A model generated the notes under the pieces. The model was given only the letters and a program-made list of their open reading frames with translations. It was not told where the DNA came from and made no database searches. A stretch of DNA of 64,000 nt, from the NCBI RefSeq assembly GCF_026151205.1, contig NC_087082.1, positions 715,501-779,500 on the forward strand, written 5' to 3'. A program made the translations under genes and the position numbers. This document shows, piece by piece, positions 1 to 64,000 of this stretch. Numbering within the stretch: the first letter of the stretch is position 1; every line of letters starts with the position of its first letter. The stretch is from Bolinopsis microptera. Taxonomy: Eukaryota; Ctenophora; Tentaculata; Lobata; Bolinopsidae.

Positions 1-675
1 TGAATATACCTCGTATAAGATCCAAATTTTACGCTGCTGAAAACTTCTTCATTAGTATTTGCAACCCACTAGAAATGCCAAGTTTGCCTATTTGATTCTG
101 CAATTGTAGAACGTTTGACCCTCAATACAATCTTATTTTTTTTTCAGCTCAGAGTTTTTCCAAGTTTATTTAACTTCTAATTCTGATAGAAAGCCTACAG
201 TTACATTTACTAAGTACACGGACTGTACAGAGAAGCAAACTTCATCTTTAAAATTTGAGGCAGTGACAGTGGTTAATTTTAGAATATTTGCAGTTTTTCT
301 CCAATTAATTAGACACGATTGAAGGGTCGATACATATAACCTGTTTTCGCTCTTCAATAGATATAACATAGTATGATAGATTGATAGCTATAGTATATTG
401 AAACATAGTAATATGAGACTAGGAGTTCCTACACGCTAATGTATATCTATACTGTACCCTCGACATGAGTACTGACTGCTGAGATGATACAACTGCTTTT
501 ATTAACACAATATAAATATTTCATTGCAATATAATTTATTTTACATACTGTAGTTTGCGTACTTACTATAGATTATCTCAAAGAATAATTAGCGTGCTTG
601 CAAGACCAGTTGGTATTTTAGCACGCTTTATTCACTGCTACCCATTCAACCATTCCAACACATCTTGTTAATGAT
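1..675. repeat. Dispersed AT-rich repeat (R0), copy 1
   Basis: Non-coding AT-rich sequence that recurs at 1567-2830 and 3836-4130 (shared stretches include GCTTGCAAGACCAGTTGGTA and CTACCCATTCAACATTCCA). Copy 1 is interrupted at 675/676 by the TIR element that follows. The short reading frames here are not conserved between copies, so I call none of them genes. Confidence 0.75.
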
Positions 676-1566
676 CCTTATCGGACCTTATTTGGACGGA
701 CATTACATGAACGGACATAATTATGAACGGACATTAATATGAACGCTCGAAGGCATTCAAAACCATCAAAAATCCGAATTTTTTTGACTTTTTTCAATTT
801 CATCAAATGATTTTTAAATCCATTTTTTATACAGTAAGTAAGAAAAGCAGTCATTAAACAGTAAAAATGTTAAAGTATGTGTACATGATGATGATCAGTG
901 TCTAATATCACATATCATCTTCATCAAATGGGTTTTCGTGCATGAAATAGTCCATGCTTAAAGCATCAGTGATTTCTAGCTTTATGGAAACCCTCTTTTA
1001 TCAAACTACCCCAGTCCTGCATTTCAGTGTTAACTTTTACAAGCCATCGGCGGTAAGTGGTTTTATTCTTAGACAACTTTAGGTTAACCTAACATCACGT
1101 GGAGCTTTCCTAACACTGTTTCATTACCTCCCCTGAGAAATATGAACTATAACAACGTCGGACAATGTCCTTGGCAACACGATTTACCGTAATATCTAGA
1201 GGCTGGAACAAGTTTGTCATGTTATGTTGGCGGGGACTAGCTCATGAACTATGTTGTTGAGTGCTATATTTTCGTTGACTTTTTCCGCCAAGTGACCTTG
1301 AAAAGATCATATACGTAGTCAGGTTTTCTGTGCCTCGGCAGACCAAGGAGAACCTTTCCGTCGTTAACTTACGGCACAATAAAGTTCTCATAGTTGTCAT
1401 ATTCTGGACAAAAAGTTCGAAATGGAAACATTTTTGAACAAATTTCAACGGACTTTAGGTTGGACGGACATTAATTGAACCGACTTTATTTGAAACGGAC
1501 ATTAAGATGAACGCTAGGGCCCTCCAGCGTACAAGTAACTGTCCGTCCAAATAAGGTCCGATAAGG
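676..1566. mobile_element. Non-autonomous TIR DNA transposon, about 0.89 kb
   Basis: The ends form an inverted repeat of about 25 bp; the left end starts CCTTATCGGACCTTATTTGG and the right end is its reverse complement. Inside each end the motif GAACGGACATTA recurs several times, giving sub-terminal repeats. The flanks rejoin to the uninterrupted repeat copy near 2520-2540 (GTTAATGATAGTACC), so this is an insertion into R0. The duplication is not clean: TA is possible but one base seems lost on the left. No transposase is encoded. The family is not recognised. Confidence 0.7.
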
Positions 1567-2830
1567 TAGTACCATTTGAACCGGTATTACTGCCCGAGAT
1601 TAAAAGACAAGATCGTTATCTGAGCCCAACTTCTAGTTATTTCTTAATTAGCCTTGTCAACAACAGTGTTGAAATAGTGATCAAATAAAATTAGCTCTAC
1701 TTTTATCAACACAATGATCAATATTTCATTGCAATATGATTTACTTTACTTACTGTATTTTGCTTACTTATAGATTTTTAAGGATTACACTTAACCTACT
1801 GCTACCCATTCAACATTCCATCCCATCTTGTTAATAATAGTACCATTTGAACACTTACATTGGGTGCCAGTGTTTAGTGTGTATATATTCGGTATTGATA
1901 ATATGCGAGCATAGAGGGTGTTTATTGAATTACCTCGCATAATATTCAAATATTTACGCCTCGCTGCTGAAAACTTCTTCATTAGTATTTGCACCCACTG
2001 GAAATGCCAAGTTTGCCTATTTGATTCTGCAATTGTAGAACGTTTGACCCTCAAAACAATCTTTATTTTTTTCAGCTCGGAGTTTTTCGAGCTGAAAAAA
2101 AAACTGTAGGCTTTTTTAGAAAAGCCTACAGTTACATTTACTAAGTACACGAACTGTACTTGACTTACTTGACTGACTTAAGGCGGGTGGTATTCCCGAG
2201 ATCCATTGACAACAGTTCTCCACAGCTTTCTGTCCTCCATCAGTTTAGCTATCTCATCTACTGACTTCAGCCCAGTATCTGCTTTTAGGTTATCTAGTAG
2301 TGTCAAACGAACTGTACAAGAGAAGCAAACTTCATCTTTAAACTTTGAGATGATACAGCTGCTTTTATTAACACAATATAAATATTTCATTGCAATATAA
2401 TTTACTTTATTTACTGTATTTTGCTTACTTATAGATATTTAAAGAATAATTAGCGTGCTTGCAAGACCAGTTGGTATTTTTAGCACGCTTTATTCACTGC
2501 TACCCATTCAACATTTCCAACACATCTTGTTAATGATAGTACCATTTGAACCGGTATTACTGCCCGAGATTAAAAGACAAGATCGTTATCTGAGCCCAAC
2601 TTCTAATTATTTCTTAATTAGCCTTGTCAACAACAGTGTTGAAAATAGTGATTAAATAAAATTAGCTCTACTTTTATCAACACATGATAAATATTTCATT
2701 GCAATATGATTTACTTTACTTACTGTATTTTGCTTACTTATAGATTTTTTAAGGATTACACTTAACCTACTGCTACCCATTCAACATTCCATCCCATCTT
2801 GTTAATAATAGTACCATTTGAACAGGTATT
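1567..2830. repeat. R0 repeat, two further copies in tandem
   Basis: Two partly overlapping copies of R0 (about 1567-2170 and 2290-2830), separated by the LINE 3' scrap at 2180-2295. Both contain the GTTTGACC...AGTACACG...ACTGTAC segment and the GCGTGCTTGCAAGACC or TTTTTAAGGATTACAC segments in the same order as copy 1. Nothing coding is conserved apart from the LINE scrap. Confidence 0.65.
2180..2295 (-). pseudogene. LINE 3'-terminal coding scrap
   Basis: The minus strand encodes a short tail containing SVDEIAKLMEDRKLWRTVV, followed by a stop. Such D-R-x-x-W-R endings are common at the extreme C-terminus of LINE reverse-transcriptase ORFs, and the next 20 bases (TTAAGTCAGTCAAGTAAGTC) look like a LINE tail. 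Only about 35 residues survive, so the assignment is inferred from pattern and the clade is unknown. Confidence 0.45.
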
Positions 2831-3314
2831 ACTAGGAGATTGGATCAGTCATATCATTAAATTGGCACCATCACTTCTCCTTTTATTTCCAATCTTATTG
2901 CAATTAAAGATTTCAAATTAGAAACTCATTACAAAATTTCAATAAACTTCACATTGTGATTAGAAATACTGTTCCCACTGGGCACTGTGGAATAAGTTAA
3001 TTATTAAATTATCCTAAACATCATATTATAATAGTTTAAAGTTATATGACTTCGATCTTTATTCCCTCTTTCAACATTACAGAAATTTCTTGTCGCTTCG
3101 TGAATCATGTTGAAAGTTGATGTAATGTAAAAGATATGAGGTCTAAGAACTGAGGATTTCTTCCCAGCTAATGATTCTAGTTACCTGCTTACTTCAGTTC
3201 CAGTCAGCACTTTGTTGAAAATGTTAAATTTGTACATTTCTCCTCCTATCCGAAGATGTTCTCTTCTTTGTCTCCAGGACACTGTTTGCAAGGCACTGTT
3301 TGCGAACATTGATT
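2810..3314. repeat. About 490-bp direct repeat (also at 4108-4600)
   Basis: This stretch (GAACAGGTATTACT ... GAAGATGTTCTCTTCTTTG) is repeated almost unchanged at 4108-4600 with small indels. It is non-coding. Its distal part resembles the 245-bp units at 4610-5130, which suggests older members of the same family. Confidence 0.75.
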
Positions 3315-3412
3315 CGTAACCTGGGATTACTATATAAATACTCGTGGTCTCGGAAACTTTGTTCGCAGACTGACGCTGAACCTAATGTGTTAATAATAAC
3401 CTTGGCCTCCTT
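3315..3412 (-). pseudogene. hAT transposase C-terminal (hATC) fragment, truncated copy
   Basis: About 98 bp nearly identical to 5768-5862. On the minus strand it encodes INTLGSASVCEQSFRDHEY, the hATC dimerisation core that follows a lost LP-x-V-A-K segment. It is joined at about 3410 to the unrelated reading frame at 3382-3834, whose last residues are read from the same DNA in a different frame. Confidence 0.6.
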
Positions 3413-3834
3413 TTACCAGACTCTAAGAGCTGGTCAATGTCTGGCCGCCTGCGCTTCGGCCTAGGGACGAAAACTGTACGTGTGACACCTGATGATACGA
3501 CTAGTGTGACATCTGAGGTTGAAGGACCAGGATTCCCGGCACCGGAGGCGGATCCCGATGGCTCCTCCAAATCGCTTGTTATCACCACCTGAGTTACGGA
3601 AGGGGGGCCTTCTTCAAAATGAACCAAGAGGTTCATCTTCCCCGCCCCAGTTACTGCTGGTAGATGGCGGTGATTTTCTATAATCGGCCCATTTATTGAC
3701 CGCAACAATGTACATCTGAAGTCTCTTTCTGATTTCCCGTATACCTTGTAGGCACACTCCCGCAGCCGTTCGACCTCTACTGTGATGTCCTCGTATTCCA
3801 CCTCCTTAATCAGCCCAATCTTTTTGTATTTCGC
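3382..3834 (-). CDS. Unrecognised ORF fragment, exon-like
   Basis: Open frame of about 150 codons with no clear ATG; it is bounded upstream by a stop near 3835. The N-terminal half is charged and helical-looking (VEVERLRECAYKVYGKSERD). The middle is Gly/Ser/Pro-rich and the end is basic (PRPKRRRPDIDQLLESG). A possible splice donor (CTG|GTAAAAG) sits at about 3421, just before the frame runs into the hATC scrap, so the last residues are probably not genuine protein. This is probably an exon of a mobile-element gene. No family is recognised. Confidence 0.35.
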   Translation of the reverse strand, partial: AKYKKIGLIKEVEYEDITVEVERLRECAYKVYGKSERDFRCTLLRSINGPIIENHRHLPAVTGAGKMNLLVHFEEGPPSVTQVVITSDLEEPSGSASGAGNPGPSTSDVTLVVSSGVTRTVFVPRPKRRRPDIDQLLESGKRRPRLLLTH

Positions 3835-3835
3835 C

Positions 3836-4600
3836 GTGGTTCATTTTAGAATATTTGCAGTTTTTCTCAATTAATTAGACACGATTGAAGGGTCGATACA
3901 TATAATAGTGATTAAATAAAATTAGCTTTACTTTTATCAACACAATGATAAATATTTCATTGCAATATGATTTACTTTATTTACTGTATTTTGCTTACTT
4001 ATAGATTTTTAAAGAATAATTAGCGTGCTTGCAAGACCAGTTGGTATTTTAGCACGCTTTTAACCTACTGCTACCCATTCAACATTCCAACACATCTTGT
4101 TAATGATAGTACCATTTGAACAGGTATTACTGGGTGATTAGATCAGTAATATCATCAAATTGGCACCATCACTTCTCCTTCTATTTCCGATCTTATTGCA
4201 ATTAAAGATTTCAAATTAGAAACTCATTACAAAATTTCAATAAACTTCACATCGTGATTAGAAATACTGTTCCCACTGTGGAACAAGTTTATTATTAAAT
4301 TATCCTAAACATCATATTATAATAGTTTAAAGTTATATGACTTCGATCTTTATTCCCTCTTTCAACATTACAGAAATTTCTTGTCGCTTCGTGAATCATG
4401 TTGAAAGTTGATGTAATGTAAAAGATATGAGGTCTAAGAACTCAGGATTTCTTCCCAGCTAATGATTCTAGTTACCTGCTTACTTCAGTTCCAGTTAGCT
4501 CTTTGTTGAAAATGTTAAATTTTTACATTTCTCCTCCTATCCGAAGATGTTCTCTTCTTTGACTCCCGGGCACTGTTTGCAGGACACTGCTTTTTTCCCC
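3836..4600. repeat. R0 copy 3 plus second copy of the 490-bp repeat
   Basis: 3836-4130 matches R0 (GATTAAATAAAATTAGCTTT ... ACCATTTGAACAGG). 4108-4600 matches 2810-3314 with small indels and substitutions. Non-coding. Confidence 0.7.
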
Positions 4601-4609
4601 ACAAATTGT

Positions 4610-5130
4610 TTTAATGATTTCAGTAAATACAAATTTAAATTGTTATTAGAAATATATTTCCACTGCTATAAAAAACTTATCAAACTTATTATTATATTGA
4701 AAGTTCATGCAATGGAGAAGATACAAGGTCTTAGAACTAGATTTCTTCCTAGCTGAGAATTATAGTTTTATGTTTACTTCAGTTCCATTAGCACTATGTT
4801 TAGCTTAAACATCTCACCACCAAAGATGTTGTCTTTTTTGTCTTTCGGGCACTGTTTCTAGGACACTGCCTTTTCCCGTTAAATGTTTCTAATGATTTCA
4901 ATAAAATTTAAATTGTGATTAAAAATATATTTCCACTGCTATAAAAAACTTATCAAACTTATTATTATATGGAAGGTTTATGCAATGGAGAAGATACAAG
5001 GTCTTAGAACTGAGGATTTCTACCTAACTGAGAATTATAGTTTTATGCTTACTTCAGTTCCATTAGCACTATGTTCAGCTTATACATCTCACCACCAAAG
5101 ATGTTGTCTTCTTTGTCCCTCAGGCACTTT
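4610..5130. repeat. Two tandem copies of a 245-bp dispersed unit
   Basis: Units at about 4616-4870 and 4870-5125 each run from a GTTTCTAATGATTTCAATAA-like start to ...CACCAAAGATGTTGTCTT...GGGCACTG. Further copies lie at 29385-29620, 39005-39212 and 41345-41632, with partial ones at 23290-23400 and 40455-40560. No coding capacity. The motif CACTGTTTGCAGGACACTG marks the junctions. Confidence 0.8.
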
Positions 5131-5452
5131 TAGCTGAGCACTGTTATCAGTATTGTTTAAAGTAATGATTTGCAAAACTGTTTGTTTTTGAATTATTATC
5201 ATGGGGGCCGTTGTAAAATGTAATTGTTTGCCGATGTTAGAGAAAATATACCGTTCGGGAACAAATTAAACACACAATTCTTAGGTCAGGCAAGCATTTA
5301 AAAGTAAAACATAAATTAATCAGTAGGTGAACATAGAATCAGACAAAAATTCTAAAAAATTACTAGACAATTTACTTATTTAAACAGCTTGTTTCTCTTA
5401 TTATATAGTTATTCAACTTGAAGTTAATCGAAGATTGGAATATAGTAACTCA

Positions 5453-5662
5453 AGTTAGAGTGTGGGATGTGGGTGAGATGGTGATTTTCCCAAGCTCTCT
5501 CCGCAAGTGCTCTTCTTTATCGATAAACTTTACGTACCCCCTTGTTAGAGGGCAGCTCACTGATTTCCCCCTTACGCTGATATAGTCGTGAAGTTCGGAA
5601 ATGACGGCGGAGGGACCTTCAACTGTCAGTTGGGTCTTTCTCCTGGCCTTGTTTCAGCATGG
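5453..5662 (-). CDS. Unrecognised exon-like frame of about 68 codons
   Basis: Minus-strand open frame containing QLTVEGPSAVISELHDYI and later GYVKFIDKEEHLRRELGK. The composition looks like real protein, but there is no start codon and it is closed by stops on both sides. Two related non-coding segments (GCTTGTTTCTCTTAT... at 5388 and 5684) flank it, so it may have been carried in as a block. Function unknown. Confidence 0.3.
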
Positions 5663-5707
5663 CGGCCTCGTTATCGACAAACAGCTTGTTTCTCTTATAG
5701 TGAAACT

Positions 5708-6256
5708 TTAAGTTAATCGACGATTGGAATATAGAAACACAAGTTTTTGAAAACGCTCAACATTGATTCGTAACCTGCGATTACTATATAAATACTCGTG
5801 GTCTCGGAAACTTTGTTCGCAGACTGACGCTGAACCTAATGTGTTAAAAATAACCTTGGCCACCTTAGGCAGCACAACCATGTTTTCTTCGGCGTAATAA
5901 CACCAGTATGTCAACAGGTTTGGCAGTTTCTGCAAGTCATCATGGTCTCCGTTTTGCTGATAAATACTTGCTCCCTCTGTGTTGAAGTGAATTCTGTAGC
6001 TTTCTAGTTCGTGAAGAGCTCTGGCCGTTGATACCCCGCAACGCTGCACAGTGTTCTTCAAATCTTCGATGATGGCTTTATCATCGAATAATGCATACTT
6101 GACAAAGCCTGGGTTCAAGATATATGCGGTTCTGTCCCGCGCATTAGAACTCTTCCATCGATTTCTAGAAGGAGAACTTTCCAGTAGAATTATAAAGTAT
6201 GTACGATACAAATTACAATTAAATTGAAAAGTACTTCTCATCTTAGGGACATGCAT
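5708..6256 (-). pseudogene. hAT transposase C-terminal fragment
   Basis: 182-codon frame from an ATG at 6256. Residues from about 80 onward read as the hAT C-terminal region: a Trp-Tyr-Tyr segment, then LPKVAKVIFNTLGSASVCEQ and RRLRINVERFQKLVFLYSN. This corresponds to the LP-x-x-A-x-x-x-x-x-x-P-x-S-S-x-x-x-E-x-x-F-S dimerisation motif, with Gly-Ser-Ala-Ser in place of the usual Pro-x-Ser-Ser. The zinc finger and RNase-H core with the catalytic Asp residues are absent, so the copy cannot transpose. The first 45 residues probably come from flanking DNA or an intron. Confidence 0.6.
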
Positions 6257-6402
6257 TTTATTTTCGGTCTATTTTGAAATTGTATTAAACCCTTTTTAGT
6301 AAATGTCAAAAGACTAGTGTTTGAAATTGAAAGCACTGTCTGAAATCGATTTTATTAATCTTCATTTGCAAATAATTAAAAATTACATATGTAAATAATA
6401 TG

Positions 6403-8024
6403 AGTCGTCTATAGGCAAATTTAACAGAGAGTGGTACAGACAAAAACGAGGAGTACCGACAGGAGGCAGTATCTGTGTACAACTTGCAAACATAGCAGTA
6501 TACCATGTCATGCGTGAGCAAGTCTATTCAGACACGGAACTAATGGAACCTGTAAAATCGGTCAAGAGATACATAGACGACGGCTGTGGAGTATTCCATG
6601 GTACGAAAAGACAGTTTTCAAAATTCATCGCGACTGTCAATACAAGGCTAGCAGAACTTGGCCTCCACATTGATGAGAACATCATAGAAGATAACAATGT
6701 TTATGTGGCGTTCTTAGACATAAAATTTTGTTTCGACACCGCAGGTGATCTTCAGACAGACCTCCATGTTAAAGAGACTGATGCTCGCTCTTACCTGTAC
6801 TTCGGTTCCCACCACCCGAACCATACATTCAGCAGCATAGTCTATAGTGCATGCCTGAGACTCCGGCGAATCATCAATGATAACGACAGACTCCGAAAAC
6901 AAATTGATGAATTAAAAACCTTTTTCTTCCAATCCAACTACCCTAAAACTATGGTAGATAACATCAGTGAAAAAGTCAAAGGCTTTGAAAGATGCCTCAA
7001 ACCACTGGACAACTCAAACAGCAGTATCCTGGTCCCAAAGTCTCCAGAACCAGCAGTCCGCGTTATTTCAACATTTGGCAGCGATCAAGAGTTAGTAGAA
7101 TCGGTAAAAAGATTGGAACCAGAACTCAGTAGAACCAGGAGCTTCTCAGGATTATCTGGTTCCCATACAAGTGGAAACACCCCAGGCTCCCCAATATCAT
7201 CTAGAGCCGGTACATCACGCCCTATCTTCAAATTCGTCAGACGTACTGGAACATCATTTAGAAGGAAGTTAGTCAAAGCAAAACAGTTTGCGGATGACTT
7301 AACCCAACCTCACACAAGACCATGTGGGGGCAGACACTGCGGTACCTGTAACATCATATCTCCACATCCATCAATAACAGTCAATGGACAGCGAGCCAAA
7401 GCAGTGTCTGGTACATGTGTCAGCTACAATGTTGTATACATCTTCAGTTGCCAACTTTGTAATATGTGTTATGTAGGAAGAACGGTGCAGCCCCTAAGGG
7501 CACGAGTAAACGAACATCGCGCCCATTACTACAAACTCATTTCGGACAATACGTTTGTCCCTGAAGAAAACGACGACGGATTCAGCTTGGGTAAACACCT
7601 TGTAGAAGTTCATAACATGAAACAACGTGACAATTTCAACCAGGCTTATAAAGTGTCAATTCTCAGTAATAGTAGTCCAAGAACTCTAGAAGTAGATGAA
7701 CACCGTTATATTCAGAAACTAAGAACTATACGTCCATTGGGGCTCAATGCCGTGGACCCGTTTGGGATTCCATTATTGGATTTATCTTAAAAGTTTTTCC
7801 ATTGCATTGGGGCACAAAAGTTATGTTTTTAAAAATATTCATAGGTATCGTTTTTAGTTGTGTCATTTCATTTCCAATGTTACACTTTGTAGGAACTGAT
7901 ATTAACCGAGTTTCTGATTCAGGATGTTACTGAAGATAGTAATGAAAATGTTTTAACACCTCAGTACTGTGTTTTACTACAGCTCAACCTGCTCAGTCTG
8001 ACTATTTGGGAATTTAAACTCTTG
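6403..8024 (+). mobile_element. Penelope-like element, 5'-truncated, canonical domain order
   Basis: The insertion boundaries are read from a 12-bp direct repeat GTAAATAATATG at 6391-6402 and 8025-8036. The related copy near 14385-14405 has one uninterrupted copy of this site. The insert holds the C-terminal half of a Penelope-like polyprotein and about 235 bp of 3' UTR. 5' truncation fits target-primed reverse transcription. No pseudo-LTR or hammerhead ribozyme motif was found by eye. Confidence 0.8.
6405..7790 (+). CDS. Penelope-like reverse transcriptase (C-terminal part) with GIY-YIG endonuclease
   Basis: The frame is open from the element's truncated edge; an ATG occurs at 6510, but homologous-looking sequence starts before it. 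Near the N-terminus is RT motif B (QKRGVPTGGS), followed at about residue 55 by the catalytic YIDD box (VKRYIDDGCGVF). A Ser/Pro linker follows. A Cys-rich segment (CGGRHCGTCNII) then leads to a C-terminal GIY-YIG nuclease (VVYIFSCQLCNMCYVGRTVQ, about residue 345) with the family's downstream R-x-x-E-H. RT motifs 1 to A are missing, so the copy is dead on arrival although the remaining frame is intact. Family members copy RNA at a nicked target and encode their own nicking enzyme. Confidence 0.9.
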   Translation, partial: SSIGKFNREWYRQKRGVPTGGSICVQLANIAVYHVMREQVYSDTELMEPVKSVKRYIDDGCGVFHGTKRQFSKFIATVNTRLAELGLHIDENIIEDNNVYVAFLDIKFCFDTAGDLQTDLHVKETDARSYLYFGSHHPNHTFSSIVYSACLRLRRIINDNDRLRKQIDELKTFFFQSNYPKTMVDNISEKVKGFERCLKPLDNSNSSILVPKSPEPAVRVISTFGSDQELVESVKRLEPELSRTRSFSGLSGSHTSGNTPGSPISSRAGTSRPIFKFVRRTGTSFRRKLVKAKQFADDLTQPHTRPCGGRHCGTCNIISPHPSITVNGQRAKAVSGTCVSYNVVYIFSCQLCNMCYVGRTVQPLRARVNEHRAHYYKLISDNTFVPEENDDGFSLGKHLVEVHNMKQRDNFNQAYKVSILSNSSPRTLEVDEHRYIQKLRTIRPLGLNAVDPFGIPLLDLS

Positions 8025-8544
8025 GTAAATAATATGTAATTACTTATAATATAAATATTATATTATATTGCGTTAACCTGTAATTTAGCTCTGACGTTCA
8101 TCAATTCCTTGAAAAGCTTTCTAAAGTGTTAATCAGGTTTTGATGTTTGGACAGTTCGCCTCGTCTATCACGAACAAACGACACTTGTCCTGTACTTCTC
8201 TTAACACCTGACAATACATAATTATGTCATACATATTGTGTACACATTATGTCATTGTTTAACTTAACATTTGTTATTAAATACGATATTTTAGGGGCCG
8301 ACTTCCAACTCCTTTTTTTTTTCAAAAACAAGAACATTGTTTGATTGCGAATCAATAATGAGTATTTTTAAAATTACGAACTTGATCACCCTTCTGACTG
8401 AAGAACACCTCTGGGTTAGCTACAACAGCATTATACTCAGTAGAAAATAATGACAGAGCCTGTATTATTCGTAACTACCAAGCCTATTTAAACTGAAAAC
8501 GAAAACATTATCTCATATAATGACCTACATAAGATAATTATACT

Positions 8545-8613
8545 CAGTGGCGTAACGAAGGGCCCCGCCGACCCCGCAGTGCGGGGAGGGGGGGGGGCAA
8601 CGTTACGCCACTG
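8545..8613. mobile_element. Short palindromic MITE with CAGTGGCGTAACG ends
   Basis: 69 bp bounded by CAGTGGCGTAACG and its exact reverse complement, with a G/C-rich centre. R1 copies c and d lack it at the matching place (GTTGTACTCAGATGC). The flanks ATTATACT and GTTGTATT look like a decayed 8-bp duplication, which with the CAGTG start suggests a hAT-derived MITE. Confidence 0.6.
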
Positions 8614-8763
8614 GTTGTATTCAGATGCATATGTGTCCAGGCATCTCTGAATCGCAGGTATGAACACCGCTGCCAGTATTTCTTTATCTGTTTGATCCTC
8701 CTTGTCATAGTGTCCTTCGTTGAGCAAGTAGGACAAATACTGCTTGAACCGAGTTTCAACTTG
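8614..8763 (-). pseudogene. Conserved R1 exon (VETRFKQYLSYLL type), copy a
   Basis: Minus-strand frame with VETRFKQYLSYLLNEGHYDK and KEILAAVFIPAIQRCLDTY. It matches frames at 22571-22803 and 39450-39640 with amino-acid-preserving changes. In the other copies it starts right after a good acceptor (TTTCACAG|GTTGAAAC); here that site is changed to CACAAG. The MITE cuts into its 3' end. Function unknown. Confidence 0.5.
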
Positions 8764-9104
8764 TGAATTATGAATAGAAACATATTTTATATGCTTCCGT
8801 AGGCAATCAGACACAAACATAAGATGAAACCATGTAAAATAATGGCGGCTTGGTTTTGCTTAAGCCGATTAACCCTTACCCTTCGCAGCTGGAAAGTAGT
8901 GACCTAGAAAGTAAAAGAATGGAAAAAATGTTAAAAAAAGAAAAGAAAACCAGACAAAAACTTACAGAGAAATGAGATTAAACACTGGATGAAAAAACAA
9001 TGAAAATAATAAGTAGGAAGAAAAAAGGAAATGTTTCAAAGAGAAAGAACTATAAAAATATCAGCACACTTTGAACCTTTACCAATAGTTGAAATTCGAC
9101 ATAT

Positions 9105-9236
9105 GACGTCATCTAGCGTCATCTAGCGTCATCTAGCGTCATCTAGCGTCATCTAGCGTCATCTAGCGTCATCTAGCGTCATCTAGCGTGAAATATCGCC
9201 AGATGATGATGGATGTCGCTAGATCACGCTAGATCA
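9105..9236. repeat. 10-bp minisatellite (TCATCTAGCG)n
   Basis: Eight near-perfect direct repeats of ATCTAGCGTC followed by degenerate units (CGCTAGATCACGC). It abuts the 3' end of the LINE, and a related TAGCG-rich tract lies at the LINE's other end (12963-13330). Confidence 0.9.
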
Positions 9237-9240
9237 CGCC

Positions 9241-12200
9241 AATAGTAGTAGTAGTAGTAGTAGTAAACCCGCGATGGGGTGGCATGTGCCTCAATAAAAA
9301 TATTACAATCATTTATTATTATATCAATGTATCATTAAATATTTCAAAAATATCAATAACGTATGGTTGATCCTTCACACTTGGTAAAATATATAAAAAT
9401 AAAGTTAATCTACACTAAAGAATAAATAATCTATATTATATAAATCAACAATATTAACTCCCCATCTTCATGTAGTCATTTATCAAAGCGGTAGAAATCC
9501 AAGTAATTTTAGTACGCGGTGCGCAAGGAATTTCGTTTTTTTTTAAAAATGTGTAGGCAAGATAAGCCTAAGTGTGGCAGTGAAAATTGAAAAATAAGTT
9601 GCAGAATAAATTGCAGTGACTGACTGTCAAATGCATTTTCGCAGTTCATTTATTTGACTGCACAGTGCACTAACGTTTAGGATTCTTACAGCTGTTATAT
9701 TTTGCTAATATTTTGTTTAAAAGTTGTAAAGGACAAAGTTCTTGTCCGTCCACGAAAGGTTTTCTAGGTCAAGTTTTTGTTTGTCCAGTAAGTAACGTAC
9801 AATGTTGTCCTTGTATGAATTAATAAACTTATCTTGTAACTTAGGTACGTTGAAGGGAAGGATTTTGTTTATTTCGTTTATCGTGTTGTTATATAATCGT
9901 GGTCCTACGTTAGAGATGCTATAATCGGTGATCCGTAATCTGTTGAACTTAATTTCAAAATACTTTGGATTTCTCCTTTCCGTTTGTCTAAGCGGTGATT
10001 TTTCAAATATACTACAGATACTCGATGGTGCTACTCCCATATAAACCTTGTGCATCAAAGTTAGACAGCTTTTAGCAATGAGGTTAGGAAGAGCCAAAAT
10101 TCCTATTTTGTTGAAGATGGATTTTGTGTGAGATGGTAGTTTACGTTTTTCTTTGTCGTAAAAATAGTTATGATAATCTGAATCAGTGGCGCGAATAGCT
10201 TTCTTTTGAGCAGAGAATAAAGACTGAATGGAATTTAAAGATTTAGTACCCCAAACAGTAGCGCAGTAATACAGGTGAGATTGAATTAAACTATTGTATA
10301 GCATTTTTTGAGCTTTATTCGGAATGGAACTTTTAAGTTTCATCATTACGCCTGCATTTCTGGATATTTTAGTCTTTAACTGTTTAATGTGCTGGCTCCA
10401 GCTAAGTTTTGAGTCAATAATGACACCTAAAAATCGTTCATGTTCACTTTTCACTAGTCGCTGTCCTTCTATACTAATATTTATATCCTCTGGTAATCTG
10501 TTAGTGAATATCATGTATTTAGTTTTTCCTATATTGAGTTTAAGACCGTTGTTTTTAACCCATGTCTGTACAGTATTTAATACTCTGTTTGCACGCATGT
10601 TCAGTTCAGTGTACGTGTCGGCAGAAACGATGATGTTTGCATCATCAGCGAAGAAAATATAATGGGCTATATCGCTTACATTTGCAAGGTCGTTTATGTA
10701 AATAATGAACAATATAGGACCAAGAATGGACCCTTGAGGAACTCCATGTTCCAATCCCATTTTTTCTGAACTGCAACCGTTGACGTGAACATACTGTTTC
10801 CGGTTAGTTAGATAAGACTCAAACCAGGATAAGCTAAGGCCTCTTACACCATAGTGCTCCAGCTTATGTAGCAGTATCTCACTGTCTACTAGGTCAAACG
10901 CCTTGGAGAAGTCAAGAAGCAGTAATGCTGACACTTGCTTCCTTTCTAGAGCTTTATGTATGTTAAACTGAGCTTCAAGCAACGCATGTTCACAACTGTG
11001 ACCCGATCTAAAACCAAATTGCGACGCATATAGAATATTACGTGATTTTAGGTGCTTTACTAAACGTGCATGCATTATTTTTTCGAATATCTTTGAGAAG
11101 CAGGACAAAAGTGAGATTGGTCTGTAGTTTGTAATTTCGCTGCGCGATCCTCCTTTATGGAGTGGGATAACCTTAGCAAGTTTGAGCTTTTCGGGGAATA
11201 CTCCTTCGTGAAGGGAGTGTGAGATCAGGTGATTAACTACTGGAGACAGCACATTGCAAACCTTTTTAAGAGGCTGTATATTCATATCTGAAGTCGATTT
11301 GTTCTTAAGATCATGTATGATTTCAGCAATTTCGGAGGGCGAGGAGTCCTCCAGCTCCATATCAAAATCACATCGACTTGATTGGGGAAGAGAATGTCCT
11401 ACTGATCCTGCACCGCGAACCAGATTGTTTTCGCTCTTTAGGTTCTCAGCTATATTAGTAAAATAATCATTAAAACTGTCAGCTATATCTTGTGAGTCGG
11501 TTATAACTCTATTTTTATAGTTAATCTTACTTATTTTTATTTTTTCTTTTGATTTCTTGTTTAATATTTGATTAATCATTTGCCATTGTAATTTGCTATT
11601 GCTCGCATGCTTTTTAAAATATGATGCGTAATACTTCTTTTTCGCAATATCTACTTGTTTTTCAACAAACTTTTTCATATGCTTATAAGTTTTTTCATTT
11701 TTTTCAGTAGGCTCTTTAACAAAGGATTTATATAGTTGGTTCTTTCGATTGCATGCACATTGAAGCCAATCTAATATCCACGGTTTAGAGTTTTTTCTGT
11801 GGTTTGATTTTTTCTTTTTAACTGGAAAACACTCATTATAGACTTCTTCATATTTAGTGTGAAAAGCTTCAAATTTTGTATTTGTCCCGTCAACGTTGTG
11901 TAAAAAATTCCAATCAATAGACGCTATTTTCTCCTCAAAACGAGCGATTTTCTCTTCATTTATTACTCGGTTTGATGATTCACAAGTTTCATTTTTCAAT
12001 TTATTTCCTATTCTATTAGTGTCGAGAAGTATGCCGGTAAATGTGGCAAGGTGATCAGATAGCGATTCAGTTATAATGCCTGACTTTGTTATAGCATGGC
12101 ATTGGTTTACGAAAATGTGATCAATAAGTGTAGCACTGTGACAAGTAATACGAGTTGGTCGTGATATCGTTGGTGCGAATCCATACTCTGCAAAAATATC

Positions 12201-12962
12201 AACATATTTAGTAGTATGGTCATTTACGCCGTATTCTAATAGATTAATATTGGTATCACCTAGAAATAATACGTTTTTGTTGCTATGTCGCGCCAAATCT
12301 TTTAGGGTGTTTTCCAATTTTTCTAAGTAACTGGGGACATTACCACTGGGAGACCGATACATATTGCATAGTATGACGTTTTTGTGGCCATTTTGAGCTA
12401 TCTCTATTAACTGAAATTCGCCAACGTTTGGATCATCTCTATAAGATAATTCAGATCGTGCAGTGACATCAGATAATTCACAGAGATTCTTGTTTACATA
12501 GGTTACTAGACCACCGCCCTTACCAGAGTCCCTTGCGGGAGCCTGAATAAAGGGGGGATGAAAGCCTTCTAACTCTAATTCTTTTCCTTGAAATGCCATA
12601 CTTACAACCGTGCAGTTTGTTTCGTTGAAACACAGAACATCAAATTTTAGGTGCTGTTCAATTTCATCACGTATATTAGAGATTGCTTTGCTCAAAGATC
12701 GAATATTAAGAGATTGAACTTTAAATTCATAAGGCCTACTCGTGTTGATTTGCCGTGGTTCGTAGTATTTACAGCTATTTAGTACATCTGAGCAGTTATC
12801 CCATGGATTAAAGTTTAAGTCATTGTTTTCTTCAAAAGTATTACCTATATAATTAGAGTCATGGTTTCTATGGTATGGGTTAAATTTTGCGCTATTCTCG
12901 TAATTACCGTGTACGGTGTATAATTGTCTAGGTGATACCTCGAAACCAGGAAACAATTGCAC
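9241..12962 (-). mobile_element. LINE of CR1/L2-like organisation
   Basis: Minus-strand element: a long endonuclease/RT frame, about 450 bp of AT-rich 3' UTR, then a (TAC)n tail read as TAGTAGTAG at 9243-9265 on the plus strand. A microsatellite tail rather than poly-A is typical of CR1/L2-type LINEs. Both sides are TAGCG-rich minisatellite, so the element sits inside such an array. No separate ORF1 is present, and the coding frame starts without an ATG, so 5' truncation is likely. Confidence 0.8.
9717..12962 (-). CDS. LINE endonuclease-reverse transcriptase, 1081 codons
   Basis: The N-terminal third is an apurinic-type endonuclease: QSLNIRSL (Asn), VLCFNETN (Glu), FLGDTNINLL (Asp/Asn) and LSDHLATF (His). 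The central part is RT: KVIPLHKGG and NYRPISLLS (motifs 1-2), QFGFRSGHSC, LLLLDFSKAFD (motif A), HGVPQGSILGP (motif B), YIFFADDANI (catalytic FADD, about residue 770) and LNIGKTKYMIF. A C-terminal domain of about 200 residues follows. The frame is uninterrupted but opens at a GTG directly beside a stop and the minisatellite, and the first internal ATG lies inside the endonuclease. It is therefore a nearly complete but probably 5'-shortened copy. The protein would nick target DNA and prime cDNA synthesis there. Confidence 0.92.
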   Translation of the reverse strand: MQLFPGFEVSPRQLYTVHGNYENSAKFNPYHRNHDSNYIGNTFEENNDLNFNPWDNCSDVLNSCKYYEPRQINTSRPYEFKVQSLNIRSLSKAISNIRDEIEQHLKFDVLCFNETNCTVVSMAFQGKELELEGFHPPFIQAPARDSGKGGGLVTYVNKNLCELSDVTARSELSYRDDPNVGEFQLIEIAQNGHKNVILCNMYRSPSGNVPSYLEKLENTLKDLARHSNKNVLFLGDTNINLLEYGVNDHTTKYVDIFAEYGFAPTISRPTRITCHSATLIDHIFVNQCHAITKSGIITESLSDHLATFTGILLDTNRIGNKLKNETCESSNRVINEEKIARFEEKIASIDWNFLHNVDGTNTKFEAFHTKYEEVYNECFPVKKKKSNHRKNSKPWILDWLQCACNRKNQLYKSFVKEPTEKNEKTYKHMKKFVEKQVDIAKKKYYASYFKKHASNSKLQWQMINQILNKKSKEKIKISKINYKNRVITDSQDIADSFNDYFTNIAENLKSENNLVRGAGSVGHSLPQSSRCDFDMELEDSSPSEIAEIIHDLKNKSTSDMNIQPLKKVCNVLSPVVNHLISHSLHEGVFPEKLKLAKVIPLHKGGSRSEITNYRPISLLSCFSKIFEKIMHARLVKHLKSRNILYASQFGFRSGHSCEHALLEAQFNIHKALERKQVSALLLLDFSKAFDLVDSEILLHKLEHYGVRGLSLSWFESYLTNRKQYVHVNGCSSEKMGLEHGVPQGSILGPILFIIYINDLANVSDIAHYIFFADDANIIVSADTYTELNMRANRVLNTVQTWVKNNGLKLNIGKTKYMIFTNRLPEDINISIEGQRLVKSEHERFLGVIIDSKLSWSQHIKQLKTKISRNAGVMMKLKSSIPNKAQKMLYNSLIQSHLYYCATVWGTKSLNSIQSLFSAQKKAIRATDSDYHNYFYDKEKRKLPSHTKSIFNKIGILALPNLIAKSCLTLMHKVYMGVAPSSICSIFEKSPLRQTERRNPKYFEIKFNRLRITDYSISNVGPRLYNNTINEINKILPFNVPKLQDKFINSYKDNIVRYLLDKQKLDLENLSWTDKNFVLYNF

Positions 12963-13330
12963 GGCACCTGTCGAATGTCGCTATCTGACGCTTTCTGGCG
13001 CTAACTGGCGCTATCTAGCGCTACATGACGCTATATGACGTTATATGACGCCAGGCGACAGATAGCGCTATTTTCATAAAATTTCCGGCTATTTTTTGGC
13101 AAAATCTAGCGGTGTCTAGCGCTATCTAAAGCTATTATATGTCGCAACGACATCTGACGCAGCGGTATCTGGCGCTTAATAGCGCTATCTAGCGCTATCT
13201 AGCGCTATCTAGCGGAGAAAGTCGGTTTGTGACAGTTTACGCTACATAGCGCTAGCTGTCGCCGCGATATCTAGCGCTAGATAGCGCTATCTAGCGTAAA
13301 CTAGTGCTAGCTAATGAAGAATGTCGGTTT
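12963..13330. repeat. Degenerate TAGCGCTATC minisatellite
   Basis: Dense variants of CTATCTAGCG, CTATCTGACG and TAGCGCTA, many self-complementary (AGCGCT). It is related to the regular array at 9105-9236 on the other side of the LINE but far more diverged. No coding. Confidence 0.8.
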
Positions 13331-14219
13331 GCACAGTAGTACGCGTATTCACGCACATGGCTAAAAAATATGTTATCTATATTTCCTGAAACATCATATA
13401 ATGTTCAACTGATCATGGAGATGAAATTATTCACGTGCTGCAATCCTAAATCCAAATGAGTGCTAAATTCTAGAATATTGAACTGTCAAACTTACTCTCG
13501 AGGGATGATCTCCCGGTTTGCTACGGCGGCTACCATTGCGCTGTGAGAAGACGCTAGCACTGCGTTGCATAGAGCATTCAGTTGTGCTAGCGTCCTCCTT
13601 GGAGTTAACTCCCATTCTGTTAACATCTCCTAAGGGTATACATTGTTGATTTCTCTTGGAGAATTTCTCTTTACACTCTTAACTTGCGAACAAATTGAAG
13701 CAGCAGACTTTAGGCTGCTGCCTACGTAACTACGTCACGTAACTACGTCTTCTTCAGTTCTCAAATTATTTGTTATATAGTAGTGTTGAAAGTATTAAAA
13801 CACTACTATATAACAAATAATACATTTTTCATATCGTTTTGTTGTTATTGTTATTAAAGGTCATTTTACTTAAATTAATCAAATCTGTGTATAATACTAG
13901 AAGATATTCTTATGCAGGAATTCTGAAAGATAAAGCTTCATACCTCGAACTTTGCAGCGTCGATTATGCTGAGCTCACATATTGCCCTTTTGGACCTCCA
14001 CGTGGACTCTTTCATGTCTGGGTGTGCTGTCCGTATTCTTGACATAGATCTTTCGCTGAAATATCAAAATTATTTTTTTCGTTTTATGTGCTTATCTCTG
14101 CTTCAGTGAGCACTCTGTTGAAGAAATTCACTTTGAAGAGTTCTCCTCCGAAGCTTTTGTCTGCATGGGTTTGTAGGGTCTTCTTTCTTCTTTCTTTATT
14201 TCTAAAAAAGAAGAAATCT
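13331..14219. other. Unassigned non-coding stretch
   Basis: AT-rich DNA with no supported gene. It includes a locally GC-richer block (13500-13640), two near-repeats of CGTAACTACGTC at 13726-13750, and the perfect hairpin at 13765-13821. From about 14090 it resembles the CTGCTTCAGTGAGCACTCTGT segment of R1. Confidence 0.5.
13765..13821. repeat. Perfect 23-bp inverted repeat with 11-base loop
   Basis: The arm ATTATTTGTTATATAGTAGT... (13765-13787) is exactly complementary to 13799-13821. It could be a tiny MITE remnant or an RNA hairpin. The sequence shows only the perfect pairing. Confidence 0.85.
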
Positions 14220-14622
14220 TCTTTTGGCACATATAATTGCTTCTGTTAGTTAGCGGACATGCATAATATTTTCGGTCTATTTTGAAATTGTAATAAACCC
14301 TTTTTAGTAAATACCAGATAAGACTAGTGTTTGATAGCACTGTCTGAAATCGATTTAATTAATCGTTATTCGTGGTTAATTAAAGATTACATATATAAAA
14401 TATGTAATTACCTATAATATAATATTATATTATATTGCGTTTTAAACCTGTAATTTAGCTCTGACGTTTACCAATTCCTTGAAAAGCTTTCTGAAGTGTT
14501 AATCAGGTTTTGATGTATTTAGACAGTTCGCCTCGTCTATCACGAACAAACGACACTTGTCCTGTACTTCTCTTAACACCTGACAATAAATAATTATGTT
14601 ATACATATTGTGTACACATTAT
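14220..14622. repeat. R1 copy b, left part
   Basis: Matches 6258-6402 joined to 8037-8245, that is, an R1 copy without the Penelope-like insertion. It continues after the Naiad insertion at 18382. It supplies the empty-site evidence for the 12-bp duplication around the element at 6403-8024. Confidence 0.8.
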
Positions 14623-17600
14623 CATTTCTTGATATTGCTCTATAATTACATTTATATCTCTCCCGGCCATTGGTTCCGAGATTTGGTTGATCTTTGTTTT
14701 CTTGGGCGCCCTCCTTGAAGTCTTGTTGTTGTACATACATCTCCTGATTTATCCTGTATTTACCTGTTTATTTCATTTTCTGGCGTGAGCTGTCCGCCAT
14801 GCTACGGTACGAGAAACAGCGGCAGTGCAAGATCCGGTTCTAAGAGATTTTTATGGTCGCGAAGAATCTCGCCAGGCTACACTGCGTCGGTGGGAGAACT
14901 ATTTAGGTTCATGACATCTAACGCCCGCCCAATCATGGCAGCCCCATGACAATAGGTTGATGTCCGACCCGTTGTCCTTGGCCTATCTCGAGTCGTTGGG
15001 TCTAGGCGGAAACGCCGAAAGGGATGATGTTACCTTCTTGACTTAAACGTAATGGTAAATTTTTCTCAAAATCCTTGAATAAATGGGTAACCCCTAGTAA
15101 TGTCTTTTCTAGCACTTTTAGATGTTGCAATGGTAGAGGTTGTCTCACTTGCAACAGTTTTAATCCTGTTAATACATTTAGGAGCAGTACTTTTAATAAT
15201 GATTTTATCTTTGGACATACAAATTTTATATTTAATTGTAAAACTAATAATGTTATTTATGTTATTACCTGTTCTACCTGTAAAAAACAATATGTTGGAG
15301 AAACAACTCAACCACTTCATAAAAGAGTCAATGGCCACAGAAATTGTGTCAAAGCCAAATCATCCACATTTTTATATGAACATTTTAATATTCCTGGTCA
15401 CGTCTTCTCAGATGCTTCCATACAGATTGTAGATTATGTTGATTCTGACATGTCCACCGATGTCAAAAATGATTTACTTCTCCTGGAGGATTACTGGATA
15501 GAGAAGCTTGGGACAGCATTCCCTCTTGGTCTTAATGACAAGAAGAAAGGAACGGGCAACATCTCCCAAGATCGGGTTATGAATTATTTTAGTGGACAGA
15601 TTGCTCGATACAAACGTGGCAGAGGGAATGGAAAGAAGAAAGTTCAGCCTAAGAAGTCTCTGGATACCATAGAGTCTGATATTAACAGGCTGAAAGATAA
15701 CATCTCTTCAGAACATTCCATATACAAAACATTAAAATGTTATAGCTTATCAGATTTAGACACTCTCTACTCTTTGAGTCAAAATAATTCAGGATTGATT
15801 TACAACGTATGTTCCTCTTTCTGTTCAACATTTTCCCCCAAATACCATCAGAACAAATCTGAATCCAGTAATAGAGAATTTATAATTGTTCCATTTAATT
15901 GCAAATTCATTGATAATCTTAACCTAAAATCTATTTTCTCTGACACTTCAGTCATTGATTTGCTTCCCATTTTGATTCAGTCTTTTACACCATTACAGAT
16001 TTATTATGAGTATAATGATCCTATAAGTCTTTCTATTTGTAACTATGCTTCATTCTTAAAGAAACTTTCTATTTCTGATATTAAATCTATTTTAGGTAGT
16101 CCATGCGATTGTCACTCCTCCCCTTTCAATTATCCTCCTCATGGACATGTAGTTACTGGTAATTTAGATATTGTTGATAATGTTGAACTTAGGGAAGTAC
16201 TTTCCTACGGTTGTAAATACAGAATTCACACATTTAAATCTCCAGATGAGATATATATGTCAGTTACCGAAGCTGTCGATAAATTTATAAAATCAAAAAG
16301 TAGAAAGTACTGTCAAAAAGAAGTAAAGTTCAGCGATTGGAAGGAAAAAGTGTTATCAATAGTTTCCAATCGTATTGAATATTACAAGAAAAACTTTCCT
16401 GAAACATTTGAAATAAAAGAAAACACACTGGAAAAAGATGATGTTAAAAGAAGTCTTAAAATGCTGAAAAGTAAATACATTATTTGTAGTATCGACAAAG
16501 CTTCTGGTAATTTTTCATTTATTTGTAAAAAGTTTTATGTAAAAACTCTTGTCAATGAAATGGGTTTTGATCCTAATACTCTAGAATGTATAGGTAATGA
16601 TACATATAAACCCTGTAGCGAAGACGAGACTCATTATGTCAATAAAATATCTGAGAGTCTAAAGGAGAGATTTAATGTACAAGTTGAAGATAAAAACTTG
16701 CGACTAGCACGCATCTTCTGGAACCCTAAGCTTCATAAGAACCCTTACAAGGCGAGGTTCATTGCAGGTGCCCGTTTTTGCGTTACGAAACAACTTAACG
16801 TCCAAGTTAACTGTTGTCTGAAACTTTTGAGGAAATACTTCAAGAAATACTGCGAGGCAATCTACAACAACAGCGGTATAAACATGTTTTGGAGCATAGA
16901 TTCCTCAAGTGAATTCCTTGAAGCTATCAAAAATAGCGATGTTTATAATATACAAGTATATGATTTTACTACTCTTTATACCAGATTAGACTTGATTGAA
17001 GTAGAGAATATGATTAATGAAGTTGTTGATTTAATATTTTCAGACCGTAATAGATATATTTGTATTTCTAAAAGAGACAGTAATACATGTTTCTTTTCCA
17101 ATAAAACTTATGATTGTCATGCCTGCTTTAGTCAAGATGACCTAAAAGAGGCTGTTAAATTTATTATTTATAACACTTATGTCGTCTTCGGTGGGATTGT
17201 ATTCATACAAACCAAGGGTATTCCTATGGGTGGAAATTCAAGTTCCCCTATAGCTGATCTCACTGTTGGCAAAAAGGAATTTAATTATATGAAACGTTTA
17301 CTTCAGGAAAAGAAAATGGGATTAGCAAAGATATTATCCAATAATAAACGATATGTTGACGATTTATCTATTATTAACTACCTTTACTTTCATAAATTGA
17401 TTAAAGATATTTATCCTAATTCATTGGAGATGGAGCGAGCTGGTTCCAATAATAAAATCATTAACTACCTTGATTTAAATATTAATATTTCCACAGAAGG
17501 ACTAGAAATATCAGTGTATAACAAAACTGATGATTTTAATTTTCATGTTGTATCCCTTACATTTCCTCACAGTAACATCCCAACCGAGGTTGGCTACAAC

Positions 17601-18381
17601 GTTTTTTCAAGTCAAGTTCTTAGATATGGTAATGTTTGCACTAGATTGGATATCTTTACCTCCCATCTTCACAAAATATTCAAAATTCTAATTGATAGAG
17701 GATATAGCCGTGATAGACTGATTAAAGGCATTAAACGTTGTCTGAGGAAATATGATAACGTTTTCAGGAAGTTCGGTATTCTAGATGACCGTAACATTAT
17801 TAAAGAACTCCCCTGATATCTTTTGATTTATTGAAACACGGGTACTAACTCTGCTAAACTGAACAAATTCTGAAACTTAGGTGAATAAGTGTACAACGTG
17901 CTAAACCGAAGTTCAGACTGACCAGTGAAAATGGGCGAGCGTACCAAGTGTCATTTTAATTAGAAGTTTTAGTCAGTGATTTATTATTGAAGCTTGTAAT
18001 TACAATATCTAATGCTCCTATAAATACTTTAATTAATTGTTTGTCCCGTTATTCTTTTTCCTTCCTCTTTTCCTTGTCATCCCCTTATGTTTTAAGATTC
18101 TTGCTATAAATGGCTACAGCTAACACTATTAATGCTAAGTACCAAACAACAAGTGGGAGGTGGATCGTTGGTACCATTAAATCGATTTAACACCGCAATT
18201 CCAGTCGCAAGCCTGGGACCACTACTAGCATAGTCACAACATCTACAAAGCTGCCATATAGCCTGACTGACAATTTTCTCGACTGACTGACAATGTTTCT
18301 TCTTTTTCCCCATTTAGAATACAAAGATTAGTACATTTTAGCTTATGATTAATATTATATTTTTACCTATAGTTTACTTAG
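14623..18381 (+). mobile_element. Naiad-type Penelope-like element (N-terminal endonuclease)
   Basis: 3.76 kb inserted into R1 copy b. R1 sequence GTACACATTATGTCATT (as at 8240) is split so that ATTAT occurs at 14618-14622 and 18382-18386, a minimal 5-bp duplication. The leader (14623-15041, GC-richer than its surroundings) carries no obvious ORF. A single long frame follows and then about 565 bp of 3' region. Part of the 3' region (18100-18380) could belong to another repeat, so the right boundary rests on the flanking comparison. Confidence 0.75.
15042..17816 (+). CDS. Permuted Penelope-like protein: GIY-YIG endonuclease followed by reverse transcriptase
   Basis: Open from the stop at 15039 to the TGA at 17814, 924 codons, with no in-frame ATG near the start, so the start may lie upstream by splicing or be lost. 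N-terminal Cys motif (RGCLTC), then GIY-YIG nuclease VIYVITCSTCKKQYVGETTQ followed by VNGHRNC. A basic linker (RYKRGRGNGKKK) comes next. RT motifs are in the C-terminal half: FWNPKLHKNPYKARFI, VYDFTTLYTRLD (A, about residue 640), TKGIPMGGNSSSPIADL (B) and KRYVDDLSI (C, catalytic Asp-Asp) with NYLDLNI. Nuclease-before-RT order is the hallmark of the Naiad/Chlamys clade. All catalytic boxes look intact, so this may be a recently active copy. Confidence 0.9.
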   Translation, partial: LKRNGKFFSKSLNKWVTPSNVFSSTFRCCNGRGCLTCNSFNPVNTFRSSTFNNDFIFGHTNFIFNCKTNNVIYVITCSTCKKQYVGETTQPLHKRVNGHRNCVKAKSSTFLYEHFNIPGHVFSDASIQIVDYVDSDMSTDVKNDLLLLEDYWIEKLGTAFPLGLNDKKKGTGNISQDRVMNYFSGQIARYKRGRGNGKKKVQPKKSLDTIESDINRLKDNISSEHSIYKTLKCYSLSDLDTLYSLSQNNSGLIYNVCSSFCSTFSPKYHQNKSESSNREFIIVPFNCKFIDNLNLKSIFSDTSVIDLLPILIQSFTPLQIYYEYNDPISLSICNYASFLKKLSISDIKSILGSPCDCHSSPFNYPPHGHVVTGNLDIVDNVELREVLSYGCKYRIHTFKSPDEIYMSVTEAVDKFIKSKSRKYCQKEVKFSDWKEKVLSIVSNRIEYYKKNFPETFEIKENTLEKDDVKRSLKMLKSKYIICSIDKASGNFSFICKKFYVKTLVNEMGFDPNTLECIGNDTYKPCSEDETHYVNKISESLKERFNVQVEDKNLRLARIFWNPKLHKNPYKARFIAGARFCVTKQLNVQVNCCLKLLRKYFKKYCEAIYNNSGINMFWSIDSSSEFLEAIKNSDVYNIQVYDFTTLYTRLDLIEVENMINEVVDLIFSDRNRYICISKRDSNTCFFSNKTYDCHACFSQDDLKEAVKFIIYNTYVVFGGIVFIQTKGIPMGGNSSSPIADLTVGKKEFNYMKRLLQEKKMGLAKILSNNKRYVDDLSIINYLYFHKLIKDIYPNSLEMERAGSNNKIINYLDLNINISTEGLEISVYNKTDDFNFHVVSLTFPHSNIPTEVGYNVFSSQVLRYGNVCTRLDIFTSHLHKIFKILIDRGYSRDRLIKGIKRCLRKYDNVFRKFGILDDRNIIKELP

Positions 18382-18405
18382 ATTATGTCATTATCTAACT
18401 TATAA

Positions 18406-18711
18406 TTAGTTATTAAATATAATATTTAGGGGCTCACTTTCACCTTCCACTTTATTGTGCAAATCAATAATGAGTATTTTTAAAATTACGAACTTGATCA
18501 CCCTTCTCACTTCTGACTGATGAGCACAGTTGTATTGGGGAACATCAGAGTCATCAACAGTGGAACACCAAGTACAGTGTACTTGGGTTTCCTCGAGTGG
18601 CAGCGTGCTTTTGCAGCGTGTGCAGTTGTACACCTCTTGGTTTTCCAACGTTACAAGCTTCATGTATCGACCCGCCATTCTGTATGAGGCAGATACCTGG
18701 GAAAATATCAA
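18406..18711 (-). CDS. Cys-rich zinc-ribbon-like exon within R1
   Basis: The frame most likely begins after the acceptor TTTTCCCAG near 18696. It contains MKLVTLENQEVYNCTRCKS followed by CTWCSTVDD, giving C-x2-C ... C-x2-C. A beta-rich start plus four cysteines resembles the zinc-binding C-terminal domain of replication protein A-like proteins, but the similarity is only in spacing. The final 20 residues are AT-rich and probably intronic. The frame is a plausible exon of the same lost gene set as the nearby helicase. Confidence 0.3.
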   Translation of the reverse strand: MIFSQVSASYRMAGRYMKLVTLENQEVYNCTRCKSTLPLEETQVHCTWCSTVDDSDVPQYNCAHQSEVRRVIKFVILKILIIDLHNKVEGESEPLNIIFNN

Positions 18712-19140
18712 TTTGTTACTAAATAAAGCCTCATATTCAATATCAGAAAAAGACCATAAAATGTAACTCCAAACATAACAACAAAAACAAGTTCAACTCA
18801 ATAATCAAACTAGTTATGTATCAGATTGTCAATATGAGGAGAATAAATTCTAGGGGTAGATTATACAAAAGATATTTAAAAAGAGTGCTTACCGTCTTTC
18901 CTACTAATCGTTTAGCAGTTCGCTTGAGTTGTCTGTCCCATACATTGAATTTGTGAACTTTCAGTTCAAAAGGAACCCTCGATGTTATTACTATTTTTAC
19001 ATATTGCTCCACAAAACAAATTTTCTCTAGGTGTATAACGGGTTAGCTACAACAGCATTATACTCCGTAGAAGAGAATGTCTCGACAGAGTCTGTATTGG
19101 CAACTAAGCAGCCTAATTTTAACTGAAAAGTAAAAATGGC

Positions 19141-19215
19141 ACTGATGGCTTTTTCCTGGTCCTCCGTCAAACTTTATCCCGTAGTTTGTATGTCTGCTTT
19201 ACATTCTGAAAAGGT
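19141..19215 (-). pseudogene. Partial copy of the RecQ-like helicase first exon
   Basis: AAATGGCACTGATGGCTTTT ... CCCGTAGTTTGTATGTCTGC matches 21606-21680, the segment upstream of the Walker A motif in the helicase fragment. The copy ends before Walker A. It shows that this exon travels with R1. Confidence 0.6.
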
Positions 19216-19531
19216 GATAGATTTTGAAAAAAAAAGATGAAAATGTATTGTAAAAAAGAAAAGAAAACCAGACAAAAACTTACAGAGAAATGAGATTAAA
19301 CACCGGATGAAAAAACAATGAAAATAATAAGTAGGAAGAAAAAAGGAAATGTTTTAAAGAAAGACACTGTAAAGAGAAAGTAGAACACTGTTTGTAGGAC
19401 ACTGCATTTTTCCCCACACATTTTTTACATGAGATGTAACATCTTTATTCTTAGTAGTTATTGAGTTATTGGATGAAACGCAAATCGATAACAAGTATTT
19501 TTTAAATTACGAACTTGATCGATTGTATGCA

Positions 19532-19989
19532 TCAGTTGTGATGATACGTTCTTTGTTCAAGTAAAACGTGAAGCACTTTATCGCCAACAGGTACGTTTGG
19601 ACTGCCTTTTTTCATTTTTGCGTTTTTAGAATTATATGTCGAGTTTGAAAACTTGACTAGCGAAAGTAACCCCTTTTCAGTGAGCACGTCCACAAGAGTT
19701 GATGGAAACTCCTTTTTGTAAACTGAGATCAGCCGCCTCATCTTTCCCGTGTAGTCGTCTGCCGACTTTTGTTGTAGAGCCCGATCATCAGTTAAATAAG
19801 TATCGAAATCGGTTAAAAGTTTTTTCAATACATTTTCCGGATCCCAACCCATTATATCCCTTATCATCATCTGGATGGTCGGGTCAGTGGCTGTTGAAGG
19901 GGATTCCACTCTTTGATCCGTTCTCAGAACGTTTATTTGGGTTGTAGCAGCTGACGGTAAGGGAATGTAGTGATCCTCCACGTATGTGG
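19532..19989 (-). CDS. Unrecognised exon; weakly tyrosine-recombinase N-terminal-like
   Basis: Frame of about 152 codons starting at a good acceptor (TTATCTGCAG|CC at 19990/19989). The hydrophobic residues that could be read upstream come from an AT-rich presumed intron, so I do not call a membrane segment. The protein has ENVLKKLLTDFDTYLTDD and QQKSADDYTGKMRRLISVYK, a helical layout like the SAM-like core-binding domain of tyrosine recombinases, and ends NVPVGDKVLHVLLEQ. No catalytic domain follows. Recombinase remains a guess. Confidence 0.35.
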
Positions 19990-20128
19990 CTGCAGATAAC
20001 GTAACTATTATTATTATCATTATTAGAGCATACAGTACAAATAAAATATATCGTGGTAAAAACATCGAGGCAATTACAAAAATTAAATCGATCATGCATA
20101 ATTTTATATTAAGTAGATTTTTAGTTCA

Positions 20129-21687
20129 TTATTTTATAAATCTCATTAGATTGAAGAACATCACCAAATTACCTGGAAAACGTTCAACCAAATTCGATCG
20201 TCTGCATTCTTTATTCTGTAGCCTGTAATCATTACAGGACTCTTCTAGATCCCTGGGTTTAATGTCAATAAACAGGAGGCAGAAAGCTTTTACGCCGTCT
20301 TTTCGACCGCATCTACCAGTCATTTGAACGAAGTCTTCCAATCTTCTAGGCATTTGTAAGTGTACAACATAGCATATACCTGAAAATTGATTCATTATGT
20401 TGTTGACACGAAATCTTAAATGGGAATCTTCGTAGGGAATCAATTGTGGAGATCCGAACTCCGCTGCAAAATATATGTTAGGTAACTTTCGTTGTCATTA
20501 TATTAGCTTACCGACAGCGTCGAAACCCATCGACAGAGCGCTAGTCGCTATGACGATTCTTACGTCGCCGTCCTCTAGCATTAAACAATTCGCAATGATT
20601 TCTTGTTTTGTAGCTGGTATCTGTGAGTGGTACACCTCCAGACCTGCTGTTGTGCACCCCTTCTCTTCCTATCATAAAACTGTTCGTAAAATATACAAGG
20701 TTTATTGTATTAAAAGCAAGATTTTATAATATCCAACCTTGTCAACGTATTACTCTTCAAAAGCTTATTGTTTATAGTTATATAATATATAGTCTGTTCT
20801 GTGTTTATTGTAAGGTATTTCCACTTATAGCAGCCGGTTTGTTGAACAAAATAATACGGCGAAATCATTATAAAACAATTTTATTTAACATACCGTTTGC
20901 TATACTAGCTGAATTGACAAATAAAAATCACCTAGTTTTTTTTCTGTTTCAAATATTATGAATTAATATTGCGCAAATGCTCACAATACAGGACGTGAAT
21001 TTTACAGACAAGAATTTATACCTTTTTTATAGCGAGATAACAAAGGCCACAATCCACTAAACTTTTCTCGAATATAAGAATTCTCGGGCATTGTCTTCCT
21101 TTCTCTTTCAGCATTTGGGCTAGGTTTCCAACATCGAGTTTTCCCTTCGTGTTAATGAAGCTAATGCGTGGATTTTTGGGGTTCTTCTTTATTTCTTAAA
21201 TAGAAGAAATCCCGAGACTCTGTCTGGTACATTTATCCGTAACTTCTCGCATCGTAGCGGACATACATAACATTCTCGGCCTATTCTCTAATTGTATTCA
21301 ACTCTTTTAAAGTGAAAACATTATTTCATAATTTACCTATGTGCTTGTAGTAGTTACAGAACGAGGGTTCATGGCGTTCTGCTCTCCTTTAATCTTTTGC
21401 CCCAGGATCCTAATGCTATAATTATCCTATAATGGTACTCACTTTTTTAAAGCTATGTACATGAGTAAATGAGATAGATTTCAGTGGTGTCACGATGATG
21501 ACCACATAGTCGAGTTTTCTGAGCTTGCAGCTCAGCGCTAGGGCTTGAAAGATAAGTGACTTCCCAGCTCCTATTTGCAAGCACGCCACGACATCAAACC
21601 CATTAAAAATGGCACTGATGGCTTTTTCCTGGTCTTCCGTCCAATTATATCCCGTAGTTCTTAGTACGTCTGCTTTGCATTCTGAGA
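20129..21687 (-). pseudogene. RecQ-like SF2 helicase gene remnant, three exons
   Basis: Exon 1 (about 21687-21443) follows acceptor TTCTCAG and ends at donor AAAAAA|GTGAGT. It encodes GYNWTEDQEKAISAIFNG and Walker A LQIGAGKSLIFQ, where Ile replaces the usual Thr of PTGxGKS. A later exon (about 20673-20512) gives EVYHSQIPATKQEII and VRIVIATSALSMGFDAV (motifs IV-V). After a 48-bp intron, the next (20463 to about 20129) gives VVHLQMPRRLEDFVQMTGRC plus GRKDG (motif VI). The DEAH box and motifs Ia-III are absent between 20.7 and 21.4 kb. RecQ proteins unwind DNA 3' to 5'; this copy lacks an ATPase-essential part. Copies of its exon 1 occur in R1, so it may be an element-borne helicase. Confidence 0.7.
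20464..20511 (-). other. 48-bp spliceosomal intron
   Basis: Minus strand GTAAGCT ... TTTTGCAG. Removing it joins MGFDAV to AEFGSPQL without a shift or stop, continuing the helicase motif V-VI frame. It is very short, near the lower size limit for animal introns. Confidence 0.6.
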
Positions 21688-21722
21688 ATGAGCCAATGTA
21701 TGAAGGTATCACGTAGACATTT

Positions 21723-22254
21723 CAATGAAGAGTGAACTAAACTGCTGTTTTTTAAGCCTTACCTTCGACTGTGAATTGCCATTTGACTAGTTCCATATTG
21801 TAATATTGCCCTATTTAGAATGTTGCATTAGTATTATATCGATGTATTTATTATAATCATATTTATGTTCATATATCATGAGATTTAATGAGAAAATATC
21901 ATTGTTTATCTACTGACTCAGTATTATGTGATACAACGTTCCTGTAAATAGTCAGTTCAACAATTTGCATATTAATTTAATATGCTTCCAGATAATTAAA
22001 TAAGCTTAACCAATTGAAACAGTTATATGAAATCAGCAGCTATTATACAGCTTAATAATTGTTTGTTGACTTTTATACATTATCCGACAGATCCGAGTTT
22101 TATACTTCTTACACACATAATAAACTGTGCCAGTAAATATATCAAAAATATTGTTTGGCCTAAATGGAGATACAACGATAAGTTCGACCAAATAGAGTCA
22201 CTATCATTTTTCATTCCAGTTTTTACCATTTTCAAGTGTAGAGTGATGTTATCG
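21723..22254. other. Non-coding AT-rich stretch
   Basis: I see no supported gene. The plus-strand frame at 22027-22284 has no conserved features. R1 copy c becomes recognisable from about 22255 (GTCATTGTTTAAATTAACAT). Confidence 0.4.
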
Positions 22255-22570
22255 ATCAATGACTTATGTCATTGTTTAAATTAACATTTGTTATTAAATA
22301 CAATATTTTAGGGGCTGAATTCCACCTCCTTTTTTGTCAATAACAAGAACATTATTTGATTGCGAATCAATAATGAGTATTTTTAAAATTACGAACTTGA
22401 TCACCCTTCTGACTGAAGAACACCTCTGGGTTAGCTAAAACAGCATTATACTCAGTAGAAAAGAATGACAGAGCCTGTATTGGTACCTAACCAGACCATT
22501 TAAACTGAAAACGAAAACATTATTTCATAAAATGACTTACAATTAAATATAATCTACTAGCAGCTGTTGA

Positions 22571-22803
22571 TTACCTGTAATTGTTGTACTCAGATGCATA
22601 TATGTGTCCAGGCATCGCTGAATCACAGGTATGAACACCGCTGCCAGTATTTCTTTATCTGTTTGATCCTCCTTGTCATAGACTCCTTCGTTGAGCAAGT
22701 AGGACAAATACTGCTTGAACCGAGTTTCAACCTGTGAAATATGAATAAAAACATATTTTATATAATTATATGCTTCCGTAGGCAATCAGACACAAACATA
22801 AGA
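22571..22803 (-). pseudogene. Conserved R1 exon (VETRFKQYLSYLL type), copy c
   Basis: Starts at an intact acceptor (TTTCACAG|GTTGAAAC near 22733) and ends at a possible donor (ATTACAG|GTAATC near 22575). It encodes VETRFKQYLSYLLNEGVYDK and KEILAAVFIPVIQRCLDTYM. A second frame, EAKPSRHYFTWFHLMFVSDC, lies upstream at 22770-22850 and may be the previous exon. Most differences from copies a and d leave the protein similar. Function unknown. Confidence 0.45.
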
Positions 22804-23117
22804 TGAAACCATGTAAAATAATGGCGGCTTGGTTTTGCTTCGTTAAGCCGATTAACCCTTACCCTTCGCAGCTGGAAAGTAGTGACATAGAAAGTAGAAG
22901 AATGAAAAAAATGTTTAAAAAAGAAAAGAAAATCAGACAAAAACTTACAGAGAAATGAGATTAAACACCGGATGAAAAAACAATGAAAATAATAAGTAGG
23001 AAGAAAAAAGGAAATGTTTTAAAGAAAGAAACTGTAAAGAGAAAGAAAATATCAGCACAATTTTATATTTCACAACTTAAGTCGCATATTTCTTCGTTTG
23101 GGATGCTTATCTCTGCT

Positions 23118-23300
23118 TCAGTGAGCACTCTGTTGCAGTGTTGCCTTCGCGATCGCCATTTCCAGCTCGCCAATGTTCCGTCCTGTCTTTTTTAATACCA
23201 CTGTCTCTTGAGAGTCGCTTCTCCCTGTTTTTTCGGCGACAACCGTCAAAATGCCATCCCTGGCCATTTTAAACTTCACTACTTTGCAGGACACTGTTTG
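23118..23300 (-). pseudogene. HSP70-like substrate-binding-domain fragment
   Basis: Encodes VKFKMARDGILTVVAEKTG and a tail ETVVLKKTGRNIGELEMAIA. This resembles the end of the HSP70 beta-sandwich (V-x-F-x-x-x-x-x-G-x-L-x-V-x-A-x-x-x-T-G) and the start of the helical lid. The related piece at 40225-40470 has an internal 24-bp expansion. No ATPase domain is adjacent. Confidence 0.55.
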
Positions 23301-23482
23301 CAGGACACTGCTTTTTTCCCCATACATTTTGTTAATGATTTTAAAAAAAATTTAAATTGTTATTAGAAATATACGTCCATATATTTTATATATCCCGTAG
23401 TTCTTACTTAGTATCCTCTGCTGCTGTAGGTTTAGGTATATCTCGTGAGCATCCCCGATTTGTTGAGGGTTGACTTCTACAT

Positions 23483-23611
23483 TGTAAGGTCCTAGCCGTT
23501 GTACAAGAGAAACAGGGAAATCGTGAATCAGGATCTAACCCTAGACCCTACAAAATATAATAGGTGATCAGTTATCAGTCTAAATCTAAAATATAGTATC
23601 AATTTATAACA
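23483..23611 (-). repeat. 3' LTR of the Gypsy element
   Basis: 129 bp, base-for-base the same as 28314-28442 as far as I can compare. On the coding strand it runs from TGTTATAAATTG to GGACCTTACA. It is very short for a Gypsy LTR. Confidence 0.9.
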
Positions 23612-23626
23612 GCTCTCTCTCTCGTT
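23612..23626 (-). promoter_or_regulatory. Polypurine tract
   Basis: Minus strand CGAGAGAGAGAGC directly before the 3' LTR. This is the expected place for plus-strand cDNA priming; the final C before the LTR is atypical. Confidence 0.6.
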
Positions 23627-23911
23627 AGATCCGAAAGCACATGTTAAGATGCGTCTCGTTCCCGAAAACGCGCGTTTATTAAATGTTAACGCCACGCCGC
23701 ACTGCACATAGATTATCAGTTCGGCGGCGAACAACTTTCTGTGAGGCGCAAAATCTAAAATTTCGTCTTTTCACTGTCAGAACTCGAGTGATCTAAAAAC
23801 AAACTTAGTGCTCCCGGCTAATTACAAACTTGGATTACTGTATAAAAGTTATAATTTCATTAAACAAAACAATTTCTTAAAAACTGGTCATCGTGATTGG
23901 TTATTGAAATA

Positions 23912-25147
23912 TCACGTTGCTTGCTTGCCATATCTGTTTAACATTTTGTAATTTACCCGAGGAACATCTCTCAGATTTGCTCTTCTAACATTAACATTTT
24001 CATCATCAGTTTGCTGTCTAGCAATAACGTCATCTCTAATATCAATCTCAGAAGGTTCATCATTATTATCTCGTAAATTATCTGGCAGTTCAATATCAGG
24101 GTCAACTATACCAGGTTCAACTAACGGACTAACATCCTGCTGCTCACTCATTGTCTCACCTCTCACTGAAACAGGGTCTTTGTCAGATACGTTACCTTGT
24201 TGAAGAGAGATAATAGGTCTTCTCAGGCTTTGAATGTGATCAGCATGCTTCCTGATGATGCGTCCTTCATGCTCAATATCATATGTGTTGGATGATTCGC
24301 CCAGTCTTCGCACTACTGTGGCTGGTCTCCATTCCTTTCCATCAATCTGGACACGTACTGGCTGCTTTGGACAAAATGTTCTAGGATTGCTCTGCAACAC
24401 TTGTTGTTGTTTGTCAGCTTGCAAGTTGTCCACTTTCTCCTTGTCATGTGGCGTGAGCATGTGTAACTTAGATCTTAATGTCCGATTGTACATCATGATT
24501 GCTGGTGTCTGACCTGTGGTTGCGTGCGGAGTGTTCCTGTAAGTTAACAAGAAATTATTGAGATTCTTGTCCAAGTCTTTAGAGTCGTTCCACATCTTTT
24601 TCATAGAATTCTTGAACGATTGTACCAGTCTCTCTGCGATGCTATTAGATTTAGGGTGGTATGTCGGCGTTGGAATGTGTCTTATTCCGTTTTGCTTGAA
24701 GAAAACTCTGAGTTGATCTGAAGTAAACTGGGGTCCGTTGTCTGATACAACGACACATGGTAACCCAGTTCTAGCAAATATGTGTCTTAGAACTGTAATC
24801 AGTGCTCCTGCTTTCGTTGAGTTCATCTTAACAATGTCAGGCCACTTAGAGTAGGCGTCCTGAACAAGTAACCACATGTGTCCCTGGAATAGTCCTGCAA
24901 AGTCCATGTGGATGCGCTGGTATGGTCCAGTGGGTCGGCACCACGGATGGTCTGTTAAAGCTGGTGCTGATCTACCAAACTTGTTACAGTCCACACATGT
25001 CTTTACCATGTTCTCCAAGTCTTGATTAAGATTAGGCCACCAAACATAGCTCCTCGCAAGTGTCTTCATACCACTAACACCTGAGTGAGTCAAGTGCAAC
25101 ATGTCTAACACTGACTGCCTCAGTTTCACAGGTATTACCACTCGATT
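23912..25147 (-). CDS. Gypsy integrase
   Basis: Continues the RT/RNaseH frame after an in-frame TGA at 25142-25144 or adjacent. H-H-C-C zinc domain: HLTHSGVSG and CVDCN. DDE core: DFAGLFQGHMWLL, VVVSDNGPQFTS and a Glu in NSIAERLVQSF, with spacing normal for the family. The C-terminal part includes WRPATVVRRLGESSNTYDIE, a GPY/F-like region, then an acidic tail. It would insert the cDNA into host DNA. Apart from the stop at its N-terminus the frame is open to the end. Confidence 0.9.
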   Translation of the reverse strand, partial: NRVVIPVKLRQSVLDMLHLTHSGVSGMKTLARSYVWWPNLNQDLENMVKTCVDCNKFGRSAPALTDHPWCRPTGPYQRIHMDFAGLFQGHMWLLVQDAYSKWPDIVKMNSTKAGALITVLRHIFARTGLPCVVVSDNGPQFTSDQLRVFFKQNGIRHIPTPTYHPKSNSIAERLVQSFKNSMKKMWNDSKDLDKNLNNFLLTYRNTPHATTGQTPAIMMYNRTLRSKLHMLTPHDKEKVDNLQADKQQQVLQSNPRTFCPKQPVRVQIDGKEWRPATVVRRLGESSNTYDIEHEGRIIRKHADHIQSLRRPIISLQQGNVSDKDPVSVRGETMSEQQDVSPLVEPGIVDPDIELPDNLRDNNDEPSEIDIRDDVIARQQTDDENVNVRRANLRDVPRVNYKMLNRYGKQAT

Positions 25148-26454
25148 TCACCAGATCAAGCATCCTTGCTCCGTAGATAGTTCGGTCTTCCTTTTCTGAA
25201 ATTCTTTCATCTCTTCGTTAGTACAGTCTAGTTTTGCTGGCCATCCCTCCATAGTGTAAGCAAACACACGAGATAGAATCGGATCCTTCATCGTTTCTCT
25301 GACAACTAGTCCTGCATCTAACAATGCTTCTTCCATCGTGACCTTGAGGACTGTGTCATAAATAGTGGTCTCCTCCTTGTCTTTAGTAGGCGCTGGCAGC
25401 CTAGAAAGTAGATCACAATTGGCATGATCTTTGGTAGGTCTGTACTTGATACTATACTGATAACTCATTAAGGTCAATCCATATCGAGTTATTCTAGCTG
25501 TTGCCATCTCTGGCAGGTTCCTCTTTGGGTCAAAAATAAACGTTAATGGCTTGTGGTCCATCACTAACTCAAAATGATTTCCCCACAAATACACATGAAA
25601 TCTTGTGACCGCCCATACTATAGCTAGGGCTTCACGATCAATCTGACTGTAGTTCTTCTCGGCTTTCGATAAAGTTCGTGATATGTATTCGATCGGTCTT
25701 TCTCCTTCTTTGTCCACGTGACTCAACACCGCTCCAAGTCCTCTGCTGCTGGCATCAGTGTCAAGCTTCAACTTCTTGTTAGGATCATACAGCGTCAACA
25801 CTGCATCAGAACAGAGCATGTCTTTTAACTCTTTGAATGCTGCTTCCTCCTTTTTGGTCCATTTCCAGGGTGATGATCTCAAACTATCTAGAGGTTCAAT
25901 AACTGAACTTAAGTTGGGCAGGTATCTACGATAGTAGTTGACAGCACCCAGAAATGAAATTAGTTCGGCCAGGTTAGTCGGTGCTGGAGCTGCTTTCAAA
26001 TCTGCCACCTTGGATTTTACTGGCTGTATTCCATGTCTTGATATCTGATGACCTAAATAAACAACTGAGTCCTGAAGAAACTTGGACTTAGCCCAGTTAC
26101 ACCGAAATCCTCGTTCCTGCAATCGTCGTATTACCTCTTGAAGATTCTGCAAGTGCTCCCGGTCATCTTTTCCTGATATCAAAATATCATCGATCCTACA
26201 GCAAACTTTATCAATGTTTTTCAACGTGTTGTCCATGGTCTCCTGAAAGATACCGCTACTACTTGACACACCGTAGGGTAATCTATTCCATTGAAATAGA
26301 CCGAGATGAGTGTTTATCACTGTAAGCTTCTTGTCCTTCTCTCTGACTTTCACATGATTGTAAGCAGACTTCACATCGATAACTGAAAACTTCTGTCCTC
26401 CAACCATTGAATTAAAGCATTCTTCAGTACTCGGTAAAGGATAAATCTTTGTCT
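25148..26454 (-). CDS. Gypsy reverse transcriptase and RNase H
   Basis: RT motifs: KFSVIDVKSAYNHVKV (A), RLPYGVSSSSGIFQETMD (B) and CCRIDDILISG, where the catalytic box reads R-I-D-D rather than the usual Y-x-D-D, plus YLGHQISRHGI. RNase H follows: KLKLDTDASSRGLGAVL (Asp), QIDREALAIVWAV (Glu) and MDHKPL (Asp). It ends with RPTKDHANCDLLSRL, the usual connection to integrase. The upstream join PLPSTEECFNSM shows that it continues from the protease frame after a 1-base shift near 26459. Confidence 0.9.
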
Positions 26455-27297
26455 CTAGGTGCTGTTGAGGGTACTTTTATAGTCACCGCATATCCTTAAC
26501 TTTGGCCCACGCTCGACAACTACTATAGGCGTAGCCCAGGTACTGCTTTCAACTTTCTCCAAGATATTCTGATCAACCAAGGACATCAACTCATTCTTGA
26601 CTTTCTCTTGTTGAGAATACGGCAAGTTCCTAGCCTTTAAGAATACGGGTTGAGCTTCTTCTTTCAGCGTGAGTTTAGCTTCGACTCTACTGATCTGTCC
26701 AATTCCAGGTTTGAATATCTTGTTGTGTTTTAAACTTTCCACGTAATCCGTGATCATCTTCTCAGTTACTATTCCTTCAGAGACTTGGTTGAGAGGGTAT
26801 CCTTCTTCACTCTGAAGGTCTTTGTCAATCTTTGGCTCTTCGTCTTTACCAATCTTTGACTCTTCGTCTTTGTCAACAACAGACATTACACAAGACGACT
26901 CGCCTCTCATCTCACCCAAAACATCTACTGAACATTGAGAATTACATGACTGATCACACTTCACTACACTACTACATAACTTACTACATTTAGAGGGTAC
27001 ATTAGACACAACACGGTCTTTTCCATTGAATAGCTGTTCCAACCAATCGTAACCACAGAAAACTTGAATCCAGGTTCTGCCAAAGAGAGTCGGAAACGGT
27101 TCCTCCACAACATACAGTTCCATGTTCTCTCTACATTTACCTTTAAAATTCACTTTAACTTTCATCTTCCCGAGTATAGACTTAATCTCACCGTTGGCAA
27201 CTTTTAGAGTGTTCTTCGTCTTTACCAGTGCATCATACACAACTGACGAACTCACACGAGCACTCTCACACAAAGCTTGCACCGTTGTTACGCTCAC
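26455..27297 (-). CDS. Gypsy protease remainder and start of RT
   Basis: Begins in frame with the residues after the protease active site (SVTTVQALCE) and includes FPTLFGRTWIQVF, the retropepsin-like end found in Gypsy elements. It then has a Glu/Lys-rich spacer and the RT entry EEAQPVFLKARNLPY, STWATPIVVV and LRICGDYK. It stops prematurely where a base is missing relative to the downstream frame. It has no ATG because it is an internal part of Pol. Confidence 0.8.
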   Translation of the reverse strand: MSVTTVQALCESARVSSSVVYDALVKTKNTLKVANGEIKSILGKMKVKVNFKGKCRENMELYVVEEPFPTLFGRTWIQVFCGYDWLEQLFNGKDRVVSNVPSKCSKLCSSVVKCDQSCNSQCSVDVLGEMRGESSCVMSVVDKDEESKIGKDEEPKIDKDLQSEEGYPLNQVSEGIVTEKMITDYVESLKHNKIFKPGIGQISRVEAKLTLKEEAQPVFLKARNLPYSQQEKVKNELMSLVDQNILEKVESSTWATPIVVVERGPKLRICGDYKSTLNST

Positions 27298-28313
27298 ACT
27301 GCACTACTGCCACTATCAAACTCCATATTCAAAAAAATATCATCATTAATAGTAACTTTAACCATTGGTTTCTGACAAAAAACATTATCAATTCCAATTT
27401 CAAGTGGTTCAATAACATTACCTGACACCGTAACGTTACCTGACACATTCACGTGTCTCACTGACCACTCCAAAGAACTATTGACATCTGGACTCTGACT
27501 CTCAATCTCACTCTGCTCTTCAACATTGTGAGTTTTCTTCACAACATAACAGTTCTTCTTGATATGTCCAGTTTTCTTACATTTGAAACATTTAGTTTTG
27601 CAGTTGTCCTTAGTGTGTCCACTCAATGTACATCTCGTACATACAACTGAAGCTTTGAATTTGTTCGGCTTCCGTTTCTCCCATACTCTGTTAACATCAC
27701 TCTCGCTCATGTTCATCTGCGCTGCTTTCTCCTCTGCCTTCTCAGCAGCTAAAGCTAACTCTACCGCTCTCTCAAAAGTTAAGTTGGCTTCCCCTAACAG
27801 CTTTTTCTTCATTTTCACACTCTTCATTCCAGCAATAAATTGATCAAGCATTCTCTCCTGAAAGTTCTCAAAGTCACAAAAGGTTGCGATTGTTTTCAGT
27901 TTGTTGATGTATTGACCAACTGTCTCGTTCACTTGTTTGCAGGACGAAAACTTATATCTCTGAAGATGTACTGCAGGTTGCGGCATCAAATGATCTACTA
28001 ACCTCTTCTTCAGGGTGTCATAGGTGCACAATCTCACTTCATCTGGGTTGCTCAAACTCTTGGTTAGCCCATACATGCCACTGTCCAAGTACGATAGGAA
28101 AACTGCGGTATTTCCTTGAGTCGCATTCTGCGCATTCGTCCTTGCTGTTTCCACTGCTGCAGCGTTGCTGTTGTCATTAGCGAGCTCCGGTATTGCTGGT
28201 ACCGCTCTGAATAGCTGATTGGCTTGAGCAAACAACTCAAACCGCTCAAACCATGTTCTGCACTCTGCATCTGATGTTAAGAGTTCCAACTGTCCAATAA
28301 TCCTCGTCGCCAT
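27294..28313 (-). CDS. Gypsy Gag with two CCHC knuckles
   Basis: 339 codons from an ATG at 28313 that directly touches the 5' LTR. The capsid-like region includes FERFELFAQ and YINKLKTIATFCDF. Two zinc knuckles follow: CTRCTLSGHTKDNC and CFKCKKTGHIKKNC. The frame runs into the protease and contains its active site (MEFDSGSS, Asp-Ser-Gly), then stops after an apparent 2-base duplication (GTGTGAGC). Deleting two bases restores the Pol frame, so this is either a lesion or an unusual frameshift site. No classical slippery heptamer is visible. Confidence 0.85.
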   Translation of the reverse strand: MATRIIGQLELLTSDAECRTWFERFELFAQANQLFRAVPAIPELANDNSNAAAVETARTNAQNATQGNTAVFLSYLDSGMYGLTKSLSNPDEVRLCTYDTLKKRLVDHLMPQPAVHLQRYKFSSCKQVNETVGQYINKLKTIATFCDFENFQERMLDQFIAGMKSVKMKKKLLGEANLTFERAVELALAAEKAEEKAAQMNMSESDVNRVWEKRKPNKFKASVVCTRCTLSGHTKDNCKTKCFKCKKTGHIKKNCYVVKKTHNVEEQSEIESQSPDVNSSLEWSVRHVNVSGNVTVSGNVIEPLEIGIDNVFCQKPMVKVTINDDIFLNMEFDSGSSAV

Positions 28314-28442
28314 TGTAAGGTCCTAGCCGTTGTACAAGAGAAACAGGGAAATCGTGAATCAGGATCTAACCCTAGACCCTACAAAATATAATAGGTGATC
28401 AGTTATCAGTCTAAATCTAAAATATAGTATCAATTTATAACA
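28314..28442 (-). repeat. 5' LTR of the Gypsy element
   Basis: 129 bp identical to the 3' LTR. There is no spacer between its end and the Gag ATG. TGGCGACGAGGATT, starting one base inside that ATG, has the TGG start expected of a tRNA primer-binding site. Confidence 0.88.
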
Positions 28443-29370
28443 TACATCTGTTTATATAATGCAAAAATTGTCTTCCAACTTCCTTATTACTAAATAAGCA
28501 GAATGGACAGTGATAGTGGTATCTTGTCAGCTTTTTATCATCCACATAGCAAAATGATGTTTCTTGCCGACAACCGTCAATATGACCAAGTCGTCTATTC
28601 GTTTAAACTTTTTCACATGGTCTTTACCATGACTACTGGGAATGCACAATCCTGGTCTACAGAGCAAACAGTTACCTGCATCTGTGACGAGGTCAGTTTC
28701 TGTAAGCGCTGGGTTGAACAGCAAATGCTTATACTCATCCATTACTTTCTTCTTGCATCTAATGAATTGGCCTCATCTAAGGTAAAATAATTAGATTAAT
28801 GAAAGTTCAGACTTCTTAGTATGTCTGCTTTGCAGGCGACAGTTTTTGAAGGAAAAAACAGTCTTAAAAATGTAATTTCTCAAAATGCGGTTCGTGATTA
28901 TGAACCAATGTAGCACGTAGGGTTCGACCTGCAACGCTTCCGGTTCAACCGGGTATGCCTGTTGACTCTTCAGTAACCACGTATACTGTTCAAACCAGTC
29001 ATCTAGGGAGCACTGACTTCAGAGGTAAGTGGATATGGGTACGTTTTCTTCATCTTGTCGCCAATGTAATGGACTATCTCATCTCGAACAATGGATACAA
29101 TTGACTTAGCTAGTCCTCTAATCAGAGGCTGAGAGGTATTGGTCAGAATTATACATAATAACTAATATCATACATCATAATATAATCAATAATACATTTA
29201 TGTAAATCGATGAGATGTACATCCCTTTTTACTTTTTTAGGCGGTGCGCTTCATCTATAAGAACGGCTCTTTTGATGAGATGTAACATATTTATTCTCAG
29301 TAGTTATTGAGTTATTGGAAGAATGATCGAATTTGCTGACTATATAAAAATCATATTTTCAAGTTTATTA
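28443..29370. repeat. R1 copy c, part right of the Gypsy element
   Basis: Matches 40645-41340 of copy d (CATCTGTTTAT...GCAAAAATTGTCTTCC...). It has an extra about 200-bp stretch at 28915-29190 (TAGGGTTCGACCTGCAACGC ...) that is absent from copy d. It ends near the start of a 245-bp unit. Confidence 0.75.
28527..28790 (-). pseudogene. Cys-rich R1 exon, copy c
   Basis: Minus-strand frame GQFIRCKKKVMDEYKHLLFN ... CLLCRPGLCIPSSHGKDHV, probably opening at the acceptor TTACCTTAG near 28775. Conserved at 40740-40960. The clustered Cys/His residues suggest metal binding. No family is recognised. Confidence 0.4.
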
Positions 29371-29384
29371 TAAACTTTTTCCCC

Positions 29385-29620
29385 ATATATGTTTCTAATG
29401 ATTTCAATAAAATTTAAATTGTGATTAGAAATATATTTCCACTGCTATAAAAAACTTATCAAACTTATTATTATATTGAAAGTTCATGCAATGGAGAAGA
29501 TACAAGGTCTTAGAACTGGATTTCTTCCTAGCTGAGAATTATATTTTTACCTGTTTACTTCAGTTCCATTAGCACTATGTTTAGCTTAAACATCTCACCA
29601 CCAAAGATGTTGTGGTGGTT
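29385..29620. repeat. 245-bp dispersed unit
   Basis: Another member of the family described at 4610-5130, from CCCCATATATGTTTCTAATG to CACCACCAAAGATGTTGT. The HSP70-like pseudogene follows immediately. Confidence 0.8.
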
Positions 29621-29625
29621 CCGTT

Positions 29626-29920
29626 TGACCCGGTGAAGTTCCTTCCATTGATTTTGTAAGGTAGCTCGCATTCCCGTGCGAGTTCTTGAGTCACTGCCGC
29701 TGACGCCCGATAAACTTTTTGGACTCTCGGATAAGATATGTCATCATAGTGGAGTGCTCGTATCCTGCCTTTCCTGTAGACAGGTCGATCGTCGACCGAA
29801 TGCACGTCTCGTTCCCGCCCCATGTGACAATAACTGGTTTTCCGTCTTGAAATTCTGCTACCACCGTTGTGGTGGTCCCAAGGTCGTTAGGTCGATGCCC
29901 AACAATCTCTCCGGCACTGT
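29626..29920 (-). pseudogene. HSP70-like N-terminal (ATPase) fragment
   Basis: The minus strand encodes LLGIDLT then, after an 8-base disturbance, GTTTTVVAEFQDGKPVIV and TWGGNETCIRSTIDLS ... MTYLIRESKKFIGR. After another shift comes RECELPYKINGR. This follows the HSP70 N-terminus: phosphate-1 loop GIDLGTT, a Gly-Gly-Asn-Glu turn, then K-x-x-I-G-R. The frame is broken at least twice, so this is a pseudogene. It lies upstream, in minus-strand order, of no other HSP70 piece; the matching C-terminal exon is at 37793. Confidence 0.65.
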
Positions 29921-30046
29921 TTGCAGGACACGGAATCGTTCTTAATCTAGTGGTATCAATGTTATGCCGATTACATTGTTAAACTCGCCACCTTGGGTTT
30001 CAAGTGAATAATAATAAGGCAACTTGTACGAACACCGATGGGACAG

Positions 30047-30370
30047 TAAGACAACATTAAGACACATTAAGACAACAATAAGACAACATTAAGACACCAA
30101 TAAGACACATTAACACAAAAATAAGACAACATTAAGACACCAATAAGACAACATTAAGACAACATTAACGCAACAAACACCAATAAGACAACAAACGATA
30201 AGACAACATTAAGACAACATTAAGACACCAATAAGACAACATTAAGACAACATTAACGCAACAAACACCAATAAGACAACAAACGATAAGACAACATTAA
30301 GACAACATTAAGGCATCATTAAGGCAACATTAAGACAACATTAAAGCAACAAATTCGTTTAAGACAACAA
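30047..30370. repeat. Left TIR array, AAGACAACATT / AAGACACCAAT units
   Basis: About 28 imperfect 10-12 bp units. A longer block (AAGACAACATTAACGCAACA ...) occurs twice in tandem. Mirrors the array at 33335-33770. Possible multi-site binding region for the transposase. Confidence 0.9.
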
Positions 30371-30539
30371 ATTATGTATAACAGTATAACACTATATCTT
30401 CGAATATATTTTACTTTGTCAAATTATATTTTACTTCATCAACTGAGTTAGAGTAATACGAAATTGTGACTTAAACTCTGAAAATGAAATAATTAGGTCT
30501 CATTATTTATCAGGTAATACAAATCTACAGAGCAATAAA

Positions 30540-31487
30540 TTAATCAAAAATTCTTCTGAATAGGGCTGGGATATCTTGGTTGAAGGCTTTCCTCACGGAG
30601 GCGTTGTCTCTTGTCAGTCCGTATCGCTTACACCACATAAATTCTGACAAGGCTACAGTCATGGCTGCTGAATCCGTTCGGGTACGACCGGTTCCTCTTC
30701 GCATGTGGTTCTTAGCGTGGAACCACATCCCTTCGCAGCTGTTGGTGTGAACACCAGTGACCGGGTCCACAAATCCTCGACTATGGTTGACAACTTGATG
30801 AGGAAATCCGTGGTGTTGCAGGGCGTTATAACCTTTCCACTTGTCGGTGAGAATAGTTGTACCCGGTAGAACGTGCTCCTTGATGAGTGTGATTAGGGTG
30901 TTGTGATCGCGTCGATTGCCGGTACACTCCACTAAGAAGCATTCGCCAGTAGTCCTACAGAACCCACCCAGCACCCATTTTCCGACTACACGTCGACCTC
31001 TGTTATATTTTCGTTTACCGAATTTGGATTCGTCAATCTCCACTATACAGCCGACCCCACCAATCTTTCTACGTGCACCGTTGTCGAACAGGTCTTCAAG
31101 CATGCAATTTCGGATCGAGGAGAAGATGGACCGTACACAGCCGGTGCTGATGGTTATGATCCGTGCTACGTCGCAGACACTCAGTCGGTTGCAGAACAGC
31201 CAGATGATGTGGAGGAATACGGAGAAGGGTAGCTTGCGTTTGTGGAGGATACTCCCGGTTCTCACTGAGCAGAAGTGGTCGATGTCTGAAGAAGTGTCTG
31301 AACACTGCCAGCAGTAGCCGTCTGTGTACTTGCTCGTTGGGCATTTCTTCAAGGTCATAAAGTTGTTGCACTCTTCACAAGTTTGGAAAGGTCGCAGCAT
31401 TCCGATATCCAAGCAGTACTGTAGACATTCCGTTTCCGATGATAGTGATCCGCGTCTTAGCTCTTCGTAGGAGGGAAGGGAGTTCAT
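30540..31487 (-). CDS. ISXO2-like DDE transposase
   Basis: Intact 315-codon frame from an ATG at 31487. N-terminal zinc ribbon: C37-x2-C40 ... C59-x2-C62 (FQTCEECNNF, YCWQCSD). A helix-turn-helix-like stretch lies around CDVARIITISTGCVRSIF. The DDE core is D152 (VEIDESKFGKRKYNRGR), D225 (ILTDKWKGYNAL) and E262 (HTNSCEGMWFHAKNHMRRG), matching the ISXO2 / IS1595 domain, the bacterial relatives of Merlin. Length is normal for the family. It would bind the element ends and cut-and-paste it. Divergent from the gene at 32117 across a 630-bp spacer that holds 79-bp repeats. Confidence 0.93.
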   Translation of the reverse strand: MNSLPSYEELRRGSLSSETECLQYCLDIGMLRPFQTCEECNNFMTLKKCPTSKYTDGYCWQCSDTSSDIDHFCSVRTGSILHKRKLPFSVFLHIIWLFCNRLSVCDVARIITISTGCVRSIFSSIRNCMLEDLFDNGARRKIGGVGCIVEIDESKFGKRKYNRGRRVVGKWVLGGFCRTTGECFLVECTGNRRDHNTLITLIKEHVLPGTTILTDKWKGYNALQHHGFPHQVVNHSRGFVDPVTGVHTNSCEGMWFHAKNHMRRGTGRTRTDSAAMTVALSEFMWCKRYGLTRDNASVRKAFNQDIPALFRRIFD

Positions 31488-31540
31488 GTTGTATCGTTAG
31501 ATAAAGTGTTGGTTTGATGGCCTCTATTAATACTATTTGT

Positions 31541-31850
31541 CACGTGAGCAGAACACGAACATCGGCCTCATTAATACCAAACGATCTAATCATGACGTGA
31601 ACTGTTCGATTAATACCACATTCCATAAGAACACGAACAACGGCCCTCATTAATACCACACGATCTGGTCATGACGTGAACTGTTCGATTAATACCACAT
31701 TCCATAAGAACACGAACAACGGCCCTCATTAATACCACACGATCTGGTCATGACGTGAACTGTTCGATTAATACCACATTCCATAAGAACACGAACAACG
31801 GCCCTCATTAATACCACACGATCTGGTCATGACGTGAACTGTACAATTAC
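31541..31850. repeat. 79-bp tandem repeat, four copies, between divergent genes
   Basis: Period 79 (TTCCATAAGAAC recurs at 31621, 31700 and 31779; a diverged first copy is at 31541). Each unit contains ATTAATACCACA twice and the near-palindrome TCATGACGTGA. Position between two divergent promoters suggests a control region or binding array. Confidence 0.9.
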
Positions 31851-32032
31851 AAGCTGCGATCTGAGAATCGCTAACAAGATGTTACATTATTATCTGAGGT
31901 GATTTGACATGTGATGCATCGTAAAAAGTTGAGTGAGCCAGATGTCATTTAAAGTCACGTGAGCCATGGTGATGACGCGATCCAGGAGAAGTGATCTCGC
32001 TAACAAGATGTGACATAACAGTAGTTATATAG

Positions 32033-32040
32033 TATATAAA
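32033..32040 (+). promoter_or_regulatory. TATA box of the plus-strand transposon gene
   Basis: TATATAAA, 77 bp before the ATG at 32117. It is the strongest core-promoter match in the spacer. The start of transcription would be expected near 32065-32070. Confidence 0.5.
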
Positions 32041-32116
32041 CGAATGGAACTCACAGTCGATATCAGTTATCTGAATCGTTTACTAATCACATCCATCTGA
32101 CTTTTGTACAACTGCT

Positions 32117-33076
32117 ATGGTTACTAGACGAGGAACCCGTTACAGCCGACCTACTCCTGCACCGAAGTGTGCCCATTGTGCTTCTACTGGACACGTCGCG
32201 ACCTCCTGTCCTAGGACAAGTTACATCGCTCCTTCTCTTCCTTCACTCAAATGCTCCAGTTGCGTCCTTGTTGCCAGAAGTGGCTACTCTGATGAACCTC
32301 TTACCCATCAGATTATCCTTACTATCGACCCTTGCCTTGCTCATGCATCCTCAACATCTCGCCCTTCTAGACCTACTACCTCTCTTTCACGTCGACCTCG
32401 ACTCAACCTCCCTGGCATTCCTCCCCCAGCTCCTAGACTGTCTTCTGCTCCATCCACTTCCTCAACTGCATCCAATCCTGCTTCCCCGCCACCTCCTGCA
32501 GCTCCAGCAGCTCCAGCAACCCCTCCTCCAGCAGCTCCAGCAACCCCTCCTCCAGCAGCTCCAGCAACCCCTCCTCCAGCAGCTCCAGCAACCCCTCCTC
32601 CAGCAGCTCCAGCAGCTCCGGCGACCCCTCCTCCCGCAGCTCCGGCGACCCCTCCTCCCGCAGCTCCGGCGACCCCTCCAGCAGCTCCAGCGACCCCTCC
32701 TCCAGCAGCTCCAGCGACCCCTCCTCCAGCAGCTCCAGTGACCCCTCCTCCTGCAGCTCCGGCGACCCCTCCTCCCGCAGCCCCAAATACACCACCTCCT
32801 CCAGCAGCTCGTCGGACACGAGTGAGGAACATCAGCATTGACGGAGCTTTGGTTGAATACAGGACAATACTCAACTTGACCATCAACGGGAAATCTCTTT
32901 CAACAGTCCTAGAAGAAAGAGGCATTTGTCGATCGCACTTCTACAGAAAAAGGTGCATTGCAGAAGCAGCACTCGTGGACAGACAATCCCTTGAGAGCTC
33001 GTTCCTGCAGCTACGTAAAGTAACGCTCCAAACCCAGCGGCAAAAGATATCTGCAACAGAAAACATAGAGACCTAA
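32117..33076 (+). CDS. Transposon accessory protein: CCHC knuckle, Pro/Ala repeat, HTH-like C-terminus
   Basis: 319 codons, uninterrupted. Residues about 18-31 are a zinc knuckle (CAHCASTGHVATSC, C-x2-C-x4-H-x4-C). A Ser/Pro-rich segment is followed by about 14 copies of an 8-residue PPPAAPAT-type repeat (residues about 118-230). The C-terminus (LSTVLEERGICRSHFYRKRC) looks like a helix-turn-helix. The repeat also opens long frames on the other strands, which are shadows. It is likely a nucleic-acid-binding partner of the transposase. I know of no named family; the function is inferred from domains and from its position inside the TIRs. Confidence 0.8.
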   Translation: MVTRRGTRYSRPTPAPKCAHCASTGHVATSCPRTSYIAPSLPSLKCSSCVLVARSGYSDEPLTHQIILTIDPCLAHASSTSRPSRPTTSLSRRPRLNLPGIPPPAPRLSSAPSTSSTASNPASPPPPAAPAAPATPPPAAPATPPPAAPATPPPAAPATPPPAAPAAPATPPPAAPATPPPAAPATPPAAPATPPPAAPATPPPAAPVTPPPAAPATPPPAAPNTPPPPAARRTRVRNISIDGALVEYRTILNLTINGKSLSTVLEERGICRSHFYRKRCIAEAALVDRQSLESSFLQLRKVTLQTQRQKISATENIET

Positions 33077-33334
33077 CACGCCTTTATGCTCAAGGAAACG
33101 CCCTAAAGCCTAAAACTCGTTATTAAGATATTTGTTTTATTCTATATTGTAAACCAGTTATTTCAGTATCAATTTATCATCATTATATTGTAAACCAGTT
33201 ATTTCATTTAAATCAATTAAGCATCAATTTAAATTTCCGACTTTTAACTAGCAGTCCAAAGTATCTTAACAGATAATTTCAAAAATCTGTGTACTGCGGC
33301 AATGAAATCACGGCCGTATATTACATATTCTAAA

Positions 33335-33770
33335 CATTTTGTTGCATTAATGTAGTCTTAAACGAGTTTGTTGTCTTAATGTTGTCTTAAATGAGTTTGT
33401 TGTTTTAATGTTGTCTTAATGTTGTCTTAATTGAGTTTGTTGTCTTAATGTTGTCTTAATGTTGTCTTAATGTTGTCTTAATATTTTATCCTATTTTGTT
33501 GTCTTATCGGTGTTTGTTGTCTTAATCTTGTCTTATTGTTGTCTTATTGTTGTCTTATTGTTGCCTTAATGTTGTCTTAATGTTGCCTTAATGTTGTCTT
33601 AATGTTTGCTTTAATGTTGCCTTAATGTTGCCTTAATGTTGTCTTAATGTTGTCTTATCGTTTGTTGTCTTATTGGTGTTTGTTGCGTTAACGTTGTCTT
33701 ATTGTTGTCTTAATGTTGTCTTAATGTTGTCTTATTGTTGTCTTAATGTTGTCTTAATGTTGTCTTACTG
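33335..33770. repeat. Right TIR array, TTGTCTTAATG units
   Basis: Inverted counterpart of 30047-30370, longer and with variants such as TTGCCTTAATG and TTTGCTTTAATG. Together the arrays could form a very long imperfect hairpin. Confidence 0.9.
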
Positions 33771-33796
33771 TCCCATCGGTGTTCGTACAAGTTGCC

Positions 33797-34560
33797 AATA
33801 ATATAACAGCTCCCATGAATAATGCTTTTTCTAGCTTCGACTCCGTGGAGAGGAGCAACTTAAAATTCTTAAGAAAAGTCATTAACGTTTGAAAGTTCCC
33901 ATTGTGTTCGAGAAGGTAATGGACTGGGTCCTAACATTGTGTTTTATGATTTGTCCCGAGTCATCTGGTCTCCAAAAGACAACGTGGTCTGCATAATGAG
34001 ATAATGTTATTTCTTGGCAAATAAATGTGTTAAAAGATCAATAAAAGTCAGCTTTTTTGAAGATTAACAAAAACCTATATTCCTTCGCAATACAAACTGT
34101 GGCAGAAGAGTGATCTAAAAACAGATATTAAAAAATAAGCGCATAATTTAGGTGCTGCTTGAACAAATAATTCTATAATTCGAATAAAATCATGCTCAAC
34201 CTAGTGCTTTACTGTAACTGATTTTTCTTTTTAGTAATTAACACAAATAATAATAAAATCAAATATTTTGACTTCGATCTTAATTCAAACTTGACTCTCA
34301 AGTGTTTTCAGGTCCGGGGTTTATAAATTATCATATCCTCCCATTTTATAACTCTATTATTCAGTTTGTAACTTTCAAACTGTTAAACTCAGCTGGTTAG
34401 CTCTAAGCTCTGTCAAACATGTTTAGTGTTTACTTTGAATAGCCCTCCTCCGATAATGCTTGTGCACTGTTTAGGGGACGCTGGACTGTTTAATTATTCT
34501 TCATATATTTTTTTATGATGCTTGTGTTGAAGGGAAATCATTTAAATTTAACCCTAGCAC
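33797..34560. repeat. Dispersed repeat R2, copy a
   Basis: About 750 bp shared with 38400-39003 and 41690-42540 (AACAGCTCCCATGAATAATG ... TTCAGGTCCGGGGTTTATAA ...). The first 200 bp, on the minus strand, encode a fragment with DDSG and ITFSNTMGTFK that is open in copy b and adjoins the HSP70-like exon there. The rest is non-coding. Confidence 0.75.
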
Positions 34561-34828
34561 AGCTCTGCGCGCCTAAACTAAAATGCCGAAAGAACACTTC
34601 CTATACTTAACACCTAAACGTACTATAATATCCAGTACAATACTCTTTAATACTACCCTTTCTTCCCCGTCTTTCTCCTTTCTTTATATTCAGATCCTCT
34701 TTTCCACTTTATACGAAGGAGTACAAATAAAACACTTCAATATAAGTAACAGAAATAGGAAACAAAAATTTATCAAAATGTGAAATAAATAAAGGATAAA
34801 ACAAGTCATCTTCTTTGTTCTTGCTTCA

Positions 34829-35131
34829 TCACCATGCTCCTCGCGCATTAGGGTCGTCAAGTGGCGGTGAAGCCGGAGATTCCTGGTACGGAGAAGTCTG
34901 GTAAGTACTGGGGGATGAAGGTCTCTGAAAGTATGCCGGCAGTTGAGTATCCATCCGCATCTCAAAGCTTGCTGCTTGATCTGCATAAAACTCAATTTCT
35001 ACGCGTAAGTCTCTGATGGTTCGTTCGGCTCTCCTCAACTTTTTCTTTAAAGCCTCAAGTTCCCTCAGGTCGTCAGAATACGCTGTTGTTAGCGAAGATA
35101 CGGCCTTGATAAAGTCTCTCGACGTAGCCAT
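34829..35131 (-). CDS. Small coiled-coil protein, Gag-associated
   Basis: 100 codons, ATG at 35131, stop at 34829. Residues about 18-60 form a heptad-rich coiled coil (ELEALKKKLRRAERTIRDLR), followed by a Ser/Pro/Tyr-rich tail. The helical part resembles a stretch in the Gag-like remnant at 36915-37357 (DELIAQIRRAERLGRNRERY), so the two are likely related or duplicated. No retroviral zinc knuckle is present. It probably belongs to the element broken by the palindrome at 35317. Confidence 0.5.
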   Translation of the reverse strand: MATSRDFIKAVSSLTTAYSDDLRELEALKKKLRRAERTIRDLRVEIEFYADQAASFEMRMDTQLPAYFQRPSSPSTYQTSPYQESPASPPLDDPNARGAW

Positions 35132-35316
35132 TTTAACTTAAGGAGGGAAAAAGGGTTAGAAAAATAATAAAAAGAGGTGTTTAAGTGGTAACAGGTGTAA
35201 GATGGTGGTTCTGGGAATGAATGCCGTGGTCCTTTATATTGATACCCCTCCTGGGTGTTTTGTTCTTGGATGTTGTTTTGGGTTGTTACTGGTTGGTTAG
35301 AAACAGTTCTGGCCAG

Positions 35317-36241
35317 TTGGTAGATCACCGACCGGCTATAAGCCGGCTACTAACCGGCTATAAGCCGGCTTATAGCCGGCTACAATTTTTATAGCCGGCT
35401 ATAAGCCGGCTTATAGCCGGTTAGTAGCCGCTTACATTTGTTGTTGAGCGACGGCTATTAGCCGGTTATAAGCCTGATATTAGCCGTTTTGGTATTAAAA
35501 GTGGTTATAAGCCGGCTATAAGCCGGCTATAAGCCGGTTATATGATATTAACTCAACTACATCGTACTGAACGATAGTCAGGAGCCGGCTATAAGAAATT
35601 CAGTGAAAACGGCTATTAGCCGGTTATAAGCCGGCTATTAGCCGTTTAGGTATCGAAAGTGGTTATAAGCCGGCTATAAGCCGGTTATAAGATATTAACT
35701 CAGTTCAGTACGATGAAGTTAAGTTAATATCTTATAGCCGGCTTATAGCCGGCTTATAACCACTTTCGATACCTAAACGGCTAATAGCCGGCTTATAACC
35801 GGCTAATAGCTGTTTTCGCTGAATTTCTTATAGCCGGCTCCTGACTATTGTTCAGTACGATGAAGTTGAGTTAATATCTTATAACCGGCTTATAACCACT
35901 TTCGATACCTAAACGGCTAATAGCCGGCTTATAACCGGCTAATAGCTGTTTTCGCTGAATTTCTTATAGCCGGCTCCTGACTATTGTTCAGTACAATGAA
36001 GTTGAGTTAATATCTTATAACCGGCTTATAGCCGGCTTATAGCCGGCTTATAACCACTTTCGATACCTAAACGGCTAATAGCCGGCTTATAACCGGCTAA
36101 TAGCCGTCGCTCAACAACAAATGTAAGCGGCTACTAACCGGCTATAAGCCGGCTTATAGCCGGCTATAAAAATTGTAGCCGGCTATAAGCCGGTTTATAG
36201 CCGGCTTATAACCGGCTTATAGCCGGTCGGTGATCTACCAA
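35317..36241. repeat. 925-bp palindrome built of AGCCGGCTATA units
   Basis: The ends are exact complements (TTGGTAGATCACCGACCGGC ... reverse). Almost all of the interior consists of GCCGGC or ACCGGC flanked by TATA/TTAT, arranged so that the halves pair over most of their length. The right half contains three tandem units of about 140 bp (GTTCAGTACGATGAAGTT start), so the arms are unequal. It lies between Gag-like frames that end and resume at its borders. No coding capacity of its own. Confidence 0.9.
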
Positions 36242-36585
36242 TTTCCCACAATTTGGTTCACTGCCAATTGATCCATCCGAAGAGATATGTCGTCTAACCG
36301 CTGCCAGATCTGGTCTTTTTCCAGCTTAAAACTCCCGTTGTCCTCCTGGTACGTTACCACATTGACTGGCTTTATTGATGCCGTTTGGCATCCATGTAAG
36401 GTGATCGCTGCATCCAACAGCTGCTCCATTTTGAGCTCTTGTAGTTCCCTTAGCCGCGATGCTAGATAGGAGTCGTTGATGTTGGCGATAAAAAACGATT
36501 CTCTGAGAGACCCGTTTCTCATAGCATCATTGTCTGGATAAGCCTTCTTTGCCAGTTTGTGTAACTGGCAGTTGCATTTTATATC
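36235..36585 (-). pseudogene. Gag-like fragment, C-terminal part of capsid
   Basis: Open from a stop near 36587 into the palindrome. Contains CNCQLHKLAKKAYPDNDAM, SLRESFFIANINDSYLASRL and IWQRLDDISLRMDQLAVNQI. The pattern is that of a retrotransposon Gag (R-x-x-F-x-x-x-x-x-x-x-x-x-x-R) after the capsid core. A possible continuation (YQLARTVSNQPVTTQNNIQE) lies across the palindrome at about 35240-35315, so the palindrome appears to split one frame. Confidence 0.45.
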
Positions 36586-36914
36586 CTCAAACTACACAAT
36601 TTAAACTTAGGCATATATAGTGTAGACTTTCTGTCACAACAAGACTGTAACCCATAGTAACAAACACAAACAGAACCCCTAACGTCTGCTAATAATTTTC
36701 TTCTGATCCTCATATGAGCCCTGTCTCTAAAAACTCAACTGAACTAGCGTTTTGGTGTGTGCAAAAGCTTTCAGCCACGCACATTCCCTGCCCCGTTAGT
36801 TACCTGTCCCTTCAAAATCAAACTAACAGTCAAGGACAAAAAGTCATACACCAAATGAGCATTATATTTTTATAAATTGTTTTACTTCTCTTTATTCTGT
36901 AAAATGTGCTAAAA

Positions 36915-37357
36915 ATTAAATTTCTTGTTTCATTGAAATTTCTTGTTTCATTGAAAACTCGAGGTGGTATTCCCAGATTCCTTCTGTCCGAAGTCTTTTT
37001 CTGTTGCGTAGTTCCGTTATGTACCGTTCTCTGTTACGGCCTAGCCTTTCTGCACGTCTGATTTGGGCGATGAGTTCGTCTAAATCGCCTTGCATAAGTA
37101 ACGAGTTGAACTGTTCTCGAGATCCCTTCTAGTGCCTTGTCCTCCAGCAAGCTTATTAGAAGGTCCGCTTGTTCATTTGCCGGACAGTTAATGGATCTGG
37201 AGTACGCCCGGAACCGTTGTAGGTATAGATCCAGGTCCATCCCGCTCTTAAACTGTGGTGGTGCTCTTATGAACATCGGGTTGAGACGCTGTGGCATTCT
37301 AGCTGCGGCTGCAGCAGCTGCTGCTGGGGCGTTGTTGCCATGTTGTTGATCGGCCAT
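36915..37357 (-). pseudogene. Gag-like fragment, N-terminal part of capsid
   Basis: ATG at 37357, poly-Ala stretch, then PPQFKSGMDLDLYLQRFRAY and NEQADLLISLLEDKALEGIS, typical of Ty3-type Gag capsid starts. A 1-base shift near 37120 breaks the frame; the other frame continues with DELIAQIRRAERLGRNRERY down to about 36915. Separated from the next Gag-like piece by about 330 bp of non-coding DNA. Confidence 0.55.
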
Positions 37358-37399
37358 TCCCTGTTGGGGTATTTGGTTAGTAACTGGTTCACTGATTGT

Positions 37400-37792
37400 T
37401 TCAGGGGTGGTTCCACACTATGATCATGTGTGAAACCATTAGAGATATTTAATGTGTATAAATATATACACAGATTGATTTGTAACTTTGTGTTTCGCCA
37501 TGATAATTTTTATGAATCAACAGAGATCAATTATAGACGTAAGGTAATACCAATTGTAAAATTATCTATTTAGTTCAAACCCCTTTATATATATATGTTT
37601 TTTTAATTTTTTTTTCATTTACTTAAAAAAATATCCCAAATCAACTGAAAGTAAAACCTTTTTTAAACCAATATATTAAAAAAATACCCGAAATAACCAT
37701 AATATTCCCTTTTACACGCTGTTTAAAGTCTTCCCACAAAAGCATGGGTCATGCTGTTTTTCTAGTTCTCCTCCCCGGAGTCCGTTGATAGG
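37400..37792. other. Non-coding AT-rich stretch
   Basis: Low-complexity A/T sequence with no supported gene. Confidence 0.5.
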
Positions 37793-38391
37793 TCATCCGA
37801 TGTGAGTTCCTTTTCCTTTTCTTTGTCCTCGTTTTTCTTGATTTCCGATGGTGGTGCTTCCTCTGGCCTTTCCCGTGTCATTGTTACCTCCCTCGTTGAG
37901 AAAAGATGCTTCTGTCGCTGTTACCGTCAGCATACCCTCCGGGTTATAACTGAACTTAACGATCACCCGAGGTTCCCCCTGGGGCATAGGCATGATTTCC
38001 AAACTGAACATGCCTAAACACGTGTTTAGGCTTGCCCACTCGTTCTCTCCCCGATATACTGCTATCTTCATCGTCCACTGAAAATCCACGCTTGTGGTAA
38101 AGCCTTTCTCCCGTGTCACCGGTAGCTGGGCTCCTCTCGGAATCAGGGGTACAAACCCGTCGTTGATCACGCTGATTCCCAGGGTATGATTGGCCATCTC
38201 TGTAATTTCTGCGGGTTCTTCGCTGTCTGGGTTCTCGAGTAGTTGGCCAATCCTCCTGGCGGTACCCAGTGTTACCGCCCGGTCCACGTTAACTGGCTCG
38301 ATGAGTGATGCATTAGGTAGGGTATCTACCACGATGGTTTTCAGCAACGACAGACGAGAGCTACCGCCAACAAGTACCACTTCTGTGGTCA
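37793..38391 (-). CDS. HSP70-like C-terminal exon (end of ATPase domain and substrate-binding domain)
   Basis: The frame most likely starts at the acceptor GACCACAG|AAGTGG near 38382. It opens with EVVLVGGSSRLSLLK, the HSP70 adenosine-binding motif, followed by NVDRAVTLGTARRIG (connect region) and a substrate-binding sandwich with HTLGISVINDGFVPLIPRG and QLPVTREKGFTT, ending GEPRVIVKFSYNPEGMLTVT. A basic tail replaces the helical lid and the EEVD end. The sequence is divergent from housekeeping HSP70. The preceding exon could lie in R2 copy b just upstream on the minus strand. It could encode a chaperone-like protein of a mobile element, or be a captured gene fragment. Confidence 0.6.
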
Positions 38392-38399
38392 CCGGTTTC

Positions 38400-39003
38400 A
38401 AGTGAATAATAATAATATAACAGCTCCCATGAATAATGCCTTCTCTAGCTTCGACTCCGTGCCCCGTGGAGTGGCGCAACTTAAAATTCGCTGTAAGAAA
38501 AGTCGTTTGAAAGTTCCCATTGTGTTCGAGAAGGTAATGGACTGGGTCCTAACATTGTGTTTTTTGATTTGTCCCGAGTCATCTGGTGTCCAAAAGACAA
38601 CGTGGTCTGCATAATGAGATAATGTAATTTCTTGGCAAATAAATATGTTAAAAGATCAATAAAAGTCAGCTTATTTGAAGATTAACAAAAACCTATATTC
38701 CTTCGCAATAAAAACTGTGGTAGAAGAGTGATCTAAAAACCGATATTAAAAAATAAGCGCGCAATTTGGGTGCTGCTTGAACAAATAATTCTATAATTCG
38801 CATAAAATCATGCTCAACCTAGTGTTTTACTGTAACTGATTTTTCTTTTTAGTAATTAACACAAATAATAATAAAATCAAATATTTTGACTTCGATCTTA
38901 CTTCAAACTTGACTCTCAAGTGTTTTCAGGTCCGGGGTTTATAAATTATCATATCCTCCCATTTTATAACTCTATTATTTAGTTTGTAACTTTAAAACTT
39001 TTC
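38400..39003. repeat. R2 copy b
   Basis: Same order as 33797-34560 and 41690-42350. At its left end, minus strand, an open frame (DHVVFWTPDDSGQI, ITFSNTMGTFKR, ESKLEKALFMGA) leads toward the HSP70-like exon. In copy a the IS1595-like element is inserted exactly at the AAT-rich start of this repeat. Confidence 0.75.
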
Positions 39004-39004
39004 G

Positions 39005-39212
39005 TAGGACACTGCCTTTTCCCGTTAAATGTGTCTAATGATTTCAATAAAATTTAAATTGTGATTAGAAATATATTTCCACTGCTATAAAAAACTTATC
39101 AAACTTATCATTATATTGAAAGTTCATGCAATGGAGAAGATACAAGGTCTTAGAACTGAGGATTTATTCCTAGCTGAGAATTATAGTTTTATGCTTACTT
39201 CAGTTCCAACAA
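39005..39212. repeat. 245-bp dispersed unit
   Basis: Copy of the unit described at 4610-5130, from AGGACACTGCCTTTTCCCGT to CTTACTTCAGTTCC. Confidence 0.8.
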
Positions 39213-39449
39213 ATTTATTTATAATTATTTTTATAATAATCGTAAAGTAATGAACATTATTTGATTGCGAATCAATAATGAGTATTTTTTAAATTACGAA
39301 CTTGATCACCCTTCTGAATGTTGAGCACCTCTGGGTTAGCTACAACAGCATTATACTCAGTAGAAAAGAATGACAGAGCCTGTATTGGTACCTAACCAGA
39401 CCATTTTAACTGAAAACGAAAACATTATTTCATAAAATGACTTACATAT

Positions 39450-39640
39450 AATCTACTAGCAGCTGTTGATTACCTGTAATTGTTGTACTCAGATGCATAT
39501 ATGTGTCCAGGCATCGCTCAATCACAGGTATGAACACCGCTGCCAGTATTTTTTTATCTGTTTGATCCTCCTTGTCGTAGAGTCCTTCGTCGAGCAAGTA
39601 GGACAAATACTGCTTCAACCGAGTTTCAACCTGTGAAATA
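39450..39640 (-). pseudogene. Conserved R1 exon (VETRFKQYLSYLL type), copy d
   Basis: VETRLKQYLSYLLDEGLYDK and KKILAAVFIPVIERCLDTYM, starting at acceptor TTTCACAG|GTTGAAAC and ending at ATTACAG|GTAATC. Differences from copy c are few and mostly conservative. Confidence 0.45.
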
Positions 39641-40224
39641 TGAATAAAAATATATTTTATATGCTTCCCTAGGCAATCAGACACAAACATAAGATGAATA
39701 TAATGGCCACTTGGTTTTGCTTCGTTCAGCCGATTAACCCTTACCCTTCGCAGCTGGAAAGTAGTGACCTAGAAAGTAAAAGATTGGAAAAAATGTTTAA
39801 AAAAGAAAATAAAATCAGACAAGAACTTACAGAAAAATGAGATTAAACACCGGATGAAAAACAATGAAAATAAAAAGTAGGAAGAAAAAAGGAAATGTTT
39901 TAAAGAAAGAAACTGTAAAGAGAAAGAAAATATCAGCACAATTTTACATTTCACAACTTTAGTCGCATATTTCTTCGTTTTGGATGCTTATATTATTCTC
40001 TGCTTCAGTGAGCACTCTGTTGAAAAAATTCGCTTTGAAGAGTTCTTCTCCAAAGCTTTTGTCTGCATGAGTTTGTAGGGTCTTCTTTCTTCTTACTTTA
40101 TTTCTAAAAAAGAAGAAATCTTATTTCTGCACAGGCTTCTGTAAGTTAGCAGACATGCAGATTTATAGCAGACATGCCGGGCTCTATTCCTTCTCTTCCT
40201 CTTCTTCATGTTGCAGTGTGGCCT

Positions 40225-40470
40225 TTGCGATGGCCATTTCCAGCTCGCCAATGTTCCGTCCTGTCTTTTTTAATACCACTGTCTTTTGAGAGTCTCTTCT
40301 CCCTGTTTATTCGGTGACAACCGTCAAAATGCCATCCCTGGCCATTTTAAACTTCACGTCCCTAGCCATTTTAAACTTCACATCCCTGCCATTTTAAACT
40401 TCACGTCCCTGGCTATTTTAAACTTCACGTCCCTGGCCATTTTAAACTTCACTACTTTGTAGGACACTGT
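40225..40470 (-). pseudogene. HSP70-like fragment with in-frame-length expansion
   Basis: Same region as 23118-23300, but the VKFKMARD codons have been multiplied (see 40333-40453). The reading downstream is also altered (TTATTCGGTGAC for TTTTTCGGCGAC), which places a stop-prone change in the frame. A decayed copy. Confidence 0.5.
40333..40453. repeat. 24-bp minisatellite inside the HSP70-like scrap
   Basis: Five copies of a CACGTCCCTGGCCATTTTAA-type unit. Copy c of R1 has a single unit at this place (23255-23280), so the expansion is private to copy d. The unit length is a multiple of three. Confidence 0.85.
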
Positions 40471-40739
40471 TTTCAGGACACTGCTTTTTTCCCCATACAT
40501 TTTTTTAATGATTTAAAAAATTTAAATTGTGATTAGAAATATACGTCCATATATTTTATATAACCCGTAGTTCTTACTTAGTATCCTCTGCTGCAGTAGG
40601 TTAAGGTATATCTCGTGAGCATCCCCGATTTGTTGAGGGTTGACTTCTACATCTGTTTATATGCAAAAATTGTCTTCCAACTTCCTTATTACTAAATATG
40701 CAGAATGGACAGTGATATTGGTACCTTGTCGGCTTTTTA

Positions 40740-40960
40740 TCATCCACATAGCAAAATGATGTTTCTGCCGACAACCGTCAATATGACCAAGTCGTCTATT
40801 CGTTTAAACTTTTTCACATGGTCTTTACCATGACTACTGGGAATGCACAATCCTGGTCTACAGAGCAAACAGGTACCTGCATTTGAGACGAGGTCAGTTT
40901 CTGTTAGCTTTGGGTTGAAGAGGAAATGCTTAAACTCATCCATTACTTTCTTCTTGCATC
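40740..40960 (-). pseudogene. Cys-rich R1 exon, copy d
   Basis: MDEFKHFLFNPKLTETDLV, CLLCRPGLCIPSSHGKDHV, then KFKRIDDLVILTVVG, after which the frame diverges from copy c through a small indel. Amino-acid conservation between copies exceeds what neutral AT-rich repeats nearby show, but this was judged only by eye. Confidence 0.4.
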
Positions 40961-41344
40961 TAATGAATTGGCCTCATCTAAGGTAAAATAATTAGATTAA
41001 TGTAAGTTCAGACTTCTTAGTTTGTCTGCTATGCAGGCAACAGTTTTTGAAGAAAAAAAAACAGTCTTAAAAATGTAATTTCTCAAAATGCGGTTCGTGA
41101 TTATGAGCCAATGCAGCACGCACCCATCACTACCCATTTATGTAAATCGATGAGATGTACATCACTTTTTACTTTTTTAGGCGGTGCGCTTCATCTATAA
41201 AGCTATAACGATCAAACGGCTCTTTTGATGAGATGTAACATCTTTATTCTTAGTAGTTATTGAGTTATTGGATGAATGATCAAATCTGCTGTTGTATCTG
41301 GCTGACTATATAAAAATCATATTTTCAAGTTTATTATAAACTTT

Positions 41345-41632
41345 TTACCCATATAATGTTTCTAATGATTTCAATAAAATTTAAATTGTGATTAGAAATA
41401 TATTTTCACTGCTAAAAAAGGGAAAAAAACTATCAAACTTATTCTTATATTGAAAGTTCATGCTGCATGCAATGGAGACGATACAAGGCCTTAGAACTGA
41501 GGATTTCTAACTAACTGAGAATTATAGTTTTATGCTTACTTCAGTTCCATTAGCACTATGTTGAGCTTATACATCTCACCACCAAGGATGTTGTCTTCTT
41601 TGTCTATCGGGCACTGTTTGCAGGACACGGAA
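41345..41632. repeat. 245-bp dispersed unit
   Basis: Copy of the unit at 4610-5130 with a small insertion (AAAAAAGGGAAAAAAAC). It joins R2 through GGGCACTGTTTGCAGGACAC. Confidence 0.8.
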
Positions 41633-42350
41633 TCGTTCTTAATCTAGTGGTATCAATGTTATGCCGATTACATTGTTGAACTCGCCACCTTGGGTTTCGA
41701 GTGAATAATAATAATATAACAGCTCCCAATAATAATAATATAACTGCTCCCATGAATAATGCCTTCTCTAGCTTCGACTCCGTGCAGTGGAGCAACTTAA
41801 AATTTGCTGTAAGAAAAGTCATTAACGTTTGAAAGTTCCCATTGTATTGGAGAAGGTAATGGACTCGGTCCTAACATTGTGTTTTATGATTTGTCTCGAG
41901 TCATCTGGTATCCAAAAGACAACGTGGTCTGCATAATGAGATAATGTAATTTCTTGGCAAATAAATATGTTAAAAGATCAATAAAAGTCAGCTTATTTGA
42001 AGATTAACAAATATCTATAATCTTTTGCAATACAAACTCTGGCAGAAGAGTGATCTAAAAACAGACATTAAAAAATAAGCGCACAAATTAGGTGCTGCTT
42101 GAACAAATAATTCTATAATTCACATAAAATCATACTCAACCTAGTGTTTTATTGTAACTGATTTTTCTTTCTAGTAATTACAGTAACACAATTAATAATA
42201 AATCAAATATTTTGACTTCGATCTTAATTCAAACTTGACTCTCAAGTGTTTTCAGGTCCGGGGTTTATAAATTATCATATCCTCCCATTTTATAACTATA
42301 TTATTTAGTTTGTAACTTTAAAACCATTTAAACTCAGCCGGTTAGCTCTA
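41633..42350. repeat. R2 copy c with upstream flank
   Basis: 41633-41700 matches 29935-30010, the flank of the IS1595-like element. 41700-42350 matches R2. It gives the second empty-site reference for that element (GTGAATAATAATAATATAAC). A short AATAATAATATAAC duplication is private to this copy. Confidence 0.75.
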
Positions 42351-42971
42351 AGGTCGTGGAACTGCAAACCGGAGAAATATCCGGAGAAATATCAGTAGAC
42401 GATCTCCGTCTAATAATTTGGCATAATATCCGGCTGTGGAACTGGGGTGTGGAACTGGGGTGTTAAGCTATGTCAAACTTGTTAACTTTGAATAGCTCTC
42501 CTCCGAGAATGCTTGTGCACTGTTTAGGGGACGCTGGACTGTTAAAATTCTTCTTATATTTTTGTATGATGCTTGTGTTAAAGGGCGTGCTCGGTTTTTA
42601 CCACGTGCAATTACTTAACGGCCTACTTTAAGTGTTTATTTCCTTCCTGACTGCTAGAAATTTTCTATCTGGTATACTTCATTTAATTCGGATGACATTA
42701 ATTTAAATAAGTATAATCGGGCTCCTTTTATCTTATATCTAGCGTAGAAATCCAAATTCCGATGTTGTGGAATTTCTCCGGTTTGAGACTCACTTTGGGA
42801 AGCAGTGCAAGCCCAAACTCTCAATTGTACAAGATAGATTTTAGGACAGAGAATTAATTGCATTGATGGACCTTAGAATTTTAGGTGAATTTATACCTGG
42901 AAGATAACCAACTAATAATAGTAAATAAGGATGTTAAAAATAGTGACATTAACTTAAACAGCAATAAACTA
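42351..42971. other. Non-coding stretch
   Basis: Contains a short local repeat (CCGGAGAAATAT twice; GTGGAACTGGGGTG) and R2-like residues to about 42550. I see no supported gene. Confidence 0.4.
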
Positions 42972-43286
42972 TCATGACAAGTCCGTTTCCCCGCGCGGTC
43001 CAGGTATATTTACCAGAATGGCAGTGACAAGTGCAGATGAAGGCGGCAGAGAGTCGATGGGGACGATGCTTTCAATCACAGTCTTGATGAGATCTACTAT
43101 TTCATTCTGGATGTCGGCAGACAAGAGTGTTGCATTTTTAGGTGCAGATATACAGTGTTTCTTGAGTGTTGCATGTTTAGGTGCAGATATACAGTGTTTC
43201 TTGAGTGTTGCATGTTTAGGTGCAGATATACAGTGTTTCTTGAGAGCTCCGTCCGCAGCCCGGAAATTCATTTGTAGACGGTTCAT
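42972..43286 (-). CDS. ORF with three 39-bp (13-residue) tandem repeats
   Basis: 104 codons. The repeated peptide LKKHCISAPKHAT occurs three times, followed by SADIQNEIVDLIKTVIESIV and a hydrophobic tail. The repeat is in frame and identical in two units at the DNA level, so it is recent. No ATG context or splice signal settles whether it is translated. Function unknown. Confidence 0.35.
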   Translation of the reverse strand: MNRLQMNFRAADGALKKHCISAPKHATLKKHCISAPKHATLKKHCISAPKNATLLSADIQNEIVDLIKTVIESIVPIDSLPPSSALVTAILVNIPGPRGETDLS

Positions 43287-43817
43287 CTCCTGTACTGTTT
43301 ACGACCCATACTTCATCTCTGTTTCCCCTGAGGGCGATTTATTTTATCATTGGTCCATTTAGCTCTGCTTGATTATTATTCAAAATTTTGGATTCTATTC
43401 ACTGCTGAGTCGTTTGATGGCTGCTCTGCAGGGTCGTGTTGGTAGGTACTTCACAAATGCAATGATGCACACCTAGATAGTCCAGGAAATACGGACAATA
43501 TCCTTCTCCTTCCTTTTTGGGTCTCCCAATGTGCCACTTATTATCCAGGCTATACTATAACATGATAATGTCGTGTTTTATGAGCAACTGATCGGCATTT
43601 TCGTTCTCGCAATCAACTCACAATTAGTTATGTAATTACATTAAAATTAAATGTATATTAGAAAATTTGTGGAACTACAATAGTTGCTCTGTTGTATGTA
43701 CTCCTTGTATAGTTCTCCTCCAAATATGTTAACTCCTTTGTCTCTTGTGTAGTTCGTAGATTTCTCCACCAAATTTGTTGACTTCTTTATCCATTGCGTA
43801 GTTCTTAGCCATCGCTT
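43287..43817. other. Non-coding stretch
   Basis: AT-rich, with a short direct repeat (ATATGTTAACTCCTTTGTCT / AATTTGTTGACTTCTTTATC). No supported gene. Confidence 0.4.
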
Positions 43818-44090
43818 TTAATGAGTTTGAAAAGACGAGGATCCCTGATGTTCTTCCTCTGGTTCTAGCTTAATGACATTTCTGATGAGGCTGTACACAA
43901 CGGTCGTGCACTTTATCAATCGTACCCACCGTTCAGTGACTTCGGGTCCTTGTAATGTCTGGTATAAAATTACGGCATCAGAGGGCCCCAGACACAAATA
44001 AGTATGGACAATATCCATCAACCTCTTTTTAGTGAGAGGAGTGGAACTGTCGGAGTAGACTGTCTCGCGAAGTCCGTCAGCTTTCAACTT
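43818..44090 (-). CDS. Unrecognised exon-like frame
   Basis: Encodes DGLRETVYSDSSTPLTKKRL, MDIVHTYLCLGPSDAVILYQ and RNVIKLEPEEEHQGSSSF. The apparent start is a TTG; the frame continues a few residues upstream. The composition is protein-like. It lies just downstream (minus strand) of duplicated unit alpha and may be a terminal exon of that cluster. Function unknown. Confidence 0.35.
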   Translation of the reverse strand, partial: KLKADGLRETVYSDSSTPLTKKRLMDIVHTYLCLGPSDAVILYQTLQGPEVTERWVRLIKCTTVVYSLIRNVIKLEPEEEHQGSSSFQTH

Positions 44091-44435
44091 CCTATTTTTC
44101 GTCTGCTTTACCTTACAAAGGACAAAACTTCCATTTCTAGGTACTTCAGCTTTCCTTTTTCGCTTTAAGCTCTACAAGGCTTTAATCTTTCGAAAATCTG
44201 GAACTCTTATAACTGCCAGAGCAGTTCTTAAATTTATTTCTTCAGAATCTTCGTATAACTTCGATTACTAGTATAAAAATACCATGACGACACTCGTCTT
44301 GTCTGATCGTATTCAACTTTTTTCAATAATGCGAAATTCTGAAAAACAAGTTTTGAGGTACCCTTAAAATTAATAAAAGGGAAATAAAAGCGAAAAGAGA
44401 ACTTGAAGAAGCAAAAAAGGTGCAGGTATTAAAAG

Positions 44436-44523
44436 AAAAAGAAAAAGAAAAAGAAAAAGAAAAAGAAAAAGAAAAAGAAAAAGAAAAAGAAAAAGAAAAA
44501 GAAAAAGAAAAAGAAAAAGAAAA
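44436..44523. repeat. (AAAAAG)n microsatellite, unit alpha
   Basis: Hexanucleotide AAAAAG repeated about 14 times. The same repeat occurs at the same place in the other units (46657-46770, 56255-56326, 59425-59478) with different lengths. Confidence 0.95.
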
Positions 44524-44529
44524 TAAAAT

Positions 44530-44790
44530 ACAATAATTCGATTTTGTTGGTAAGAGTTCTGACTTTCCCAGTCATGAGTCATACTGTTAGTGAATTTAAG
44601 TATCCTAACAGCCCCTAGAGATACGGATAAAATATCTGACTCCTCCTCAATATAATCTTCCAGGTCTGAGTAAGCTGAATTTTGTGCCATCCCCATGATG
44701 ATTGATGCATTGGCCACCAAAAGAGCCGCAAAGCAATGAAGTTCGCACAATAACAGATGCTTATGGGTCGCTTTAAACATGAAATAAGAC
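44530..44790 (-). CDS. Cluster exon D (unit alpha)
   Basis: Encodes LLLCELHCFAALLVANASII, MGMAQNSAYSDLEDYIEEES and DILSVSLGAVRILKFTNSMT. It has a hydrophobic start followed by an acidic stretch. It is repeated at about 56370-56600 and, as a scrap, at 62790-62880. Likely spliced after exon C, since exon C ends at a GTAAGT donor. Function unknown. Confidence 0.4.
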
Positions 44791-44796
44791 ACTTAC

Positions 44797-44988
44797 CAAA
44801 CTGTCATACATCAGCTTTGCGTGGTGCGCCACGCCCCTAGATATCCGCTTAGCAAACTGTAACCCCCGGGATAAAAGCTGCATTCGCAGGTAACTCACTT
44901 TTTGCTCCAGCTCTCGGACCTCTGTACGTAGCCTTTTAACCTCATTTACCCTCCATACCGGCAACATAATGCAATAGAAACTCCTCAA
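44797..44988 (-). CDS. Cluster exon C, coiled coil (unit alpha)
   Basis: Residues RVNEVKRLRTEVRELEQKVS then YLRMQLLSRGLQFAKRISRG form a clear coiled coil with a basic end. The frame ends at MYDSL followed by the donor GTAAGT. The copy at 56589-56804 differs by a handful of residues. This pairs with the basic exon B upstream to suggest a nuclear, oligomeric protein. Confidence 0.5.
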
Positions 44989-45071
44989 GCTGCTACAATG
45001 TATCGATCAACAATCTATAAAGTACAACAAAATAACATTTATGTAATTATATATTACAGTAAACATACTAC

Positions 45072-45195
45072 TCACCACTGGAGGTTCCTGAGGCTCAACC
45101 CGAGCCACGGGTCGGCTATGCCTCTCAGCATCTTCAGTAGACCTTCTCCTTTTCCTACTTTACCCCTTATCGGATGATCCGGACATGTCAGAAAT
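45072..45195 (-). pseudogene. Cluster exon B, basic N-terminal exon (unit alpha, stop-containing)
   Basis: ATG then SGSSDKG, interrupted here by TAA, followed by RKRRRS and ending at CCAGTG|GTGAGT. In unit gamma the KGKGRKRRRSSDS stretch is intact. The end is read in the PVARVEPQEPPV frame in alpha and shifted in gamma. Confidence 0.5.
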
Positions 45196-46052
45196 TTGGG
45201 AGACTGTACGAAAAGCACAATTTCGATTTCAAATGAACCACCACTCGATTTCAAGTGAACTGAACACTAACTTTTAAGACTTGAATTTAATGCCTAATGC
45301 AGCCCAAACAATGATTGACAGTTAAACTGATAATTGCACAGTTCCGACATCGAATATATAGAATTTTACAATTATTTCATATGATGCCTTAACATTTTAT
45401 ACTAGTCCCGTAATTATTTTTCACCTTCAACAATATACGAAGCAGTACTGTCTGGAGCTGCTTGATTCAGCTTAAAAAGTCACGTTCAATTATCGCGCTT
45501 TTCTCAGTAATCGTTCATCAGGCACTCCGTTCTCAGCAATAATTCGATTTTTATACAACATCATTTTCTTTGCAGTCGCGGCTATCAATCAACTTCTAAA
45601 TCATTGCCAAAATGTCTTCAACCATCTTTAAAATATTGCACAACTAGCTCCTAAACCTCCGTTATATTTAATAAGATACTGCTGCTAACTTTGCACTATG
45701 GCACCCCTGTGTCGATCGATCGTCATCGATCGGCGCTAGCTGCTTCAACTTCAAGTTCAAGCGTGATTCGTGAAAGAGCCCTTAACTGGTAGTGGTTACT
45801 GCAGTAATCTTTTTTACTCATAAAACTGGGCGGCGCTCTTGTCATTCCGCTGCAATATTTTTATTCAATAAACTCTTTATCAATGTTTATGAATATAAAC
45901 ACTTGGTATTATTTTAGCCTGGATCGGTCAAGGTATTGTTTTTTACATATAAACTTGAAACGCTTCGTATGCCCTCCTATTAGTATTTGACATTTTGAGT
46001 GTTTTGAAATATTTGATTCGCGTGTTAAAATACTGAGCAGCGTATATAATAC

Positions 46053-46148
46053 TATAATACCTCCGCCACTGGGTGCTGCGCGCGATAATTCCCGACAGCA
46101 CAGCTTGCTGGAGGGAACGTGCGGGCACGAAGTTGCGGAGGTATTATA
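46053..46148. mobile_element. Short MITE with TATAATACCTCCGC ends
   Basis: 96 bp with 14-bp perfect terminal inverted repeats (TATAATACCTCCGC). The flanks are AT-rich (…TAATAC and ATTTTATAATAC…), so a duplication cannot be fixed. No coding. The reading frames across it are chance. Confidence 0.6.
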
Positions 46149-46639
46149 TTTTATAATACATTCCGGAGGCTTCATGAACGCATTTGGTTTCTTTGCGGAC
46201 AAGATCGTATGATTTTGTTGCTGCTAGTATAGTAGAATAGTTTTAATTTTTCATGTGACAGTTTAATAAGTGATAAATATTATTCACTTGGGATGCATTG
46301 AACAAAGGAAACTTCTTTTTGAAAGTATAAAATGGAGTAAGCATTTTTGGAAGTTTAAATACGAAACATAATATTTCAGATACAAAATATAATATTTTAG
46401 ATACAAAATATCATATTTTAGAAATTGGACTTCGATCAAAACAATGAATCAAGATTCAAGGGCGGCATTAATATTGTTCTGTACTAGTAATAGGTAATTT
46501 AATAATCCCTCCATAAATTTGTTATTTGAGAAAATGGGATGTTAATGTCCTCGTTAAGTTCACTCTCGATGGGTTCACTCTTAATTAAAGTTTTGACTAC
46601 GTAGTCAGTTTCTGATAGGGATTCCAGATCTGAATCTGT

Positions 46640-47820
46640 GATGTCGATTATGGTGTAAAAGAAAAAGAAAAAGAAAAGAAAAAGAAAAAGAAAAAGAAAA
46701 AGAAAAAGAAAAAGAAAAAGAAAAAGAAAAAGAAAAAGAAAAAGAAAAAGAAAAAGAAAAAGAAAAAGAAAATATATTACAGTAAACCTACTACTCACCA
46801 CTGGAGGTTCCTGAGGCTCAACCCGAGCCACGGGTCGGCCACGCCCCTCAGCTATCGCTGGACCTTCTCCTCTTCCTACCTTTCCCCTTATCGGATGATT
46901 CGGACATGTCAGAAATTTGGGAGACTGTACGAAAAGCACAATATTCGATTGCAAATGAACCACCACTCGATTTTAAGTGAACTGAACACTAATTTTTAAG
47001 ACTTGAATTTACTGCCTATGATTGACACAATTATGTCATATGATGCCTTAACATTTTATTCTAGTCCCGTAATTATTTTTCACTTTCTAAAACATACGAA
47101 GCAGTACTGTCTGGAGCTGCTTGATTCAGCTTAAAAAGTCACGTTCAATTATTGCGCTTTTCTCAATAATCGTTCATCAGATTACTGATGAACGATTCCG
47201 TTCTCAGCAATAATTCGATTTTTATACAACTTAATTTTCTTCGCAACCGCGGCTATCAATAAACTTCTAAATCATTGCCAAAAGTCTGTCCTTTGAGGAC
47301 AAACTGCAACAGGTCTGCCAGCGCTTTGTCCTGATGCCAGCCTCTATTGACTTCGAATTTTTCTGCATGTACTCTCTCATATTTTCTATTTGGATTTTGT
47401 TGGATGTTGCAAGTCCCATGGATGTTGATTGCTGAAACTAACCCTAAAGCGACCCCGGCCGCCACATAGGCCCCTACTATCCGTTTTGAGCGCTTATGGG
47501 TGGTATTACAGTGCCCCACCGTCGAATTTAGTATTTTACAAGTGTCGTATGTGAACGTATGTTTTGTGAATAAGATTGCCTGTGTCATTTCTTCATACTT
47601 TGCAATAGTTTTCTCAATATTTTTCAATATGGGAGGCATGGTGAGACGGCACCTGAAACTCTCTACCGATGTATCGAAATCGATTGGATCGACCGTGATG
47701 ACCACGGTCATCAGTTGTAAACTCGGGTGACTAAACACAGTCCCCTTTCGCTCTAGGAGCATTCCCCATTCAGGGATAGTGATTAAATCGATGAAAGCAT
47801 TAGGAGCGTGATTAAAAGTT
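46640..47820. repeat. Duplicated unit beta, left part
   Basis: Starts at the microsatellite (46657-46770), directly followed by exon B (46785-46910; exons C and D deleted), the shared spacer and the 3' part of the envelope-like frame. It stops at AAAGTT (47815-47820), where the poly-G element is inserted, and resumes at 54730. Confidence 0.8.
47256..47820 (-). pseudogene. Envelope-like glycoprotein, unit beta, 3' part (split by transposon)
   Basis: Equivalent to residues about 45-224 of the intact frame at 57879-58553, including the RSKR site and the following hydrophobic stretch. The 5' part lies 6.9 kb away at 54730-54900. It is therefore interrupted and cannot be expressed as one protein without removing the insertion. 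Confidence 0.75.
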
Positions 47821-47892
47821 GGGGGGGGGGGGGGGGGGGGGCCAACCATATTAAAGTATATTAAAATGTAGGATTTTTTCCGATTTTGACCC

Positions 47893-48012
47893 GGGGATAT
47901 ACTTTAATATACTTTAATATACTTTGATATACTTTAATATACTTTAATATACTTTAATATACTTTAATATACGTTAATACACTTTAATACACTTTAATAC
48001 ACTTTAATATAC
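47893..48012. repeat. Sub-terminal 11-bp minisatellite TATACTTTAAT
   Basis: About eleven units of ATATACTTTAAT with variants (CGTTAATACAC). The same motif occurs near the right end (54680-54705), so these are probably sub-terminal binding repeats of the poly-G element. Confidence 0.9.
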
Positions 48013-48614
48013 CTATATCCCGATTTTCAAAATAAAGTTTAATTGAAGCGGCAGTTTGCCTATATTAGTGCGACTAAAGTGACCACATTGATTAAATTAA
48101 TATAATCATAATTCGTGATGGAATCCTGTCTATATGCAAACTTAAGATGATATAATTAATTAAGCCGTACCACTAACAACTATATTATAACTTGAAGCGT
48201 GTAATCTGCCGGTTTTGCAGTACCTCGACATTGAATTTATCTAAGTTCTAACTCCAGACGGAGAAACGGAATTGTCCGAGAACTGCGAACCCTGATGCGG
48301 GACAGGGATATATGGAGGGGTTATCTGGCGTAGATCAGACTTAGTTCAGACATAGTAGTAGTAAATTTTTAAAATGATAAGTCTTCAGTCTCTGCCTACG
48401 GTTTCGGCTTTTCGACTTGCAGTTCAGTAATCACATACAGACGCAATGCTATAAAAAATATCGAATAAAAGCACATAAGATCATATGTATTTTTCAACCA
48501 TTCAATAGATTTACATGTCAAGTTTCGACCCTGAAACGTTATTTCAAAGTCCCCTAAATAACCTTAAAAATACCATCATGCTATTCAAGAATTTTACCAA
48601 TTTCACGATCTTCC

Positions 48615-48836
48615 TCACTCTTCCTCACTCTTAGGTTCCTTGCACTTAAAGCAAGCTGTCCTCCTCGCAAAGTTGTTGCTCAAACACTTCGGGGAGATCC
48701 AGTCTCCTGGAATTTGGTCCAAACTTTCTCCATCAGCTTTAGGGGCCCGACAGTTTGTGCAGATATTCCCACTGCCTCTGTTGTTGGTACGGCATCGCTG
48801 GCATCTCCAGTTCTTGCACTCAATATACTTTGGCAT
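48615..48836 (-). CDS. Small RanBP2-type zinc-finger protein
   Basis: 73 codons, ATG at 48836. First finger complete: NWRCQRCRTNNRGSGNICTN followed by C (C-x2-C-x10-C-x2-C with the diagnostic Trp and Asn). Second finger: DWISPKCLSNNFARRTACFK then C, with Ser in place of its first Cys, so it is probably impaired. An acidic tail follows. RanBP2 fingers bind RNA or ubiquitin-like partners. Its location inside the poly-G element makes it likely cargo, or an exon of an element gene, rather than a host gene. Confidence 0.65.
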   Translation of the reverse strand: MPKYIECKNWRCQRCRTNNRGSGNICTNCRAPKADGESLDQIPGDWISPKCLSNNFARRTACFKCKEPKSEEE

Positions 48837-48972
48837 CCTTCGTATTTTCTAATAAAATACTAAATTGAGGGGTCAAGAAATTGATCACAGAAATCATACG
48901 GATAAATAAGAGCGTGGGGGTAATTTGAAAGGATGTTAATAATTTTGAATGAATAACCGAAACAGTGATGAC

Positions 48973-49515
48973 AAGGAATTTAAATGATTAAAAGATGTTT
49001 GATGTAATAGTATAATAAGTTTGATTAACTATCAAACGTTGTAAAAATTCGTGTCAAAATGCGTAATAATAAATTAGGGAGTAAATATAATTGTGTAAAA
49101 ATCGATCGAAGTCAACATAGTCACTCTATGTTAGTAAAATAATAAGTTAAAAATCGGTCACGGTCAGAAATTCGAAATCTAAAACAAAACAACAGATCAT
49201 TTACAGATAATACACGGTTCTATTCTAACTGGCACGGTAGGAATATAATAAGGAATTTAAATGATTAAAAGATGTTTGATGTAATAGTATAATAAGTTTG
49301 ATTAACTATCAAACGTTGTCAAAATTCGTGTCAAAATGCGTAATAATAAATTAGGGAGTAAATATAATTGTGTAAAAATCGATCAAAGTCAACATAGTCA
49401 TTCTATGTTAGTAAAACAATAAGTTAAAAATCGGTCACGGTCAGAAATTCGAAATCTAAAACAAAACAACAAATCATTAACAGATAATACACGGTTCTAT
49501 TCTAACTGGCACGGT
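48973..49515. repeat. 277-bp tandem duplication inside the poly-G element
   Basis: AAGGAATTTAAATGATTAAA begins at 48973 and again at 49250; the copies differ at only a few positions. Non-coding, downstream of the accessory gene. Recent. Confidence 0.9.
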
Positions 49516-49593
49516 CATTTAATTATTAAACAATTTATCCTAAAACGGATCGATATCATATCATATTTTATTCGTAAAGTATTCATGTAATCC

Positions 49594-50517
49594 TCAGATA
49601 TAGCTATAGGTGATCACATGGGTCGCATCAGATGATTCTCCTTCGCTTAAGTCGATTGACTCATAAGGTCTGGAACTGTCTGTCTCATTGGCACTGGTGT
49701 CGTCTACTGGCTTAGAGGGCACATCAACTACCGTTTCATCTTCGAATACCGCTTCATCATCGACTTCAGGAACAGGCAGGAGACCTCTGCTCGTGTACTC
49801 TTCGACCCTCTTCTCCACTGCTGTGGCGAGTTCTGATGCCACATAGTCCTCGTCCAAGTCTAGTTTATAAACAACTCTTGATATTTGGAATTCAAGGAGA
49901 TTTCTCATTTCGTTCTCTATTGTGGCCTCATACCTAGTCCTCTTCGCAGCATACTCTTTCTCACATTTTATTGTCAGGTACGAGATAAGTTCGTATGAGA
50001 AATTCTGGCGTTCCCTTTTCTGAGCTATGAGCAAATTCAATTTCATCTGCTTTGCCCCTACAGCAGCTGGAGGCTCTTGTAAGTTCTGCTTGAGCATCAC
50101 GTCCCTCACCAAGAGACTCTTGGGCTCGTTACTAAAGGCCGAATTAGCCCTTTTCATGGCTTCCACAATCTCTCTGCTAGGTAACCTGGGGTTACTTTGT
50201 TGTTTAAATACAGAACTTACCATACCTGGGCGGCAAGATTGCTCCTTGCAACCAAACTGAAGCAATAGTTTCTGAAAATCATGCTATGTAATTGATCGTT
50301 CGTTCCTCAATGTATTAGCATTGCGAATATTCTCAATAAAAGTGGCTTTTGAAGCCAGGAATTGAACTTTCTCCATAGCAGAGACGTTCTTTCTTCCAAC
50401 TTTTGTTTTCTTACTTAATCCACTGGATGCTCTCGAGGTTTCCGCAGAAAACCCCGTCCTCTTCGGCTTCACTGATGATGATCTTGTTGCTGACATTGCA
50501 TTGTCGAAGGTAGACAT
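49594..50517 (-). CDS. Poly-G element accessory protein, one in-frame TAG
   Basis: 308 codons from an ATG at 50517, with a single in-frame TAG at 50284-50286. Reading on, the frame stays open to 49594. The N-terminus is Ser/Lys-rich (KPKRTGFSAETSRASSGLSK). The middle is strongly helical and charged (LIAQKRERQNFSYELISYL, YEATIENEMRNLLEFQISRV). The C-terminus is acidic (DDEAVFEDETVVDVP, SEGESSDATHV). No catalytic motif. It could be a structural or DNA-binding partner of the transposase. The TAG is either a lesion or hidden by splicing (CATGATTTTCAG follows it). Confidence 0.6.
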
Positions 50518-50791
50518 CCTGAATTTAAAAACTGAATTAAATAAGTATCAAATGAAGAGTGGGGGGGGGGGGGTGTCCATCCCAATTTTTTCAATTAAGG
50601 TTAACATGAATTAGTAATACACACTAAGTCAGCAGTAAACAAAATCAATCAAAACACATCGATAGTTTATTGAATAATGAGATGTCTACAATAAGAGTTT
50701 CGCCTGTTTGAGCTATACTTTTTTTTAAATGCAGCTCGACATCAGTATCCACAAGACTTTTAAAAGAATAGTTATGATATTAATATATTTC

Positions 50792-51625
50792 TCAAATCCG
50801 CATCTCAGTTGATTTGAATAGCTCTCCTGTAGTTTGCGTCTTGCAGTACATAGTTAGAGCTTTGTGAACTCTGCAGCCTCGTTTAAGAGGCTGGTAGTTC
50901 ACTGAACTCCTTGAGGGAGATGAAGAGTCATTATTTGCTGCAGCAATGAATAGTATAGTCCCCTCTTTAACAACCTTCCGTTTTCTTTTAGTCTTAGTTT
51001 TCTCCATCACAACGAACGAACCAGTAAATCCAATAGAGATAATGTGGCAGTCTGTTGTATCACCCTGACACTCCGCTATGAGTGACAACTTATCTGAGGA
51101 GACAACTGTAAATCGCCTAACTCTTGTTTGGGATGACATGGACGTCCTGCCGTCATTGCAGTATTTCGCAACTGCATACTGCAAGTGGTATTTTTTATCG
51201 TTCCCAAACTTCATTAGACCTTCGTCTTCGTCATCTTCCATTGTATCGAAAGATTCGACTTCAATCTCGTCCTCAGATACATGCTCCCTGTCCGATTCAT
51301 CTCCCTCTGAGTCATCTTCCTCATCTTCCTCATCTGAGGAGAAAGCCTTAGTGTTCTTTGAAAAAGAAGAGTTCTTGTTAAATTTTTCTTCTCCGATCTT
51401 CATTCCTTTCTTCATTTCCTCCTTCAGCTCAATGAGGGATGTGTCTTTACCCTTGTAGATGGCTTCATCTTGCCTAATTTTTAAAAGTTGCCTGCCTCTA
51501 GTATGAGCAACTGAGTGCTCAAGAAGATGCAAATTGTCCCCATCAATACTTAGTGACAGGTTTCGTTTGCCACAACCTTTTAAAATGTTGCAGGCATCCA
51601 GGTTTGTTTTGCGGCCAGCATGCAT
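50792..51625 (-). CDS. Putative transposase, third coding block
   Basis: Follows an acceptor (TTACGCACAG) near 51628. Begins HAGRKTNLDACNILKGCGK and then DGDNLHLLEHSVAHTRGRQL, a Leu-Glu-His ... Thr-Arg-Gly-Arg pattern where DDE transposases of P-like type carry the last acidic residue. A very acidic stretch (residues about 95-135) and a basic KTKTKRKRKVVKEG region follow. The C-terminal part has no recognised motif. Which upstream donor joins it is not resolved, so it could be a separate protein. Confidence 0.5.
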   Translation of the reverse strand: MHAGRKTNLDACNILKGCGKRNLSLSIDGDNLHLLEHSVAHTRGRQLLKIRQDEAIYKGKDTSLIELKEEMKKGMKIGEEKFNKNSSFSKNTKAFSSDEEDEEDDSEGDESDREHVSEDEIEVESFDTMEDDEDEGLMKFGNDKKYHLQYAVAKYCNDGRTSMSSQTRVRRFTVVSSDKLSLIAECQGDTTDCHIISIGFTGSFVVMEKTKTKRKRKVVKEGTILFIAAANNDSSSPSRSSVNYQPLKRGCRVHKALTMYCKTQTTGELFKSTEMRI

Positions 51626-51736
51626 ACCTGTGCGTAATCACGCGAAAAGTTGTTCTAACGAATCAGACGTCAAGAACCAAGTAACAATATCGCACTCTGG
51701 AATCTGGATACTTGGACACCACAGTTACCACGTACC

Positions 51737-54070
51737 ATATCAGTCCATCAACACAGGCAAGAAAGTCGTCATAAGACTGACTTGTAATGAAAAACTTTCC
51801 AAGACATCTCATTCGTGCGATCTCCTCACGCCATTTGATCATTATGGCCTTGCTCATTGAAGCATACAAGAGACGCTCAGCAGGCTTTAGAGTCTTGTCA
51901 TAATATGCACAGAAGATAAGGTATCCCAACTCCAAAAACAGTCCCATTCCGGTGTAGCCGGCTTCATAAAAATGTGGATACAGCAGCAACAGTTCAGTAG
52001 CTAAACTTGGGTCTTGCTTATCTTTCACAGCTACAGCGGATTTAGAGATCGCATCTCTACAGTTCTCGTTTTCGTGCCACAAATGAACTACACACTCCCA
52101 CCTGGCACACCACTTCAGTCTGTTTGTCAATGTTAGGTTCGCAGGAGTTGTAAAGAGGAGTAGCCTTGTCGATAGGTACTTGCTGTTGTTTCTGAGCTTT
52201 TTCAGCACGTGCAATGCATCTGAGCAGGGGAAATCTGAACCACCAGAGAAATTAAGACCAAATTGTATCGGATAATCCAAATTTTCTAGCCAAACAAAGC
52301 TGTGTGGGACTTTGGTGTAAACAATCTTTTGAAACTTTCTCATCCTGGGGTCCCCATCACCTGCGAAGGCTAAAATTTCAATACCAACGTCTAAGCAGGC
52401 TTTTTTCATCGTATGAAAAAGTTCAGACATGTCATCTGCATTCATTAGTTTCCCTAACGGAAATGAACAAACTGCATAGTAGATAGACTTTCTACATAGT
52501 GGAACTATGTTAACCACCCCTATCTGGCCACAAGCATTCAGTTGCCCACTTTGTTTACATAATTTTACAGATTCCAGTCCGTTAACAACCCCATCACTGT
52601 TAATCAAGATATCAGCCGGTTCCTGTCTCTGTAGTCTTATTTTCACGGGAGAGATCCACTTGTGATCAACTCCGGTTGCAAGATACTCGCCATTAGCCTT
52701 GATTACTCCTATTCGCCCCGAAGCAGCAGTAGCATCGACGGCTAGGAAATAAGGTATCTTCTTCGGATCACTTACGCCAGCTTTGGATCCAACTATCCCT
52801 AGAGTTGAAAGAGTTAGTTAAGTTTATGGGATTGGTAAGGGAGCATTCACATATGAATCCTCAAACACAACTGGAGCGGGGGGGGGGGGGGGGTGGAAGC
52901 CGAAGGGAATTTTGTGGAATTATGTATGACTAAATTATGGGGGTTTTCTAAAATACTCCAAAATCCATTCAGGTATTCCCCAAAATTCCCCTTGGCTTCC
53001 CCACCCCCCCTCCTTCAAGTGCTATGACTGATATAATTTAGTAATATTTTAAAATGTATTAGTACTGTATTATCAGAATTGCTGAACTCTAAACTAAAAA
53101 TGTAGGGTATTCATAAATAATCATTAATTAGCAATGTTGTACTTACTCAAAACTTCTTGAAGGTGCTGCTTAAAATTGCTTGCTTTGAAATAAGGTAAAA
53201 CAGGTATGGTTGGTAGACAATTCAACTTCATAGTAGAGTGTGCTGGACCCCCAACCAAATCCGATACATCTTTACCGGCAGCAGCACTGTGCTTGAGGTA
53301 AAGTTTTTGGATGGTAGCTTTTAGAACATTATGGTGGGTCCTTCTATTGACATCACCATGATCACAAACGCCCCGGTTCAACTTGTTCTTGATGGCGATG
53401 GTGACAAATGGTAGGCTTTTGAGCGAATCGAAGACTTCATAGCTGCAACTTAACAAGTCGACCTCGAAAACAGAACTTAGTTTATGAACAACTTCGCAAG
53501 CTTTGTAGTGATCAGATTCTTCGCAGGCTGGTTTAACCTTAGGTAGGTCTTCAATATCGTTTGCTAATGTTGAGATATATTTGTTGGTTTTATCGTGAGA
53601 TTGAAGGAGATCAAATCCTAGCGAATCACTAAGACGTTTCAAAATACCAATTGCATGTTCCTCTTCACATGTTTCTTTTTCTCCAATGCATGATTCTTCT
53701 TCGGTATTTGAAAGATCGGTTGACTGCAAAAAAAATCAGTCTCGTCAGATTGATTGTTTTCGGACGCTAAAATTTTGTTGCTGCTCGGTGGCAACACTGT
53801 TGGTGATAAAGTTCTGTTTGGTATAGTGTATTTGATATTATACTCTTTTCCACTAACAATCAAGCGCCATTTACAGTTGTCAACATGACTTGGCGAACTG
53901 AAATGCATCGTAAATGCTTCTACAAAGTCATTCCTTTTCAGTTTTAATTGATAGTTACAGTTACTACATTTTATTAAACTATCGTTAATTGAACAGCCAC
54001 TCTGAAGCCCCATCTTACGCACCATACTAAGCAGTTGCTCTTTCTTGGATTTCAACTTTTTTGGAGGCAT
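51737..54070 (-). CDS. Putative DDE transposase of the poly-G element (exons 1-2)
   Basis: Exon 1 (54070-53147) starts MPPKKLKSKKEQLL and has a zinc finger of BED/C2H2-like spacing, CSNCNYQLKLKRNDF ... MHFSSPSH. An 8-T run near 53735 shifts the frame by one base (lesion or sequencing error). It ends at donor TTGA|GTAAGT. The intron 53146-52799 (348 bp) contains a G-rich MITE. Exon 2 starts at 52798: PYFLAVDATAASGRIGVI (candidate first Asp), EILAFAGDGDPRMRKFQKI (second acidic site) and CSDALHVLKKLRNNSKYL (Asp-x-x-His-x-x-Lys-x-x-Arg-Asn, as in P-like transposases). Exon 2 ends at a GT donor near 51736. The catalytic assignment is inference from motif shape. It is the only nuclease candidate in the element. 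Confidence 0.6.
52873..53013. mobile_element. G-run-ended MITE nested in the transposase intron
   Basis: About 140 bp. The left end GGAGC plus a G16 run and TGGAAGCC is matched by the inverted right end GGCTTCCCCACCCCCCCTCC. AATTTTGTGGAAT and ATTCCCCAAAATT continue the pairing. It shares the poly-G end style with its host element but not its inner TIR. No clean duplication found. Confidence 0.55.
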
Positions 54071-54729
54071 CCTGATTATTGCGGGTTAAATAAAATGAAT
54101 CTTTAAATAATAAGTTGAAATTAGAATGAAAGTGTACAAATCTGAATTGAAACAGTTAAGTAACGTCATGTTGTCAAATTTGATAGAAAGTTAGAGTTCA
54201 GAATAAAACAAATATTCAGAATAAAACAAATATTATATTCAAATCTCTTTATTCAACAATATTAAATCATTATAGAACCTAATTTGTGGCTTGATCGTTC
54301 GAGATGGGAGATCAAGCAATTTATACAAATAATGAGAATAATCCAATTCGATAATAAATAGTTCAATTTGGAGATCAAACAATAAATTAAATAATGACAG
54401 TAATCTAATTTGAATATTAAATATCAAATTCGGAAATCAAAAAATTGATAATACGGTTTCTTGTTTAATATGGTTTCCTGTAACAAGATTATGCATCTCA
54501 ATTAAATAAATCACATCTTTAGACATTTGTGTGTCCTCGAATTATAAGTAATACCTTTGAATTGATTGCCTTTAGCTAAAACGGGCTAATACTGTCAATC
54601 TAAACGAAGAATATAAATTCAATAATTGTAATATTAAAGTATATTAAAATGTGGGATTTTTTCCGATTTTGACCCGGGGATATACTTTAATATACTTTAA
54701 TATGGTTGCCCCCCCAACCCCCCCCCCCC

Positions 54730-54860
54730 AAAGTTACCGGCCTCGAGGAACTGTTATGGTTTTCAAGTGTCCTAGTCAGTGTCACATTTGCTTTGTCATA
54801 ATTTGGGTCTCCGACGGCGACTGCCGTCCAAAATACTAGTTGCCAAATCCACATGTGCTT
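54730..54860 (-). pseudogene. Envelope-like glycoprotein, unit beta, 5' part
   Basis: Encodes the signal-peptide region (MWIWQLVFWTAVAVG) and following residues through the site of the transposon insertion. Together with 47256-47820 it is one frame split by the poly-G element. Confidence 0.75.
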
Positions 54861-54959
54861 ACCTTTGTATTTGGAGAGTGAGAGGTTCCGCTGGTGGTTT
54901 ATGTCATGGACACTAAGTAAATGATAAGTTTGAACTCAAGGTTGAATTTAAAGTTGAAA

Positions 54960-55380
54960 TTAAGGAAAATATTATATAAAACGATTTTATTGTTGATGTA
55001 GATACGTCATTATAAAGATGCAGATTTGGAAGTATTTGAGTTTGTACGTGATAAGTAATCTGCAGACAACATGTCTAGTAATGACAAGCAAAAGTATACA
55101 CACATTCACCCCCAAATGAGGAATAATCAGACGAGCTACTTCCGTGTGGGGTCGGCGTAACTGTGGGGGATGTGACGGTGTAGTTATTTGGTTGTCAGTG
55201 ATAGCTTTGTGTTGCTTCCTAGTGTCACCGTGTTTGCTTGTTACGTTTCTGCTGTCGAGACACTCGGAACTGCAAAAGGAGTCGGACAGGCGAGGAAGAG
55301 AAAAAGAGTGTAACATGAAGGAAAAGAGTGTAACAAGAAGGAACAATAAAATTTTAATGTTAATCGGAACTTAGAGTGAG
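54960..55380. other. Private segment with two competing short frames
   Basis: Minus strand: 119 codons starting with a hydrophobic, secretory-like segment (FLLVTLFSFMLHSFSLP). Plus strand: 76 codons with a membrane-like stretch (VIWLSVIALCCFLVSPCLL). The two overlap and neither has a second copy for comparison. I cannot tell which, if any, is real. Confidence 0.3.
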
Positions 55381-55512
55381 AAAAAGTGAAACCAGTACAC
55401 ATGTGTATAAAAAAAACTTAAATGTGGTAAACGTTTATAAAATGAGTACAAAATAATGAATACAAAATATTAAGGTTCACAATTCATTTGCGATTTCTGA
55501 AAACAATCATAT

Positions 55513-55812
55513 TCAATAATTTAGTCCCCTTTTTCCAGGTCTAATTGTTTTTCTAACTAAGATATCCGTCCCTCTGATGATGCCCCAGCTGACATACATC
55601 AGTCTGTCCCCTTCTCTCGTATTCTCCATAGCCCCCTCCAAGTCCTTTCCTATCTTACCGACCACTGCCGTGGCCGCCTTTACCCACAACCCTGGGCGAA
55701 GCATCCTTATTCTGTTCCTTAAAGAGCGCATCATGACCAATGCACATCTGACCTCCCCTTTGATAAAGTCAACTCTCTGCTGGTATTTGATTGTCGTCTG
55801 CTGCTGCACCAT
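55513..55812 (-). CDS. Small ORF A of the duplicated cluster (intact copy)
   Basis: 99 codons: MVQQQTTIKYQQRVDFIKGE, RCALVMMRSLRNRIRMLRPG, KAATAVVGKIGKDLEGAMEN, then a basic end. A basic, helical, soluble-looking protein with no known domain. The gamma copy (58740-58974) has a 4-base deletion after the codon for Gly-19. It lies upstream of the envelope-like frame on the minus strand. Confidence 0.55.
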   Translation of the reverse strand: MVQQQTTIKYQQRVDFIKGEVRCALVMMRSLRNRIRMLRPGLWVKAATAVVGKIGKDLEGAMENTREGDRLMYVSWGIIRGTDILVRKTIRPGKRGLNY

Positions 55813-56588
55813 TTAAATTCGGGAAGGGTGTTTACTTAATTTCTTTCACAACATTTTGAAACGATGGTAAGCTTAGTTCTTCTATTGATGATTTAACAGA
55901 CCGTTGTATACTTTCTTCAAGGATACGGTCAATGGTTTTGGTATCTTTCTGGACAACTTATCTTCTTACCTCTGCCAGTTTCGCTCCTTCTGAGCGTCAA
56001 TTCTCTATCAAGTTTTATTACTTATCGCTGAATGGTCTTCAGACGATTCGTTCGCCCGCCTTTACATATATTTCTTCAGAATCTTCGTATAACTTCGATT
56101 ACTAGTATAAAATTAAAAATACCATGACGACACTCGTCTTGTCTGATTTTTTCAATAATGCGAAATTCTGAAAAACAAGTTTTGAGGTACCCTTAATATT
56201 AAAAAAGGGAAATAAAAGCGAAAAGAGAACTTGAAGAAGCAAAAAGGTACAGGTATAAAAAAGAAAAAGAAAAAGAAAAATGAAAAGAAAAATAAAAAGA
56301 AAAAGAAAAAGAAAAAGAAAAAGAAAATAAAATACAATAAATCGATTTTGTTGGTAAGGTCAAGAGTTCTGACTTTCCCAGTCATGAGTCATACTGTTAG
56401 TGAATTTGAGTATCCTAACACTAACAGCCCCTAGTGATACGGTTAAAATATCTGACTCCTCCTCAATATAATCTTCCAGGTCTGAGTAAGCTGAATTTTG
56501 TGCCATCTCCATGATGATTTATGCATTGGCCACCAAAAGAGCCGCAAAGCAATGATGTTCGCACAATAACAGATACTTATGGGTCGCT

Positions 56589-56804
56589 TTAAACATGAAA
56601 TAAGACACTTACCAAACTGTCATACATCAGTTTTGTGTGGTGCACGACGCCCCTAGATATCCGCTTAGCAAACTGTAACTTCTGGGATAAAAGCTGCATT
56701 CGCAGGTAACTCGCTTCTTGCTCCAGCTCTCGGACCTCTGTACGTAGCCTTTTAATCTCATTTACCCTCCATACCGGCAACATAATGCAATAGAAACTCC
56801 TCAA
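56589..56804 (-). CDS. Cluster exon C, coiled coil (second copy)
   Basis: RVNEIKRLRTEVRELEQEAS and YLRMQLLSQKLQFAKRISRG, ending at the same GTAAGT donor as in unit alpha. Exon D follows at about 56370-56600. A LINE fragment (56817-57293) separates it from exon B. Confidence 0.5.
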   Translation of the reverse strand: MRSFYCIMLPVWRVNEIKRLRTEVRELEQEASYLRMQLLSQKLQFAKRISRGVVHHTKLMYDSLVSVLFHV

Positions 56805-56816
56805 GCTGCCACAATG

Positions 56817-57293
56817 GAATTATACAGGAATTAAACAGGAATTAAACATGAAATGACCAAGGAGAACACTAACGAACTCGTCTTGGTAATACAGCAATTC
56901 ATAAAGACGATCAGAACTCTAAAAATTGAGCGAATGCTATAAAAATAAATTCTTAAAAATTAACCGCTTTACAATTTCACTAAAGAAAAATCGAATATAA
57001 TAATTTAAATACGAGTAAAACAGTCATGGAGGTGAGTTAATGACGATGAGTAGGAGACGGGAGGTGATTACTAGGACTGCTTTCAGGAGGATGTCGAAGG
57101 TGAAAGGATTCTGTGAGGTTCTTTCCAAATTTTGTTGCATGGAATGAGTTCATAATGGCCCCATATTCTTTGAACATTATGAGGCTTTTAAGGTTGTCTG
57201 AGAGGTTGGACCGGAGGGAGTTGTAGCTGGGGCATTCATTTATGACGTGGTCCTCGGTTTCAAGGATAGGTGTTTCAAAGAATGGTATTTCTT
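56817..57293 (-). mobile_element. 5'-truncated LINE fragment with CAATG duplication
   Basis: 477 bp inserted in the intron between exons B and C. CAATG stands at 56812-56816 and 57294-57298, and unit alpha has it once (ACAATGTATCGATC). The minus strand encodes a LINE C-terminal Cys/His-type segment (PILETEDHVINECPSYNSLR), and the 3' tail is made of AATTCCTGTTT repeats. The encoded part is only about 85 residues. Confidence 0.75.
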
Positions 57294-57363
57294 CAATGTA
57301 ATCGATCAACAATCTATAAAGCACAACAAAATAACATTTATGTAATTAAAATAAACCTACTAC

Positions 57364-57576
57364 TCACCACTGGAGGTTCCTGAGGCTCAACCCGAGCCAC
57401 GGGTCGGCCACGCCTCTCAGCATCTTCAAATCTTCGCTATCGCTGGACCTTCTCCTCTTCCTTCCTTTCCCCTTATCGGGTGATCCGGACATGTCAGAAA
57501 TTTGGGAGACTGTACGAAAAGCACAATATTCGATTGAAAATGAACCACCCGACTCGATTTCAAGTGAACTGAACAC
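57364..57576 (-). CDS. Cluster exon B, basic exon (unit gamma)
   Basis: Starts in frame with MSGSPDKGKGRKRRRSSDSE, a nuclear-localisation-like basic run, and ends at CTCCAGTG|GTGAGT. The residues upstream of that Met are not conserved in frame. An 8-base insertion relative to unit alpha changes the final frame (DLKMLRGVADPWLGL instead of PVARVEPQEPPV). Confidence 0.45.
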   Translation of the reverse strand: MFSSLEIESGGSFSIEYCAFRTVSQISDMSGSPDKGKGRKRRRSSDSEDLKMLRGVADPWLGLSLRNLQW

Positions 57577-57878
57577 TAATTTTTAAGACTTGAATTTACT
57601 GCCTATGATTGACAGTTAAACCGATAATTTCACAGTTCCAACATCGAATATATAAAATTTTACAATTATGTCATATGATGCCTTAACATTTTATTCTAGT
57701 CCCGTAATTATTTTTCACTTTTTAAAACATACGAAGCAGTACTGTCTGGAGCTGCTTGATTCAGCTTAAAAAGTCACGTTCAATTATCGCGCTTTTCTCA
57801 GTAATCGTTCATCAGGCATTCCGTTCTCAGCAATAATTCGACTTTTATACAACATCATTTTCTTCGCAACCGCGGCTA

Positions 57879-58553
57879 TCAATCAACTTCTAAATCATTG
57901 CCAAAGGTCTGTCCTTTGAGGACAAACTGCAACAGGTCTGCCAGCGCTTTGTCCTGATGCCAGCCTCTATTGACTTCGAATTTTTCTGTATATACTCCCG
58001 CATATTTTCTATTTGGATTTTGTTGGATGTTGCAAGTCCCATGGATGTTGATTGCTGAAGCTAACCCTAAAGCGGCCCCGGCCGCCACATAGGCCCCTAC
58101 TATCCGTTTTGAGCGCTTATGGGTGGTATTACAGTGCCCCACCGTCGAATTTAGTATTTTACAAGTGTCATATGTGAACGTATGTTTTGTGAATAAGATT
58201 GCCTGTGTCATTTCTTCATACTTTGCAATAGTTTTCTCAATATTTTCCAATATGGGAGTCCTGGTGAGACGGCACCTGAAACTCTCCACCGATGTATCGA
58301 AATAGATTGGGTCGACCGTGATGACCACTGTCATCAGTTGTAAACTCGGGTGACTAAACACAGTCCCCTTTCGCTCTAGGAGCATTCCCCTTTCAGGGAT
58401 AGCGACTAAAGCATTAGGAGCGTGATTAAAGGTTACCGGCCTCGAGGAACTGTTATGGTTTTCAAGTGTCCTAGTCAGTGTCACATTTGCTTTGTCATAA
58501 TTTGGGTCTCCGACGGCGACTGCCGTCCAAAATACTAGTTGCCAAATCCACAT
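57879..58553 (-). CDS. Envelope-like glycoprotein, apparently intact short frame
   Basis: 224 codons from the ATG at 58553. A signal peptide (residues 1-15) is followed by an ectodomain with several N-glycosylation sequons. A furin-type site RSKR lies at about 147-150, directly followed by a Gly/Ala-rich hydrophobic stretch reminiscent of a fusion peptide. No transmembrane anchor is encoded before the stop, so the protein is truncated or continues by splicing. The layout is that of class I-type envelope or F-like proteins acquired by retroelements, but no family can be named. The beta copy is broken by a transposon; alpha keeps only the last codons. Confidence 0.6.
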   Translation of the reverse strand: MWIWQLVFWTAVAVGDPNYDKANVTLTRTLENHNSSSRPVTFNHAPNALVAIPERGMLLERKGTVFSHPSLQLMTVVITVDPIYFDTSVESFRCRLTRTPILENIEKTIAKYEEMTQAILFTKHTFTYDTCKILNSTVGHCNTTHKRSKRIVGAYVAAGAALGLASAINIHGTCNIQQNPNRKYAGVYTEKFEVNRGWHQDKALADLLQFVLKGQTFGNDLEVD

Positions 58554-58739
58554 GTGCTTACCTTTGTATTTGGAGAGTGAGAGGTTCCGCTGGTGGTTTA
58601 TGTCATGGACACTAAGTAAATGATAAGTTTGAACTTAAGGTTGAATTTAAAGTGAATTTAAAGTGAAACCAGTACACATGTGTATAAAAAAACTTAAATA
58701 TGGTAAACGTTTATAAAATGAGTACAAAATAATAAATTC

Positions 58740-58974
58740 TCTGACGATGGCCCAGCTGACATACATCAGTCTGTCCCCTTCTCTCGTATTCTCCATAGCC
58801 CCCTCCAAGTCCTTTTCTGTCTTACTGACCACTGCCGTGGCTGCCTTTACCCACATTCCTGGCCGAAGCCTCCTTATTCTGTTCCTTAAAGAGCGCATCA
58901 TGACCAGTGCACATCTGACCTTTGATAAAGTCAACTCTCTGCTGGTATTTGATTGTCGTCTGCTGCTGCACCAT
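58740..58974 (-). pseudogene. Small ORF A, unit gamma, frameshifted
   Basis: Begins like 55812 (MVQQQTTIKYQQRVDFIKG) but lacks four bases of the GGGGAGG stretch, shifting the frame. The remaining conserved residues are read in another frame. Non-functional relative to the intact copy. Confidence 0.65.
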
Positions 58975-59424
58975 TTAAATTCGGGAAGGGTATTTACTTA
59001 ATTTCTTTCACAACATTTTGAAGCGATGGTAAGCTTAGTTCTTCTATTGATGATTTAACAGACCGTTGTAGACTTTCTTCAAGGATACGGTCGACGGTTT
59101 TGGTATCTTTCTGAACAACTTATCTTCTTACCTCCGCCAGTTTCGCTCCTTCTGAGCGTCAATTCTCTATCAAGTTTTATTACTTATCGCTGAATGGTCT
59201 TCAGACGATTCGTTTGCCCGCCTTTACATATATTTCTACAGAATCTTCGTATAACTTCGATTACTAGTATAAAAATACCATGACGACACTCGTCTTGTCT
59301 GATCGAATTCAACTTTTTTCAATAATGCGAAATTCTGAAAAACAAGTTTTGAGGTACCCTTAAAATTTAAAAAAGGGAAATAAAAGCGAAAAGAAAACTT
59401 GAAGAAGCAAAAAAGGTAAAGGTA

Positions 59425-59478
59425 TAAAAAAGAAAAAGAAAAAGAAAAAGAAAAAGAAAAAGAAAAAGAAAAAGAAAA
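59425..59478. repeat. (AAAAAG)n microsatellite, unit gamma end
   Basis: About nine units, at the position seen in the other units. The duplicated unit ends at about 59562, where the next frame (59514-59837) takes over. Confidence 0.9.
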
Positions 59479-59513
59479 TAAAATACAATAAATTATCGAT
59501 TTTGTTGGTAAGG

Positions 59514-59837
59514 TCAGGAGTTCTGACTTTCCCAGTCATGAGTCATACTGTTAGTGAATTTGTACTTGAAGAGTTTTGGAAGATCTGTTGCATCAGTGAT
59601 CTCTTGACCCCTATCGCTTAGGTATAACTTAACAGATTTCTCTTTGCAGTTACGACCTTCCATCTTTTCCCTCTTTACGTGATCTTGCAGGATGGCAGCT
59701 CTTAGTTCAGGGATGGAGAGGGTGCTTGATGGGTACTCCGCAAACAGTAACTTTGAACACAATTTAAATTTGATGTTCCCTTTGACATCAACTACGACTA
59801 CATATACTCCAGTAGCAGGCAGGGGTTGAGTGTGCAC
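59514..59837 (-). CDS. Unrecognised ORF at the palindrome border
   Basis: 107 codons from an ATG at 59837: VYVVVVDVKGNIKFKLCSKL, STLSIPELRAAILQDHVKRE, SVKLYLSDRGQEITDATDLP. The last 15 residues come from the duplicated unit (exon D tail). The first 12 residues lie inside the inverted repeat at 59797-62612. The mid-part looks like genuine protein (beta-strand/helix alternation, ubiquitin-like in feel only). Function unknown. Confidence 0.35.
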   Translation of the reverse strand: MHTQPLPATGVYVVVVDVKGNIKFKLCSKLLFAEYPSSTLSIPELRAAILQDHVKREKMEGRNCKEKSVKLYLSDRGQEITDATDLPKLFKYKFTNSMTHDWESQNS

Positions 59838-62612
59838 TTCGCTGCATAGAGTTTTTTGCTACTGAATCGGGTTAAATAGGTCATTGGTAACTCAAATCAC
59901 CGAGGGGCACATTTTGTATTGCTAGTCCCAGTCTTACAGGGCGAAATTTCTAAATTGCCCTCAGTCGCAAATTTGGGATTTTTGTATCTCGGCTTCTAAA
60001 AGACTTAGAGACTTGAATATTGGCTTAAAATAACCGCAATAGCCTTATTTATATACAAGTTATGAAGCAATATAAGGTCTTAAGTGCCTAGTTTTAAAAA
60101 TATTCACGAAAAACTGTTTCTTGGCTCATCGCAGCCTGAATAACCGGATTATTTTTGTATCTCGAGCTATAAATGTCGTAGAAACTTCTCCGATACTGAA
60201 AAAAATTCGCATTGAGCTAATTTATATAAGACTTATGAATCATTATATGCTCTAAAATGCTTATTTGTAGAGATATTAGCAAAAATCGGTAATTTTGGCT
60301 ACACCAATACAAATTTGGTAATTCGTTTTGTCTTTTTGTTGCAAATTTTCACGTTACAATTTTCAAGATGCGGTTTGTGGCTATCGATAGGGCTTTACAT
60401 GCTATTGTATGGTTTTGATACAATCCTTCAGCACCTGACATAGGCAATAGGGGTCACAAACCCTGAAATGTCAGGAACTGGGTGCAGTGGCCGAGATAAA
60501 TATTTGATAATTACTTGAACTTTTGACTCACATACATCTTTTTAACGGTTAGTTAGACATCTTAAACCAGTATTGAACGTTGAGTAAAACTTCTGATCCA
60601 TTTGTAGCTCAGGTGATGTGCCCCAGAACCTCACGCCTGAGTGACAGTGGGCCTTATCGATCATGAGCCGCAAATCACAATGACTTTGGGCCTCAGAGAC
60701 AAGGGCATTCGTACTCTTGGCTTAAATTGGCTCTTCGTTAGTATCATCAATCAGGTTTATAACTTCTATAGAAGTTAGATATAGATATATCTATATCTAT
60801 ATCAGATGATATAGATATCACCTGCCTGTCCAGTGTCCACCTGTCTCTTTGAGATTCATTATTACTTCAAGTTCAGTCATTTCGCTTCTGTTTAACTGTA
60901 GGCTTAATAAGGGACTACAGTCCAGCAATATCTCTAGATTTAGCAATATCTGGTTTCGCTACTAATTGTGTTCAGCAAGCAAGTTTGTAAGTTTTCAGTC
61001 CTACTGTCCCAAATCATACTGGCATAAAAACAGATTCACCTCCTTTATCTCTAAAATATATAATCTTGAACCTGGGCTCTACAGGTTATCGAATGTCCAC
61101 CAACCTCGTGCCCCAATTATTGTCAGCCCCAGGACCTCTGGCATCTGCAACTTTGGGTCCCAGAACTTCGGGCCCAACGATACCTGTCCCTCAGTGATTC
61201 TGTGCCCCACATAATTCTAATTTATGACTCAATGTAAGTTGTAAATGCTGAGATGGACATTCGATAACCTGTAGAGCCCAGGTTCAAGATTAAATTTAGA
61301 GATAAAGGCCAGTATGATAGGGAAGACTGCTGAAAAAGGAACTTAAAAAAGAGCTATGTCAAGCAAAAAATCAGCATTACCATGTGCATTACCAGTTCTG
61401 TACTCCAGCATAACCGGTGCTCTGGAGGCCAATATTTTGGGGCATTAGGACTGAAAACTAACAAACTTGCTTGCTGAACACCTTTACCTTAAAAGTAGCG
61501 AAACCAGATATTGCTAAATCTAGAGATATTGCTGGACTGAAGTCCCTCATTACACCTGTACAGTTGAACAGAAGCGAAATGACTGAACTTGAAGTAATAA
61601 TGAATCTCAAAGAGACAGATGGACACTGAACAGGCAGATAATATAGAAGTTATAAACCTGATTGATGATACTAACGAAGAGCCAATTAAAGCCAAGAGTA
61701 CGAATGCCCTTGTCTCTGAGGCCCAAAGTCATTGTGATTTGCGGCTTATGATCGATAAGGCCCACTGTCACTCAGGCGTGAGGTTCTGGGGCACATCACC
61801 TGAGCTACAAATGGATCAGAAGTTTTACTCAACGTTCAATACTGGTTTAAGATGTCCAACTAACCGTTAAAAAGATGTATGTGAGTCAAGAGTTCAAGTA
61901 ATTATCAAATATTTATCTCGGCCACTGCACCCAGTTCCTGACATTTCAGGGTTTGTGACTCCTATTGCCTATGTCAGGTGCTGAAGGATTGTATCAAAAC
62001 CATACAATAGCATATAAAGCCCTATCGATAGCCACAAACCGCATCTTGAAAATTGTAACGTGAAAATTTGCAACAAAAAGACAAAACGAATTACCAAATT
62101 TGTATTGGTGTAGCCAAAATTACCGATTTTTGCTAATATCTCTACAAATAAGCATTTTAGAGCATATAATGATTCATAAGTCTTATATAAATGTGCTCAT
62201 TGCGAATTTTTTTCAGTATCGGAGAAGTTTCTACGACATTTATAGCTCGAGATACAAAAATAATCCGGTTATTCAGGCTGCGATGAGCCAAGAAACAGTT
62301 TTTCGTGAATATTTTTAAAACTAGGCACTTGAGACCTTATATTGCTTCATAACTTGTATATAAATAAGGCTATTGCGGTTATTTTAAGCCAATATTCAAG
62401 TCTCTAAGTCTTTTAGAAGCCGAGATACAAAAATCCCAAATTTGCGACTGAGGGCAATTTAGAAATTTCGCCCTGTAAGACTGGGACTAGCGATACAAAA
62501 TGTGCCCCTCGGTGATTTGAGTTACCAATGACCTATTTAACCCGATTCAGTAGCAAAAAACTCTATGCAGCGAAGTGCACACTCAACCCCTGCCTGCTAC
62601 TGGAGTAATATG
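59797..62612. repeat. 2.8-kb inverted repeat (foldback) with 1.3-kb arms
   Basis: The left arm from TACTCCAGTAGCAGGCAGGG to about 61103 pairs with 61252 to 62612. The centre (61104-61251) is single-copy. The arms are highly similar but not identical (small indels, for example the TATATC-rich block at 60775-60830 missing on the right). Frames inside (such as 61619-61870, plus) are readable only by chance as far as I can tell. No TIR-type TSD was found. It could be a foldback element or an inverted duplication, and would form a long hairpin if transcribed. Confidence 0.9.
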
Positions 62613-62789
62613 TCACCTTTGATAGTGCAGGAGGCTTCAATCTAGATGATCTCCTCTTTTCAGCGAGCTTATTCCTGAAATGACCCTCCATGCTGAAAAT
62701 AAGATCCTATTAAGACTATTTTATATACTGTACCCAGTTTCCAATAATAATAATATGTGTCCCATTTAAAGTAATCGAACATTACATCA

Positions 62790-62880
62790 AACCCAATCCT
62801 TAAGTATCCTAACACTAACAGCCCCTAGTGATACGGTTAAAATATCTGACTCCTCCTCAATATAATCTTCCAGGTCTGAA
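62790..62880 (-). pseudogene. Cluster exon D scrap
   Basis: CTAACAGCCCCTAGTGATAC ... CTTCCAGGTCTGA matches 56420-56485 of the duplicated cluster and encodes LEDYIEEESDIL on the minus strand. It shows that the cluster once extended to, or was copied beyond, the palindrome. Confidence 0.65.
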
Positions 62881-63792
62881 TATGAGCATATGCTTGATAG
62901 GTAGGACCCAGGAGGCACATTTTGTGTCCTTTGCATTCCTCATGAATAGCACTCAAAGAAAGAGGAATGAAATGGATTTTGTTGGTAACGTGAAGAATAA
63001 CTGCTCGTCTTGAACATTTTAACATACATTAGTAAAAACATCCACATAAGGACTAACCTTTCTTCATTAATAAGTTTGCTCATAAACTTTTCGACTTGGC
63101 GGTCGACTTCATCATTTTTTTAATCACACCCGTGCCAATTAGTGAATTATGGTGATGTCTTTAACAGCGTTATGCTCAAGGTGGTCAGTGGCGTGCAAGC
63201 GAGATGCCCTTCTCGCTCTGTAAGTAGTACAAGCAATTAGGCTTATCAACTTACCTAAAAACTGGTAAAAACGTTATTAATCAGATACTGTAACAGATGA
63301 TATGCCTCATTCTGACGAAATAAAACATCAATTTAATTGCAACGTAATAAATAAGTAAACATTTTAGACTCCTACTACACGGGCACAAAGAAGCATTACT
63401 AGCAATTGTTTACCCTCCTACACAACTTCGACATTTTCTTGGCTAATTTTCGTGGCTAATTTTCGAACAACGTCTGACTTAATATTTATTTAGTATTAAA
63501 CAATTCAGTAAGTTATCTTTTCATGTACGCGTACGCTGTACACTATAGTAAATGTAAACCAAACTTTTTTAATCAGCCGCGCGTTGAACCAGTGTTGCAA
63601 AGTAAAAATTGTGTATTTTTGTACATTTTTGAGTGTAAATTAATTTATTAATTTATCACTTGTACACACAAATTATTTTATTATAATAAAACCACTTCTG
63701 TGAAATGGTTATTTTGACTTTAAATATTTGAACTAAATATGAATTGATTGTGGGTATAAAATAAAATTTTGTTTTACTAAAATTTTGTTTTA
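62881..63792. other. Non-coding stretch
   Basis: AT-rich with no supported gene. Short frames at 62828-63025 on both strands overlap the exon D scrap and have no further support. Confidence 0.4.
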
Positions 63793-64000
63793 CTAATGTA
63801 TCACAATAAATGTTCGATGAGAAGTTTTTGTAATGCTAAGCCAAAAATAGTTGCTCAATCCCGCTCTTCTTAACGCTTCTCTAGTGTCTCCCGATAAAAT
63901 CTCTTTGTTAAATGTAAAATAAGAGCCGTGGTTGATAAATCGACTCATTTCGTATTTGATATTGGTCTTGCCGGGGTTCACAACAACAATAAGTGAGAAA
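63793..64000 (-). CDS. Partial frame running off the window; possible RuvC-like start
   Basis: Open from the window edge to a stop at 63793, about 68 codons. Starts LIVVVNPGKTNIKYEMS, later FTFNKEILSGDTREALRRAG. The beta-strand followed by x-P-G-x-x-N resembles the first RuvC motif (D-P-G) of TnpB/Fanzor nucleases, and the S-G-x-x-x-A-x-x-R segment is also reminiscent of them, but the key Asp reads Asn here. Too short to decide. Confidence 0.25.
   Translation of the reverse strand, partial: FSLIVVVNPGKTNIKYEMSRFINHGSYFTFNKEILSGDTREALRRAGLSNYFWLSITKTSHRTFIVIH

Follow-up and report, generated by a model that had tools for sequence, protein, structure and literature searches.

What kind of element has inserted, with runs of G at its ends and genes of its own, into the 64,000-nucleotide stretch of Bolinopsis microptera DNA analysed here (the window), and does it have relatives? 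Read directly, positions 47821-54729 are a DNA transposon of the family we call T1, with a perfect AAAGTT on both sides. The original prediction had claimed these target-site duplications (TSDs), which we saw at 47815-47820 and 54730-54735. It had also claimed G21 and C9 termini; the G21 was present, directly followed by CCAACCATATTAAAGTATATT, but the right end was C7-AA-C12 rather than C9. The terminal inverted repeat (TIR) that it described was recovered as arms at 47816-47870 and 54681-54735 with 87% complementarity across 55 nt, and its subterminal arrays as a decamer array. The features of the ends and of the insertion site are:

47815..47820, no strand: left TSD AAAGTT (direct reading and empty-site paralogues)
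47821..47841, plus strand: left terminal G21 run, a terminal feature common to the family (direct reading)
47842..47895, plus strand: left TIR core, beginning with CCAACCATATTAAAGTATATTAAAATGTAGG (direct reading and repeat comparison)
47897..48012, plus strand: subterminal array of the decamer ATATACTTTA, 11.6 copies, 94% matches (tandem-repeat analysis)
54631..54708, minus strand: right TIR core and subterminal repeats (direct reading and repeat comparison)
54709..54729, no strand: right terminal C run, C7-AA-C12 (54709-54715 and 54718-54729; direct reading)
54730..54735, no strand: right TSD AAAGTT (direct reading)
58429..58434, no strand: empty site in a paralogous unit, a single 6-bp target that is the exact overlap of the two flank matches

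A paralogous empty site had been claimed as well, and the alignment of filled and empty sites gave two without the element, each with a 6-bp overlap. In the first, window positions 57345-58434 correspond to the left flank as far as 47820, and positions 58429-58661 to the right flank from 54730. The second lies about 140 kb away in sequence L017 (8928-8609 and 8614-8356).

All three of the predicted minus-strand genes could be read in the window copy, though the frames of the transposase and of gene 2 are interrupted. The positions of D1, D2, and the D of DxxH below were derived by hand from positions in the open reading frame (ORF).

48615..48836, minus strand: gene 3, a small protein matching a RanBP2-type zinc finger (E 2.9e-6; 26.9 bits, narrowly short of the 27.0 cut-off)
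48973..49515, no strand: internal 277-bp tandem duplication, 2.0 copies, 97% matches
49594..50517, minus strand: gene 2, about 300 aa, with an in-frame TAG near 50284
50792..52798, minus strand: transposase exon 2, with D1, D2, DxxH..KK.RN and E motifs
51650..51667, minus strand: SDSLEQ segment that holds the candidate catalytic E
52218..52220, minus strand: D of the DALHVLKKLRN (DxxH) motif, ORF position 200
52356..52358, minus strand: D2, the first D of GDGD, ORF position 154
52734..52736, minus strand: D1, of AVDATA, ORF position 28
52799..53146, minus strand: predicted intron, its donor GTAAGT and its acceptor TCTAG
52878..53013, no strand: insert within the intron with poly-G/poly-C arms, a MITE-like inverted repeat (direct reading and repeat comparison)
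53147..54070, minus strand: transposase exon 1, with a zinc-finger-like N-terminus (C-x2-C...H-x5-H-x3-C-x-W) and a GGP..ST.K motif

The splice sites proposed earlier at 53147/52798 are canonical (GT/AG) and compatible in phase. Compared with L017, exon 1 has lost the frame once, in the T run 53724-53741. In the window copy, exon 2 has also lost the frame once, around 51689-51713, and carries a TGA at 51632-51646. With two frame losses and one stop codon in its transposase, the window copy is broken. Among the matches found in the genome, no second T1 copy of the catalytic exon was present, and the genome search found no second copy or relative of the longer part of gene 2 (229 aa). The description of this copy as self-contained was not supported, in view of the interrupted transposase, the TAG in gene 2, and the single T1 catalytic exon found.

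The search of the genome with the element's ends, which had been suggested as a check, showed that this copy is far from alone. A 32-nt terminal pattern (8 G plus 24 bp of TIR) had 229 exact matches (103 + 126), while the reversed pattern had none. From 100 of these 229 places we fetched 29 facing pairs, with at least one short pair (C2:16545534-16545634) left out. The short T1 copies form a large family with the same ends. The TSD count started from 58 sources, with repeated flanks collapsed and sources having only a right end silent; four left ends (L013, L014, L033, L034) had no detected partner. Among the 45 paired copies, the TSD was a flush 6 bp in 28 and a flush 7 bp in 5, against a 6-bp TSD in 1.25% of a swapped-flank control. 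The other 12, as scored, had 5 bp (five copies), 4 bp, 3 bp, or 1 bp (one each), or none (four). The window copy was scored as having none because its C run is interrupted by AA, while by eye its TSD is AAAGTT. Two older copies, L028 and L029, stood outside the 45, since their runs are interrupted beside the core and so failed the run rule of the count; no TSD was seen in either. The consensus target is AT-rich (AAWWTT).

Similar ends were found in further families. Twenty-one T3 copies, representing 42 of 47 end matches, had ends of G7-32 and flush TSDs of 6 (12 copies), 7 (6 copies), or 5 bp (3 copies). For the sister family T2, 13 copies were measured from 33 end matches, with one pair (L055) left out; their ends are G4-6, and their TSDs are a flush 8 bp in 9 and 7 bp in 4, the latter becoming 8 if one base of the run is counted. 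The claim of a 6-bp TSD therefore holds for most T1 copies and not as a strict rule, given the flush 7-bp cases in T1 (5/45) and T3 (6/21) and the 8 bp of T2. Another element, L037, is a single copy with G32/C14 ends and TTATTT repeats. In the tree, T1, T3, L037, P0004, P0006, and P0009 grouped together at 99/99, with T2 outside. The T1 end pattern had no matches in viral contigs, nor did these contigs hold relatives of P0001 or P0011. The window element belongs to a large, recently mobile clan of several families, with nearly identical copies in one genome.

The G runs themselves needed explanation. T1 runs are 8-39 long, with 9-10 commonest, and exact lengths could carry sequencing error. 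Homopolymers are error-prone and L019 holds a messy low-complexity stretch, so we considered whether the runs or the entire structure could be assembly artefacts. This is extremely improbable and we rejected it on the TSD evidence: TSDs adjoin the runs in dozens of copies that are not linked to one another and that come from at least two families, which marks the runs as element ends and not as a one-off artefact. A different proposal is that the poly-G ends are remade at every transposition, for example by a slip of the cleavage register in a C-ended transferred strand or by untemplated addition, instead of slipping later. Left and right run lengths in T1 copies are almost uncorrelated (r 0.13), and T1 copies about 99% alike still vary widely in run length (36 bodies were compared, with identities obtained for 345 of 630 possible pairs), as this proposal would predict. 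Three duplicated insertions, however, differ in run length (30 vs 23, 38 vs 21, and C7AAC12 vs G17), from which it follows that length changes after insertion do occur. Lengths also cluster at 8-10, and the T2 runs of 4-6 show no expansion or spread in 13 copies. We consider remaking at each transposition unlikely.

Turning to the transposase, the original prediction had not recognised a superfamily, and our profile searches agreed: no credible match to a named superfamily was found in Pfam, NCBIfam, or PDB sequences. Two PDB profile searches returned unrelated weak hits alone (best E 0.033 and 2.5). An Ost5 match in the exon-2 tail (E 0.006) and a Mu Gam-type model in one relative (E 0.015) were far below cut-off and were taken as chance. 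The TNP-like RNase H/GBD models PF21787-PF21789 gave no hit in the window ORFs and relatives scanned at E up to 1 or 5, while a P control sequence hit all three. No THAP domain matched in the window exon 1 ORF, L042, P0011, or P0013; by eye, a C2-H2-C-type finger stands at the N-terminus in its place. Judged by motif, the order D, D, DxxH, E is complete in L042 and P0011 and partial in the window copy and others.

The nearest resemblance was to P transposase. A global alignment of 303 columns with the Drosophila protein scored 16.7, which none of 150 shuffles reached (mean 2.9, maximum 12.6). Controls gave 2.6 for reversed P, 1.2 for Hermes, 5.1 for Mos1, and 7.5 for Tn5, with 8.1 and 7.8 for reversed Tn5 and Hermes, respectively. 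The matched landmarks of P were SDTPHLIKLVRN, AKQKVKLATQL, and LDGLYKYL..IL...L.QD..EHFFGSMRSRGG. When the comparison was local, one shuffle out of 150 did as well (26.7 vs 26.5), the HH probability for P was 2-4%, and the forced global alignment did not place P's first D on the DATA motif. The affinity is measured against one P reference sequence, in a profile comparison that took in P, Hermes, Mos1, and Tn5. A search of the element's own genome with the catalytic region of P alone gave no match, a result that carries no weight because the search had no positive control. With P above its shuffles and Hermes, Mos1, and Tn5 not, the earlier suggestion of a distant P-like or new DDE lineage seems sound, and the proteins are best read as a new P-like lineage that would not be filed as a P member.

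Shared with the P superfamily (Drosophila P, Galileo, THAP9) are the order D, D, D(2)H, E, the KxxRN after DxxH, the central landmark KQ...LATxL, a profile alignment above shuffles, and a similar DxxH-E spacing. The differences are a non-THAP zinc finger, a D1-D2 spacing of 126-137 against 73 in P, the lack of a Pfam P match, and the G-run ends. P element ends are unlike G-run ends, a 17-nt staggered donor cleavage is a trait of the superfamily, and P relatives include human THAP9. The consulted part of PMC8230255 gives a DDE triad with D(2)H as the P signature, and its residue numbers place DxxH 192 residues from E in P, compared with 177-186 here. A TSD of 7-8 bp, the superfamily's criterion, is found in T2 and departs from the mostly 6-7 bp of T1 and T3; P's own 8 bp (PMC7776569, in part) recurs here in T2.

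Other groups share single traits. The hAT elements have a [C/D]xxH motif, and an RW pair after the motif, seen here too, is a hAT trait; hAT was rejected because the Hermes control scored at shuffle level against the profile, and no hAT Pfam model matched. IS3EU elements have a 6-bp TSD. So does Polinton (PMC10045372, in part), which could suggest an integrase-type element. We regard this as very improbable and rejected it: no integrase, PolB, or capsid genes were matched in the 7 of 40 listed ORFs of the degraded window copy that were scanned, nor were such genes in the transposase relatives, and the T2 TSD is 8 bp. Dada shares the DxxH class and 6-7-bp TSDs (PMC3706591, in part) and is set apart by description, as it inserts into small RNA genes and TIRs are lacking in its described members, unlike the TIRs and AT-rich targets here. 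Kolobok, also of the DxxH class and with RR..YY termini (PMC9587614, in part), is likewise set apart by description, with a classical TTAA 4-bp TSD, or 3-5 bp in KolobokP, against 6-8 bp here. The list of 6-bp groups offered in the original prediction discriminates weakly, since Dada has 6-7 bp and Galileo 7-8 bp (PMC4168063, in part).

The rival that deserves most weight holds that the element represents a separate superfamily within the DDE/[C/D]xxH class, roughly equidistant from P, Kolobok, MuDR, Dada, and hAT, and that the P likeness reflects shared class ancestry only. We hold this to be a real possibility, at somewhat short of even chances. The absence of both a P Pfam match and THAP speaks for it, as do the unusual ends and TSD, while P sets itself apart from the shuffles and from Hermes, Mos1, and Tn5, with matches beyond DxxH as well, and T2 has P's 8-bp TSD (PMC7776569, in part). 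The odds of this reading and of our preferred one are not exclusive, because the two overlap except on P affinity. T1 is probably a decayed, formerly autonomous cut-and-paste-type DNA transposon of a distinct lineage, its transposase nearest to, yet very distant from, that of the P element. In such an element the N-terminal zinc finger would bind the subterminal decamer arrays, and an RNase-H-type core would cleave each end where the G run meets the flanking DNA and join the ends to AT-rich AAWWTT targets with a 6-bp stagger. The functional end may be about 8-10 G, with longer runs arising at least partly by slippage after insertion, and the short copies would have been moved in trans by the T1 transposase.

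The T1 lineage adds a deep branch near P elements, with proteins left unnamed by the databases consulted. Pfam currently gives such transposases no label, so they would be missed by annotation that depends on it. No description of poly-G-ended transposons was found in the literature, judged by titles and abstract openings, with Repbase outside the search. The families also form a natural series, from 5 G with an 8-bp TSD to 8-10 G with a 6-bp TSD, that bears on how P-like enzymes set end sequence and target stagger. A speculative extension, to which we give little credence, is a separate superfamily whose hallmark is the homopolymer-G end. The transferred strand ends 3' in a run of C, and its last C could base-pair with the guanine of GTP, provided that the P-like central domain has kept its GTP binding. 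In that case the G run would act as a docking register with some tolerance, and going from T2 (5 G, 8 bp) to T1 and T3 (8-10 G, 6 bp) would amount to one linked change of end geometry. By eye, across the central GTP-binding region of P (contacts from PMC7776569, in part), KQ...LATxL aligned and the D three residues before E (D528 in P) is kept, while K400 is not.

The transposon in the window (family T1) lies between perfect AAAGTT repeats, and the same site without the element occurs in two other repeat units, each with the 6-bp overlap that a target site duplication (TSD) predicts. Its terminal inverted repeat (TIR) arms are 55 nt long and 87% complementary, and a 10-bp repeat array sits directly inside the left end. 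The main features are as follows.

47821-54729: element, with G21 as its left end and C7-AA-C12 as its right end
48973-49515: 277-bp tandem duplication inside the element, 97% alike
54070-53147, minus strand: transposase exon 1
52798-50792, minus strand: transposase exon 2

The surroundings form a repeated unit carrying an open frame that looks envelope-like by eye. In this frame (47256-47903, minus strand; the units repeat in tandem around 44-62 kb), a hydrophobic stretch comes after a basic site that resembles a cleavage site, and the unit bearing the element may be the remnant of an old endogenous provirus. Units resembling it are found some 135-140 kb away, at loci L017 and L018.

We searched the genome (264.65 Mb, 232 contigs; the source of all family data) for further copies. 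The first 1 kb of the element gave at least 117 matches (40 of 1119 candidates scored), and an exact 32-nt end pattern gave 229, with none for the reversed control. Most paired copies were short (590-811 bp in 38 of the 45 measured). Flush repeats in these 45 were 6 bp in 28, 7 bp in five, 5 bp in five, 4, 3 and 1 bp in one each, and 0 bp in four, one of which is the window copy owing to a scoring effect; a 6-bp repeat appeared in 1.25% of the swapped-flank control. The 6-bp target sites share a palindromic consensus, AAWWTT (29 sites). Because body identities reach 99.7% in the closest pairs, with a median of 97.6% (345 of 630 possible pairs, those aligning over 90%), T1 movement was probably recent, judging from sequence.

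T1 G runs range from 8 to 39, most commonly 10 (15 ends) and then 9 (13 ends); the one run of 7 belongs to the window copy, whose right end is interrupted. Left and right lengths are almost uncorrelated (r 0.13). Insertions that were later duplicated carry unequal runs: 30 versus 23 at L036, 38 versus 21 at L090/L091 (where the right side alone is shared and the left flanks differ), and C7AAC12 versus G17 for the window and L017. Sequencing error aside, at least part of the length spread therefore arose after insertion. A functional end would have about 8-10 G, a length at which homopolymer slippage would just begin and could then extend the run.

The two transposase exons are separated by a predicted GT-AG intron of compatible phase. 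That they form one gene is supported by the relatives L042, P0011 and P0013, in which both halves lie within one reading frame. From the N-terminus, the landmarks are a finger (C-x2-C...H-x5-H-x3-C-x-W), GGP..ST.K, D (DATA), D (GDGD), DxxH..KK.RN, DKQDPSLATEL and SDxxEQxFA..R. The window gene has decayed, with frame lost at 53724-53741 (reference L017) and again near 51689-51713 (reference protein P0001), and a TGA at 51632-51646; a TAG interrupts the neighbouring gene 2 near 50284. The second copy, L017, is partial, with a broken exon 1 and a match ending within the intron. Since the catalytic exon was found in the window copy alone among the matches (92-94% to P0001; next best 36%), T1 may have no active source in this assembly; possibly, an active copy is unassembled or on the other haplotype. 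The intron also holds a short inverted repeat (52878-53013) whose arms are poly-G and poly-C and which may be another poly-G MITE; the L017 match ends at this repeat (L017 ~3618-3751).

Searches with the transposase against Pfam, NCBIfam and PDB sequences found nothing credible. The catalytic region of Drosophila P transposase, the one P reference sequence used, scored 16.7 globally against our family profile (A3), versus a mean of 2.9 and a maximum of 12.6 in 150 shuffles, and 26.5 locally, where 1 of 150 shuffles scored higher (26.7). Hermes, Mos1 and Tn5 fell within the shuffle range both globally (1.2, 5.1 and 7.5) and locally (16.4, 15.7 and 16.1), and reversed controls reached 8.1 and 19.0, respectively. 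The global alignment with P matched DxxH..K..RN, KQ...LATxL and the DGL..YL...D..E..F...R block. As the HH probability is just 2-4%, this affinity is suggestive and no proof. By its signature, the transposase belongs to the [C/D]xxH class (described in PMC10045372 and PMC3706591; comparison literature also includes PMC8230255, PMC4455052, PMC9587614 and PMC4168063). The THAP and P Pfam models that mark P elements found no match among the window frames and relatives scanned, and TSDs are mostly 6 bp, so we did not file the element as P.

Most likely, the element nonetheless works like a P element. T1 inserts at AT-rich sites with a 6-bp duplication and its termini at the G run, and many short copies share common ends. 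The zinc finger would bind the subterminal arrays, the transposase would carry out DDE cleavage and joining, and short copies would be mobilised in trans. More speculatively, the C that ends the transferred strand could pair with a GTP cofactor; in P transposase, GTP is described as contacting the terminal base (PMC7776569). By eye, the putative equivalent of the P GTP-contact residue D528 is kept in the transposases of this lineage, but that of K400 is not.

Two further families have similar ends. T3 ends (G7-32 TCCAACTACAAA) are paired 3.3-10.2 kb apart, with runs of 7-32, most commonly 8, and flush TSDs of 6 bp in 12, 7 bp in six and 5 bp in three of 21. T2 ends (G4-6 T(A/G)ATGCAACGACC) are 1.8-4.0 kb apart, usually 2.1, with runs of 4-6 and flush TSDs of 8 bp in nine and 7 bp in four of 13. 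The single element L037 has G32/C14 ends and TTATTT repeats. In a midpoint-rooted tree, T1, T3, L037 and the proteins P0004, P0006 and P0009 form one group (support 99/99), T2 falls outside it, and L042, P0008 and P0010-P0013 lie still further out; in this sample, long G ends and short TSDs coincide with one clade. Three protein searches returned 9, 3 and at least 6 homologues (the last scoring the best 7998 candidates by shared words), none with a name or precomputed Pfam domain.

Several relatives have features of their own. A 521-aa T2 frame is free of internal stops in six of seven copies (L046-L052), although in the two copies checked for them, L047 and L049, the first two D motifs are missing; perhaps it has kept a repressor-like or binding function. 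L042 encodes an intact single-frame relative (448-2745, 766 aa), with no convincing TIRs in the 4.2 kb that contains it, and is possibly a domesticated transposase or a copy with overlooked ends. In the T3 copies L040 and L133, long repeat arrays in the transposase gene region can be read as Ser/Pro/Leu-rich frames. In gene 3 of the window element (48615-48836, minus strand), two RanBP2-like zinc-finger motifs can be made out by eye, one of them matched slightly below the Pfam cut-off. Fingers of this kind often bind single strands that contain G, which makes their presence beside poly-G ends intriguing.
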